Below, piece by piece: positions 1 through 64,000 of a DNA stretch of 64,000 nt. Under the pieces are notes generated by a model. It was given only the letters and a program-made list of their open reading frames with translations. It did no database searches and was not told the origin of the DNA. Every line of letters begins with the position of its first letter. Position 1 is the first letter of the stretch. Source of the stretch: Euphorbia lathyris. Its lineage: Eukaryota > Streptophyta > Magnoliopsida > Malpighiales > Euphorbiaceae. The stretch spans positions 12,738,001 through 12,802,000 of the forward strand of contig NC_088917.1 in the NCBI RefSeq assembly GCF_963576675.1, read 5' to 3'. Position numbers and translations under genes: made by a program.

Positions 1-335
1 AGAAGTAAAGGGGAGAAAAGAATAAGGTAGAAGACAGACCCAAAGAATTAGGGAAGAAGAGAGCAGGGAGGAGAGAAAATAGGAAGGAAGAAGATAAACT
101 TCATTTGATAATATTTTGATAATAGCAACTTACAAGGAAAGACTCTAAATAGGCAAAGCTACTGCTGATGTGGCAGCAGTACAAATTCCTACAGCTGTGA
201 ATAGTACAACTGTTACAGTTGTAAAACATTCCTAAATAACAACTATTTAAAGAAATAACAAGTAAATAATAACTCAATTAACCACCTAATTTAATACCTA
301 AATAATTCCTCTTAATTAAACTAATAATCGTGACA
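1..335 (-). repeat. 3' LTR (partial) of the chimeric element
   Basis: This is the downstream LTR in the element's minus-strand sense. It begins TGTCACG at 335 and runs off the window start. It matches 3674-4008 base for base by eye. Confidence 0.9.
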
Positions 336-3300
336 ATACCCCCTCCTTTAGATCATTCTTGTCCCCAAGAATGTAGAAAAAACAGAGAACTGCCACCAGA
401 ATTGTTACCGTCCCTTGAAAATCGTCACCTGTTAACTTGTCCATAGTTGCAACAGCTCTAAAAAATACCATAGTAAGTAGGTAAAGTGCAGAAGTTATAA
501 TAGTTGCATCCATACAAACAAAAATCAGCTTGTTCTCTGTGGAAATGGTGCAGTACTCACTATTGACAGCTACAGAATTGACTGTGTGTAAATACCCAGG
601 CACATCTTGAAATTGCACTATGGTTCCAGAAATTGGAGAATGAAATCGATTATAATCCTGTGGTGCCAATGGAAATATGACTAAATATCCATCAACACAA
701 ATGGTAGAGCTTATTTCCTTTCCCTTCAGGGCTCTAGTAGAAAATTTCCAGCCTTCAATCTGTAATCTTGCACTTTCTTCGACATTTTCAAATTCCATCA
801 GACAACATTGAGATGCACAAACAACAACTTTATCATGTACTATGAAAATAAGTTGTCTCGCACCAAGTGTTAAGTCCTGTATGAAGAACTCCTTGAAAGT
901 CTCAAAATTTCCTAGTGGGAACTTGACTTCAGCCAAATTAATTTGATTCTTAAAAAGTTCAACTACTTGTGGTATTTCCTCTGAGTATTCAGCTGAGTTC
1001 ACGTGCCTTCCCTTCTTTTCTGAAATGCTTTGTAGCAATTGCTTAGCCCTTGTGCTCATAATTTCCATGTTGACATCACCTTTTGAAGACCCATCAATAA
1101 TGGCTGTCGCAATCCTACTTACAGCGTTGTAATATAACTTACTATTAAACCTTCCTCTTTGGATTATACCCAAGAGGCGCTGCTCATCCACCACTGTTAT
1201 ACTTAAAGCAGATAATTCTACACTGTCATATATTAAACTGTGAGTTCCAATGACCATGGAGATATGTCCATTTTGGAGAGCCTTAATTCGCACTTGCTTC
1301 AACAATATTGACCTTGTTAAGAATACAATTGAAGGCTCTAACTGGTCATCATTCATAGTCGTTAGCAACTTAAGCAAGTGCTCATAACGTGGGGTTGCAA
1401 GCAATTCAATTGGACCCATGTAGGTTGCTTGATAATCAGAGAAAGCTAGCTCTAAGTTTCCATTTTCGTTGGTAGTAACCTCATGAACTGTAATCAGTTT
1501 GACTCCATCAGGAAATGTCCCTTCAACCTCATTTAGAGAAACTAACGAAGAAACCTTAACTATCAAAGGGTCCTTAAGCCCAACAACACCATAAACATTT
1601 ACACATTGAGAGACTATTGGATTTGTAAACTCATTCTTTGGCAGCAATTTATCCTTCGCGAATTCCCCGATTGAAATTAATAGCATATTGCCATAATTAG
1701 CATCCTGTCTCTTGTAAGGTGATCCATCTTCATAAATCTTCCTTCCCAGCACTGTTTTCTGGACTCCTCTGTGCTTTGCTTCTTCATTCCTTAGTTTCAC
1801 CCTCTGTATTCCTCCAACAAACATTCCCAAAGAATGATGCACCATCCCAATTTCTGCAATTGTACTTGCAACCATTGCTTCAGTGTTTGTACCTATTTCA
1901 TCTACAACTATCACTTGGGACATATGATTTTCAACTACTTCTATCAATACCTCTGTCATGGTGGACCCTAAGTCTGTTAGGTGTGGGGCAGCATTACTAA
2001 TTGCAGATTTTACTCCATAATCTACGTCGTCATCAAAAGTTTCTCGAATAAGACCAACCTTCAACCGCTTCTGTAGTCTAGATTCGACAAGATGGGATGA
2101 AGCTAATTGAGATATGAAATGAAGAACCGCTCCCACATTGCTGGTGGCATCGCATATATCATAATCAGATATTGCATGAAGAAGGATCCCAGTATCAGCA
2201 ACTGATTTAACAAGGCATCCAATAACATCAACAGAAAACACATAAGCCAAGAGCCCAAATCTTGAGACGCGGCTATAGGTTGGCTTCAAACTAACAACAC
2301 CACAAATTGGCACTAGTAGTCTTACGCTTCCACCAGTATAACTTCCAAGTGAAACCGCACATTGCCTATCAGGAACAGCTGCAGCAAATTGCCCTGATGA
2401 CCCTCCTGGAACTTGAGATAAACCCCAAGGTTTTGACGTAACCAGAAATGTACCTCCAGTAGCACGCCCCATACCAAATTCATCCAGATTAGTCTTCCCA
2501 ATCACAATAGCACCCTTCTCCTTTAATTTCTTCACCAATCTAGCATCGTACGACGCTCGAAAGTTCTCCAAAAAACGGGAACCACCAGTAGAAGGCATAT
2601 CTGGCGTGCATATGTTATCCTTGATAGCAACAAAAAACCCATCAATAGGTCCCTTTATCTTCACCCTAAGAATAGACTCACGTCTTCCAAATGTCCATAG
2701 AAGAATATTTCCAACATAAGGATTTATAGTTTGCAGATCACCATCATCAATTGATCCCTTCCCATTTGGACCAAGGTCATATGGTAGTTTATCAAATCTG
2801 TCAGGTGGTTTCTCCATTTGAAGCTTCACTACATTAAGAGGCTTCCCTTTCTCTGTCCAATAAGCACCGACCCCCAACTTCAGCTTGTTGGGGCTAGTAT
2901 CTTTGCATGCAAAAGTAACCCCAAGAATAGGGTCTTCAAGAGCACAAGGCATATGCAAATGCTTAGATTCAATCTTCTGTTTGCACAAAATTTGGTTCAC
3001 AAGATTCTGACCTTGAATCCTAAACAGATCAAAATCATGTCTGTTTGGGGTGTTTTGGGTCCAAGATGTAGTGATTAATGGGGATCTAAAAGTTGGGTTA
3101 GGTTTAAGATTGTTTGGGGTGTAAGATGTAACAGCAGACTGGGGTTCAGGGTTTAAATCAATGACAGAACATGGTAGAGAGTAAGACTCAGTAACAGAGG
3201 GGCTTACCTTCTCCATTTGATGCTTTAGAGCTTCACCCTGACATTGCGTGACATTTACAGTAGTGGTCTGCTTCATTAGGCAAGCCTGCTCCAGCACATC

Positions 3301-3600
3301 TTCTATGTTTCCCAGCACATAGGGATTTGTTAGCTCCATCTTCCTTTTAGGCATTTCATCGAACAGCTGGAAGGTGGTTTGCAAGGTTTCCTCTTCTTTA
3401 TTCTCAGACATTACATCAAACAGCTGGGAGGCAACAAAACAAGGATTTGAAACTCCTTGTTTTTCTAGAATCAGTTGAGCCAAGGATATGAGAGATATGT
3501 TGATTCGTTCAAGAGAGTTTTGTCGCTGCTTACGAAACAGTTCTGCGAGGTTTTGTTGCTCCTTGCAAAGTAGTTCCCATCGTTGAATAGATTCTTCCAT
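316..3600 (-). CDS. Chimeric polyprotein made of fused host-gene fragments
   Basis: The open frame runs 3657 to 316, 1,113 codons without a stop. It enters from the 5' LTR, reads through the primer-binding site and polypurine tract, and stops inside the 3' LTR. The ATG at 3600, just inside the primer-binding site, is the more plausible start (residue 20 of the long frame). Using long-frame numbering: residues 20-239 are a charged, probably gag-derived or unknown N-terminus. Then come pieces resembling aspartate aminotransferase (240-283), GatA amidotransferase (336-570), Ycf45-type ATPase (571-640), unknown (641-703), urease (704-739), RecG helicase (741-843), unknown (844-866) and phosphatidylserine decarboxylase (867 to about 1060). 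A hydrophobic tail follows. Every join keeps the frame. No single domain is complete, so enzymatic activity is unlikely. Whether the protein is made is unknown. Confidence 0.75.
337..349 (-). other. Polypurine tract of the chimeric element
   Basis: On the minus strand this reads AAAGGAGGGGGTA and lies directly before the 3' LTR start (TGTCACG). It is the expected second-strand priming site. Confidence 0.8.
478..1059 (-). pseudogene. PSD: Captured phosphatidylserine decarboxylase fragment
   Basis: Residues 867 to about 1060 of the chimeric frame follow the plant PSD2/PSD3 decarboxylase domain. Recognisable stretches are [34 protein letters not shown] and [13 protein letters not shown]. This family makes phosphatidylethanolamine and must cut itself at a C-terminal Gly-Ser motif to create its pyruvoyl cofactor. 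That C-terminal motif is not in the captured piece, so it cannot be an active decarboxylase. No intron interrupts it. Confidence 0.8.
1129..1437 (-). pseudogene. RECG: Captured RecG-type DNA helicase fragment
   Basis: Residues 741-843 of the chimeric frame resemble plant organellar Rec[14 protein letters not shown] (motif Ia region), MVIGTHSLI (motif Ib/II region) and [16 protein letters not shown] (DEx(H/Q) motif region, normally VVDEQHRFGV). The Walker A segment lies outside the captured piece and the DEQH histidine has become arginine, so helicase activity is not expected. Confidence 0.82.
1441..1548 (-). pseudogene. Captured urease fragment
   Basis: Residues 704-739 carry [16 protein letters not shown] followed by [10 protein letters not shown]. 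This corresponds to the conserved gamma/beta junction of plant urease, with [11 protein letters not shown] and ENGNLELAL as usual forms. Only about 36 residues were captured and none of the nickel ligands is included. Confidence 0.75.
1738..1947 (-). pseudogene. Captured Ycf45/R3H-type AAA ATPase fragment
   Basis: Residues 571-640 read like the Walker B and following region of the nuclear-encoded Ycf45 family (SpoIIIAA-like ATPases of plastids): [21 protein letters not shown], then [15 protein letters not shown] and [11 protein letters not shown]. The segment between them, usually containing a VATAHG-type motif, is partly deleted. The Walker A loop is absent. Confidence 0.78.
1948..2652 (-). 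pseudogene. GATA: Captured glutamyl-tRNA(Gln) amidotransferase subunit A fragment
   Basis: Residues 336-570 are the largest captured piece and follow the amidase-signature core of organellar GatA. The catalytic lysine (K346 in VAIKDN) and the nucleophile-region serine (S444 in TGGSVR) are kept. The GGSSGGS loop holding the cis-serine has become GGSSGQF, and the Asp before TGGS is Tyr. A second block ([17 protein letters not shown]) continues the family sequence. GatA normally converts Glu-tRNA(Gln) to Gln-tRNA(Gln) in plastids and mitochondria with GatB and GatC. About half the protein is missing. No introns are visible, which suggests an mRNA source. Confidence 0.88.
2809..2940 (-). pseudogene. 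Captured aspartate aminotransferase N-terminal fragment
   Basis: Residues 240-283 read [20 protein letters not shown] then [18 protein letters not shown]. This matches the start of the mature class-I aspartate aminotransferase fold (usual form DPILGVTEAF, then LGVGAYR). The pyridoxal-phosphate lysine and the rest of the enzyme are not included. Confidence 0.85.
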
Positions 3601-3617
3601 GACCGGAGGAAGGAAAT

Positions 3618-3628
3618 CTCTGATACCA
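3618..3628 (-). other. Primer-binding site, initiator-Met tRNA type
   Basis: The minus strand reads TGGTATCAGAG, the standard plant site complementary to the 3' end of initiator methionine tRNA. It starts one base after the 5' LTR ends at 3630. Confidence 0.88.
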
Positions 3629-3629
3629 A

Positions 3630-4008
3630 TGTCAGGACTAGAGATCCTGACTGTCAAGGACTAGGGCAGAAATAGAAGTAAAGGGGAGAAAAGAATAAGG
3701 TAGAAGACAGACCCAAAGAATTAGGGAAGAAGAGAGCAGGGAGGAGAGAAAATAGGAAGGAAGAAGATAAACTTCATTTGATAATATTTTGATAATAGCA
3801 ACTTACAAGGAAAGACTCTAAATAGGCAAAGCTACTGCTGATGTGGCAGCAGTACAAATTCCTACAGCTGTGAATAGTACAACTGTTACAGTTGTAAAAC
3901 ATTCCTAAATAACAACTATTTAAAGAAATAACAAGTAAATAATAACTCAATTAACCACCTAATTTAATACCTAAATAATTCCTCTTAATTAAACTAATAA
4001 TCGTGACA
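3630..4008 (-). repeat. 5' LTR of the chimeric element
   Basis: A 379-bp LTR in minus-strand sense, TGTCA...TGACA. Its inner end is set by the adjacent primer-binding site and its outer end by loss of identity with the left copy after base 4008/335. Confidence 0.85.
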
Positions 4009-4254
4009 TTAGCCTATGCCTATCTACTAATCTCTGTTTATGGGACCTATCCAAAATATCTTCAAGTATTTAGTTGAATGATACATAAATATTTTAAGGT
4101 TGAGTGGAGAAGCAACCAGGCAACATTGGTGAACCAGGACTTACATTTGATTTTTGAATTTTAATTAATGGAAACATGAGCTAACTCCTCATCTAGAGCT
4201 CAAGGGTGTTATTTCTAACACTAGAGATTACAAAGACTTGGAAAAAAACTTTTT
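4009..4254. other. Unassigned AT-rich sequence
   Basis: Between the LTR element and the palindrome. I see no gene, repeat boundary or splice signal that I can defend here. Confidence 0.5.
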
Positions 4255-5865
4255 CTTTTTTATATGTTCACTCCGGTTGTCACAATACATTTTTTTTTTT
4301 GAAGAACACAATACATTTTTAATTAATGTATTTGTTGGTATTCATGTAATTAAGGTAGAAAACAACTGCAAGAGGGGCACTAACAACCTCAACTTCTACC
4401 AAAGGAAGATCAGTAGGCCCAACATGAGGAGGAGAAGCATCAGTAGACACAGGAAGATCAGCAGGCCCAACATGAACAATTTCAGGTTAACAATTGTTTC
4501 GTTGGGGATGATGAATATGTACTATCTCCAGCACCACCAACAGAAGAAGCTAAGAAGTGATGCATTTTTTAGTTTTTAATTTGAAACAATTGCTACTCTA
4601 TAAAGAAAATTGAATTCTATTAGAAAAAAATGAATTGATCAATTGTAGACACTTGTTGGGTTCATGATCCTTGATGCAAATTAGTGGATCATGCATTCAC
4701 AACTAGTGTAAACTTCTCAAGACTGTCTATTAGAGTTTGCCTAGATGGAGTGTGCAATTTCATCGGAGAGAATGAGGCCACACCATTGTAGGTACTTGGA
4801 TGGTTGTCAGACGTAGGAGTTGCAACGGATGAGGATTACAAACCTTCATGGACAGGTAGATTTATGTTTAGTCTTTTTATCCTTGTTTCCAAACTAATTA
4901 ATAAATTTTAATACTTGATTTACAAATGGTAGAGATTAATGAATAAGTACAAAATCAAAGACCTTGTATTCTTTAAATGTGATAAACTTGATGAGCTTTT
5001 GACGGAATACAATCCATTGTGTGAAATTATTGTTGTGCACAGTGATTTGGATGAGGAATTACATTATCTTGCTCAAGGGCCAGTAGCATAATATCTACTG
5101 GTTCTGGAGCATGTTAATTTAACTCATCGAAATCCCCATGCACAAGAATAATTCCATACATTGGTCTGTATTCTGTTAAATGCCTGTAGAGCTCACTGGG
5201 TTGTTCACTTTCAAAGAATTCAGAGTCTTCGATTTTGGATCTATTTGTTGATGTCTATCATTTATAAATTAAGTGTTGCAATTTATTAATTAGCTCGGAA
5301 GCAAGGATAGAAAAACTAAAAATATATCAACTTGTCCATGAAGTTTGTAATCCTCCTCCGTTGTAACTCCTCAGTCCGTTAACATTCAAGTACCTTTAGT
5401 GGTGTAGCATCACTGTTTCCGAGGAAACCACACACCCCGTCTATGCAATCCCTAATGGACAAACTCAGGAAGTTTAGACCATGTTGTGGATATGGATTCG
5501 ATAATTTGCTTAAAGACTCATGACTGTGGCTTAGGCCCAGAAGTATCTATAAATACAATTAGTTCATTTTTCCTGATAAAATTCAATTTTCTTATTATAG
5601 ACTAGCATTTGCGTCAAGATGAAACATTCTATCACTACTTACCTTCTTTTATTGGTGGAGATGGTGAAAATTCAACACCCAGATTAAATACCTGAAGCTG
5701 TTTATGTTTGAGCCCGTTGATTTTCCTGGTCGTTGTTGAGGCTGTTGGTGCCCCTCTTTCAGTTGTTCCCCACCTAATTTACATGAATGCCAATAAATGG
5801 ATTAATTGAAAATTTATTGACAGCCAGAGAGAGTATATTAACAAAAGCCTTTTTTCAAGTATTTG
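4255..5865. repeat. Large imperfect palindrome (inverted repeat), centre near 5095
   Basis: The left arm (about 4255-5090) matches the reverse complement of the right arm (about 5100-5865) through almost its whole length. Examples: ATTAATAAATT near 4900 against AATTTATTAATTAG near 5290; GAGGATTACAAAC near 4833 against its complement near 5350; and TGTGAAATTATTGTTGTGCA near 5020 against TGCACAAGAATAATTCCATA near 5145. The arms differ by many substitutions and small indels, so the structure is old. It could be a foldback or Mutator-like element with very long terminal repeats, or an inverted duplication. I identified no transposase. Confidence 0.75.
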
Positions 5866-5990
5866 TAACCTCCTGTACCCTTGAGCTACAAATGATGAGT
5901 TGTTTCTTGTTTCCATCAATCAAATGTAAGTCCCTGTTCTCCAATGAAAATATTTTTCTTTTTATGAAAGTTCGCTTAATTTTTGTGCAG

Positions 5991-8900
5991 GGGGACTTAT
6001 TGATGACAACACTTGCATAAAGGTGATCAGTGGGATTGAGGAGTCAGTTAATGTGGTGCTAGAGTATCTGCAAGATGCAAAGGTAAGGAGCTGTGTAGTG
6101 TTAAAAGTTACTGTGTGGTTAAAGTTGTGTGCTTTAGCTTTATTGACTTCTGTGATCTGTAGGAACATGGACAAAAGAAGGAAGATGATCTCCTTGCTTC
6201 TGTACGTCTTGTTGGGAGGTATGTTTTAGGCATTCTTCTCTACCTACAGTTGTTTTGAGCTGAATATATCGATATGGAGCTCTCATCGCTCTCAGCGTTG
6301 TTGATAGGAAACGTAGTTATCTTTCTTCAAGTTGTGTATTTGGGATAAGCTGAATCAAACTCTGAGAATAATCTAGTTTGCACATTGATGTAGCTAATCA
6401 ATGCATTTCTACCAATTTATGCATTGGCACATATAAAGCATGTCCTCTGCATATGGTTGTTCTATAAAATTGCAGGTAGTGGTTGTAATTGCTCTTTTTC
6501 TGTCTCTGAAAGTTTAGTGTTTGCATTCCTGCCTATGGGAGAACATTTATCATAGAAAATCAGATGCTATTGTTCGTTTCTGAATCGAATTTTCTTTTAA
6601 AATCAAATTTACTATTCCACTCCTAATGCATGCTGATAGGCTTCCTATTAGTGTATGTAATGAATTTTCCGAAACCTTGTGCTTCTATGTAATAATATGC
6701 TGATGGTTTTATTTGGTTCAGTTATCTTGCAGAAACACCTGATGCCTGCAAGGATAAGGTCAGAGAACTTTTGGGTTATATGCTATCAATTGAAGCTGAT
6801 GACGAACCAAGGTTTGCTATTGAAGCACACATCTTATGACATTCTATACTTACATATAAATTTAACTTGAGAACGACTTATTGAAACTATTTGTTTGATT
6901 GCAGTCCTTTTCTCTCTGTATGTTTTTTACTTCCAGTGCTGTGTCAACTTACAATGAACACTGAAGGATGCAAAGCTTTAATTTCTTCTGGCAGTTACCA
7001 AGCTGTAAGTTGTAACTTATTTGGAATCGTGTCAAATAGAGCGCCATGGTTTTCTCTTCACCCCAGGCTGGTGTTAAAGCGTTTTACTGATATTTTGATA
7101 TGCTGATATTTACAGGTTTTCAGATACCTCATAAAAGTTGTTGGCCCAAGTCGTTGTACAGTTGACGATAATAGCTCCATCTTCTTAGCATGCGATACAG
7201 TTATGAATTTGCTTTTAAAGGTAATTTCATCTTTGTTATGTATCAACCTTAGACCTTCAGTATAGAATAATAAAACCTTCTAATTATTATCTGTATATTT
7301 TTCACAATCAGAAAGAGCAAGCATTATTCTCGGTGGATGAAGCAACTGTTGTTGATCTTCTCATAGCCTTGGGATATTGGTCAGGTACACAATTAATAGT
7401 TCTAATATGCAATGCCTGCATCAAAATCATTAGTAGATCTGGAATGATAAGTAAAACTGGAATGTCTTAAGAGAAATTTTACATGACTTACAAAAATAAT
7501 TTCGAAATAAGTTTTCATACTGGTATATCTGTTCTGTATTAAAAAAATAAAAATTCAATTGATTCTCTTCTCTTCCAATTCAACCAGGCATTAGCACCGA
7601 AGGAATATCTGTTGTGAATTACTGAATTTTTAGCAGCACCGATAACAGTATTAAGTTATTGGAGTTGCAATTGAGCTTTCCTAGTTGATAGCAAGTTCAA
7701 AATGAAGCCTGGGCTGATCTTTTGAATTTCATTTCGTTACAAGCAAATATTCTCACACTTGCGAGTTGTCAAGAAACCATTCCACCTAAAAAGTTAAAAG
7801 TGAGAGGTAAGATCTAAGAATAGCTTTTATTATTACCTCTATCACGCACGCTAATATCCCTTGGACTCGTAGCATGTACAACACAAGCTCATCTTATCAT
7901 GTCTTGATTCCATTAAGAAATAAAGTGCCAAGATTTGAACCCTTATAAAATTAGTGCTTGACCCTTCCTAACCCCTCCAAATCTTTCATCCAATCAAAGC
8001 CTAAGAGACTCTGATTCCATGCCAAGTACCATTTGACTTTAAAGCTTAAGCTAATAGATAAGCCCCAATGATAACTTCTATTTTGATCTTTGACACGAGT
8101 TCCTATTACCCGTAGTTTGGTGACGGGTGTCGAATCCACCCTTAGTAATAGGCTTGCACAAGGGTAAATAAAGGTCGAACCCAAAGGATTAGTACTGATT
8201 TAACTAAATTAATAACCAAAAAAATAACAAAATTAAATAAAAGGGGATTTGAGTAGATTGATTAACTAAGTTAACAAAAACAACGAAATAGAATTGGGAT
8301 TGAATGTAAACAGTAAAGAAGATTTCAGTCAAGGGCATAGTTGTTAAATCGAGATACGAATCGTGACTCGAAATCTCATTTTGTGAATCGAGACTCGTGA
8401 ATTGTATCGAATCGTAAGATACGGATCAATTTTAAAATATTATAAAAAAATAAAATATTAACCATATTTAATTTTAAATATGAGTCTAAAAATGAAATAT
8501 ATAAGAGAGGTTTTGAAATATATAACCTTTCTCAAATAATTGAAGAGTCCTAATTATTTGAAGAGTCAATCTTTTTAATTAAGAGCCTTAATTATTTGAA
8601 GAGTCATTTGATTTTCTTTTCACTGTTAAAAAACCTATGCCTGTACGTTTTTTTCATTTGTAAATTGTAACAAACAATAACAAATGAATTCACATAGGAG
8701 ATAGATAGACAGACCTGCACGTTTATTGGCATTAAATGTACTTCAATTTACAATACAATCATTAATAATGCCATTTATTATTTCCTCACAACATTCATGA
8801 ATCAGATAAAAATGGGACTCTTTACATTCTCGATTTAATTTTTTTTTTTAAGCCAAGGCCATGACTCGACCGACTCGGGTGACTCGGCCGAGTCATGGCC

Positions 8901-11149
8901 GATTCATGTGGATTTCGAGTCAGACCATAGAGTCGACTCGAAATCCACTTGACTCGTATCGACTTGTTGTCGACTCGTACGAGTCTAATAACAGTGGCCA
9001 ACCGATTCTCAGCGATATCGATTCAGAAACTTAATTATTTATTCACTTGATGTGATAAAATTGAATCTTGATGTATTAATGTTACGCGGAGAAAGGAATT
9101 TCAGATTGTCAGTCTGATTTTATCTCCGAATACATTCCAAGATTCGATTTTATGTTATCAATCACTATCTGCTTTGATTCAACTAAACAATGACTCTTTG
9201 ATTCCCTAGTTTAATCAAATAGTTGTATGTTAATTTAGTCAAAGAACAATCGGCCGTTATTACTCAAATATAAATTAACAATTGTGATGAAATCCCTAAA
9301 CACAGCGAATAAATAAATGACATGAATAGAGAAGAATTATAGAAGTAAAACGATCTCGCAATACTTGAGAAAACCTGCCCTTGAATTAACCCTTAACCGA
9401 AATTGGAAGTTTAGCTATGAATAGCCATGGAGAACAACCTTTCTCCCTTGTGAAGGAGAGAACAAAATAAAAATAAGAGCTAAACCTAAAAACTAAAAAC
9501 GGAATGAAAACTGAATTAAAATTGAATGATTTACAGATAGATCCTCTCCTGTTTATAGGAATTCTCCAACCCTAATTAGGAGATAAATCCTAGCTAATTA
9601 TAAAAAATAAATATTCTAACTTTCTAATACTACTTGACTTCTTCCTTCCTGATTTGTAGGCTCAAAACTCCTTAATAGACATCTGAAAACGTGATAAAAT
9701 CGAACAGATTCGCAATTGACATATTTGGAAAGATTTCAGCTCTCTTGATTCAGCTAGTCTTGGGCAAGGCTAACTCCATTATCGTTTCAGCTCTCTTGAT
9801 TCAGCTAGTCTTGAGCAAGACTAACTCCAATTTCGTCTCAAGTCTAAAGTTTCTTCAAGTTAAGTCCAATTCTGCTCCTTTTAATCATTTGAGTCATATG
9901 GAGATAAATCATACTAAAACAAGCAATAACACCCAAAATAATACTAAATTAATTAAATAACCTTGCACTAACATTTGAACGTTGAATGTGACACTTCATT
10001 TGATAATTATAAGCATGTATTTTTCATTTATGAAGTTTCTGAACTTTGTTTCTCTTCTCCCAGAAAATACTGATGATGCATCTGATATTATGATGGCTTC
10101 AAGTATTTGTGCGCTGCTGTTTGATAGCACGTCGGAGGAGGCTCTTCTAAATCATCCCAGCTTCAGCATCAGCTCTCTTGGCAGTCTATCTCAGCTCATG
10201 GCTAGATGTTTTGCTTTTTCTCAGAAGGTAATTTTGATGATATTTACAGTGTACACGTTTTTTTTTAGGTTTAATGCATCAACTCACTTTGCAGTCTATC
10301 TCGGCTCATGGCCAGATTATCCGACTGCCCCCCCTGAACTTTGGAGATGCCTCTTGAGCCTTATGAACTTGCTTAAATTGTCTCATTAGCCCCCTAAATC
10401 CACACTACATAACAAATTGATGAAACCTCATACCTGTACTTGCCAACTTTTAAACCACAGGTTCATCTTTGCAAATATGAAAAACCAAGATTCTTTATTT
10501 TTATTTTTATCCCTTGAACTTATTTATCCAACCAGTCAAATTCAGGATGCTTTTCATACTTCTATCCATTATTAGTTAATTGTCACGCCAGCTTTCATCT
10601 ACATTGTACCATTACATATACATCAAGCTAAATCTAGCATTATTCCTCACCTCTCTTAAGGTGGATAAATTCTATAACATTCCCGGAGCAATATATCCGG
10701 CCAATCAATTGTTGCCACTTGCATACATTTATTTTTTTAACACCAATAATGTCCTATGAAGTGCTATTGCATCCGTCTTTTGATTGGTCGAATATATTTC
10801 TCGAGAAGTATGGTAGACGTTCTCTTTACGGTGAGAATCTTTAAGATATGACAAGCTGGAATGATAAACTCTCAGGCCTCTCAATTGAACCCATTGCAGG
10901 AAAAGTCTGATGCTGTTACAGGAGAAATGGATCTTATTGAAATTGTGACCTCAGGTACATCTCAAAATCTTGATACCGACGAATAATTTAAGTAAAGCTG
11001 TTTATTTTATTTGTTTCTTTTTATTTTAGTAACGCGAGTCTTGATTGATATTCTAGTTTAATTGAGATTAGTTATTTTGAATGGGTGCAGGATTTTCCCG
11101 GTGGGCTAACCGGTTTCCACGTGTTCGCGCCGCAGTGCAGGGAATTTGA
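5991..11149 (+). CDS. Neurochondrin-family protein, C-terminal nine exons
   Basis: Nine exons join in one frame with GT-AG borders: 5991-6082, 6163-6218, 6722-6811, 6905-7004, 7116-7220, 7312-7384, 10064-10227, 10900-10954 and 11091-11149 (TGA). They encode about 264 residues with typical plant neurochondrin stretches: LIDDNTCIKVI, EYLQDAKEHGQKK, RELLGYMLSIEADDEP, LTMNTEGCKALIS, IFLACDTVMNLLLK, EATVVDLLIALGYWS, DIMMASSICALLFD, and the end motif GFSRWANRFPR. The family is an ARM/HEAT-like helical repeat protein of poorly known role in plants. The N-terminal half is absent between base 1 and 5991. Either the 5' exons lie left of the window, so that the LTR element and palindrome sit in an intron, or this is a truncated copy. 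All splice sites and frames are intact, which favours a real gene. Confidence 0.85.
8337..8997. mobile_element. MITE-like repeat, family also at 61110-61772
   Basis: Begins AGTTGTTAAATCGAGA and ends GAGTCTAATAACAGTG, giving an imperfect terminal inverted repeat. It is rich in ACTCG/CGAGT words. A related copy with the same start (AGTTGTCAAATCAAGA) and end lies near 61110-61772 in an HPAT intron. Confidence 0.6.
9734..9835. repeat. Tandem duplication, two 51-bp units
   Basis: TTTCAGCTCTCTTGATTCAG starts at 9734 and again at 9785. The two units differ at a few positions. Confidence 0.85.
10228..10899 (+). other. Neurochondrin intron with a copied exon scrap
   Basis: No gene. At about 10292-10318 the intron carries GCAGTCTATCTCGGCTCATG, nearly the same as exon sequence near 10181. 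The rest is AT-rich and contains MITE-like words but no boundary I can prove. Confidence 0.5.
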
Positions 11150-11165
11150 TAGGTAATGTTCCATG

Positions 11166-11345
11166 TTAGTGAGACAACTTGTCCCAATCTGAATGGTCCA
11201 GGATCAGTCTGGTCCTATTGACATGGCACAATCTGAATGGTCCAAGACCAATCTCTTCCCGTACCATTCTAGAGTTTGGTCCTGTTGACGTATCACAAAC
11301 TGAATAGTTTAAGACCAGTCTCTTCCCGGACCATTCTGGAGTTTT
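11166..11345. repeat. Short degenerate tandem repeats after the neurochondrin stop
   Basis: Three related units share CAATCTGAATGGTCC / ACAAACTGAATAGTT and a following GACCA(A/G)TCTCTTCCCG stretch, spaced at roughly 44-65 bp. They lie in the presumed 3' untranslated or flanking region. The rest of 11346-12115 shows no gene and no RPS11 upstream exons. Confidence 0.6.
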
Positions 11346-12095
11346 TCTTAGTTTAGCCCTTGTAACAGTACTATAATGCATTTGGTACCTCAAGATGGTA
11401 CTAGTAGACAACATTTAACATATAGAAAAATTGTGCCTAGCTACGAAGTGTTGTACAATAGCTAGAATTTTGATAGTTGACTGTTTTGATTTAATATGGA
11501 CAACAATGTCAATGGCAATGGGTAATATATCCGTGGAAATACCCGTTGATCATATGTATTATCAGTCCTGTTATAATATATTTTAAATTTCATTTTCTTT
11601 CCATGTTTTAATTTTAAGGTATCTATTTATGTATCTGTTAAAATTCGTTTAAATATATAAATTAAATCGTTAACACGTGCATGACCAAATTAACTATAAA
11701 TTTAATAAACCGAATTATACATAAAACTATAAAGAAAAATTGTATGTAAGTCCTGGTAAAGATTATAGTTACTTATTCGTATTGACCTATATGTGTAATA
11801 GGTTCATGTAAAAGGTATAAGAAGGGTATATCAATATCTTACTTTGTGAGAAGGGAACAATGGATTTAATCAAATTTCTCTTGAAGAGTTGAATGTTTTA
11901 TAGATGTGGTTTAATTAAATTAATTTTGTAAAGAGAACAAAAATGAATTTGTAGGGTTCTAAAAGTAGAAGATATTTAAAGGTTTGTTTAGTTTAACTGT
12001 TGTTGTTTGTTGTTTTTCTTTAGCTTCTAGCAGTTGTTTTTTTTTTCTTTCAATTTTGGTTTTTATGCTCCACGTTGTAGCCATGGTTATCCTAA

Positions 12096-12391
<296 letters not shown>

Positions 12392-13786
12392 GTTATGCAG
12401 GGCTCTTATTGAATTCGATTAGTTTTTGTGAGGAATAGTTATATGAAATTTCAGCCGGTCTTTACCCAATCAGACACTTAATTTAATTTTTATGTTGAAT
12501 GTTCCATTTTTGTACGATCAAATATTATTGTTCTTGGAAAGTTATAAGTTTTGCTCTCAATCGTTGCACTCTACCCCTGTTGTTTTGCCGATTATCTTGG
12601 AAAAACCTGTCACAGGTGCAGTTCCTGAAATTTTTCTGTGCTATGGTAATTTGGCACATGATCAATGCCTTTTATCTTTTGATGGCATTCATTGGTTATG
12701 CACAGGTGAATGATGAATGTTATCTAAGGTCCTAGTGATGCATTCGTGTTAGGGATCCCTTATAATGGCTTAATACTTCCCCAGCCCCGTGTACTTATTC
12801 AAAAAAGTCAATTTACCCACTGAATTTGTTTAAGGTGAAATATTTACCCCTTAAAATCCACCATGTGGTGAAGTTAGGAGAAATTTTGGAATATTTCATG
12901 GGCCAATAGGTTCGCTTAAAGAAAGTTCATGGGGCTAATGGTTATTTTTCATACATTTTAAGAAGTTTAGTAATAGTTATTTTTCATACATTTAGTAAGT
13001 TCAAGGGGTTAATAATTTTTTGTCAAAGTATAGAGAAGTGATTGACTTTTTCAGTTTAATTGAACAAATACAAGACATACAACAAATAGACTAATTTTTT
13101 CTAGCCTTTGCTTTACATACATAAAATGAAATTTACACTTCAATTCAGTTTTGAAAAAGTATATAAAGTATACAAGACTTATATCCAATAGAGGGTACTC
13201 AAAATAGTGTCAACTGATGTGGCATTTAGTTTGTAACTTTTAAAGAGTGTCTACTATTGGAGTGATGTTGGGTGGTAAAAAAGTTATCAAAAATTTGTCA
13301 ATTTTTGGCAACCTTGAAACAAGGTTGCCAAATACTTTTTAATATAAAAAATTTGATTTACTTAAATACTATTGTTTCACCTTTTTTGATGACACACTCT
13401 CTCATTTCAATTGATAATATTTATAATTAAATAAATTATATATTACGTAATGATTTGTGGGGATCATTGTGACAACCTTTAAAGTTGTTTTACTGTTAGA
13501 GCATTTTTAAATAGAAGTTGCCGAGCATTTTTAAATAGAATTTGCCATGTGGATTTTTAAATTGATAAAATATTATATTTTAGTATGATGTGCCAATAGG
13601 ACTCTAACAAGATATAAACTTTTGAGTAATGCGTTCTGGTTGTGCTGATATTTGTGGCACTGATTTGGTCTATGCATTGCAACAAATATAAGACTTATAA
13701 CATAATTATCACTCAGAAAGAATTTAATTTCCATTGTAATTCAATTTTTAAAAATTATATACAATTATATCGACTAATAATTTGAA
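12392..13786. other. Non-coding, AT-rich, repeat-derived
   Basis: No exon I can defend. Around 12765-13080 and 13095-13780 there are MITE-type words (for example AATACTTCCCCAGCC and ACATAAAATGAAATTTACAC), the latter shared with the cluster at 14930-16040. Confidence 0.5.
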
Positions 13787-14439
13787 GGGTAAATTTCAAA
13801 AAGAAATTATGTGGTTTTACTTTCTTTTTTCAGAAAAATGACTGGTTTATTTCGTTACATTATTTATGGATTTGGTGAAAGTGCCGTTTATTTGCTGATG
13901 TGGCTAAAGGGCAAACATTGCTTTTTAAAAAAAGCTGATGTGGCTAAAGGGCAAACATTGGTTTTTTAAAAAATGGGATAATTTTTTTTTTTAAAAAACC
14001 TATGGTTTAACTTTTTTTTTTTTTTTTGTAGAAAAAAGACTTTTTTTTTTCTTTTCAAATACAGAACTGTGGTTTATTCCATTACACTATTTACGGATTT
14101 GGTTAAGATGCTGTTTATTTGCTGACGTGACTTGAAGGCAAATATGAGGTTTTAGAAAAATTGAATATATAAAGCTTTGAACAACCATATGAGATTTGCG
14201 TTCGTGTAAGATTTTATAGTCAATATTGTAGATACAAAATAGTTATAAAAAAATCCAGTGGCCAATGTTTTTAAAAACCCATATTTACCCTTCAGTTATG
14301 TCAGCAAATAAACGACATCTTCACCAAATCCGTAAATAGTGTAATGGAACCATAGTCCTATATTTAAAAGAAAAAATCAGTCCTTTTTTTACAAAAACAT
14401 GAAATCACCGAGTTTTTTTTGTTTTTTTGAAATTTACCC
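13787..14439. mobile_element. MITE with inverted ends GGGTAAATTTCAAAAA
   Basis: Left end GGGTAAATTTCAAAAAGAAA and right end TTTTTTTGAAATTTACCC are complementary. Internal words also pair, for example GATTTGGTGAAAGTGCCGTT against AACGACATCTTCACCAAATC. It is a long hairpin without coding capacity. A duplicated word, GCTGATGTGGCTAAAGGGCA, occurs twice near 13895 and 13935. Confidence 0.75.
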
Positions 14440-14442
14440 TAT

Positions 14443-14550
14443 TTTGAATTATATTGAACTCATATATGTTAGGGGATATATTCTTGAGTGTCCTAATTTG
14501 AATTATATTGAACTCATATATGTTAAGTGATATATTCTCGAGTGTCCTTA
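14443..14550. repeat. Tandem duplication, two 54-bp units
   Basis: TTTGAATTATATTGAACTCA starts at 14443 and again at 14497. The units are nearly identical. Confidence 0.85.
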
Positions 14551-14929
14551 GACCAAGGTTGTAAAAAATGCTAAGTGATAGTTAGACAGATAAAGTCTCA
14601 AATAATTATTATATAAATATAATTATAAATAATAATATAAAATATTTAAGGTAGAAATATATATATATATATATAAATTAATATTTGTTACATTAATGTT
14701 CTTTAAAAGTAAAGATGTGCCAATAAAATAACATTAATAACAATAATATATATATTTAAGATGATTTTAGGTATTTTCTTATAATTTTTTGTTATTTAAT
14801 AATTTATTTAAAATTGAAATATTTTGTAATAAAATTAAATGGATAATTTTTTTAAAATGACCACCTGGGATCATCTGGTTGACCAAAATTCAATAAACCA
14901 ATTTATATCGTCGGATTCCAAAAAATTGG

Positions 14930-16040
14930 AATGGTGTTCTAGACTGGGTGTCTTTTAGAACAGTATTAGACTAATAGGATGCAAACAGGATTTGAGGGTC
15001 ATTTGAGACATGAAGTTTGAGTGCAAGCAATGCTCAAAAAGGATGTGCTTTATATATAATAAATGAAATCCTGTAATTCAGTTTTTAAAAATTATATACT
15101 ATTATGCCAAACAATAATTTGAATCACATCAAATTGAATATGAAAATCCTTAGGCCGATAGGATTCTAACATGATTTAAGATATGAACTTTGAGGGAAGA
15201 CAATACGTCCTCATCGTGCTCGTATTTGTGATTCTCATTTCGTCTAAGCATTTCAACGAACACACAACACAAAACGTAAGCATTTCAACAAACACAAAAC
15301 ATAATTTTCTGTGAGAAAAACTTAAGTTTTCCCAGCCTTAAACAGGGCTTTGCCTTATATATATATATAGAATTCAATTTACATGGTAATTAAATATTTA
15401 AAAATTATATACAATGATGTCAAGCAATCTTTTGAGTTATACTAAACTAATCTTGTTACGTTAGGGACACATTCTTGAATATTCTTAGGCCAGTAGGATG
15501 CGAAAATGATTCGAGGGTCATCTGCGATGTGAACTTTGAGGGCAAGCAATGCATCCTCATCGTGGTTTTACGTCTAAGCATTTCAACAAACACAAGACAT
15601 CAACAAAATAATCACTGAGAAATACTTTATTTTTTCCAAGCTTAAACATGACTTTACTTTATATACATATAAAATGAAATTCACACTGTAATTTAATTTT
15701 TTAAAATTATATAAAGTTATGTGAAGCAATAATTTGAATTATATCAAGTTAGAGACTTATTATTGCTTGACATAATTACGTATAATCTTTGAAAACTGAA
15801 TTACAATGTTTCATTTGTTATAATATAAAGCAAAACCCTGTTTAGGACTGAGAAAAATAAAGTCTTTCTCAGTCATAATTATGTTGTATGTTTTGTGTTT
15901 GCTGAAATGCTTAGACGAAATCAACACGACGAGGATGCATTGCATTGCTGTCATCGAAGTTCATATCACAGATGATCCACAAATCCTGTTTGCATCCTAC
16001 TGGCCTAAGGATATTCAAGAATATGTTGTGGAAGATTTAC
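14930..16040. repeat. Cluster of four related repeats, last two inverted
   Basis: A sequence recognisable by TAGGATGC(A/G)A, a GAGGGTCATxTGxGA word, GCAAGCAATGC and GTCTAAGCATTTCAAC occurs around 14970, 15160 and 15490 in plus sense. It recurs at about 15890-16015 in reverse. The pair 15470-15750 / 15765-16025 forms a hairpin. No transposase or ORF of interest was found. Confidence 0.65.
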
Positions 16041-16462
16041 ATGTTGCATTCCGGAAACCGTAATGTTCATGTAGATTACTATGGAAACTGTACTGTTCGT
16101 GTAGATTTCATAGTAATCTGTCTCATGATGAGAGATTGAGTTCATTCTTCTTCGCCTTCTCTGTCTCGAACCTCCTTAAAGTGGTAGAACTGAGCTTCTC
16201 TGAACCAGATTCTTCAGGAAGCATACCGAAATTACAATAAGTACAGATTTTGTGGACATTTCGATATAGGAAAATCGAATCAAGGGTCAAAATAACCGTA
16301 AAATTAACAGGCGGGAATCAACTTAGTCCAATTCAAATTTTAGATATCAATTCAGCTCTAAACGTGATAATATTTGACAAACTAGTCCAAATACAATCAG
16401 CCCTCGTCTTGTAAGTGACTCTCAAAACAAAACATGAAGCCTCTGCATCCTAATAAAGTGGG

Positions 16463-16489
<27 letters not shown>
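16463..16489. repeat. TA dinucleotide microsatellite
   Basis: About thirteen TA units in a row. Confidence 0.95.
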
Positions 16490-16494
<5 letters not shown>

Positions 16495-16695
16495 ATGACA
16501 AATCATTTCTTGTCCACCATGTCCTAAAATTCTTGAAGAAAATACTCAAAAGATGGTGACGGTTTCTATTTTTAGTACCACAAGATTTCAAAAACTTGGG
16601 ATAATAGTGAACAAGATTGTAAAATGTTCTGTTTCTCACAGTCCAAAGCGAGACAAACATAAAAAGAGACAGATTGTATTTTGACTAATTTATTA

Positions 16696-16862
16696 GGCTT
16701 AATACCTTCCCAACCCTCTCAACTTGTCCATTTTTGTCACTTAACCCTTGGGGCTAAATGGGTTACAATTGTTGAGTTTAGGGGCTGAAAGGTTGGCCAC
16801 AAAGTATAAGGAGCTAAGTGACAAAAAAGGACAAATTCCAAAGACTGGGAAGATATTAAGCC
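16696..16862. mobile_element. Short MITE with ends GGCTTAATACCTTCCCA
   Basis: Left end GGCTTAATACCTTCCCA and right end TGGGAAGATATTAAGCC are complementary but for one base, and inner words also pair. 167 bp, non-coding. Confidence 0.8.
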
Positions 16863-18530
16863 AATTTTATTAAATATTACTAAGTTTATGACTGAATTGA
16901 TATCTAAAATTAGTGTAGCTAAATTGGTCTTGATTGTTAACTTTTGGAGTCTATTTTATTTTCACCTTTAGTTCTTGGATGATAAGTAGGAATAAAAAAA
17001 CACAAAGGGATGGAAGTTCAAACCTTTAGCAATGTCAAGCCTTTCTCAGCCCTGTCTCCTTGCTGCCCAACAATTAACATTGGACCAAAACGATTCTGCT
17101 GCAACTCTTTAGGTGCAAATGCATAACTTAACCATAAGGCAAATTGTGCAATGGCTGCTTTTCTTGGCTTCAACTTGAAACCAAAACACTTAGTGAACTC
17201 TTACACTTTCAAAATCACCTAGTGGAGAGGGTTAAACATTTTAAAATTGCAGAGTAACAAATTGAATTAAAAGCTTAAATGATAGTTAAGACTTATAATA
17301 GCTTTTTTTTTATAATTTCTAAGACATCTCAGCACGTACAACACAGCAAGGGCAGAGACAAGGGGGCCAGGAACCCCAGCCGCTGGAACTAATCCTATGG
17401 ATGGTTTTCGGTCCCCGGCCATTAGAACTACGTGTTGTGGATGGTTTCGCATCGGTTTTCGACAAATTAAGGTTCAGATCATTGAGTTTGTATTTAATTA
17501 CAAAATTCAACTAGATTCATATATGATAACTCAATCTTACTTTTACTTCCAAATCTAACTTAATTTTGATTTTTTTACATAAAAATTGGTTTTTGCACCA
17601 GGCAAACGATAACAAGTATATTCACAGACACAAAAATTGAGTAGGCACTTGTAAAATCAGCCCCGCCGACCAATCCTGCATTAGCCACGGCAATGCAGAC
17701 TTATCTTACAATGTGATTCTGAGAGGGATGGAGAGGAAAAAATTGTTCAAGGTTGTTCTTACAATACATGAATAGATCTGACACAAAATAATTTTCAAAC
17801 TATATTTACCCTAACTCTCAAAGAGTTTTGAGAGTAATTTCTGAATTTTTGATTGATGAAAGATTGTTCTTACAATACATTAATAGATCTGGCAAAAAAT
17901 GAGAAATTGCATAAAAGACGAAGAAATCGAGAAAACAAAACCTGGAATTGGGATGTGAGAGCGTAGGAACGGCGACGATGAAAACTAACCAGCGAAATTA
18001 CGCCGGAGGAACCAGATCTCCACAATCGGATGGAACGCAAACCCCACCAATTGCGAACAGACAAACGGCGGAAAGATAAGGAAGGAGTGGAGGAGAAACC
18101 ACAGCAATTTCGCTGCAGATAAGAGAGCAAATGATATATAAAAATTGGGTAAATTGCATTGAGGACACCCAAGTTTATAGATCTGTTTTAGGAAACTCAC
18201 CGAAACTCATTGAAAGCATGGTAAAAAGCATCCTCGAGACCTGAATTAAGTTTATACATTCAATCACGTATCCGTTAGACTCATATTGTATCACTTTTCC
18301 AAGCGGTCTTATTTGTCATAAAACTCTTACAAACTTTAAATAAACTATTATTTCTATCCATCAAACAATTAATCTCATTATTTCATCATTCAATTTAAAT
18401 AATTCATTTAATCAATAAATTAGTTAAGAAAATAAATATCAATTATATATAAAATTATTTTCCACTGAAATATTTGATTAAAAATATAATTAATTGCAAA
18501 AATAATATATATCACATACAATATTTTTTA
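16863..18530. other. Unassigned region with less AT-rich islands on the minus strand
   Basis: Three islands (about 17330-17450, 17650-17720, 17935-18125) are richer in GC than their surroundings. Read on the minus strand, 18172-17870 is open for 100 codons and shows an Arg/Ser-rich stretch (LSFRRLSVRNWWGLRSIRLW) that could be an organelle-targeting exon. A donor-like CCAG/GTTTTG follows it. I do not recognise any of them, and a decayed gene fragment is as likely as a real gene. Confidence 0.25.
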
Positions 18531-18648
18531 TTAAAATAAAATATAAGAGTACAAAACCGAAAAAATACAAGATTTAAAAACGAAACAATACATAAAAGCA
18601 CGAAACAACGGACGGTAATAAAACAATGACATGAGAACACCCAACATA

Positions 18649-18873
18649 TTATGCAACTGAACCGTTAGGTTTTTGGTTGAGATCTCTCGTTCTATGACGT
18701 TTGGCTCCTTCTTCATGATTACGGTTGACATGTCTTCTACGACGAATTGGTGCAGATGGTTTGACAATTTGTTGTAAGAGAGCTTGCTCAATATGTTCAT
18801 CTGTTTCGTCCCACAAATTTGCAACAAGTGATTGTTGACTCTCAAAGAAGGCATCGTAATTGAAATTGGACAT
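18649..18873 (-). pseudogene. PIF/Harbinger-type transposase, N-terminal fragment
   Basis: The minus-strand frame of 74 residues resembles the start of plant HARBI1-like nucleases: after MSNFNYDAF, a stretch LVANLWDETDEHIEQALLQQ followed by SAPIRRRRHVNRNHEEG. The frame then diverges and stops, and the DDE catalytic part is absent. The 41-bp minisatellite lies immediately upstream of this ORF in its own sense. Confidence 0.6.
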
Positions 18874-18957
18874 TTTAGAAGGTGTTTGTAAGAAATAGAT
18901 GAGTATTTTGTATGTTAAAATTCATATGACTTCTTGCAATTTATAGATGTAAGAAAA

Positions 18958-19190
18958 TGGATAGTGAGTTCTGTAATGATAATTGGACACTAGCACATGG
19001 GATAGTGGATTCTGTAATGATAATTGGACACTAGCACATGGGATAGTGGATTATGTAATTATAATTGGACACTAGCACATGGGATAGTGGATTCTTTAAT
19101 GATAATTGGACACTAGCACATGGGATAGTAGATTCTTTAACGATAATTGGACACTAGCACATGGGATAATGGATTCTGTAATGATAATTG
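18958..19190. repeat. 41-bp minisatellite, left part
   Basis: About six copies of a unit TGGACACTAGCACATGGGAT then AGTGGATTCTGTAATGATAAT. The array is cut at 19190 by the Sirevirus-like element and resumes at 39985. Confidence 0.93.
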
Positions 19191-20550
19191 TGTTGAAACA
19201 CCTTTCCACGGGATTTTGATTTGACAAAATTATTTAAGTGCAATTAAATAATCTATAACACACTAAGTTTAAATGCTTTGATTTATTTGAACTAATGTGT
19301 TTGTTCAATGTTGAGTTTAAATGTTTATAAGACAAATGAATCAAAAGGCCCAAGTCCATTGGGGAAGTCAAGCCCAAAGTCAAACAGACCAAAACCACTC
19401 GGCCCGCGTATTCAAAACGCTGCCGTTGAGTAAGGAAACGCAGCTCATCAAGGAAGGATCCAGAAGATCCACGTAAACAACTTCGGAACGAAGCTGCTGA
19501 GTTGTCTCGACAAAGAGTACAAGACAGCCGCTGAGCACGAAGCAACTTCCAGACAAAGTAGTTCCACTTTAGGTAAAGATCAGAAGACGCAGGAAGCTGT
19601 CTAGTTGACATTACCAGAATTGGAGGGACATACTGCCGGACTGACCAAAAGCTGCTCAGTACTGACCGAAGACAGAAGATGCTTGAATCTGATTGGCTGA
19701 GAGGACTGTGCACAGACTGAGTGACAATGACAGGAAGCTGTTTCCCTCCAACGGTTATTTCGAAATTCGAAATGACCGATGCCTCACAGCTCTCTATAAA
19801 TAGAGCCTTCAGATTTCTCATTCCACACAGAACTTTGATCAAGCCATTACGCTGACCAAAACTCTACAAAAAGTTCTGCAACAAAAGCAAAGCAAATCTT
19901 ACACTACAATTCATATATTTGTGTAAAAGTCTAGAGTGATTGTTTCAATCATCTAAAGTGTCTTAGCAAATCATTGTATAGGACAAAACACTTATCATTT
20001 CTAGAGATTAGAAAGGAGAGGCTGAGTACTCGGTTATAGTACTCACCGAGAGATTAGGATTGAGTAGAGGTATAGAGGAAGGAACTCTTGTTATACTCAG
20101 TTGCTAATATTGTAAAAGGGTTGAGGCTCTACCTTTAAAGAGCTCAGTAGAGGATTCAAAAATCCCGGACGTATTCTGGGGACAGGAGTAGGCAGAGAGG
20201 CCGAACCTGAATAAATCTGCTGAGTGACGTATTTCTTACCTTGAACTCCTTATATATATTGCTTGCTTAAATAACCAAAAACTGACCAAGTTAAGAGGTC
20301 AAGCTGAGTTGTGCGCATTAGACATCTGAGCTCAGGAATAGACTTCAAGTGCTATCTCCTGACTCAAGCCAAGAAACTGACCTAGTCCTAGTTGACTAAG
20401 TCAGTATCTTGCTGTTTACTCAGCGCTGCTGTTATAACCTTTTTCTTAAGAAAAAGAAGTCTGCCCTATCAAAGAAAAATACTCAAAAAGTTTAAATAGT
20501 TCCTAACCCCCCCCTTGGAACTATACTTGAGATATTATAAGGGACCAACA
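19191..20550 (+). repeat. 5' LTR of the Sirevirus-like element
   Basis: 1,360 bp, TGTTGAAACA to GGGACCAACA, matched by 38626-39984. Confidence 0.93.
19795..19802 (+). promoter_or_regulatory. TATA box in the 5' LTR
   Basis: TATAAATA, about 600 bp into the LTR. The 3' LTR has TTTGAATA at the equivalent place (near 39231). Confidence 0.6.
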
Positions 20551-20551
20551 A

Positions 20552-20565
20552 GTAGTATCAGAGCC
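20552..20565 (+). other. Primer-binding site, initiator-Met tRNA type
   Basis: GTAGTATCAGAGCC starts two bases after the LTR. It differs from the usual TGGTATCAGAGCC at the second G. Confidence 0.75.
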
Positions 20566-20612
20566 TCAAAGCTCACTGTAAAAGGTTTAACCACCTTGAG
20601 CTGATCCCCACT

Positions 20613-21647
20613 ATGGGCGAAAACAACACTCGGTTTCTTCCAGAAAACCAAACAACTCAGATATTGCCTGAGGGGCTGTCCATTACTCGGCCTCCCCTAT
20701 TCTTCGGGTCTAACTATACCTTCTGGAAGAATAGGATGAAAAATTTCATCCAGGCTACAAATATGAGTGCTTGGCTATCTATAGTCCAAGGCCCATTTGT
20801 ACCTGTCGAAGTTGTGGCTGGCCAAACAGTTTTGAAAGCTGAGGCCAAATGGACAGAGGATGATCTCAAGAAGCTTCAAAATCATGCTTCGGCTATTAAT
20901 ATGCTTCACTATGCGCTCAATGCTGCAGAATATAATAAAATCTAAGGTTGTGAGTCGGCACAAGAGATCTGGAAAAAGCTGGAAGTCACCTACGAGGGAA
21001 CCAACAAAGTAAAGGAGTCCAAGGTGAATCAGCAGATGAGATTGTACGAGCTGTTCGAAATGAACAATGATGAGGGTATTTCTGAAATGAATGCAAGATT
21101 TACAAACATCATCAACGAGCTCAAGAGACTTGGAAAAATCTTCACTGAGGAAGAACAAGTCAAAAAGATTCTCAGAAGTCTTCCTAAAGACTGGCAAGCA
21201 AAGAAGACCGTTGTTGAGGAAGCTCAGGATCTCACCACCTACAAATATGATGAACTCATCGGCTCACTGCTGACCCATGAGATCTCAATCAAAAATTTTG
21301 AGGTGAAAGAAAAGTCTGAAGACAAGAAGCAGAAATCTCTTGTCATGAAAGCTGACTCCACTGAAGGGAGCTCAACAGATGACGAAGAGATGGCCATGTT
21401 CACACGAAAAATGAAAAGGCTATTCAGAAAGAATGAAAAATATTCTAAGAAGCCTTACAGAAAGTTTGACAAGTATAAAGCTGACTCAAGCGACAGCAAA
21501 TACAAAAAGGACAGCTCAAAGCCTATTACTTGCTTTGAGTGTCATCAAACTGGCCACATTAAGTCAAGCTGCCCAACGCTGAAGAAAGACAAAAAGAATG
21601 GCAAAAAGGCAATGGTGGCAACTTGGAGTGACAACGATGATTCTTAA
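20613..21647 (+). pseudogene. gag of the Sirevirus-like element, copy 1
   Basis: The frame begins MGENNTRFLPENQ and carries a copia gag core (FFGSNYTFWKNRMKNFIQ, then a UBN2-like stretch with QQMRLYELFEM). A CCHC zinc knuckle, CFECHQTGHIKSSC, lies near the end. The frame is closed by a TAA at 20943-20945 and resumes in the same frame. A second TAA at 21645-21647 ends the block. Both stops are also in copy 2, so they predate the duplication. Gag would normally form the virus-like particle and bind RNA. Confidence 0.88.
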
Positions 21648-21770
21648 TCAACAGAAGTTGAGGCCACCGAGTCAGCAAAGATATGCTTTATGGCTAACGA
21701 ACTTGCTGAGCCATGCGTTTCTGAGCATGCTGACCCCTCCGATGAATCAGACAATGAGGAGCAATCAAAT
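20670..21770 (+). repeat. 1,101-bp tandem duplication, unit 1
   Basis: GAGGGGCTGTCCATTACTCG starts at 20670 and again at 21771. All ORFs inside recur with identical translations at an offset of exactly 1,101. The junctions share TGAGG. Confidence 0.95.
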
Positions 21771-22871
21771 GAGGGGCTGTCCATTACTCGGCCTCCCCTA
21801 TTCTTCGGGTCTAACTATACCTTCTGGAAGAATAGGATGAAAAATTTCATCCAGGCTACAAATATGAGTGCTTGGCTATCTATAGTCCAAGGCCCATTTG
21901 TACCTGTCGAAGTTGTGGCTGGCCAAACAGTTTTGAAAGCTGAGGCCAAATGGACAGAGGATGATCTCAAGAAGCTTCAAAATCATGCTTCGGCTATTAA
22001 TATGCTTCACTATGCGCTCAATGCTGCAGAATATAATAAAATCTAAGGTTGTGAGTCGGCACAAGAGATCTGGAAAAAGCTGGAAGTCACCTACGAGGGA
22101 ACCAACAAAGTAAAGGAGTCCAAGGTGAATCAGCAGATGAGATTGTACGAGCTGTTCGAAATGAACAATGATGAGGGTATTTCTGAAATGAATGCAAGAT
22201 TTACAAACATCATCAACGAGCTCAAGAGACTTGGAAAAATCTTCACTGAGGAAGAACAAGTCAAAAAGATTCTCAGAAGTCTTCCTAAAGACTGGCAAGC
22301 AAAGAAGACCGTTGTTGAGGAAGCTCAGGATCTCACCACCTACAAATATGATGAACTCATCGGCTCACTGCTGACCCATGAGATCTCAATCAAAAATTTT
22401 GAGGTGAAAGAAAAGTCTGAAGACAAGAAGCAGAAATCTCTTGTCATGAAAGCTGACTCCACTGAAGGGAGCTCAACAGATGACGAAGAGATGGCCATGT
22501 TCACACGAAAAATGAAAAGGCTATTCAGAAAGAATGAAAAATATTCTAAGAAGCCTTACAGAAAGTTTGACAAGTATAAAGCTGACTCAAGCGACAGCAA
22601 ATACAAAAAGGACAGCTCAAAGCCTATTACTTGCTTTGAGTGTCATCAAACTGGCCACATTAAGTCAAGCTGCCCAACGCTGAAGAAAGACAAAAAGAAT
22701 GGCAAAAAGGCAATGGTGGCAACTTGGAGTGACAACGATGATTCTTAATCAACAGAAGTTGAGGCCACCGAGTCAGCAAAGATATGCTTTATGGCTAACG
22801 AACTTGCTGAGCCATGCGTTTCTGAGCATGCTGACCCCTCCGATGAATCAGACAATGAGGAGCAATCAAAT
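21771..22871 (+). repeat. 1,101-bp tandem duplication, unit 2 (gag copy 2)
   Basis: Identical to 20670-21770 as far as I can see, including two in-frame stops (22044-22046 and 22746-22748) and the zinc knuckle. Only this copy is continuous with pol. Confidence 0.95.
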
Positions 22872-24332
22872 GAGGTAAGCCTGAGGTGTGCTGAGAAGTC
22901 AAAGATGTGGTATATTGACAGCGCATGCTCGAGGCACATGACTGGTGATGAAACTCAATTCATCACGTTTGAGCGTAAACGAGGAGGAAGCGTAAGTTTT
23001 GGAGACAACAAAAAGGGTAAGATAGTAGGGTCAGGAACCATTAGAGGTAACCCTACTATTGAATCTGTCTCCCTAGTCAGCGGACTTAAATATAACTTAC
23101 TCAGCGTAGCTCAGCTATGTGACAATGGGAGAAAAGTTATATTTGATGCTATTGGATGTAAAATATACGAGGGAAAATCAAATGAGTTAATTTTAACTGC
23201 CCCTCGCATAGATAATGTCTTTATGCTAGATTTAGAGAAAAAGTTTTCAAAAACTGTATGCTTAGTTTCGAAGGAAGAAAATTACTGGCTATGGCACAGG
23301 AGACTTGGTCATGTAAGCATGGACCTCCTGAACAAATTAGCAAGAAAGCAATTGGTTGAGGGACTGTCTGAACTTAAATTTGAAAAAGATCAATTATGCC
23401 ACGCTTTCCAAGCTGGAAAACAAACCAAACAATCTTTTCACAGTAAAAACATTGTCTCAACTAAGCGTCCGTTAGAGTTACTGCACTTGGATCTCTTCGG
23501 TCCAGTCCAGCCGCTGAGTCTGGGTGGAAGAAGATTTTCCTTGGTCATTGTAGATGACTTCTCTCGGTACACTTGGGTCATCTTGCTGAGTAGCAAGGAT
23601 GAGACCTTTGAGACATTTTCAAATTTGGTGAGAAAAATTGAAAATGAGAAAGACCTAAAGTTAGCTCACATCTGAAGTGATAATGATGGAGAATTCAAAA
23701 ACCAAAAGCTTATTGAATTCTGTGAAGCCAGCGGCATTGACCATAATTTTTCTGCTCCTAGAACACCTCAACAAAATGGGGTTGTTGAAAGGAAGAACAG
23801 AACCTTGGTTGAAATAGCCAGGACAATACTGGATGAGCAGAGGCTTCCAAAGTATTTTTGGGGAGAGGCTGTTAACACAGCGTGCTACATTCTTAATAGG
23901 GCTCTAGTTAGACCTATATTAAAGAAAACCCCCTATGAACTTTGGAAAGGACGAAAGCCCAACATTGGATACTTTCGTGCCTTTGGCTGTAAATGTTTTA
24001 TTTTGAATACCAAAGATAGCTTAGCAAAGTTTGATTCAAAAGCTGATGAGGCTATCTTTTTGGGCTACTCAACAAACAGCAAAGCATACAGAGTTTTTAA
24101 TAAGCGAACTCAAGTTTTAGAAGAGTCCATACATGTGGAGTTCGATGAAACTAACCCTGCAGGTAGATACCAGCCGCTGATAGAAGATGATCCACACTCA
24201 GTACCTGCTGATCAAGAACCAGCTACTGAGTCATTCACTAAAAGGCTGACCAAGAGTAAGAGTGAACCTAAAATTGTTTTCATTTACCAGTCTACTTCTG
24301 CAGAGAATGTTGAAACACAGCACAAGACATAA
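22791..24332 (+). pseudogene. Protease and integrase region of copia pol
   Basis: The protease motif is WYIDSACSRHMTG, where DSG is usual, so Gly is replaced by Ala. The integrase zinc-binding region follows: HRRLGHVS keeps both histidines, but the CxxC pair reads CHAF, losing one cysteine. The catalytic core begins at LDLFGPVQ. A TGA at 23673-23675 breaks the frame between the first and second core aspartates. The rest (SDNDGEF, NGVVERKNRTL, and the GKxPNxxYFRAFGCKCF region) resumes in the same frame up to 24332. The block is dead as it stands. Confidence 0.9.
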
Positions 24333-24429
24333 ATCTACCCAAGGAGATAAGAATCCCAAGAGGGCACTCAGAAAGTGCAATCCTTGACTCTGCTGGGAAT
24401 ACCCTGATGACAATGAATCAACTCAGGAA

Positions 24430-25979
24430 GTACCTCAGCAACGTGGCCTTCGTCTCAGTTCAGGAGCCGAAGAACTTCGCTGAAGCTGAGCACGATGAAT
24501 TCTGGATGAACGCTATGCAAGAGGAGCTCGATTAGTTCAGAAGAAATGATGTATGGGAGCTAGGAGTCAGAAGACCATTGGAACAAGATGGGTCTTCAAA
24601 AACAAGTTGGATGAATAAGGAAATGTGGTCAGGAACAAAGCAAGACTTATAGCTCAGGGCTACAGTCAGCAAGAAGGTATTGACTACGGTGAGACCTTTG
24701 CCCCAGTGGCAAGGCTAGAAGCAATTAGAATTTTATGTGCATATGCATCTTACATGAACTTTAAATTATTTTAAATGGATGTCAAGAGTGCATTTCTTAA
24801 TGGAGTTATAAACGAGGAAGTCTATGTCAATCAGCCTCCAGGGTTTGAGGATCCTAAGTTCCCAAACCACGTTTATAAACTCAAAAAGGTTCTGTATGGC
24901 CTCAAGCAAGCACCACGTGCTTGGTATGAGACGTTGACCAGCTTCCTGCTAACTAGAAATTATGTCAGGGGTCAGGCTGATACAACCTTATTCATTAAGA
25001 GAAAGGGTAAAGATACCCTGCTGGCTCAAATACATGTTGACGATATTATATTTGGTGCTACTAATGAATCTATGTGCAAGGAATTTAGTAAGCAAATGCA
25101 GACTGAGTTTGAAATGTCAATGATGGGAGAACTCAACTTCTTCCTTGGACTTCAAATTAAACAAGGAAAGAATGGCATCTTCATCAGTCAAACTAAATAT
25201 GTCAATGAGATATTGAAGAAATATGAATTAGAACATTGTAAGCCAATATCCACTCCTATGGGAACTGACACTGTCCTCTGCGCTGATGAGAATGGTAAGT
25301 CAGTAGACAGCAAGTTATACCGAGGTATGATTGGCTCTTTACTTTACTTAACAGCAAGTAGACCGGACATTCAGTTCTCAATATGTTATTGTGCTAGATA
25401 TCAAGCTAACCCTAAGGAATCCCATTACATAACAGTAAAAAGGATCCTTAGATATTTGCAAAGCTCAGTGAATGCAGGTTTATGGTATCCCAATACTCAT
25501 GATTTCACACTCATTGGATACACTGACGCTGACTATGGACGGGACAAGCTGGAACGAAAAAACACCTCTGGAGGATGCCATTTTTAGGAAGCTGTCTTGT
25601 ATCATGGTTCAGCAAGAAGCAGGCGTCAGTAGCCTTGTCTACCACTGAAGCTGAGTACATTGCTGCTGGAAGCTATGTTGCTCAAGTCCTATAGATTAAG
25701 CAATAGCTTGAAGACTATGGTGTTCAAACAAAGACAATTGAAGTCAAATACGACAACAAAAGTGCAATTGACCTATCAAAGAACCCAATCCAGCACAGCA
25801 GGATGAAACATGTCAGCATAAGACATCATTTCATCAGAGATCATGTACTCAAAGAAGAAATCAAGCTGACTTATGTTCCAACAGATGAGCAGCTTGCTGA
25901 TATCTTTACAAAGCCTCTAGCACGAGAGCAATTCAATATACTGAGAGAAGCCATTGGTATGTTTAATCCACTGTCTTAA
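24430..25979 (+). pseudogene. Reverse transcriptase and RNase H region of copia pol
   Basis: Several in-frame stops lie before 24775 (among WVFKNK, KARLIAQGYSQ and ETFAPVAR). From 24775 to 25587 the RT is open: [34 protein letters not shown], then the catalytic box as HVDDII where YVDDII is usual. A one-base shift at about 25584 separates the RNase H part ([44 protein letters not shown]), which also has a stop near 25692. The pol frame ends with TAA at 25977-25979. Confidence 0.9.
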
Positions 25980-26344
25980 ATTCCTAAGTACAAATGTGAT
26001 GTATGCATGTTGAGTGAATACCATGCTGAGTGTTTAAAGCCTATTATCAAATATCACATGCCCAGTAATAGATGCACACCGAGTAAGTTATCTCAGACCG
26101 AGTAACAAATTACTCTAACTATCCGTTTGAACAAAACTGACTACTCAGAATATGGAACGTTTGTAATTACAAACGCTGAGTAAGATAATCATTCGCAATC
26201 AATGCTAAAGCACGCACACTGACACCTAGGATGACGTATGCGCCGAATATGTCATAATGTGTCATAACTGTCATGATTTCTGCCGATCGGACAACCCAAG
26301 GGCAAAACCAACTTAAAATTAAAGCAAATTCTAATTTAAAAATC

Positions 26345-26370
26345 TATAAATAGTGGGCATTTCCCCACTA
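26345..26370 (+). promoter_or_regulatory. Candidate internal promoter for the post-pol ORF
   Basis: TATAAATA at 26345-26352 is followed by a small hairpin (TAGTGGG/CCCCACTA, 26351-26370) and a leader of about 80 bp in plant 5'-UTR style (AAACCCTAAGAACTC). The ATG at 26451 comes next. Function is inferred from position only. Confidence 0.45.
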
Positions 26371-26450
26371 TCTGTTCTTTACGCGTACTGAACTTCTAGC
26401 AATTCAGAAAATCACTCTCAAACCCTAAGAACTCAAACTCTTCTTCAAGA

Positions 26451-29231
26451 ATGTCGAAGCTCTCTTTCAATGTCTCCGGTGCCGGTCGTTCTAAGACCAA
26501 CACCGATGAACAACCCAAAGCAAATATCTCCACTCGGCCCTCACCTGCTAAGACAACTGGGCAGAGCAAAGGAAAAGCTGCCCAAGCAAAACCAGCTAAA
26601 CCCAGAACCTACACCAAGGTTTTCAAAAATGTGAGAGAATGGAAGGTGGAACCTTCATGCTGGGTATCCCAAACATTCGTAGAATCTGAACAGCCCTTCT
26701 GCGAATGGATTTCAAAGAACGAATGGACTGAGCTGTTTTCCCTCAGATTCCCGACCTATCCTGACCTTGTTATGGAGTTCTACCAAAAACTCAAGGTTGA
26801 CATCAAAGACCAGGATTACCTTGTGACTGAGGTAAAAGGGAAGACAATCTTCATAAACCCTACCTATTTAGCATCTCTCCTCAGCCTAAAGAATGAAGGA
26901 GTAAAGCTGAGAAGAAATGGTGACCAAGATAACACTAAGTATGACCAGACCTTCTGCAAGCCTGAAGGGCACATAGGAGAGGTCTCCAGCTCATCCATGG
27001 GCCAACATAAAAAAAATGGCTCATTACTTACTGATCAACTATATCTACCAGAAGATTAACTGCACCAGCTCAGCATCCAACTTCGAGCAGTGTTTCATCT
27101 GGCATATGCTGACCTACAAGCCAATTAACATGCCTGTGTTTCTCATTGCTGGATTCCTGAGAAGCACAAACAACTTGAGGCTGGGCTTTCTAATCACCAA
27201 AATCCTTGTTGACCACCAGGTGGACTTGCAAGGAGAAGAATTAGTCAAGGGCTCAGAAATCACGGCAGCTTCACTGCGTGCCCTGAAGTATGGTCAGCCT
27301 TTGAAGAAAGGCAAGACAGCTGAGCAACCAACTGAGTAATCTGGTGAGCAGCCTGCTGAGGAGACAACACCAACAAAGGGCAAGAGAACAAAGGCTCCTG
27401 CTGATAGAAAGAGGAAAGCCAGTGGGACTCCTTCTAAGATAGATGAGCCTCAGGCCAAGAAGACTAAGCCAGTTGCTGAGTCAGGTCAGGAGAAAACTCA
27501 GTCAACTGAGAAAAGAAGCAGGCAAGGTGAGTCTGCAGCTGAGGCAAGCACAGATGCTGATAATCAACCTCAAAAGAGGCAGAAGTCTTCCTCTCTGACT
27601 CCCGTTGATGCTCTCCCCCTTGACTTTGTTGTTCCCAGCGATTCTCACCATACACAATGTCAAGGAGGTGAAACTGAGCAGCAGAATAATGCTGATGATG
27701 AACTGGATGATCAGTTCATTGCTGAGATTGAGCAAGAGCTTGAGCAAGAAGATGATAGTGATGAGGAAGAAGAAGGCGAGCAAGAAGAGGAAGCTGACTC
27801 TGAAGAGACAGCTAGTGATAATGATCAAGCTGACCCAACTCACACTGAGTCAGCTGATGGAGCTGAACAACACGAGGATCAAACTGACCAGCACAATGCT
27901 GATCAGAATGAAGAAGTCTCTCCATCTCACTCAGGGGATGTTCAAGCTGACCCTCCTCTATCTAAGAAAAGAAGAAGATTGGTGAAGGTAAGTACCTTAG
28001 ACTTACCCGTCAGCGCACCAACAAATGATCCATCTAAGATCAAACTCAAATTCTTCCGCAAACCTGCTCCACCTGCACCATCAATTCAACCCTCTCCATC
28101 AGTAGAAAATCAAGCCTCTGTTTCTACCCAGGAACAAGCCGACATCAATGTCACTGCCGACCCTATAATTCAAACCGAGAAAAATCTCGAAGATATTTCT
28201 GCTCCAGTCAGTACTGCTCCAACTCAGTCTGGCTGTGTACCAGAAACTGTTTCTGCTGATCTATCAACTCCACCATCTGCATCAGTTCAGAATATAACTC
28301 CAGTCACTGACCTTCCGGAAAACTCCAACGCTGAACTCATCCCTCCTCCTACCGGTCAAACTGCTACACCCAGCGCAAATAATGAAGGAGCTCTTAACTT
28401 CATAACTGCCACTGAGTCTGGAAGACACCTGATCAACTCAGTCCAGATTCTTATCAACGACCTTCATCAACCCACTGCACCTGCTGATGTGTCTGTGTCC
28501 AGTGACACTACTCAGCTCTCCCAAGTCACTTTACTTCTAAATGAAGTGAAGTCGGTGAAGGATCTGCTCAGTATGCTGACCTCAATGCAAGCACAGCAAT
28601 CCAATCAGGATGCACTTCTAAAGCTGGCAGAAGTCCAACTATCCATGGCTCAACACATCAACGCCATCCAAGGACAACTTCAGACCATGGCTGCTGAGAA
28701 TGCGAAGTATGCAACTTCTTCTGAAGTTAAGATGCTTTTCGCCCAGCTTCACACCGAACAATCAAGACCAACGAACAGCTTGCAAACAGTTCTCAATGCT
28801 CAATGGAGCAACTCAGCGAAGCTGTCCGTCTGCTGAATCTCCATAAGGAAGAGATGGACACCGACCAACTTAAGCAAGATCAAATACTGACCACTTTCCA
28901 GAAATTTTTTGATCATGTACGTCACATGAATCTTCAGCGCGAGCATTACGATACTTCTCTTCTGAAGACATTCCACAACTCGTTTGCTGTGTTGACAGAT
29001 ACTATAACTTGGCTGGGAAAGGGACAAGCCTTCGTCCTGAGTATGCTCAGCGCTGCTCAGATTGGTATTGATCCAAAAGTTTTGGATAACGGCGCCCCAA
29101 TCTTCGATGGAATAGATGAAAGCGCTGATCGGTTGAAGACCTTTTCTGCTGAGCTCACAAGAGCTGTTCTACTTGACTCCTTCAAGCTTCCTCCACCCGG
29201 TGCTGGCAAAATGGGGGAGAAGAAAGATCAG
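26451..29231 (+). pseudogene. Extra ORF behind pol (Sirevirus env-like/aORF position), part 1
   Basis: The frame begins MSKLSFNVSGAGRSK. A basic, Ala/Lys/Pro-rich start is followed by a globular part (FKNVREWKVEPSCWVSQTF, WTELFSLRFPTYPDLVMEFY) resembling the plant putative-transposon-protein domain found in copia and gypsy extra ORFs. Frame shifts near 27010 and a TAA at 27337-27339 break it. Downstream, an acidic run (DDSDEEEEGEQEEEADSEE, near 27745), a KKRRR nuclear-localisation-like motif (near 27966) and Pro/Ser/Thr-rich then coiled-coil-like sequence follow. Another shift lies near 28800, after which it runs to 29231, where the nested element enters. There is no clear membrane segment or signal peptide, so an envelope role is not supported. 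Confidence 0.65.
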
Positions 29232-30828
29232 TGTTGAGCGATTTCCGCAAGTGCACGGTTTCGCTTGTAGTAATAAAAAGATATCGATCCCACAGAGAAC
29301 GCCTTTTAACGAAAACTTATATTAATTCAGTTTAAATACGACTTAAGGTTTATTAAATAGATAAACGTTATTTGAAATTGGATTTGGTTTTGAAATTGCT
29401 AGAAATATAATTAGATTAGAGTATTTAGATGTTAGAAATTATTTCTGATTTAAAAGTGAATTTGCAAGACAGGAACGTTTAGAACTTTTTAGAAAAACAA
29501 ATAAATGTATTCGTTTGCATTAAGCAAAGAAAACAACTTTAAACTTTGTATAAATTATAACGATGAAATAAATGACGGAACCTCTAATTAATTGGCTTTG
29601 AACGCGGCAAAACCCTTAACCGGCATAATGTCCTTAACCAAATTAAAACTCTACCGAGATAATAATTTGCCTAAGTGTCCAATAAAGTTTTCTTGTAAAG
29701 ATTTTGAATTAACTACGTTTTAATGAAAACACCAGCAGTCACTTTAGTGGATTGGTTACCATAAGTGCTGCATAAAGATCTATCGAATAGAACGGACTTT
29801 ATTAGATGAAATATGAATTTGATACAAGTTTACAGAGTGAAATCGCATGGAAACTTTCGAGGGCTTGCAAGTGAACGGTTGATCAATCCTTTCCTTGGGT
29901 TTCCTTAGAGTTTGTCAGACTCAGGGGCGGATCCTTTTACTAATTCTTCTCGCCGAATCTTTGGAATGGAGAATAATTTCATCTACCACCAAAATGTAAA
30001 CTAAACTGGAACAATGTCTAAACGCTACTAAACTTGTTATTATTGAGTAAACAATGTGTGTACAGCATATTGCTTTGAACAGAAATAAAATCTAAACTCT
30101 GACTCTTTTCTGAGTCAGAGTTTCTGCATAAACTCTGCACTAATCTAACTCTCTCAATATTACATTACATCTTTTCTCTCCATATCAACTCTTTATTTAT
30201 AGATGTTGAAGGGTTGTGACTGAAGTGATGTGTCCTTTGTGAAGAGACGTATCCGTTGGTTAAGAGTCGTGTCCGTTGTGAAGAATTGTGTCCATTGGTT
30301 AAGAGTCGTGTCCGTTGTGAAAGGACGTCTTTATCCACCCGAACGAACGCGTTTCTTGGATTTTAACATGTGTTCATTGTACTTTGGCAGGATTTCTGCA
30401 CTTACCGAGAATGGAAATCCTCTACCGAGGATGGGGAGCTGAATTTGTCTTTGAAACGAAAGGAAAGGAGGTGGCTGAGGAACGCGTGTCGCGACCGAGG
30501 ATTGTGGATTCGCGGTCACGGCCCCAAATTCTCTACCGAGGATTTTGGGTTCTCTGCTGATAATCTGCATTTTTCTCTATTTCTGACTTCGTCTTTGTCC
30601 TCGTTTTGGTGTAATTGATCTTTGTTGTTTTTGACTCCTTTTGTAAGGTTTTTCTTCTGTTTTCGAGCTCTTTTCGTTCCTATTTGGATTTTACCAAATA
30701 TTTAGGTACCTTGCAAGAAAAAAACATATTCGAAAGTAAAAGTACTCTAAATAGATATAAATAACACAAATTTGTAACAATATTGATGTAATTACTAATG
30801 ATATTTAAGGTATATTTTGGGCTTAACA
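29232..30828 (-). repeat. 3' LTR of the Athila-type element
   Basis: In element sense it begins TGTTAAGCCC at 30828. It holds short tandem words (GTTAAGAGTCGTGTCCGTTG, twice near 30257-30320) and the hairpin motif at 30487-30520. Confidence 0.92.
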
Positions 30829-33800
30829 AATCTCCACACTTAATTTTTTGCTAGTCCCGAGCAAAATTTCACTGAACTTATTCCTTAACTAATCTCTTTT
30901 TGGAAATAAAACATATATCTTTGTGTTTACTTTTTAAATTAGTTAAGCCGAAAAGACTAACTTCGCATGGCAAATTTATACGCAAAACATCAAACTAACT
31001 TAGTATAAATACGATATATCATTCGTCTTGTATTTCAATGTTTAAATTGAAGTATTCGGGACGATGTAAGCACACATGTTATTGAGTCTTTCATCTCAAG
31101 GCATTTCAAAGCACCAAATTTCCTTTCCCAAACCTAAATTATGATATATGAGTATTAAGTTTAATTTACTTGCTTAGTTACGCCCGTGATAAGGGTGGTC
31201 TCGACCGTAACTTTATATGCATTTTATTTGTGTTCGCTTAAGAGGTACCGACCATGCCATGGGTGGACGCAATCGTTACTTTAAACTTTAAACACGCTTA
31301 ATTTTTTCTTATTTAAACGTTCCTTCCATACCTCGATTGTGATAAGGGTGGTCGTAACCGTGGCCAAAAGTACGCTTTACTTATTTATTTCTTCCCTTTC
31401 ATACCTCGATTGTGATAAGGTTGGTCTCAATCATGGCCAAAAGTCAAGAATACGATTTATTGATTAATTAATATGAATTATAAATTGTAACTTGGGAAAA
31501 AGAAAGATATCACATTCATCCTATATTGACTTAAAATTCAACATGTATTATGGCTAAAGTTTCCTTAAAAACTTCAATTGGTGTTAATGTAAGACAAAAT
31601 CAAAACCGAGCTAAAAATTGTTAGTTCAATTTAATGCCTATAAACCTAATTGAAAATTTAAAATAAGATTTATTGTATCATGAAATTCATGATATGAAAT
31701 AGAGATTGAAAATAAAGAATTTTTACTTAAATACATTTACTCGAGACAATTTTTACTTAAAATCGTGTCGAAGATTTGTGAAAAATTTGAAAATATTACC
31801 CGTATAGAAATATTATTTCTATCGATAATGATAACCTAAAAATAATCATAATCTATGTTTTTAATTTATGATTAAATTATAAATGTATAAAAATGTTAAA
31901 TTAATAAAATAGTGTTGCAATATATGTTGCATTTGTGAAAATATTTTTTTGTTGCATTTATTCGTATGTCTAAAATGATATATGTATATCTCCTCCCACA
32001 CTTAAATTGGACCATGTCCTCATTGGTGCAAAAATTGATAAAACACGAAAAAAATGTACGAAAATAAGCATACGAATGAAGAAAGAAAAAGTATGAAATT
32101 AAAGTATCCAAATTAAGATATTAAAATTTGTACCAAACATAATATAAAATAGGAGTATTGTAACAAATCAAAATAAATGAGTAAAGAAAAGATTAGATAT
32201 AACCTGATTACGTGAACGTGAATCCGGTGGAGACGGTGTGGTCACTACGCCTTGACGACGGAAAAATGATAATAACCGGCGTCGGGTTGACGTGTGTTCT
32301 CTCCTCAAAGTATGATATTGGAATCCACCATATAAATTCTTAAACTCATCTCTTTGTTGCATTCATTAATATCATCCAACCGTAAATTCATTTGCCGGTG
32401 CTGGTCATTTATTTGGTTGAAAATTGATGGCTTATTAACGTGATCATGAACATTATGCTCATTACCAACATGCTCTCGTGCTTGTATTTGGGTATCAACA
32501 TGCCCTTGTGCATCCGCTTCATCGTCATACGGCGTATCGTCATCCTTACCAAAAATGGGTCTGCTCATTACCATCCTCTTTAATACCATTGCCCTGTGAA
32601 CTTGTAGTACCAACATCGAACTTGCAAAACTAACCAACATTGGCGTAACCACTAAATGAATGTGTAAAATATGAGGCATAATCCAACATTGGAAAATACT
32701 TATGAGAAAATGATTGAAAACGTTTCCATAATACTCGTAGCATCCAAAACAATACCTGTAATCAAAGTACGCATAGTAATATGCTTATGTGTTGAAACTG
32801 GAAGCATGGACTATTATTCTTTAGGAGTTTGCTAGAAGTGTACTTTAAATTCGGCTAAACGAGGCAAAATATGTCCAAACCGAATATGCATCTCTTCATC
32901 CCCAACTTCATAAATTAACTTAAATCCCTAAATGTAATCCTCTCATTCCTTTGTAGCATGGGAAAGAGTAATCTGCGTTGTCTAGGCATTTTAAGCTACG
33001 AATGTTGTTGTTGGGAAAGAATTATAAAAAATTTGGTAAAAGTAAAGGTGATATGGTGTGGATTGTGTAATTTGGGTAAAATGGAAGGTGATGTTAGGTT
33101 TGTGTAAGGGATAGGTACATATAGGGGTGAAATATAGGTGTTTAGTTAAAAGAGCAATAGGAATAGGAATTGGCTCAATTGAAATCAAAAATCCGGAACT
33201 GGTGGCTCTACAGACCGCGGGTCGCGACCGAGGATACCCATCCGCGGTCGCGGCACGCGGTATTCAGAGAAATTTTCTCTGAATTTTCTTGCGTTGCTCG
33301 CTGAAGTTATCGAGAATTTGACATTCTCGGCCGCGGATCAGCCCCTGATCATCCATATTTTGCATTTTAACTCTGTTTTGTGTAATTTCTTGAGAAATTA
33401 TATCCTGAACTCCTTGAAAATGTAATCTGTACTTAAAAACATAAATGTAAAACATTAAATGATAAGGAAAACCAAAGGTTTGTCCTTATTAATGGAAAAA
33501 TAAATGATATAATTAATTCAATTAAGATAAGAATATCAAAGGTTTTGAATAAAAATTGATTGAAGCATTTATGTTCATTTAATTATGTAAGTTAAATGGA
33601 TCTATATTTAGTCATTTACATTTAATTTAGTCATGTACTTATTAATGTCTTATTTAATAGATTCATGAGATATTAAATATAAACTGAGAATTATCGTCAT
33701 CGATTAATTATCTCTGATAAAATTTAAACAGACATAAAACCAGTACTCAGACGAAATAATAAAAAGAATGGATTTATTATAATTGCATGAACAAATAAAA

Positions 33801-33889
33801 TAAAATATCAAATATGAATTCAATTATAAACAAACAAACCTATTTACATACTGTGTGAAAACAAAAATACTAAACAACACAAAAGCAAA
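30829..33889 (-). other. 3' interior of the Athila-type element
   Basis: The minus strand next to the 3' LTR reads TTAAGTGTGGAGATT, the probable polypurine tract. Small minus-strand frames at 32168-32362 and 32305-32679 may be remains of the ORF's 3' part. Between about 31180 and 31440 the words GTGATAAGG(G/T)TGGTC and ATACCTCGATTGTG recur three or four times. No retroviral enzyme is recognisable. Confidence 0.5.
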
Positions 33890-34867
33890 TCAAATTAAAG
33901 CGTCATCCCGTTGAATTGGGATCCGTATAGCCTGGCAACGATCAATCTTCGCTTGCACGAAGATCTGTCTTTCTTCTGCAGAAAGAAATTGTGGGCCAAT
34001 CCTAAAAACATGTTTAACCAGACCCTCATTTTCCATGTATTCATAATTCATTAATGGAAAGGGTTCTGCATCGGTCCACGGAACATCGACTGATCCTTTC
34101 GCTTCGAGTATAATGCCACAGATTATATTCCCATATCCCGTTGACTTTCTCCCTTTCAACCTAGAAGCGGCAACCAGACCGTCCATCAAAATCTTCGATG
34201 AATTCACGGTATTGCCTCGGAAGATGTCGCCTAAGACATACAGGTCTGTGTCTTGGACCATACTACTAGAAGTGCGTCCAAACAAACTGTGACACAAGAA
34301 TGTATGTAAATAAACCATAGAATTGGATTTGATACACTTATTGTAGGCGAGTCTAGGATTGAAACGCCAAAAACCAGTTAGCATTCGCCAGATGTCTCTG
34401 GACGTCATATTTCTGCCAGGACGATGTGTGGATGTATCCCTTAGGGGAAAACCAAACCAGGCATGTAACTCTGGGTAGCCAAATGTGTAAGTTTTGCCGT
34501 TGTGGCGAAAACTAAGACGCATCCGACGTTTGTTAACAAAACGTACAGAACAGAGAAATTCCAGAATCCAATTTCTAATTATTGGAAATTTCATATGAGC
34601 AAACTTAGTCCACCCTAATATCTCCAAATAGCGATTCATATCGTCACTTATTCCGAGTTCATCATTCAAGAACTCGTCCATATATAACATCCCGACGGGC
34701 ATTGTATATCGAAATTGATAATAATGGCGTCCCTCATCATGATTATACAGCGGAAAGAAACAACCATAACGTGCTGATAAGTCAGGACGTTTATTGTCTG
34801 AAGCAACAATTTTCTTAGGTAGTTTATGTTTAGAAGTCATGGTGTTTGGAAATAGATAAGGAAGCAA
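33890..34867 (-). CDS. Athila ORF-1-like protein
   Basis: A 325-codon open frame. Features: FMDEFLNDELG-like segment (YMDEFLNDELGISDDMNRYL), WTKFAHMKFPIIRNWILEFL, TYTFGYPELHAWFGFP, RDIWRMLTGFW and FLCHSLFGR. These are in the style of the Arabidopsis retrotransposon ORF-1 (ATHILA) family, whose function is unknown. It follows the primer-binding site in element sense after about 1.6 kb of leader. It is the only long intact frame in the element, and the start at 34867 or at the internal Met ten codons later cannot be decided. Confidence 0.6.
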   Translation of the reverse strand: MLPYLFPNTMTSKHKLPKKIVASDNKRPDLSARYGCFFPLYNHDEGRHYYQFRYTMPVGMLYMDEFLNDELGISDDMNRYLEILGWTKFAHMKFPIIRNWILEFLCSVRFVNKRRMRLSFRHNGKTYTFGYPELHAWFGFPLRDTSTHRPGRNMTSRDIWRMLTGFWRFNPRLAYNKCIKSNSMVYLHTFLCHSLFGRTSSSMVQDTDLYVLGDIFRGNTVNSSKILMDGLVAASRLKGRKSTGYGNIICGIILEAKGSVDVPWTDAEPFPLMNYEYMENEGLVKHVFRIGPQFLSAEERQIFVQAKIDRCQAIRIPIQRDDALI

Positions 34868-36439
34868 AGTTCTCTGAACTTAGTTTCTGGTTAATAAAGA
34901 TATAAGAAAATCAGAGATTTATGACATAGATGAAAAGAATGTAACAGAACTTTGATCCTCTATAACTTATTTATAAAATCCTAGGATGAAAGTAGGTGTT
35001 GTTTTGAAGTGAAAAGGCATAAAATCAGACCTCTTAAAGATGAAGAAACTCAACTTTTCGTTTCTGAAAAGTTGTGTCTGCAGGGGAAAAAAAATACAGG
35101 TCTGATTCTGCAGGAATTCACCGTGTCGCGACCGAGGATGCTGAGCCGCGGTCGCGACATGCTGATTTTCTTACGGAAATCAGGCGTCAAAACCTCTTAA
35201 TTCTAATCCGCTACTGAGAATCCTAATTCTCGGTAAGTTCAGAATTATCCTATCTGTTTCAAAATCATTAAAGTCTGAATTCTCAACTGAGAATTCTAAA
35301 TTCTCGGTAAGTTCAGAAATTTTTGTTTTCTCTTTCTTTCCCTTGAAATTTTAAAATTCTGAATTCTCAACTGAGAATTCAGATTCTCTGTAAGTTCAGA
35401 AATTTATAAGGCAAATAAAGTAAAATTCTCAACTGAGAATTCATATTCTCAGTAAGTTCAGAAATATATTTTTTTTGTTCCTTTTGCTTGGACAAACTTA
35501 GAACATGACTTAAATAAATTTTTATTGATTTAAAACTCGACATACGCATATCTAAAAACTAAAAATTATAAATTATAAACAAATGTAAATTAAATTTAAA
35601 ACAAGTAAAGATAAAAATAAAACAACAAATAAGACTAAAGATAAACAACAAAAGGTTTGAAAACTTACCTGGAGATAATTTCAATTTGGAATCAAAAATT
35701 AGAATTGCATCCCAAATCTTTGAAATTATTATTATATATATTTTTTCTTTCTTTTGGGTTTTTTATTTTTTTGGTATTTTCTTTTTTTTAGGCCCCTTTT
35801 TTTGTAGCGTTTTCTCAAATTAAGGATCTAATGATTTCGGTTGAATGCCCGAACTTTTGGTTCCGTACGTGAACAAAAACTACGTACATTAACTGAAACT
35901 TTCAAAACTATATTAAAAGTATACAATTCCTTCCTGGCGGATAAGGTAATTTCATCCTACTTGTTCATCTGTCTGAGAAGATTTTCCATGGTGATTTCTT
36001 AGAGAGATAAATGTAGGTGTTTTAAGGGAATGATAAAAAGAAAATTATTTGGGTTTAGTGTAGGAATTGAATAAATTTCTTAACAAAGAGATATGATGTT
36101 TTGGTGAAGGGTTAAGTTTATAGAAAATGGTTAAAGGTTTTAGAAGAGATTATTCGAATTTCCCTTCTATGATATATCTGTTAACTGGATTTCTTTTCTA
36201 TAGACTTCTTCTGTGAATTTCATTGATGATCAAATCTCCCATCTATTGTTGAAAAAAAAAACTTGGATTTTTTTATCTGCAAACATCTAATTACAAACGT
36301 TAAATAACAACGAGGATTTAGTCCTAGTGACCATCCTCAAAAACTAAATAAAAACTATAAAAATAAATAAATAGATATGTAAACCAAAGTTCGAAATAAA
36401 ACACGAATAATATAATTTTTTGTTAAAAATTTGGCGTTC
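34868..36439 (-). other. 5' leader of the Athila-type element, with tandem repeats
   Basis: Non-coding. Four units built on CTCAACTGAGAATTC and (A/T)TTCTCxGTAAGTTCAGAA lie between about 35190 and 35465. A further GTCGCGACCGAGGAT hairpin lies at 35123-35157. Confidence 0.7.
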
Positions 36440-36457
36440 CCCGGCAACGGCGCCAAA
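36440..36457 (-). other. Primer-binding site complementary to tRNA-Asp
   Basis: The plus strand CCCCGGCAACGGCGCCA equals the 3' end of plant tRNA-Asp plus CCA, so the minus strand is the matching primer site. It lies four bases from the 5' LTR. This is the usual primer of Athila/Tat elements. Confidence 0.88.
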
Positions 36458-36461
36458 AACT

Positions 36462-38058
36462 TGTTGAGCGATTTCCGCAAGTGTACGGTTTCGCTTGTAG
36501 TAATAAAAAGATATCGATCCCACAGAGAACGCTTTTTAACGAAAACTTATATTAATTCAGTTTAAATACGACTTAAGGTTTATTAAATAGATAAACGTTA
36601 TTTGAAATTGGATTTGGTTTTGAAATTGCTAGAAATAGAATTAGATTAGAGTATTTAGATGTTAGAAATTATTTCTGATTTAAAAGTGAATTTGTAAGAC
36701 AAGAACGTTTAGAACTTTTTAGAAAAACAAATAAATGTATTCGTTTGCATTAAGCAAAGAAAACAACTTTAAACTTTGTATAAATTATAACGATGAAATA
36801 AATGACGGAACCTCTAATTAATTGGCTTTGAACGTGGCAAAACCCTTAACCGGCATAATGCCCTTAACCAAATTAAAACTCTACCGAGATAATAATTTAC
36901 TTAAGTGTTCAACAAAGTTTTCTTATAAAGATTTTGAATTAACTACGTTTTAATGAAAACACCAGCAGTCACTTTAGTGGATTGGTTACCATAAGTGCTG
37001 CATAAAGATCTATCGAATAGAACAGACTTTATTAGATGAAATATGAATTTGATACAAGTTTACAGAGTGAAATCGCATGGAAACTTTCGAGGGCTTGCAA
37101 GTGAACGGTTGATCAATCCTTTCATTGGGTTTCCTTAGAGTTTGTCAGACTCAGGGGCGGATCCTTTTACTAATTCTTCTCGCCGAATCTTTGGAATGGA
37201 GAATAATTTCATCTACCACCAAAATGTAAACTAAACTGGAACAATGTCTAAACGCTACTAAACTTGTTATTATTGAGTAAACAATGTGTGTACAGCATAT
37301 TGCTTTGAACAGAAATAAAATCTAAACTCTGACTCTTTTCTGAGTCAGAGTTTCTGCATAAACTCTGCACTAATCTAACTCTCTCAATATTACATTACAT
37401 CTTTTCTCTCCATATCAACTCTTTATTTATAGATGTTGAAGGGTTGTGACTGAAGTGATGTGTCCTTTGTGAAGAGACGTATCCGTTGGTTAAGAGTCGT
37501 GTCCGTTGTGAAGAATTGTGTCCGTTGGTTAAGAGTCGTGTCCATTGTGAAAGGACGTCTTTATCCACCCGAACGAACACGTTTCTTGGATTTTAACATG
37601 TGTTCATTGTACTTTGGCATGATTTCCGCACTTACCGAGAATGGAAATCCTCTACCGAGGATGGGGAGCTGAATTTGTCTTTGAAACGAAAGGAAATGAG
37701 GTGGCTGAGGAACGCGTGTCGCGACCGAGGATTATGGATTCGCGGTCGCGGCCCCAAATTCTCTACCGAGAATTTTGGGTTCTCTGTTGAGAATCTGCAT
37801 TTTTCTCTATTTCTGACTTCGTCTTTGTCCTCGTTTTGGTGTAATTGATCTTTGTTGTTTTTGACTCCTTTTGTAAGGTTTTTCTTCTGTTTTCGAGCTC
37901 TTTTCGTTCCTATTTGGATTTTACCAAATATTTAGGTACCTTGCAAGAAAGAAACATATTCGAAAGTAAAAGTACTCTAAATAGATATAAATAACACAAA
38001 TTCGTAACAATATTGATGTAATTACTAATGATATTTAAGGTATATTTTGGGCTTAACA
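36462..38058 (-). repeat. 5' LTR of the Athila-type element
   Basis: 1,597 bp, same ends as the left copy. Confidence 0.92.
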
Positions 38059-38063
38059 ATCAG

Positions 38064-38114
38064 CCTAGAACTCAGGCAGAAGGAAGCAACAGTCAGCAAA
38101 AGAAGAAAAAGTAG
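38064..38114 (+). pseudogene. Extra ORF behind pol, part 2 (after the nested insertion)
   Basis: Sixteen codons, basic at the end (KKKK), then TAG. They continue the frame that was cut at 29231. This shows the nested element inserted within codons of the ORF close to its 3' end. Confidence 0.7.
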
Positions 38115-38527
38115 ACAACACAATAGTTTCTATACTTAGCTTATTTTCTTCTTTTTATAATAGCTATGCTGACTGACTGTTATTAATGATATATATAATA
38201 CTTGCATCTTGTGTCATAACTTTTGTTATCTTACAATTAAACTCAATGCTAAGTATTATGATTGCATCTTCTAATACAATTAAACTCAGTTAATGAGTAA
38301 AAATACTTGTTAAATGCATGCTGCGTAGATAAAATGTTTGACACTGTCTAAAATGAACACTGAACAACTAATTACTCAGCGCTCTCTAATAATACAAATC
38401 TTCCGCTCAAAACTGAGTAAAAATAGAATATGTCCCATAAGCTGACCTATACCTGAGCTGACCTTAGACTTATTCAATTAAACCTTAGAATGTTTAAAGC
38501 AAAACTAAGTCAGTAGCTCAGCCCTGA

Positions 38528-38625
38528 CGGGGGAGTTTACTAAGTAAAATAGGTCAACTATCATGGGGGAGCTCAACACTGAGTTCCTTGCTGAATAGTT
38601 TTGCCAACATCAAAATGGGGGAGTT
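38528..38625 (+). other. Repeated polypurine motifs before the 3' LTR
   Basis: GGGGGAG occurs at about 38529, 38565 and 38617, the last directly before the LTR (AAAATGGGGGAGTT). A fourth AAAATGGGGGAG lies at 29208-29219, before the nested insertion. Multiplied polypurine motifs are a described Sirevirus feature. Confidence 0.75.
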
Positions 38626-39984
38626 TGTTGAAACACCTTTCCACAGGATTTTGATTTCACAAAATTATTTAAGTGCAATTAAATATTCTATAACACACTA
38701 AGTTTAAATGCTTTGATTTATTTGAACTAATGTGTTTGTTCAATGTTGAGTTTAAATGTTTATAAGACAAAGGAATCAAAAGGCCCAAGTCCATTGAGGA
38801 AGTCAAAGCCCAAAGTCAAACAGACCAAAACCACTCGGCCCGCGTATTCAAAATGCTGCCGTTGAGTAAGGAAACGCAGCTCAGCAAGGAAGGATCCATA
38901 AGATCCACGTAGACAACTTCGGAACGAAGCTGCTGAGTTGTCTCGACAAAGAGTACAAGACAGCCGCTGAGCACGAAGCAACTTCCAGACAAAGTATTTC
39001 CACTTTAGGTAAAGATCAGAAGACGCAGGAAGCTGTCTAGTTGACATTACCAGAATTGGAGGGACATACTGCCGGACTGACCAAAAGCTGCTCAGCACTG
39101 ACTGAAGATAGAAGATGCTTGAATCTAATTGACTGAGAGGACTGTGCACAGACTGAGTGACAACGACAGGAAGCCGTTTCCCTCCAACGGTTATTTCGAA
39201 ATTCGAAATGACTGATGCCTCACAGCTCTCTTTGAATAGAGCCTTCAGATTTCTCATTCCACACAGAACTTTGATCAAGCCGTTACGCTGACCAAAACTC
39301 TACAAAAAGTTCTGCAACAAAAGCAAAGCAAATCTTACACTACAATTCATACATTTGTGTAAAAGTCTAGAGTGATTGTTTCAATCATCTAAAGTGTCTT
39401 AGCAAATCATTGTATAGGACAAAACACTTACATTTCTAGAGATTAGAAATGAGAGGCTGAGTACTCGGTTATAGTACTCAGTGAGAGATTAGGATTGAGT
39501 AGGGGTATAAAAGAAGGAACTCTTGTTATACTCAGTTGCTAATATTGTAAAAGGTTTGAGGCTCTACCTTTAAAGAGCTCAGTAGAGGATTCAAAAATCC
39601 CGGACGTATTCTGGGGACAGGAGTAGGCAGAGAGGCCGAACCTGGATAAATCTGCTGAGTGACGTATTTCTTACCTTGAACTCCTTATATATATTGCTTG
39701 CTTAAATAACCAAAAACTGACCAAGTTAAGAGGTCAAGCTGAGTTGTGCCCATTAGACATCTGAGCTCAGGAATAGACTTCAAGTGCTATCTCCTGACTC
39801 AAGCCAAGAAACTGACCTAGTCCTAGTTGACTAAGCTAGTATCTTGCTGTTTACTCAGCGCTGCTGTTAAAACCTTTTTCTTAAGAAAAATAAGTCTGCC
39901 CTATCAAAGAAAAATACTCAAAAAGTTTAAATAGTTCCTAACCCCCCTTTGGAACTATACTTGAGATATTATAAGGGACCAACA
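38626..39984 (+). repeat. 3' LTR of the Sirevirus-like element
   Basis: 1,359 bp. Its TATA region is altered to TTTGAATA. Confidence 0.93.
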
Positions 39985-40772
39985 AATTGGACACTAGCAC
40001 ATGAGATAGTGAATTCTTTAATGATAATTGGACACTAGCACATGGGATAGTGCATTCTTTAATGATAATTGGACACTAGCACATGGGATAGTTGATTCTG
40101 TAATTATAATTGGACACTAACACATGGGTAATAGATTATTTAATGATAATTAGACACTAGCACATGGGATAGTGGATTTTGTAATGATAATTGGACACTA
40201 GCACATGGGATCGTGGATTCTGTAATGATAATTGGACACTAGCACATGTGATAGTGGATTCTGTAATGATAATTGGACACTAGCACATGGGATAGTGGAT
40301 TCTTTAATGATAATTGGACGCTAGCACATGAGATAGTGGATTCTGTGATGATAATTGCCACTAGCACATGGGATAGTGGATCCTGTAATGATAATTGGAC
40401 ACTAGCACATGGAATAGTGGATTCTGTAATGATAATTGGACACTAGCACATGGGATAGTGGATTCTGTAATGATAATTGGACACTAGCACATGGGATAAT
40501 GGATTCTGTAATGATAAGATAATGGATTCTGTAATGATAATTGGAGCACATGAGATAGTGGATTTTTTAATGATAATTGGACACTAGCACATGGGATAGT
40601 GGATTCTGTAATGATAATTGGACACTAGCACATGGGATAATGGATTCTTTAATGATAATTGAACACTAGCACATGAGAGAGTGGATTCTTTAATGATAAT
40701 TGGACACTAGCACATGGGATAGTGGATTCTTTAATGATAATTGGACATTAGCACATGGGTAACTGTGATAAA
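39985..40772. repeat. 41-bp minisatellite, right part
   Basis: About nineteen copies, mostly 41 bp, with some shortened units (around 40505-40550). Same unit and phase as 18958-19190. Confidence 0.93.
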
Positions 40773-40778
40773 AGATGA

Positions 40779-41100
40779 TTGAATATCAATATGATGTTGT
40801 CTGTTCCTATGGACAAACATTTCTTTAACCAGAAATGTTTCATCCCGATTTTCCATTTATGTATTGCTTCAAACTTCCAATAAGGGGAGAGTTCCCCAGG
40901 ACCTCAATGCATATGTGTTGGTTCTTATGCTACTCAGAAGATATTTGAATATCAATATGATGTTGTCTGTTCCTATAGACAAACATTTCTTTAACCGGAA
41001 ATGTTTCATCCCAATTTTCCATTTATGTATTGTTTCAAACTTCCAATAAGGGGAGAGTTCCTCAGGAGCTCAATGCATATGTGTTGGTTCTTATGCTACA
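40779..41100. repeat. Direct duplication, two units 166 bp apart
   Basis: TTGAATATCAATATGATGTT starts at 40779 and 40945. The following sequence, including AAGGGGAGAGTTCC, is repeated with few changes. Confidence 0.85.
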
Positions 41101-41426
41101 TGCATTACATACCAATGGAATTTTCTCTATATGAATGGTGTGACGGTCTATGTGGAGGTACTATTCCTCCAAATGTACAAACATTTATAAAATGGTTTAT
41201 GCCACTTGATGCATGGAATGAGTATTTCTCTCGACTGTTGTTTGAAAACATGAGGTTTTTTAGAGCAAACTATACACAAAGGAAAAATATTTCAGTAATA
41301 CTTTTATTAAAATTGACACCGTCTACTGCATTTCATGAGCTTCATGATTCTTATCCAATTTTTTTATGTGCAAATTGGCAATCTCTTCGTGATGCATCTA
41401 TGTCTCCCCAACGAGTAAGTGCGTAG
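41001..41426 (+). pseudogene. Unrecognised coding remnant
   Basis: An open frame of 141 codons ends at 41426. Its later part (IKWFMPLDAWNEYFSRLLFE) looks protein-like, and another frame just beyond 41430 (EGWGHAERPWSSLPSDYIDT) also does. I do not recognise the family. Its place between the minisatellite and the LINE, opposite the Harbinger-like fragment, makes a decayed transposon ORF plausible. Confidence 0.3.
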
Positions 41427-41850
41427 AAAAACAACTGCATTGAAGGATGGGGACATGCTGAAAGACCATGGTCAAGTCTTCCATCTGATTATATAGACAC
41501 AATCCATGAAGCTATAGAGATTGTTGAGACCGAGCAGTCTGTTGCGATCGATACGAGATATTAATGAATTTTTAATTATGTGTTTTTTAGTTTAAGTGTT
41601 GCTTTGAAATAATGTGTTCTTTAGTTTAAGTGTTTCTTTGAAATAATGTGTTTTTTAGGGATAGTGTTTTTTTTTTATGTCTCTATTTATATTATATGCT
41701 AAAAGATAAGTATTAATGTGTTAATTGTTTTTTAACCGAATAATTATTTCAATAAATAACTAAAAGTACATTGCATTAATTGAAAAAAGATAGTACAAAC
41801 ATAATTTCAAAAAAGATAATACAAACATAATTAAAAAAATACAATTAATA

Positions 41851-43734
41851 ATAACGATAGAGTCTCTAAAGCTTCTTTTAAAGAGATTCTGGATAAAACT
41901 TCTAGCAAATGTGCTAATTGGAAAGCTAAGACTTTGTTTCTTGCGGGGCGTCTTACTCTTATTAAGTCAGTCAATTGTGCGGTTCCTGACCATATTATGC
42001 AAGCCTGTAGATTGCCGGAGCCGGTCCTCAATGATCTGGATAAAATTAATCGCCGTTTTCTGTGGGGGATTTCTGGGGATAGTAAAAAGATTCATCTTGT
42101 TCCTTGGAAGGAGGTTTGTAAGCCTAGAGATAGAGGGGGTCTGGGGATTAGACAAGCTAAAGATAATAATAAAGTTTTATTGATCAAGCTTCTTTGGAGA
42201 ATGTGGCAAAATCTTTCGGCACTTTGGGTTCGCTTACTTTGTGGAAAGTATAGAAAATATAAGATTTTTGGAGGGCCTAAAGATAGAGTTGTTAATTGTT
42301 CCTTTCTCTGGAAAGGCCTTAGTTCTATTTTTTCAGAATTTTGTTCTGGGATTGGTTGGGATGTGGGTAATGGTAAGACTATCAGCTTCTGGTATGATAA
42401 GTGGATTGGTGACAAGTCTCTGTTAGAGGTTTGTAGCTCTCTTCCTCCTGATAATTTTCGTAACTGGAAGATTGCTGATCTGATGGATTCTGAAGGTGAT
42501 TGAATTTGGTCTAAATTTGAGGCTTTCTTTAGCTTGGAGACTCTTCTTAGAATTAGAGGAGTGAAGATTAGTAGCATGGAAGAGGATAAAGATAATTATT
42601 GTTGGGCTTCTACCAATAATGGTGCTTATACTTGTAAGTCTGCCTTTGAGGCTTTTAGCAACAGTGATGAAGAGCCTCATTCAGATAATTGGAAGTTGTT
42701 ATGGTCAATGAAAGTGTCCTACAGAGTTAGAAGTTTCTTGTGGCTTGAGGTCAAAAACAGGCTGCTTACTAATTCAGATAGGAAAGGGCGCCATCTGGTG
42801 GATTCTGGAGATTGTAGCAGATGTAGAGGGCATGAAGAAACCATTTGTCATGCTCTGAGGGATTGTGAGAAAAGTAAAGCTATTTGGAGGAAAATTCTCC
42901 CTAGTCATATGATTGAGATGTTCTTCTCTCATTCCAATCTTGAGTGGTTTGAGGATGGGGTGAGTGGAAAGTTGCTTACTAATCTGGAGCATGGTGAAAT
43001 CTTCTTTTCTGTTGTCTGTCACCAAATCTGGGATTGGAGAAATAAGGAGATTTTTGAAACTGATTCTTTTAATATCCCTAACTTGGTTGACTTTTTTGCT
43101 AAAAAGGTTTATCATGTTATTAATAGTTTTAAGGACGACTCTCTTGATAGATATATTCAAAGAAAGGCTATTCACTTTCTTTGCTGGAGAAGACCTCGAG
43201 AAGGTTTGATGAAGCTTAACACGGATGGCTCTTGTCTTGCCAATGGTAATATTGCTGCAGGTGGAGTCTTGAGAGATGATGAGGGTGCTTGGATTTCTGG
43301 GTTCTCGCATAATCTTGGCATAGGTTCTTCCTTTTTGGCTGAGTTGTGGGGTATTTATTCTGGTCTCACCCTGGCCAAGAGTTTGGGGGTAGTTAATCTG
43401 ATTGTTGAATCTGACGATCAGGAAGCTATCAGGTTAATCTCAAATAATTTAGCTATTGGGTCGAATAGCAAGAATCTGATTAAATGGATCAAGAGGCTCT
43501 GCCATTCCTTTGTTTCTATCACTTTCTGTCATATCTTTAGGGAGGAAAACAGGGTGGCGGATCGTCTGGCGGCTGCTGTTCATGAAGGAAGTTGGAGAGT
43601 CACTACTTATTCTTCTCCTCCGGCCTTTCTTTCCTCGATCCTTCTGGAGGATTTGGTGGGGGTTAGCTTCCCAAGGCTGATCCCGGGTTAAGTTTTTGTT
43701 TGTTTGTTTTTATTTTTCTTGTTCCTACAAAAAT
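41851..43734 (+). mobile_element. 5'-truncated L1-type LINE
   Basis: A 17-bp duplication (AAAAAATACAATTAATA) lies at 41834-41850 and 43735-43751, exactly flanking coding sequence of a plant non-LTR element and a short T/A-rich tail. The truncated 5' end begins inside the reverse transcriptase C-terminal region. No second copy is in the window. Confidence 0.9.
41858..43691 (+). pseudogene. LINE ORF2 C-terminus: RT thumb, zinc-binding domain, RNase H
   Basis: The frame reads ANWKAKTLFLAGRLTLIKSV (RT C-terminal motif), then CKPRDRGGLGIR and WDVGNGKTISFWYDKWIG. A single TGA at 42501-42503 stands where Trp is usual. The same frame then continues from 42504: a zf-RVT-like part (WKLLWSMKVSYRVRSFLWLE, CSRCRGHEETICHALRDC) and an RNase H domain (LMKLNTDGSC with its Asp, LAELWGIYSGL with Glu, VESDDQEAI with Asp). 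It ends at 43691. Only the single stop separates the two halves, so the copy is not very old. Confidence 0.9.
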
Positions 43735-43751
43735 AAAAAATACAATTAATA

Positions 43752-44768
43752 CTAAAATACAATTCAAACTAACACAAATAAAATCGAAATATAACCGAAC
43801 CGAACAAACCGAATTAGTTAAAAAATAAAAAAACAACAAATAAAAATTATTATATTTCCTTATTAAATTTATCTCAACAACAAAAAAAAATTGAAATACT
43901 TCTAAAATATATGTATATCGGCTTATTATATCAATAATATTAAAAAAATTAAACTTGTAACATATCAAATATATTTATATATATAAAATAATATAGAATA
44001 TGTGTAATTCGATGCGATTCATTTTTTTTATATTTTTTTGTCAAACTGAATCGAATACCGAAATTCACCTAAAACTATAACCAACATCAAATTGAAGTGT
44101 CAAAAAACCAAATCGAAAACCGAATTCAATTAGTTCGATTCAATATGCGGTTTAACCGAACCGATGTACACCTCTAAAAAAAGCCTTCACAAATAGGAAG
44201 ATAATGAATGAATCAAATAAGAAAACATTAATAGAAGTATGATTGGTCAATGGTGAGATCATAACAAAGGGATTTTGACATGAAACAACCCGCAATGGTT
44301 CTCTTTATGTCACTAAGAAGAAATAAATACTATCAATCTCAAAATAAAGCAAACAAAATTCTTTTCAATCTAAAACTTCAACTATCTCGTCAACTTTTAC
44401 GAATTTTAAATATTTAAATATTTTTACTCAATTAAATTCAATAACTATATAGTATTTTTATTTAATTATATTTAATAACTCTATATTTTTGTTCAGTAAC
44501 ATTCCATAATTCATATTTTTGTTTAACCACATTCAATAACTTCAAACTTTAACTACTCTATAAACTTTCATAATTTTCTAATTATTTATTTATTTCGTAT
44601 TTTCTTTTTAATACGTGGCAGAGTGTGTCTCACTTTTTCTATATCCAATACATTCTATTAAGAAATAGAGGGTTTTTTTTAATGCAATTAGATAAAAATA
44701 ACGAATCATTTGCTAGTTTGCAATAGATTAAAAAAGAAATACTGTGCAAAAAATACCCCCAATATTTA
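43752..44768. other. AT-rich non-coding DNA with CCGAACCGA-type repeats
   Basis: Between about 43785 and 44180 the words AACCGAACCGA, GAATCGAATAC and CCGAATTCAATTAG recur. These are typical of degenerate MITEs of plants. 44190-44768 holds nothing I can name. Confidence 0.45.
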
Positions 44769-45029
44769 CACTACAAGAAAAATGATTTTTAATGAGAAAA
44801 AGTTAATGAGAATAACAAAATATTCTCGTTAAAATCATAATCTCACTAATTTTAATGAGAATAATTTATATGTTTTAATAATTATAACTAAACACTTTAT
44901 TCATTTAATTCTTTTTAATTTTATTCTCACTAATACCAGCTTTTTAGTAATTTATTAGATTTCATTCCTCTAATTCTCATTATTTTATATTTTAATAATA
45001 AATTTTATCCTCGCTAATCTTTTTTAATA

Positions 45030-46978
45030 ATTTCCCCTAAAATAATCAAAATTGAGCCTACCGCCAACTCTTTTTGCCAAATGTTTCTGCTTCCCCCCAA
45101 AACATTTAGGTTACCGCCCAAACACTTTCCCCCAAATATTTGTGCTTCCTCCCAAAAACATTTAGGTTACCGCCTTCATTCCTAAACCCTCATTCCCGCC
45201 CCCAATTTCACACATCTCATTTCTCAATCCCAATTTCAGAAAGAAATCTCATTCTTTGAAGTTCAACAAACAATAATACAGGAAAGTCAAGGGGCTGAGA
45301 TGTTGTTGCTTGCTGTCTAGTTCGCAAGTTCTATGCTACTAAGACAATCGGTGGAGAAGCCTTGAAGAAAATTCATGGCGTGACCCTCAATTTCATGACC
45401 CAAATCCCTACACATAAGCGACCTTATGTTCCAATCTCCTGCCACTCTTGAACCCCACTATTGCGACCATAACATCTTCTCCAACCTAAATTTCGAATTG
45501 AAGTCTTGTGCGAGGTAAATTTCGAATTGACAACTTTTCTGACCTTGTCTTAAGTTTGTGAAGGTAATTTAATTTTTGCTTTTAGATTATTCTTTTCTGC
45601 GACCCCCTTTGAAAGTTATTCTTCACTGTAAAAATTGATAGTTTAAATCCTCATATAGAATGAGGATTGATTATTATTCATGCTAGTACTGGTACTTTCA
45701 TATTTGATCTGTGTTTTTAGTGGCTGGCTGGTTATTTGTTTAAGCCTGGAAAATACTAACCATTTCATTTTTTTAACTCAAGAAATCTGTATGTAGGTAA
45801 CTTAATTGTAGTTTTTAGTGCATAATTTGGTCCTCTTAAAATGTTGTGGCTCACTATCTCGATAATAGAATCATGTCCAAGAGCATTTTAATGATTAAAT
45901 TGAAGAAAATACAAACCCTGGAACTTATAAGAGTAAATTTTGGACTGATTTGAAATTTTCTTGTTGCAATTTTTATCTTCCCTTATTTGTGTTCAATAAA
46001 TAAATAATCAGATATATGTTGCATGAATTAACAGGGCTGGTACTTCACGGCATACTAGAGGATCCATTCCTCACGCAGAGCAAGCTATCACATTTTAGCG
46101 TGTGTGGCTTAGTAGCGACAAGCTTGATTTTATATTTCTAGTTGATCATGATATAGTAATTTTCTTTACTGATTTTATCATTCCATTCCTTGTATTTTAT
46201 ATTTTAGTTCATTGATTTGTTGTTAAGAAATACAATTTCCAATTCCAATTAATTGCATAACCTCATTTTACCTTTTAGTTTCCATATCTCTGTACCATGA
46301 GTTCAGTCTGGACATAAACATGATTTTCTAAGATATTCAGGTTGACCTCTTAAGATTGTTATATCTTACAATAAACATTTAACCATATTAATTGATCTCG
46401 TCTTTTAGTGGCTGGTTTTTGAATTAAACCTTGTTCAATTAGTGAAGTAATAAGTAATGCTCAACTTAGTAAAGTAATAAGTAATTACACATTGGTTGGT
46501 ATGGAATATCCTAATAAGAAGCATGTTATGGTTGAGGCTCTGTTTTCTACTTGAGGAATTGTTACTTATTTGGATTTTTGATTTCATATGTAGCAAAATG
46601 TAAAGATATAATGTTATTTCATAAGAGCAATTAAAATGCATAAATAAATCACAGAGATGTGTGTAAGATCAACTAATAGATATTTCAGATTTGTCTTTAG
46701 AAAAGCAACATAATTCAGTATGAATGAAATCTAAATAAGCAATGTGCATCATTCAAATGAATCTGATCGAGTCTGTTGTAACTTTAATTATGAAAATTGT
46801 ATCAGATTGATTTCAACATGAGATTTTGATTAGCAACCTCCTTTCTTACATTGATAAACTGGTTGAAGTAGTTTATAAGGTAAGAGAATTTGTAAGCAGT
46901 TTCTTCAATTTGTTGATGCTGATTTTGTTTCTGCACTGCAAATATTTCCTCTGGTTTCTCTGAAATTTATCTTCTTAG
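45030..46978. other. CACTA interior without recognised gene
   Basis: A duplicated word (CCCCCAAAACATTTAGGTTACC / CCCAAAAACATTTAGGTTACC) lies near 45097 and 45152. A few short coding-looking stretches around 45290-45420 are not recognised. The rest looks intronic. Confidence 0.4.
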
Positions 46979-47103
46979 GAGCTGAAGCAAAATCAGCATG
47001 GAAATCAGCATCCAATCTAGAGAAGTACCAGCTTGGTTTCCTTCTCTCTTCTTTGGCTTTCAACCTTACTAACTTGTTTGTCTTCACGCCCATGACTATC
47101 GAG
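46979..47103 (+). pseudogene. Captured exon resembling a TMEM205/DUF4149-type membrane protein
   Basis: An exon with AG before and GT after encodes KSASNLEKYQLGFLLSSLAF then NLTNLFVFTPMTIE. This is like the C-terminal transmembrane segment of plant DUF4149 (TMEM205-like) proteins. Only one exon is present. The family match is from memory of the motif and is moderate. Confidence 0.5.
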
Positions 47104-47389
47104 GTAAACATCTTGCAATTGTGAGCCTATACCCTGATTCAGAAATTTACTTGTGGTTACACCTACCTTTTGCATGTCCTGGTTGTTGAGAAAATTGGGG
47201 AAAGAGGGAGAAAATTAGCTGTTTTTAATTGGGGAAAGAGGGTGAAATAACTACAAGCATGTGTTTCTCAATGCTAACCAAACATTTTATACCCACTGTT
47301 TGGACTTTGGAGTAAAATAGCAAAACAGAGTTCCAAAAAAGAGAACCAAACGACCACAATACAATAGGTTGTGAAATTGTTGATTGCAG

Positions 47390-47690
47390 GGAGCTTTACA
47401 AGAATGAAATAAGTGGGCCAATTCCAAAAGAACTTGGTGATTTGGCACATCTTGTTAGCATGGGATTGTATGATAATAAATTTGAAGGAGAAATACCCAG
47501 GTCCATGGTCAATTTAAAATCACTATGATTCATGTAAGTTAGTACATTTGGGTATTTATATCTGCTAGTTCCTATTTTAGGAACTCTAATGTTGATCATT
47601 GTTCAATTTTAATGTGTATATATGGCTTAAGAAGATCAAGCTTACTAGATCAATTCCAAGGGAGCTCACTACCTTAAACGACCTTATTGA
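47390..47690 (+). pseudogene. Captured leucine-rich-repeat gene fragment (LRR1/SERK ectodomain type)
   Basis: Exon 47390-47533 encodes ELYKNEISGPIPKELGDLAH and LVSMGLYDNKFEGEIPRSM, two LRRs of the plant extracellular type. A TGA (47527-47529) stands where Arg is usual in LRFL. A donor GTAAGT follows. A second piece near 47630-47690 encodes LTRSIPRELTTLNDL, the next LRR. The intron is retained, so the capture was at DNA level. Confidence 0.75.
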
Positions 47691-48095
47691 GGAGTGAGCC
47701 AGCGCTGCTGGGAATGAGCCGCTCCTAAAAATCACAATTGGTACTTCAACTTATCTTTTTCCCTTTCTCTTCTCTGTTATGATAAAAATATATACAAATA
47801 CAAATGATGCACTCACTTCTGTCTTTTCAAGATTCTGAAATTGCAGGTAGTCAAACAATTGGTTCAGTTATGATTATTAGAGATATTTATTAAGTATTTA
47901 CTGTTATAGCATTTACTGTACTTATCTACACAACAGTTAGACAGAATTAGAGTTTCACTGAAACGTGAACTGTACTATGTATTTATACTAGTTTACACAT
48001 CAATGATAATCACTGAGAATTACATTGTTACAATGATGTCCTATTGATAATTAGTTTGCCTTTTCCCTTTTCAGTTATGATGTCCTGTTGATAGC

Positions 48096-48473
48096 ATGCT
48101 TGATGCTCAGATTGATGCAACTTATGCTGCATTGGAAGATGCTGGATTTAATAAGATGGAAGTTATCGTTACTGAAACAGGTTGGGCTTCAAATGGAGAT
48201 GAAAATGAAGCTGCTGCAACATTTGACAATGCAAGAACGTATAATTATAACCTGCGCAAAAGGCTTGCGAAGAGGAAAGGTACACCTTTTAGGCCGAAAT
48301 CTGTACTAAAGGTCTACATTTTTGCAATATTTAATGAAGACATGAAGCCTGGGCCAACTTCTGAGAGAAATTTCGGGCTGTTCAAGGCTGATGGAACCAT
48401 TTCATATGATATCGGGTTTAATGGACTTAAAACTTCATCTGCAGTTTCATCACGAGTTTCTTTGAAGGTATGA
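48096..48473 (+). pseudogene. Captured GH17 beta-1,3-glucanase fragment
   Basis: A 125-codon open frame resembles the C-terminal half of the glucan endo-1,3-beta-glucosidase catalytic domain: MLDAQIDATYAALEDAGF, VIVTETGWASNGDENEA (containing the nucleophile Glu of TETGW), then VYIFAIFNEDMKPGPTSERN and FGLFKADGTISYDIGF. The N-terminal half with the proton donor, the signal peptide and any GPI signal are absent. It stops by TGA at 48471-48473 in what looks like intron sequence (AAG/GTATGAAG). Confidence 0.85.
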
Positions 48474-48921
48474 AGTTCCTTACACCAATGAAAATGTCAT
48501 TTTGAATGTTACCTGTTCGGATCGAAATCAGAACCTATATACTTGGAGAAAGCTTCAATTAGTGTTATTGTATAGGCCTTCCAATTTTTATCATGTCTGA
48601 AAATGGTGCAAGGAATTAATTTAATGAGAATATTTTTAATTATTATATAAATAATTAATGAGAATATTTCTAATTATTATAAAAAATTTAATGAGAAGAG
48701 TTTTTATTATTATAAAAAATTCTAATGAAAACAATTAATCTCATTATGTATGGTGATAATGAGAAGGTATTTTATTCTCATAATTACTTTTAGTAAGGGA
48801 CCCCTATAATGAAGGGGGCCATGAGAGTAATAATTCTCATTAAAAACTCTTTTATGAGAATGTTTGGACTTTTAATGATAATTTTTCTTCTCATTAGAAG
48901 ATTTTTTTTTTTGTAGTGTTA

Positions 48922-49588
48922 CATCTAGGATCAATTTTGTCTCTAACAAAATTTTATCATTAACTTTGGCCGTCAGTAGCAATTTTATCCCTAACATTAA
49001 CAAGTTGGATCAATTGGAGAAATTATTCATCACATTCTCTTCACAATCATGAATCTTGACATTTACACTTCATATGTGCGTCATTTTATCGCTCCTTAGT
49101 AATAGATCACAAACCTGGAAATTTTTAAAATAAAAATAAAAAATATATTATATTTTGTACGAGTTGAATAAAAAATTCAAATATTTCTCCCAATTTATAA
49201 ATATTAGTATCAAATTCTATTATTAAACCATACAAAATATGAAATCTTTTTTTAAGAATCAACTTACGTGCAATTGGTGCAGAATAATGAACAAAATATG
49301 TGTGTTTTATAATAATATCTGAAATTGACCAAACTTGTCAACTTTAGGAGTAAAATTGATCTTGACTGTCAATATTAAGAATAAAATTGATCGCGACTGT
49401 CAATATTAAAAGTAAAATTGTACAGTTTTAAAGATAAAATTACTACTGTCTGTAAACATTTGAAATATTTTTACACCATATCCCATCAAAATCAGCCTAG
49501 ATTGTCAACTCAAAGGAAATTGCTTGGCAAAAACAATGAAAATGAATTCTACCAACTGTCATATACAATATTACAAAAATATTATACC
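48922..49588. other. AT-rich intergenic DNA
   Basis: Words such as AAAATTGATC(T/G)(T/C)GACTGTCAATATTA repeat near 49350-49410. No gene seen. Confidence 0.5.
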
Positions 49589-49678
49589 TAATTAATTGGA
49601 ATTTGTCAATATCGAAGCAAATAATATTGAAATTATCCATAAAATTACATTCCACACCATTTCCAAATATATAAATAG
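49589..49678 (+). repeat. Second copy of the FLOT proximal promoter
   Basis: TAATTAATTGGAATTTGT through CCATTTCCAAATATATAAAT matches 50626-50725 with scattered differences, including the TATA box (TATATAAATA at 49668-49677). It lies about 1.04 kb further upstream, with a MITE between the copies. Confidence 0.8.
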
Positions 49679-50140
49679 CTTAATTTTGATAGATCATGCA
49701 ATAAATATTATTATATTTAGGAGCATTTTGTTACCCACTTTTCACCTTATATTTGTCTTTTCACTTTAAAAGCGAGAGTTTTAAACGTTTAGTTAGACAT
49801 CTTTTGTTTGTTTTTATAGCCGAAAAGTAGATTTGGTAGATAGCAAATAGTCATTGCTTAAAAAAAACAGTTTTTTCTAACAGCAAACAATGTAAACATA
49901 GAAAGTGTTTGGTTGCTCATTTTCATGCTCTTGTTTATCTTTTCAAAAGGGAGAATTTTAGGTATTTAGTTAGGGACCTCCTATTTGTTTTTTACGCTTG
50001 AAAAGTAACATTTTACAAAAACAGAAAATCCATACCTTTTAGAAAAACAATTTTTTCCAACGGCAAACAACAAACCGTAACAACATACAGGAATATTAGG
50101 TAAAATAAACCAGCACATAGACAATTTATGCATAGCTATT

Positions 50141-50591
50141 GTTTAAAGCACTATTTGGTCCCTGATGTATCTAAAATTTTGTTATTTAGGCCCTAACCTA
50201 TTATTGGTCACATTTGGCACTGATTTATCCCAATTGATAAAATTTCATCCAATTTGTATTCAAATTTTAACCGAATCGTTATCTCATTGACAAGTAACGA
50301 TATTTTGACGCTTGAACTTAACAGATTTTAGTTTAGAATTTGTTTTTTTATTTTTTTTCTTTTTTAATCTAATAATTATTTCCACATAATGCAGCAAAAA
50401 AACCCTTTAAAAAATATCGCGTTTCAAGTTCAAGTGTTAAAATATCGTTACTTGTCAATGAGATAATGATTCCGTTAAGTATTCATACAAATTAAATGAA
50501 ATTTCACCAAATGAAATAGGTCAGATGCCAGATATGACCAAATAATAGATAAAATTTTGGATAGATCAGAGACCAAACAATGCTTTAAGCC
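50141..50591. mobile_element. Hairpin MITE upstream of FLOT
   Basis: Left end TTTAAAGCACTATTTGGTCC pairs with right end GGTCTCTGATC... read on the other strand (GACCAAACAATGCTTTAAGC). The arms pair deep inside, for example TATCTCATTGACAAGTAACG against CGTTACTTGTCAATGAGATA. Non-coding. A related family member is at 59191-59649. Confidence 0.85.
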
Positions 50592-50625
50592 AACAAATAA
50601 TACTTTGATTCTATAATATTAAAAT

Positions 50626-50725
50626 TAATTAATTGGAATTTGTAAATATCCAAGCAAATGCTACGGAAAATCCCAATAAAATTACATTTTCTTTCCCTCC
50701 ACGCCATTTCCAAGTATATAAATTT
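50626..50725 (+). promoter_or_regulatory. FLOT core promoter
   Basis: TATATAAAT at 50715-50723, about 82 bp before the ATG at 50805. A pyrimidine-rich leader (TTCCATTTCCACC) follows. Confidence 0.65.
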
Positions 50726-50804
50726 CCATTTCCACCTAAAACTCTCAACATTTTCCAACTTTGCCTCTACTCCTATTTATTCATTCACACAGCCCCTTCC
50801 AACC

Positions 50805-53800
50805 ATGTACAGAGTCGCAAGCCCGTCGGAGTATCTAGTAATCACCGGGATCGGAATCTCCGATATAAAGCTTTCAAAGAAAGCATGGCTTTTCCCCGGC
50901 CAATCCTGCACCGTTTTCGACGTTTCACCAGTAAACTACACATTCGAAGTCCAAGCGATGAGCGCCGAGAAACTCCCATTCGTCCTCCCGGCAGTTTTCA
51001 CAATCGGCCCTCGCGTCGACGACGAACAGAGCCTATTGAAGTACGCGAAGCTAATTTCACCGCACGATAAGCTCTCTCACCACGTGAAAGAGCTCGTACA
51101 GGGAATAATCGAAGGCGAAACGCGAGTTCTCGCTGCGTCGATGACGATGGAGGAGATTTTCAGAGGAACTAAGGATTTCAAACAAGAAGTGTTTGAGAAA
51201 GTTCAATTGGAATTGAATCAATTTGGATTGTTGATTTATAATGCGAATGTTAAACAGCTTGTTGATGTTCCGGGCCATGAGTATTTTTCTTATTTGGGGC
51301 AGAAGACTCAAATGGAGGCGGCGAATCAAGCTAGGGTTGATGTTGCGGAGGCGAAGATGAAAGGAGATCTTGGATCGAAGGAGAGGGAAGGGCAAACGCT
51401 GCAAAATGCAGCGAAAATTGATGCGGAGACGAAGATCATAGCGACGCACAGGTATTACTGTACAAAAGTAACAGAAATTTGAAAAAAATTTGCAAAATTG
51501 AATCCAAATCGAAAAATAAGTCAACCCCAAATACTTTGCTCAATCAAGTCACTCTAACATATTAAAAGTAAAAAACACTGAAAACCTAGTGAAGGCCATA
51601 CAAGTAGTAATCAAACTCTTATTACCAGACACAAACTAAATGCGGCAGTTAGGAATGGTAACGGATATTCCACCCGCGGATACTTTATAGGTTGTCATTT
51701 CTAGTGGCTGCCAATTACATGGCAAATAATTGTCACTTAGTTCATTGAAACGACATGTGTCAATTAAGTGATAGTCATTGTATCCACACGTCGTTTTTAG
51801 CAATGAAGAGTGCAATGGATCCAATCAATGAAAAAAGAATCATACTACCTAATTAGGAAATCATTGGTGTAAGAAAAGAAAGTACACAATTATCATATTT
51901 CTATTGGTAAGGTCCAATAGACGGGACTATTGTAGAATTTCTCGTTTTTTTTTTTGCTCTTTTAAGTCAATGAAGTAACTTTATTTGTTAGACAAAATTC
52001 AAAGTTTTGATAGTTTTATGGATAAAGTCTAAAATAGGTACCTATGAATTTTTTTTATCTAAATACGGAGTTAGGTGTTTCTTTTGCAACCAGTAGATGA
52101 CTCATGTTTTTCGCTTTGCTAAAAATAATGACTTCAAAATTAAAACGGCTGTGACAACCTCAAAATTGAAAAATTCAAAGATTCGATTATATTCTAAGTA
52201 ATTTAATTATTCAACTTTTAAATTTGATGTCATATAAGTGTTGTTTAACGCGAAAGGAGAAAGTTCCAAAAATAATAATTTTGTAAATAAAAAATTTGGT
52301 TCCATAGTAATTATGGTATTAACTAGCTTTAATTTTTGAAAATTGTTATTTTTAGGTCGTTATCAGTTATTTTTATAGTGTCAAACTAAAAGATTTTTGT
52401 TTTTAACACACGAAAACCTCAATTTTCGTTTCAACAAAAAAAATAAGTTCCACTGGCATCTGTTTGATAAAACGTTTTTAAAACACATGAGTTTTTTTTT
52501 TTACCTAATTTTAAATTTTATCGAGATAAATTAAAATTGATTGACAAGTTTAATACAACCATAAGCTTAATTATTTATGTTTATAATAAACATGTATATT
52601 TACATTTAATTTTTAAGTTAAAAATATTAGAAAACTTTAAATTGAATTTAATATTTTAATATAGGTTTAATACATCATTTCTGAACTTATCCAAAAAAAC
52701 TTGATTGACCTCCTGAACTTTCAAAGTGTCCAGATAAACTTGCATAAAAGGTTCAGTTAGCCTCGTGAACTTGCATAAAATGTAATCAATTGATCACTCG
52801 GTTGCAAAAAAAAAAAAGTTAAATATGGAACGCATCTTAGAATGTTATTACATAATTAAAAAATAGATTAGAAAGGAAGTTATGATTTGCTCAACTATAA
52901 AACTTGTCAACTTTATTAGAATCATATATCCCCGATTTTGGTCGTTTTACTTTTTTAAGACGCGTGCAATACATTTTCCGTATTTAACTTACTTTTTTGC
53001 AACCGAGTGATCGATTGATTATATTTTGCGCAAGTTCAGAAAATTAACTGAACATTTTATATAAGTTGTGGGACTATCGGACCATTTTAAAAGTTCAGGA
53101 GACCAAATAAACTTTTTCAACAACTTCAGAGCGTAAATGATGTATTAAACCTTTAATATAATATATACATCAACCAACCGATTCTAATGACTAGTTAATA
53201 GATTTTTCTCTTAATGAATTGGTTAATATACTCTAATTACATAGGCAAGGAGAAGGGAAGAAGGAGGAGATAAAGGTAAAGACTCAAGTGAAAATTTATG
53301 AAAACCAGAGGGATGCTGAAGTGGCAGAGGCGAATGCTGAGCTGGCGAAGAAGAAAGCGGGCTGGGCAAAGGAAGCACAGGTGGCAGAAGTTGAAGCAGC
53401 AAAAGCTGTTTCTCTTAGAGAAGCTGAGCTGCAGATGGAAGTGGAGAGGATGAATGCTTTGACTAGGACTGAGAAACTTAAAGCTGAGTTCTTGAGCAAA
53501 GCTAGTGTTGACTATGAAACTAAGGTAACTTTTATTTCTTTACTTTAATTACAGTTTCAATAACATCCATTAGATTTTGCTTTCAGTTTCATCATTATTG
53601 TTGTTAGAAAATAAATCTCGAATTATTTTTAAAGAAAACCGGTCATAATATTCTTATAGTCAATGTCTTCAAACAAATCATATTCAGTGAATGATTTTGT
53701 GACATGATAGTAACCATTTTAATACTTTTATGTTAGAAAAAAATCATTTCTACTAATTCAACAATAAATAGTATTGTTAATAATATCTCATGAGAAATAA

Positions 53801-55352
53801 ATAAAATTGGAAAAAAGTCAAAATTTTTAAATAATTTAATATCTCAATATGATTTTTTTTTTATCTTTTTTTAATAAGATAATTCTTAATTTTAACTCTT
53901 AAAATAAATCTTTAACTATCAATATCACAAAATGTTTATAATGTTTATACTATTTAAAAGTCATATGCAACTGCACTTCATGCACACCCTCCTAGTATAA
54001 AATAACTCAATTTTGATTTTATACTAGAATTTCTAGTTCTATTTGTCATTTTTAGGAAATGATGTCACTAATTTCATCGATATTTTCTTAGAAAATGATA
54101 AAATTTCTACTGGCTATTTTTCACAATAAAAATAAAACTTGTGGGTTGAGTCATTTTCAAACATAAACTATATGGTTTAAAAGTTAATAAACAAATACCT
54201 TGAGGTTGATTAGCAAACATTGTTCTAACTGACCAATGGTGTTAAAAAAGTCAAATGACAGTCAAAGTCAAAGGGTAAAGAGTTATTTTTGTGTTTATAT
54301 TTATTTATTTTATAAATTAATTCTTTTATTATCTAATTATCACAAACAAACAAACCTCAAAACAAGATGTAAAAATCAAACTCACCGTCTTCTCCTCTAA
54401 CATCTCTCTTTTATCTAATTTTTTTCTCTCATCAACCAACAATTGTAGTATCTTCTCCGACTCCAATTTACGCTTTTCCAATTGTTGGTTGATGATAGAA
54501 GAGGAGATAGTGAGTTTGATTTTTGGTTCTTTTTTTGAAGTTAATTGTTTGTGATAATTAGATAATAAGAGAGTTAATTTATAAAATAAATAAATATATA
54601 AAGACATAAATAACTCTTTGTCCTTTGACTCTGGTTGTCATTTGAACATTTTTAACATTGTTAATCAGTTTATCAATCTCAAAGTACCTATTTGTCAATT
54701 TTTAAACCACATGAAAATGATCTAAACTACAAGGTTTATTTTTATACGTTTTCCATTTTTTTTTTAAATTATAGTCACGACTGTTGACATGATCATTCCA
54801 TGACAAATTACAATACAATTGACTTGATATTCCTTATAAACCAAGGTACAAGAAGCAAACTGGGAGCTATACAAGAAACAAAAAGAAGCAGAAGCAATTC
54901 TATACGAAAAAGAGAAAGAAGCACAAGCTCAAAAAGCAGTAGCCGATGCAACATTTTATGCCCGCCAACAACTCGCAGAAGGAGAGCTATTTGCCAAGCA
55001 AAAAGAAGCACAAGGCCTAATAGCTTTAGCTCAAGCACAAGGCACATATCTTCAAACCCTTTTAACTGCATTAGGTGGAAACTATGGAGCTTTAAGAGAT
55101 TTCTTAATGATCAATGGCGGAATGTATCAAGAAATCGCCAAGATTAACGCGGAGTCCATTCGCGGATTACAGCCGAAAATCAGCATTTGGAGTAATGGAA
55201 ATGGTGGAGATCATGAAATCAATGATGGAGGTATGAAGGAAATTGCTGGGGTTTATAAGATGTTACCTCCTTTGTTTAAGACTGTTCATGAGCAAACTGG
55301 AATGCTTCCTCCGCCGTGGATGGGTAGCTTACCGGACTCTTCTTCTGCGTAG
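50805..55352 (+). CDS. FLOT: Flotillin-like protein (SPFH/band 7), complete
   Basis: Three exons, 50805-51451, 53245-53524 and 54846-55352 (TAG), give 477 residues, the usual plant flotillin length. The start [15 protein letters not shown] and ATG context CCAACCATGT are typical. Residues about 1-190 form the SPFH/band-7 domain ([42 protein letters not shown]). Residues about 210-360 are a long Glu/Ala-rich coiled coil ([38 protein letters not shown]). The end is [17 protein letters not shown]. Flotillins scaffold plasma-membrane microdomains and act in endocytosis and, in legumes, rhizobial infection. The protein is anchored by acylation and hairpin insertion rather than a full membrane span. 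All splice sites and frames are intact. It is tail to tail with HPAT. Confidence 0.95.
52664..53151. mobile_element. Mutator-type MITE in FLOT intron 1
   Basis: GGTTTAATACATCATTT at the left and AAATGATGTATTAAACC at the right are perfect inverted ends. A 9-bp duplication TTTAATATA flanks it (52655-52663, 53152-53160), the size made by MULEs. The family recurs at about 55850-56185 (same word AACTTGCATAAAATGTAATC). Confidence 0.9.
54127..54750. mobile_element. Hairpin MITE in FLOT intron 2
   Basis: Arms pair over most of their length: AATAAACAAATACCTTGAGG against its complement near 54680, TAATTATCACAAACAAACAA against TTGTTTGTGATAATTAGATA, and a central CAATTGTTGGTTGATGA pair. No coding content. 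Confidence 0.8.
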
Positions 55353-55849
55353 GACTGTCAAAATAGGTCACTGGAGGATAACTTATTCGTGTAACATGTA
55401 AATTAAATGAAATAGGGTTGAGGTTTAATGGATTCGGGTTATAAAGGGGTTGATATGATTAACCTGAAAATAAACGAGTTGACTCGTTAATAATCGGTTT
55501 TACTCTCCTTATAAATATTTTGTAAATAATATATTTATTAAAGTGTAAAGTGTTCATTGAATTTGGTTTGAATGTTGCAATTTATATGTATTTTTTTTTT
55601 TGAAAGAACAATTTATATGTATTTCTTAAAGTATATGTATGTTTGAAAATATTAATTATATTAATTTGGATTTAGAAATTTTGATTTATGAATAAATGTT
55701 AAAAAAGATTAAATGGGTTGGTGGGTTATATAATTCTTCTAATTAATTTTGTTATATTACATTTTCTTTGAATAAGTTATATTACATGTTAATTGGGTAA
55801 AATGAAATAATGTTAGTATTTGTGTTTGTCTTATTATGCGGCCGAAGCA

Positions 55850-56185
55850 AACACTAATTTTATTCTAATTTGTTCCTAAATTTGTTGAAAATAGTTGATT
55901 GACCTTCTAAACTTTCAAATTATTCTAATAGTTTTCTGAATTTGTATAAAATGTTCAGTTTGTTCTCTGAACTTGCATAAAATGTAATCAATTTGATCAC
56001 TCGGTTGCAAAAAAAAAAAACAAGTTAAATGCGGAAAATGTGTAACACACGTCTTAAAAAAAAGTAAAACGATCAAAATCAGGGTATGCAGTTCTAATAT
56101 TAGAGAACACAAGTTTTGTAGTTTGGCAAGTAATAACTTCTTTTTTAATAAGGCAAGTCAGAAGGCAAATGATGTATTAAGTCTT
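55850..56185. repeat. Degenerate MITE related to 52664-53151
   Basis: Shares AACTTGCATAAAATGTAATC and the CACTCGGTTGCAAAAAAAA word, and ends GCAAATGATGTATTAAG. One end is unclear. Confidence 0.65.
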
Positions 56186-56237
56186 TTTATTGCATTTGCA
56201 TATTTGCACGTGTTTTAAAACGAATGTATTTCAAATT

Positions 56238-56624
56238 ACTTAATACATCACCAACTTTCTGAATTTGTCCATAATAGTAGATTGATTCTCTGAACTTTGC
56301 AAGTATTTCACCAACTCTTTGAACTTGATTGTTCTGTATTACCAACTCCCTGAACTTGTCTATAAGCGTAGATTAGCTCCTTCAACATCTTCATCTATTT
56401 GAGAGGTAATTTTTTCTCTTTTCATACTTTCAATCAATTGACAAGGATATCGAATTGACAAGGATTGAAAGTTAGTATTATAGTTTTTTGTATTTAGTTG
56501 TTCAGGGAGCTAATATACTTTTATGGACAAGTCCAGAGAGTTGATGATACGAAATAATCAAGTTCAATAAACTGGTTAAACATTTGCAAAGTTTAAGTTC
56601 AGAGAGCTGGTGATGTATTACGCC
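56238..56624. mobile_element. MITE with TACATCACCA / TGGTGATGTA ends
   Basis: ACTTAATACATCACCAACTT at the left pairs with GAGCTGGTGATGTATTACG at the right. Inner CTGAACTT words also pair. Located between the FLOT and HPAT 3' ends. Confidence 0.7.
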
Positions 56625-57093
56625 TTCAAATTATTATCAAACTTTAGTGACATGACATCCATCCAAACAAAGTGCAAGACTCGCCTATTGTAGGTGTGAT
56701 TACTTCTCTTATAATTTCCAATTGTAAGTGTGATTATTACTCATAAAAATGTACCAGAATACATAAATAAACAGCAGTGATAATTCTTTCTACAAAAATG
56801 GGAAAGAAAATAGTTATTTCGTGGAAAATCAGCAGTGAGTGATATACAAATTTCAAATAAAAATCTACACATTTTTTTGTATCAGGATATGGTAAACTCT
56901 AGGCATGGCAGATTCCTCAACTTCCTTATCACCTCCCTTGAGCTTCTACTATATTCAAACTGATGCACCACAAAATTTGTAGATTGTACATATGTCCGTA
57001 GTACCAAATAACGTTTATATGAATACGAAATAACAGTGATAGATTCGGGAGTCACTCAACTGAACTCGAACGTTACACCAGAATGAGTATCTT

Positions 57094-60000
57094 TTATGAT
57101 CCCCAGTTAGGAATGTTAGCAGTGGCTTCATTCACCATTTTCACCAAAGTCACCTGTCATATTTGTATACATTGGTCAATATACAATTCAAGTGAGCAAT
57201 TTACGGGTGACAAACCGGTTCGGTTCCAAAACTGAATCCAACCGAATTGAAATAGACAAGTTAAGAACTTGATCAGACCACACCAGAATAAATTTCAGTT
57301 CGGTTTGAAATCAATAAAATATAAATAAGTTAAGAAAAGTTACTTGTACGATGCATAATAGGAACCGGAAATAAGTTTGAAATGCAATGTGATTGATATA
57401 TGATGAACTGATTAGGATATTTGATAATGCGCATCTCCTAACATCGCGGAGTGTATTTCAAAAAAGAAAAGGGTATTCAAATTCTAAAATATGAGTTTCC
57501 CATTTTTGTAAATTACAGAAACGTGATCAGAAATGCAAAATTTCAGTTTTCGAAATGTAGAAACTCTTGAAAATCAAGGTTTCTGTGCAACATAAGCTAC
57601 CGTACCTCAATTACATCAGTTGCTTGATGCTAAAAAGAGTATAAAATGCAGAGTTGCAGTTGCAATTTGAAAAGGGTGTCAAAGTTAAGGGATGACAACG
57701 GGTAGGGTACCCGCAGGCATAGTTATTAAAGGCGCACTAAGGCGCAAGGGGGGTCCTGGAGCCTTGGCGCAAGGCGCAAGGCGCAACTTAAGGCGCGCGC
57801 CCGAGCGACTCGAGGCGCACCAAAAAAAATCATAAATTCATAATACTAGTTACAAATAATCACAAATAGTCAAATACCAACAATAAAACCATAAAATGCA
57901 TGAGTTAAGTTCTAGTTAACTATTAAGGCATAATGTCTGCTGCGATATCTGTAGTAAAAACTTTAGATCTTTGTCTGTCTCTGTTTTTCTTTTACTTTCT
58001 GAACTTAAAAAACCCTAAAACACCCTCAAAACCCTGAAATACTCTCAACCCTAAATTACCCTAAGGTAGCCAAGGCGCGTGCCTGACTGACCAAGGCGCT
58101 AAGGCTGGAGCCTTAGCCGAGGCGCGCCTTTAATAGCTATGCCCACCGGTAATGTCAATCCCAAATCTTTACCCGTTTATTTTTGAATTACCCGTACCCG
58201 TCCCATTACCTTTTAGGGAAGAATTGAAGCATATGCACAACTCTTCAAATTGTAGAGGTACAGTAGCTTTAGTCCAAATCAACAAAATTTCGTTTAAAAA
58301 AAAAAGAACGAAATGATAGACTTGGACAAGTTAGACTACATCATTAACTCTTTTTTTATCCATGTCAAATATCAATTTTACCTGTCATCATTTTGCTAAT
58401 TTTTGAATGGATGTTTGTTGATTTGTACTTTAATATTACAAAAATGTAAAGTTCAGGATTCTTTATATCCAGAGTTGAAGTTTAGGGGTTATAATATATA
58501 GTTCAGAGTCCACGAATGCAATTTACCCGAGTTAAGACAGTCAAAGAGGGAAGGAACATGAACATACCACACTTTCCGGAACGCCAGGAGGAGGCATGGG
58601 AAGGTTCTTAGGGGGTGCAACACTTTCATATGATCTTTTGTCAAACCTCCATTCTCCAATCTTTCCATATGTGAGCTTACCCTGAAAAAACAGTACATCA
58701 AAAGCAATAACAAATGGGGAAAATTACATTAATAGCCCATGAACTTCATTTCTTGGCATAAAAATCCCTTAACTTTGATCATAACATCAATACCCAATCC
58801 AATGAAAATCTGTTAAGAATTTTAGCAACTTGGACAAGTTTGAACATATAATTACATGTCACCATAAATTATGGTCATATACCTATTTTATCCTCATATA
58901 TAAAGAAAGAGTCAAGCAAATTTTTTATTAATCTTACAGATTTTCATTGCCTTGGACTTCAATGTTATAGTAAAGCAAAGTTCAGGGATTTTTATATCAA
59001 GAAATGTGGTCCGGGGGCCACAATGTCAATAGAGCTTTAGCTCAAGGGCCATGGATATATTTTACCCATAAAAATGTATTAAAACCAAAACCAAGGTCAG
59101 AAACAATTTGTTTCTCTTTTCCTTTTATAAGCAAATAGAACAATGATAACTTTATCATCATCACCACACTATAAAGCATTAAACAACTTCTTGGCCCCGT
59201 GGTATCCAAAATTTTGTCATTTGCCCCCTGTAGTATCCTTTGGTAATATTTGGACCCAGAGGTATTCCAATAGGTGCCAACTAATCCATTTTGAATGAAA
59301 AAATAACCGATTTGTTAACTTTTTCCATATGGCACAATTTTTGACACAAAATATGTACACGGAGCAATTGTCTTAATTTTTTTCTATATCAACTTAATAT
59401 GTGGATAAATAAGGAATTAATTTGTTTTCTTGTTTATCCATATTTAAGTCTATAATGGGAAGAAAAAAAATCTTCATGTGTACATGTCACATGTAAAAAA
59501 TTATGCAATGTAACAAAAAAAATTAACAAATCAGTTAACATTTCACCTAAAATGGGTTAAATGTCACATATAGGAATACTTCATGAGGCAAATGTTACCA
59601 AATGATACCACAGGTAAATGACAGAATTTTGAATACCACATGGGCCAAATATACCTTTGCTCCTACTATAAATACTACATAGATTACCTGCATGTCATAG
59701 TCACATCCGTATGTGTAATGAATTATGAACTTCTTGCCTATTTCTGTATCCCACGGAGGCTAACAAAACACAAAAGGGAAATTAAGATGATAAATGAAGT
59801 TTTCGAGTCCGAAAAACGACTGAAATAATCGATATGATATAGTTGTATGGTAACAAAACTGTAAAGTATTTGATCCAATTAAAACCTGAAGCATGAAGTC
59901 CTTAAACAATATGTTGCCAACACCATGAATAGCAGATGAAACAGCATAACCATACCTATATCAACGAAAGAAACGATAAGAAGTCAGAGGAGCCGGCTAC

Positions 60001-62239
60001 AAGGTTTAGAGGTGGCAATTCGGGTTGTGTGTTAAAATGGTGTTATGTTATTTACATGTTGCCTATGATGATACATGATATAAATGCAAGAAAAATGATA
60101 ATCGTGTTGGGTCGGATTTTCTTTGTAAATTGTGTTATCGTGTTAGAAACTGTCACCCCTATAAAAAAAAAATATATAAAAAATACAGTGTTAATTTCAG
60201 CAACCTCACATTTCAAGCACCCAACCGAAAGCTTTATCTGTTTCAGGATCCTTCTTCATGGCCAAGGAAACATTCATCCAAGTGGGAGCAATCTTTTTAA
60301 GTGATTCCTAGCATTGTTTCAACACATAATCAAGATAAGACTAAGAAACAAAACAGGGTCATAATTATTAAAGGCGGACGGGGATTCTAAAGCCTAGGCA
60401 CAAGCGACGCCTGAGCGAAAAATGGCGCACTAGAAAATGAAAAAATATATAAAACCATGTGCAAACAATTAACATTTAAAAAGTGATAGACTCTAAAAGG
60501 CAACAAATGCTAAATCATATCCATAATTTTGATCATAAATTCTAGACCTAATACATACACAGCCCTTTGCCATAAAAATTGATTCGCCCCCCGAACATTG
60601 AAAATGAGCGATTAACTCCTTAAACTTTGCTTGAAGTGACCTATTGCCTCTCCGAACTTACTTAAAGTGACCTATTGGTCCCTTGAACTGGCTAAAAGTG
60701 ATGCATGCTTCAATTTGACAAAATCTTCACTTGCCACGTAGGACTTGTGGGGTTTATCCTGTCACTTTAGAGCTAATCTGTCATTTTCAAAGTTGGAGGG
60801 TCAAGTTTGGGTGCTAGAGATGTATTAGGCCTAAATTTCAACAAAGACTTACTTCTACAGATTCATACTTTTTTTATTTTTTTGTTTTTTTGTTGCTTTG
60901 GTCTTCAACACCCCTTCTTTCTTTTTCTTCTTTGTTTATTACGATTTTCTAATAAATGGCGGAGATTAAAACATCTAAATGATAGTATAAAACTCCAAAG
61001 CCTAAAGAAATTCTAAGTAAGAGAGTCGCCCCCTAGGTGAGCCTCTTATAGAAACGAAAGGCGCACAAAGGCACAACCTCTAAAATAGAGCCTGCCTTTG
61101 GCATTCTGAGCATAGTTGTCAAATCAAGATTTGACTTGTGAATCGAAATTCTCATTCTGTGAATCGTGACACGTGACTCGTGAATTGAATCAAATTGTAA
61201 GATTCAGTTCCAACTCATAAATAAATATTATAAAAAATAAAATATGTATCACCTTCAAGAGCAATTTCATATTTCATATATATTTTTTATGGAATATGTA
61301 TCACCATCTGTGGCGAGACTCTCCAGATTCTGCCATTAATGTTTAATAATACTATAACACAATATTTCTAATGTGGCGGAATTTTCATCCGTGTCGAGAC
61401 TCTCCAGATTCTTCCATTAATGTCTATACTATAACACAATATTTATAATGTGGCGGAATTTTCATCCCAGTCGAGAATCTCCAGATTCTACCATTAATGT
61501 TTAATACTATATATAACACAATATTTCCAATGTGGCGGAATTTTCATCCATGTCCAGACTCCAAATTCCACCATTAATCATATTGTGTTATCGTATTAAA
61601 CATTAATGGCGGAATTTTCACCTTTTCCAAGACTCAGCAGACTTGCCAAGTATGCACGAGCCAGCACAGATTAAGCCGATAAGGTAACAAGTCTTGATTA
61701 AGTTCGATACTCCCTATAGAGACGGCTCAAAACCAAGCTGACTCGACTTGTACGAGTTTGGTAGCAGTGATTTTGAGGCCCTAGGCTAGAACCTCCAAAG
61801 CCATGAGCCTGAGGCACACCTAATAACTATGAACACAATAACATGATCGATACGAACATATCAACATATTAAACACGGACCTTTCCGATAATGACAGGAG
61901 AATTTCCGATTGGATCAATGTTGGTAATTGGTCCCTTATCCTCAGGGAAGTACTTTCTGAGAACTGATTCGTACTTCTTCGGCTCGATGTAAAAGAAAGG
62001 AAATGCAGCTCCAAGTCCATCTTTAGATAAATTGGGTATTGGTTTAACAATAATATGATCCGGCTCTGCCATTAGTATGTAACTGGATACATATAAGAAG
62101 AGCATACACAGTTAAAGATCTACTGAAAACAAAGCCACCAATCGTAGAAGCTAGAGTTTAGTGATTCGTACTCTTCTTTTATATTCGCCTGTTGAAGCCA
62201 TTGCACAAAAGCCCAAGGTCTGTTGAGGACAATATAACC
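57094..62239 (-). CDS. HPAT: Hydroxyproline O-arabinosyltransferase, C-terminal seven exons
   Basis: Minus-strand exons 62172-62239, 61881-62082, 60210-60307, 59886-59955, 59688-59759, 58568-58681 and 57094-57153 (stop TAA) join in frame with GT-AG borders and give 227 residues. Motifs: GYIVLNRPWAFVQWLQQA, YILMAEPDHIIVKPIPNL, GLGAAFPFFYIEPKKYESVL, PITNIDPIGNSPVIIGK, LKKIAPTWMNVSLAMKKDPE, TYGKIGEWRFDKRSYE, PPKNLPMPPPGVPESVV and NIPNWGS at the end. The family sits in the cis-Golgi and adds the first arabinose to hydroxyproline of extensins and small secreted peptides (CLV3 type). EPDH is the presumed metal-binding DXD-like site. The N-terminal cytosolic tail, membrane anchor and first exons lie beyond 64000 or were not found in 62240-64000. 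Confidence 0.93.
57717..58142. mobile_element. MITE with GGCGC-rich ends in the HPAT last intron
   Basis: Left end GCATAGTTATTAAAGGCGC and right end GCGCGCCTTTAATAGCTATGC are complementary with one mismatch and one small indel. GGCGC words are repeated just inside both ends. Confidence 0.88.
59191..59649. mobile_element. Hairpin MITE in HPAT intron (58682-59687)
   Basis: TTGGCCCCGTGGTATCCAAA at the left and TTTGAATACCACATGGGCCAA at the right are inverted. Same style as 50141-50591 (shared ATTTTGTCATTTG / ATTTTGTTATTTAG). Confidence 0.82.
60008..60152. mobile_element. Short MITE in HPAT intron (59956-60209)
   Basis: Starts GGTGGCAATTCGGGTTGTGT and ends TGTTAGAAACTGTCACCCC. Related sequence (GATATAAATGCAA, AAAAATGATAATCGTGT) is found at 62330 and 62840. 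Confidence 0.6.
60360..61832. mobile_element. Larger MITE-like element in HPAT intron (60308-61880)
   Basis: Left end CATAATTATTAAAGGCGGAC and right end GAGGCACACCTAATAACTATGA form inverted ends of the 57717 family. Inside are unrelated sequence, a tandem array (about 61300-61620) and a second nested MITE (61110-61772). Confidence 0.6.
61110..61772. mobile_element. Nested MITE related to 8337-8997
   Basis: Starts AGTTGTCAAATCAAGATTTG and ends TTGTACGAGTTTGGTAGCAGTG. It contains about three and a half tandem units marked by GTGGCGGAATTTTCATCC (61372-61620). Confidence 0.6.
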
Positions 62240-63079
62240 CTGTCATTGCAGAGATAGAAACATTGAACTCAAAATGAGTTGTCGTGTCATAGTCATACGA
62301 AGTGATCTATATATTTCACATGATTATATATGATATAAATGCAACAAAAATAATAATCGTGCCAAGCCGGTTGTCTCTCTAAATCGTGATTCATGTCAGA
62401 AATTGACAGCTCCAGATAGAAAGTAATTTATAGTTACAAACACCATAAAGACCATTAAGATGAGATACACGGAGTTTCCATTTAGTTCTTATGGTGAAAG
62501 GACTCAATTAATTAGTTCGAGTCAGACAATCTTTTAGGCGGCCGCTCTCTCAATTAGAATTTACTATCTACACAAACCCTCTCCACTCAATACATCCTTA
62601 GATCTCATTTAGTAGTATAACTAGTAAGAATAAAGGTGTCAAAACGGGTTGTCGTGTCATAATCGTGTCATGTGATCTATATGTTCCACATGATTATACA
62701 GGGACGGATCTAGCAGGGGTCGCTGAAAAACTCCATTAAACATGTGTGCATGGAGCTTTAATTTTTAGGGTAAAGGCACCTAAAGAATTTCGATTAGGCA
62801 TTAGAGCACCCCTGTCAGGGGATCCTGGATCTGTCACTGATTAATATGATATAAATTCAACAAAAATGATAATCGTGTTAAATGTGTCATGTCAAACGGT
62901 TTGTGTTTGTAAATAGTGTTACTGTGTCAGAAATTGACAGTACTGATTAAGAATCATTTTGGGAACTTATGCTTATGATCTCTAAATTCCCAAAATTTAT
63001 AAGTAAAATGAAATTGCCCCTCATTCTTATCAAACAATAAAATGTTCTAATCAAAATTATCAAACAATAAATTTTGGGA
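62240..63079. other. HPAT upstream intron or flank with repeat debris
   Basis: Two related blocks share GGTTGTCGTGTCATA and a following TCATGTGATCTATAT word (62279 and 62643). A small element (62699-62838) with ends CAGGGACGGATCT / GGATCTGTCACTG sits inside the second. It resembles plant hAT MITEs, but I could not establish an 8-bp duplication. No HPAT exon recognised. Confidence 0.55.
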
Positions 63080-64000
63080 ACTTAAGTTAGACATCCCGAG
63101 TTCAAGTCCTAATATATCGATAAATATATTTTAACCGGGAGATAGCCATCTAAAGTGTAACTGATCAATCTCGAAGTGACTGATCAAACGGCTTAAGTTA
63201 GATGTCCTGAGTTCAAGTCCTAAACAATATCAATACAATACATTTTAAATGGGGAGATAGTCATCTAAAGTGTGACTGATCAATCTCAAACCGACTAAAA
63301 CATGACGGATCAAACGGCTTAAGTTACATTACACATCTCGAGTTCGAGTCCTAATATCATTAGGATACATTTTAATTGAGAGATAGTCATCTAAAGTGTG
63401 ACTGATCAATCTCGAACCAACTAAAATGTGACTGATCAAACAACTTAGACATTATCCCGAGTTTGAGTCCTAATGTATAGATAAAATATATTTTAATTGG
63501 GAGATGGTCACCTAAAGTATGACTGATCAATCTCGAACAGACTAAAATGTGACTGATCAAACTGCTTTATGTTAGACATCTTAAGTTCGAGTCCTAAACA
63601 ATATCAATACAATACATTTTAAATGGGGAGATGGTCATCTAAAGTGTGACTAATCAATCTCAAACCGACTAAAACATGACGGATCAAACGGCTTAAGTTA
63701 CATTACACATCTCGAGTTCGAGTCCTAATATATCATTACAATATATTTTAATTGAGAGATAGTCATCTAAAGTGTGACTGATCAATCTTGACTTGAACCA
63801 ACTAAAATGTGACTGATCAAACAACTTGGACATTATCCGAGTTCGAGTCCTAATATATAGATAAAATACATTTTAATTGGGAGATGGTCACCTAAAGTAT
63901 GACTGATCAATCTCTCGAACCGACTAAAATGTGACTGATCAAACTGCTTAAGTTAGACATCCTGAGTTCTGAGTCCTAAATAATATCAATCTCGAATTGG
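63080..64000. repeat. Tandem array with A-B-C higher-order structure
   Basis: Units of about 115-130 bp share a (G/A)AGTTC(A/G)AGTCCTAA start, ACATTTTAA(A/T)TGG(G/A)GAGAT and a GTGACTGATCAA end. Three subtypes alternate: A (GTTAGACATCCTGAG or similar, at about 63196, 63569 and 63953), B (GTTACATTACACATCTCGAG, 63323 and 63697) and C (GACATTATCCCGAG, 63447 and 63828). The repeat of the trio is about 375-384 bp. The array runs off the window end. Confidence 0.88.

Follow-up and report, generated by a model that had tools for sequence, protein, structure and literature searches.

How can an LTR retrotransposon come to carry pieces of several host genes joined in one open reading frame, and what keeps such a frame open? 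This question is raised by an element on the minus strand at the start of the window, i.e., the 64,000-nucleotide stretch of Euphorbia lathyris C8 that was analysed. Its 5' LTR (3630..4008, minus strand) is 379 bp long and runs from TGTCACG to CTGACA with the target duplication GCTAA outside it, and the portion of the 3' LTR within the window (1..335, minus strand) is followed by its final 44 bp to the left of the window. The 335 bp visible in the window alone are identical between the ends, and once 501 bp of upstream genome had been added, both LTRs were found to be 379 bp long, 100% identical and flanked on each side by GCTAA. An LTR pair ending in TG...CA with a 5-bp target site duplication, together with a primer-binding site (PBS) and a polypurine tract (PPT) in their expected places, identifies an LTR retrotransposon, which totals 4,052 bp. 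The PBS, TTGGTATCAGAG (3618..3629, minus strand), stands directly after the 5' LTR and is presumably a match to the 3' end of the plant initiator tRNA-Met; the motif is common to the siblings listed, with one-base variants in L021 and L016. The PPT, AAAGGAGGGGGTAT (336..349, minus strand), precedes the 3' LTR, and the siblings have similar tracts. Close to it lies a 3' box, CATTCTTGGGGACAAGAATG (354..373, minus strand), an 8-bp inverted repeat with a GGGA loop, which was found in seven of the eight element sequences scanned, L018 being the sole exception.

The interior consists of a single frame (316-3657, minus strand) that is stop-free over 1,113 codons, whereas the remaining five interior frames contain 43 to 98 stops. 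It has its first ATG at 3600, where the leader frame starts 17 bases past the PBS, traverses the PPT and stops 20 nt within the 3' LTR; from the first ATG (316..3600, minus strand) it comprises 1,094 codons and is also fully open in the sibling L010. No gag or pol match was obtained over the 1,113 codons in Pfam, which recognised only amidase, phosphatidylserine decarboxylase (PSD) and urease domains, and pol domains were likewise not recognised in the family frames scanned, which included the window element and its siblings. The element is therefore non-autonomous, and the earlier note, which had described LTRs, a PBS and a PPT around an uninterrupted 1,113-codon frame with no retroviral gene, was borne out on both counts.

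Seven host genes matched this frame separately, and all seven pieces are sense-oriented and in the frame of their donors. In the order of the element, they are an N-terminal fragment of aspartate aminotransferase (AAT; 2827..2934, minus strand, as are all that follow; E 1.7e-4), GatA, an amidase (1948..2652; Pfam E 1.7e-60, profile 42-298 of 445), a Ycf45-type ATPase (1738..1953), the plastid 4-alpha-glucanotransferase DPE1 (1549..1746; PDB sequence, E 4e-13), urease (1444..1554), RecG helicase (1066..1443; E 7.5e-40) and PSD (526..1056; Pfam E 2.9e-16, profile 1-119 of 198). The urease piece matched a PDB sequence (E 6.6e-6) as well as the urease gamma family in Pfam with an E of 8.2e-4, which falls under Pfam's curated cut-off. 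The Ycf45-type piece was matched by both database and pairwise comparison: its top database match, in a search of 5.8 billion proteins, came from a lycophyte (E 0.046), the pairwise alignment reached 2e-18 with 53% over 87 columns, and compared with P0090 the piece lacks 15 residues without loss of frame. Six of these families had been named before, and each was matched individually; DPE1 is a seventh that was missing from that list. A piece of about 55 codons (codons 278-332; 2662..2826, minus strand) has no assigned donor; neither it nor the tail of the last ~65 codons matched in Pfam searches, and for codons 278-332 a PDB sequence search was also without a match. The claim that the interior is made wholly of host genes is supported by the seven donors but not by the leader (codons 20-240; 2938..3600, minus strand), which gave no Pfam match above the cut-off and matched no known host gene. 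This leader of about 220 codons, which the earlier note had missed, is family-wide and family-specific; the E. lathyris genome has it at about 35 places, and it also occurs in two proteins of E. peplus, which was compared at the protein level.

Siblings were sought through the LTR, and 40 LTR matches among the 171 candidates were scored, which revealed dispersed copies. A second full-length copy lies on another chromosome, C10, is 99% identical and has its own 5-bp target duplication. This copy, along with E-values that reach 1e-60 and a frame with no gag or pol match, makes it extremely improbable that the element is a conventional gag-pol element with a chance resemblance to host genes or an assembly artefact, even though the AAT and urease pieces, and only these, are short; a conventional gag-pol element was rejected on the absence of its domains and on the sibling copies. 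Behind the same leader, other elements carry pyruvate decarboxylase with an insulin-degrading-type peptidase, NABP with phytochelatin synthase, vacuolar pyrophosphatase, or NABP with SR140. Such cargo was looked for chiefly in long frames, a choice biased towards in-frame cases. Subfamily A consists of the window element, L010, L011 and L014, plus pieces at C1, subfamily B of L015-L017, subfamily C of L020-L025, L032 and L033, subfamily D includes L036 and L037, and subfamily E is L038. In subfamily C, the 3'-terminal box is duplicated internally, and the cargo lies 3' of the old 3' box. L041 has the leader only, in a 297-codon frame that stops just short of the 3' box. The AAT piece is common to subfamilies A and B and to L018, L027 and L028, while the block from GatA to PSD was found only in subfamily A; this distribution suggests an order of acquisitions. 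Copies with fewer or other captures, which the earlier note had proposed to look for, thus exist, as L041, the AAT piece without the GatA-to-PSD block and the other cargo demonstrate; an autonomous partner, sought in the same way, was not identified among the LTR siblings. One candidate, C8:66993240-67006429, shares its LTRs at 94-95%, but no leader was seen in its interior, which has repeats and a Transposase_32-like frame, and no partner emerged from it.

The proposal that host mRNAs had been captured serially was supported by the seven sense, in-frame pieces and by the donor introns. Donor loci were read for two of the seven pieces, GatA and RecG, and in both of them the captured stretch is without the introns of its donor. 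The GatA piece joins three donor exons with two introns missing; the RecG piece also joins three, with two introns clearly missing and a third if four residues upstream are counted. Alternatively, transcription could have run on into neighbouring genes and splicing could then have joined the pieces (3' transduction, exon shuffling), in place of template switching. The end of the GatA piece lies only a few bases from that of a donor exon, and the cargo of subfamily C has the placement that is expected from 3' transduction. However, the RecG piece terminates mid-exon and its start apparently takes about four residues from the previous exon, which led us to reject exon-boundary shuffling as the sole route. 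Moreover, the two located donors are on C1 and C10 and the window on C8, and seven donors would require seven neighbourhoods. We regard read-through as quite unlikely, and infer template switching as the route of capture from the sequence; the internal duplicate of the 3' box in subfamily C is a trace that would be expected from switching back to the element template.

An analysis of the residues revealed that the constraint on the donor amino acids is largely lost in the GatA and RecG pieces. Among eight plant GatA proteins, the GatA piece was altered at 30 of the 110 invariant columns and had a new residue at 32 of the 125 variable ones, with RecG changed at 14/54 and 12/69, respectively. 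Of these invariant-column changes, 42 of 44 are one base away, and they are no more conservative than single-base chance (P 0.34). The host's own GatA was changed at only 3/111 invariant columns; compared with this actual host gene, the element differs at 27/107 invariant and 45/128 variable columns (P 0.12). Against the host exons (348 codons), dS was 0.29 and dN 0.16, a ratio of 0.56 that fits the expectation of one constrained branch and one unconstrained. The frame itself has remained open: simulated drift to 27% changed residues produced on average 16.1 and 17.9 stops per 1,094 codons, with none of the 120 runs stop-free, compared with no stops in either the window copy or L010. Elsewhere in subfamily A, L011 has a 7-bp deletion and L014 is decayed; all three copies of B are broken, with two or three frames each; 917-919 codons are open in C (L023, L025); and in D, L036 is open over 859 codons and L037, L039 and L040 are broken. 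Between copies, dN/dS was 0.93, 1.32 and 0.71 for the cargo of A, 0.59 to 0.92 for that of D, 0.67 to 1.00 for the whole frame of C and 0.29 to 0.61 for B, most of these values resting on few changes, so that a weak amino-acid constraint may persist.

It could be argued that the element or the plant benefits from the chimeric protein and that selection on its function holds the frame open, as has been suggested for maize Bs1. The intact frames in two copies of A and in C would fit, as would cargo ratios below 1 in several copy pairs and the Ser-Ser-Lys letters that the GatA piece retains, which we take to be the triad. The leader dN/dS between subfamilies (0.35-0.92, several intervals below 1) points the same way, but its filter prefers conserved windows, which lowers the ratio. 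Against this, the invariant residues of GatA and RecG are altered about as often as the variable ones, the GatA and PSD domains are truncated, and long frames surround unrelated cargo in different subfamilies, so that no single function is preserved. A useful protein is therefore unlikely, and a functional GatA was rejected because of its truncation and changed residues.

What we consider probable is a trans-mobilised LTR scaffold that repeatedly takes up spliced host mRNAs through template switching and can multiply only as long as its frame is open. The scaffold comprises the LTR, PBS, leader frame, conserved 3' hairpin box, PPT and second LTR, and would be copied in trans by an autonomous element. 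During reverse transcription, to judge from the anatomy, the polymerase would stray onto co-packaged spliced host mRNAs and then return, thereby inserting sense-strand exon pieces between the leader and the 3' box. Only products that are open from the leader to the 3' end would keep multiplying, most likely because the genomic RNA must be translatable, which may allow it to escape nonsense-mediated decay or to enter particles; the cargo protein would be largely free to drift. Telling against this reading are the broken copies, the dN/dS values between copies that often fall below 1, the comparison with the actual host GatA (P 0.12) and the bias of the cargo search towards in-frame cases. It is also possible, and we hold this more tentatively, that the family is a gene-assembling lineage in which one leader has taken up at least five sets of host mRNAs, with the identified pieces in the donor frame and the frames open for replication alone. 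If true, multi-domain fusion proteins would have a natural engine here, with raw material that stays translatable in the absence of functional selection. The unbroken frame combined with largely unconstrained residues makes it possible to test cleanly whether retrotransposon RNA has to be translatable in order to multiply, and shows how long fusion proteins might assemble ahead of any function. Additionally, several sister lineages with other genes make the order and rates of capture measurable within one genome.

Among known systems, TRIMs are very small and without coding capacity, and the present element is not one of them, having 4,052 bp and a 1,113-codon frame; even the leader-only L041 has 297 codons. 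The gene-carrying soybean TRIMs, GmaRetroS15 and others of 1,172-1,449 bp, are similar in being small LTR elements with intronless exon fragments, and two of them have pieces from more than two genes (PMC4717578, excerpted text). In contrast, our element is of 4 kb with a frame across its entire interior, and it shares a leader frame, which does not feature in the excerpted soybean description (PMC4717578). Host gene fragments within intact LTR elements are also known from maize B73, where 425 such elements were reported, with one captured gene per element according to the part of the survey consulted (PMC2774510). In the literature searched, as far as its accessible text goes, no single LTR element was met for which over three host genes are named; such an element may still be in print. 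The closest likeness, compared by description, is to maize Bs1, an LTR element that has transduced parts of several host genes into a chimeric frame and for which three donor genes were reported (excerpt of the review PMC13317346). Here, too, several host exon pieces, intronless at both of the donors read out of seven, stand in one chimeric frame. This frame, however, joins seven donors, compared with the three of Bs1 and with about three in the best-known exceptions to single-gene capture as far as these sources describe them, and it belongs to a leader-scaffold family with five sets of cargo.

The element occupies window 1..4008 on the minus strand between two identical LTRs of 379 bp, with the target duplication GCTAA at either flank; the 3' LTR extends 44 bases beyond the left edge of the window. 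The primer-binding site, polypurine tract (PPT) and frame described in an earlier note were all found; the frame runs through 1,113 codons without a stop, with its first ATG at 3600, and the other five interior frames carry 43 to 98 stops. That this frame joins pieces of host genes, as the same note had claimed, was borne out for seven donors that matched separately, i.e., aspartate aminotransferase (AAT), the amidase GatA, a Ycf45-type ATPase, the plastid 4-alpha-glucanotransferase DPE1, urease, RecG and phosphatidylserine decarboxylase (PSD), but not for codons 278-332 or the final ~65, which matched no donor. The weakest matches were those of AAT (1.7e-4), urease (Pfam score below the cut-off; PDB match at 6.6e-6) and the ATPase known as Ycf45 (0.046 against 5.8 billion proteins; 2e-18 pairwise). 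Several donors are plastid proteins; GatA, DPE1 and RecG are chloroplastic according to their database record names. A short way right of the element, nested inverted repeats (4596-5600), with arms of 157 nt (78% complementary) and 34 nt, are foldback element- or MITE-like. Elsewhere in the window, two identical tandem copia-type gag frames of 207 aa (21024-21647 and 22125-22748, 1,101 bp apart) stand ahead of copia pol frames, and there are a Transposase_32-like frame (26451-27059; 5.6e-9, under the curated cut-off), an ATHILA ORF-1 frame (33890-34867; Pfam 1e-8) and a 274-aa Band 7 (SPFH) frame (50658-51482; Pfam 6.7e-22), which is probably part of a host gene.

Donor DNA was compared with the element for two of the seven donors, GatA and RecG. 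The captured GatA stretch corresponds to three exons of the host gene on chromosome C1, both introns between them are absent from the element, and the piece terminates a few bases from an exon end. The RecG stretch corresponds to three exons of host RECG (C10:19954925-19984011), with two or three donor introns missing and about four residues resembling the end of the preceding exon, and terminates within an exon. Its closest matches were from Euphorbia lathyris, followed by Ricinus, and a one-residue gap is common to the element and E. lathyris and absent from the other 20 aligned RecG sequences. The four longest matches of the host genome RECG to the E. lathyris protein showed 98, 99, 94 and 97% identity over 195, 150, 84 and 69 aa; the shorter ones ranged from 63 to 97%, some running beyond exon ends. 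From these comparisons, the host species is probably E. lathyris or very near to it.

The element belongs to a family that was searched for in one genome (1.02 Gb, 33 contigs). The LTR search gave at least 40 matches among those scored of 171 candidates, and the frame search, in which 42 of 406 candidates were scored, at least 48, which by hand count represent some 35 or more places with the leader (codons 20-240). The 33 stretches taken for reading (L numbers), some of which adjoin or overlap, include the window's own left flank. Subfamily A comprises the window, L010 (1,114 codons open, 99%), L011 (a 7-bp deletion), the decayed L014 and old pieces on C1. The cargo of the other subfamilies, looked for mainly in long frames, was assigned from Pfam or PDB sequence alone. 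In B (L015, L016, L017), the leader and AAT are joined by pyruvate decarboxylase pieces (Pfam 1.5e-12, PDB 1.9e-5) and an insulin-degrading-type M16 peptidase (PDB 1.3e-8). C (L020-L025, L032, L033) combines the leader with phytochelatin synthase (2.1e-64) and an NABP piece, just under the Pfam cut-off in L023 (2.1e-4) and just over it in L025 (6.1e-5); the frame is open for 917-919 codons in these two. D (L036, L037) has the leader and a vacuolar pyrophosphatase piece (PDB 1.8e-13 in L036, the same stretch being present in L037); its frames had no match in Pfam, and a cytochrome P450-like end was seen by eye only, with no tool match. L039 and L040 share the front and middle part of D. E (L038) carries an NABP piece (1.3e-6) and an SR140 piece (PDB 2.3e-7). 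The leader stands alone in L041, where a frame of 297 codons stops just ahead of the 3' box; only the leader showed in L026 and L030, part of the leader in L019, and part of a peptidase in L029. L012, L013, L031, L034 and L035 have the LTR in common, and no leader showed on search. Three of these form a run in the host genome (G000 C8:66993240-67006429; L012, L013, L035) of three successive LTRs, 94-95% identical to that of the element, whose interior, in which the search found no leader, holds repeats and, by eye, a Transposase_32-like frame. No autonomous partner was found in this one genome. The leader has relatives in two annotated hypothetical proteins of Euphorbia peplus, P0096 (284 aa) and P0097 (178 aa), and the family is therefore probably older than the split of the two species.

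AAT was found together with the leader in A, B, L018, L027 and L028, and the search detected none in the C copies; it thus looks like the earliest capture among those compared. In A, B and L018 it has the same sequence on its right, and the block from GatA to PSD was found in A only. A 20-nt hairpin adjoining the PPT, the 3' box CATTCTTGGGGACAAGAATG, is identical in nine occurrences, with the rest of the sequence differing widely (window 354-373; L023 1798 and 3376; also L016, L025, L036, L038 and L041). In C, it occurs twice, ahead of the cargo and at the end, in both L023 and L025, which means that the interior of C holds a former 3' end. Minus-strand synthesis that left the element RNA for a host mRNA and later returned to the element template would yield exactly this doubling; read-through beyond the old 3' end might also account for it.

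In the captured pieces, donor-invariant residues were replaced at roughly the same rate as variable ones. The element is changed at 30/110 donor-invariant and 32/125 variable columns of GatA (45/148 and 22/87 with five angiosperms only), and at 14/54 and 12/69 columns of RecG, a count that omits Zea P0061, in which part of the stretch is missing. In a leave-one-out control, the donors changed 0 to 8 invariant columns, with the exception of Chara GatA (19/117); the window genome's own GatA changed 3/111. Compared with the host GatA gene itself, the element differs at 27/107 invariant and 45/128 variable columns (P 0.12). Almost all changes at invariant columns of the two genes (42/44) are one base away, and their conservativeness was not above single-base chance (P 0.34). 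Between element and host, dS was 0.29 and dN 0.16, a ratio of 0.56 (bootstrap 0.42-0.78; 348 codons); by our own arithmetic, the ratio on the element branch would be near 1, given a constrained host branch and two branches of equal length. Among copies, which mostly differ by few changes, dN/dS was 0.93 (L010), 1.32 (L011) and 0.71 (L014) for the A cargo, 0.29 to 0.61 in two B pairs, 0.67 to 1.00 for the whole C frame in four pairs with L023, and 0.92, 0.59 and 0.88 for the D cargo. For the leader, ratios between subfamilies ran from 0.35 to 0.92; two pairs were dropped for too few codons, and the filter applied gives preference to conserved windows.

Simulated drift of 1,094 codons to 27% residue change introduced on average 16.1 and 17.9 stops under two mutation settings, and drift to 15% introduced 8.8 and 9.8; 0/120 runs were stop-free in either case. 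Since some runs over single pieces stayed open (GatA at 27%, 5/150 in each setting; RecG, 20 and 15 of 150), these pieces prove little, and it is the whole frame that shows openness beyond chance. Selecting the element on its long frame introduces a bias in favour of open copies; the LTR search, which takes no account of frame, yielded L010 and copies L020-L025 of C. It thus seems that what was kept is the frame and not the individual residues. A need for translatable genomic RNA could explain in-frame capture, use of the donor frame and drift together, the donor frame being what would supply a long open frame within a piece of mRNA. In plants, nonsense-mediated decay acts on long 3' UTRs.

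Several earlier studies, each considered here from a portion of its text, allow a comparison. A maize survey of 425 gene-bearing LTR elements found more than one gene in none of them under its conditions (PMC2774510), and the portion of a rice and sorghum survey contains nothing on several genes per element (PMC3726574). According to a study of additional frames in plant LTR elements (PMC7264820), those that transduction explains are present as one copy or a few. Fragments of more than two genes are carried by two soybean TRIMs (PMC4717578), and three donors are described for maize Bs1 (PMC13317346). The element studied here belongs to the same kind as Bs1 and is an extreme case, with more donors (seven versus three), a shared leader scaffold and repetition of capture in sister lineages.
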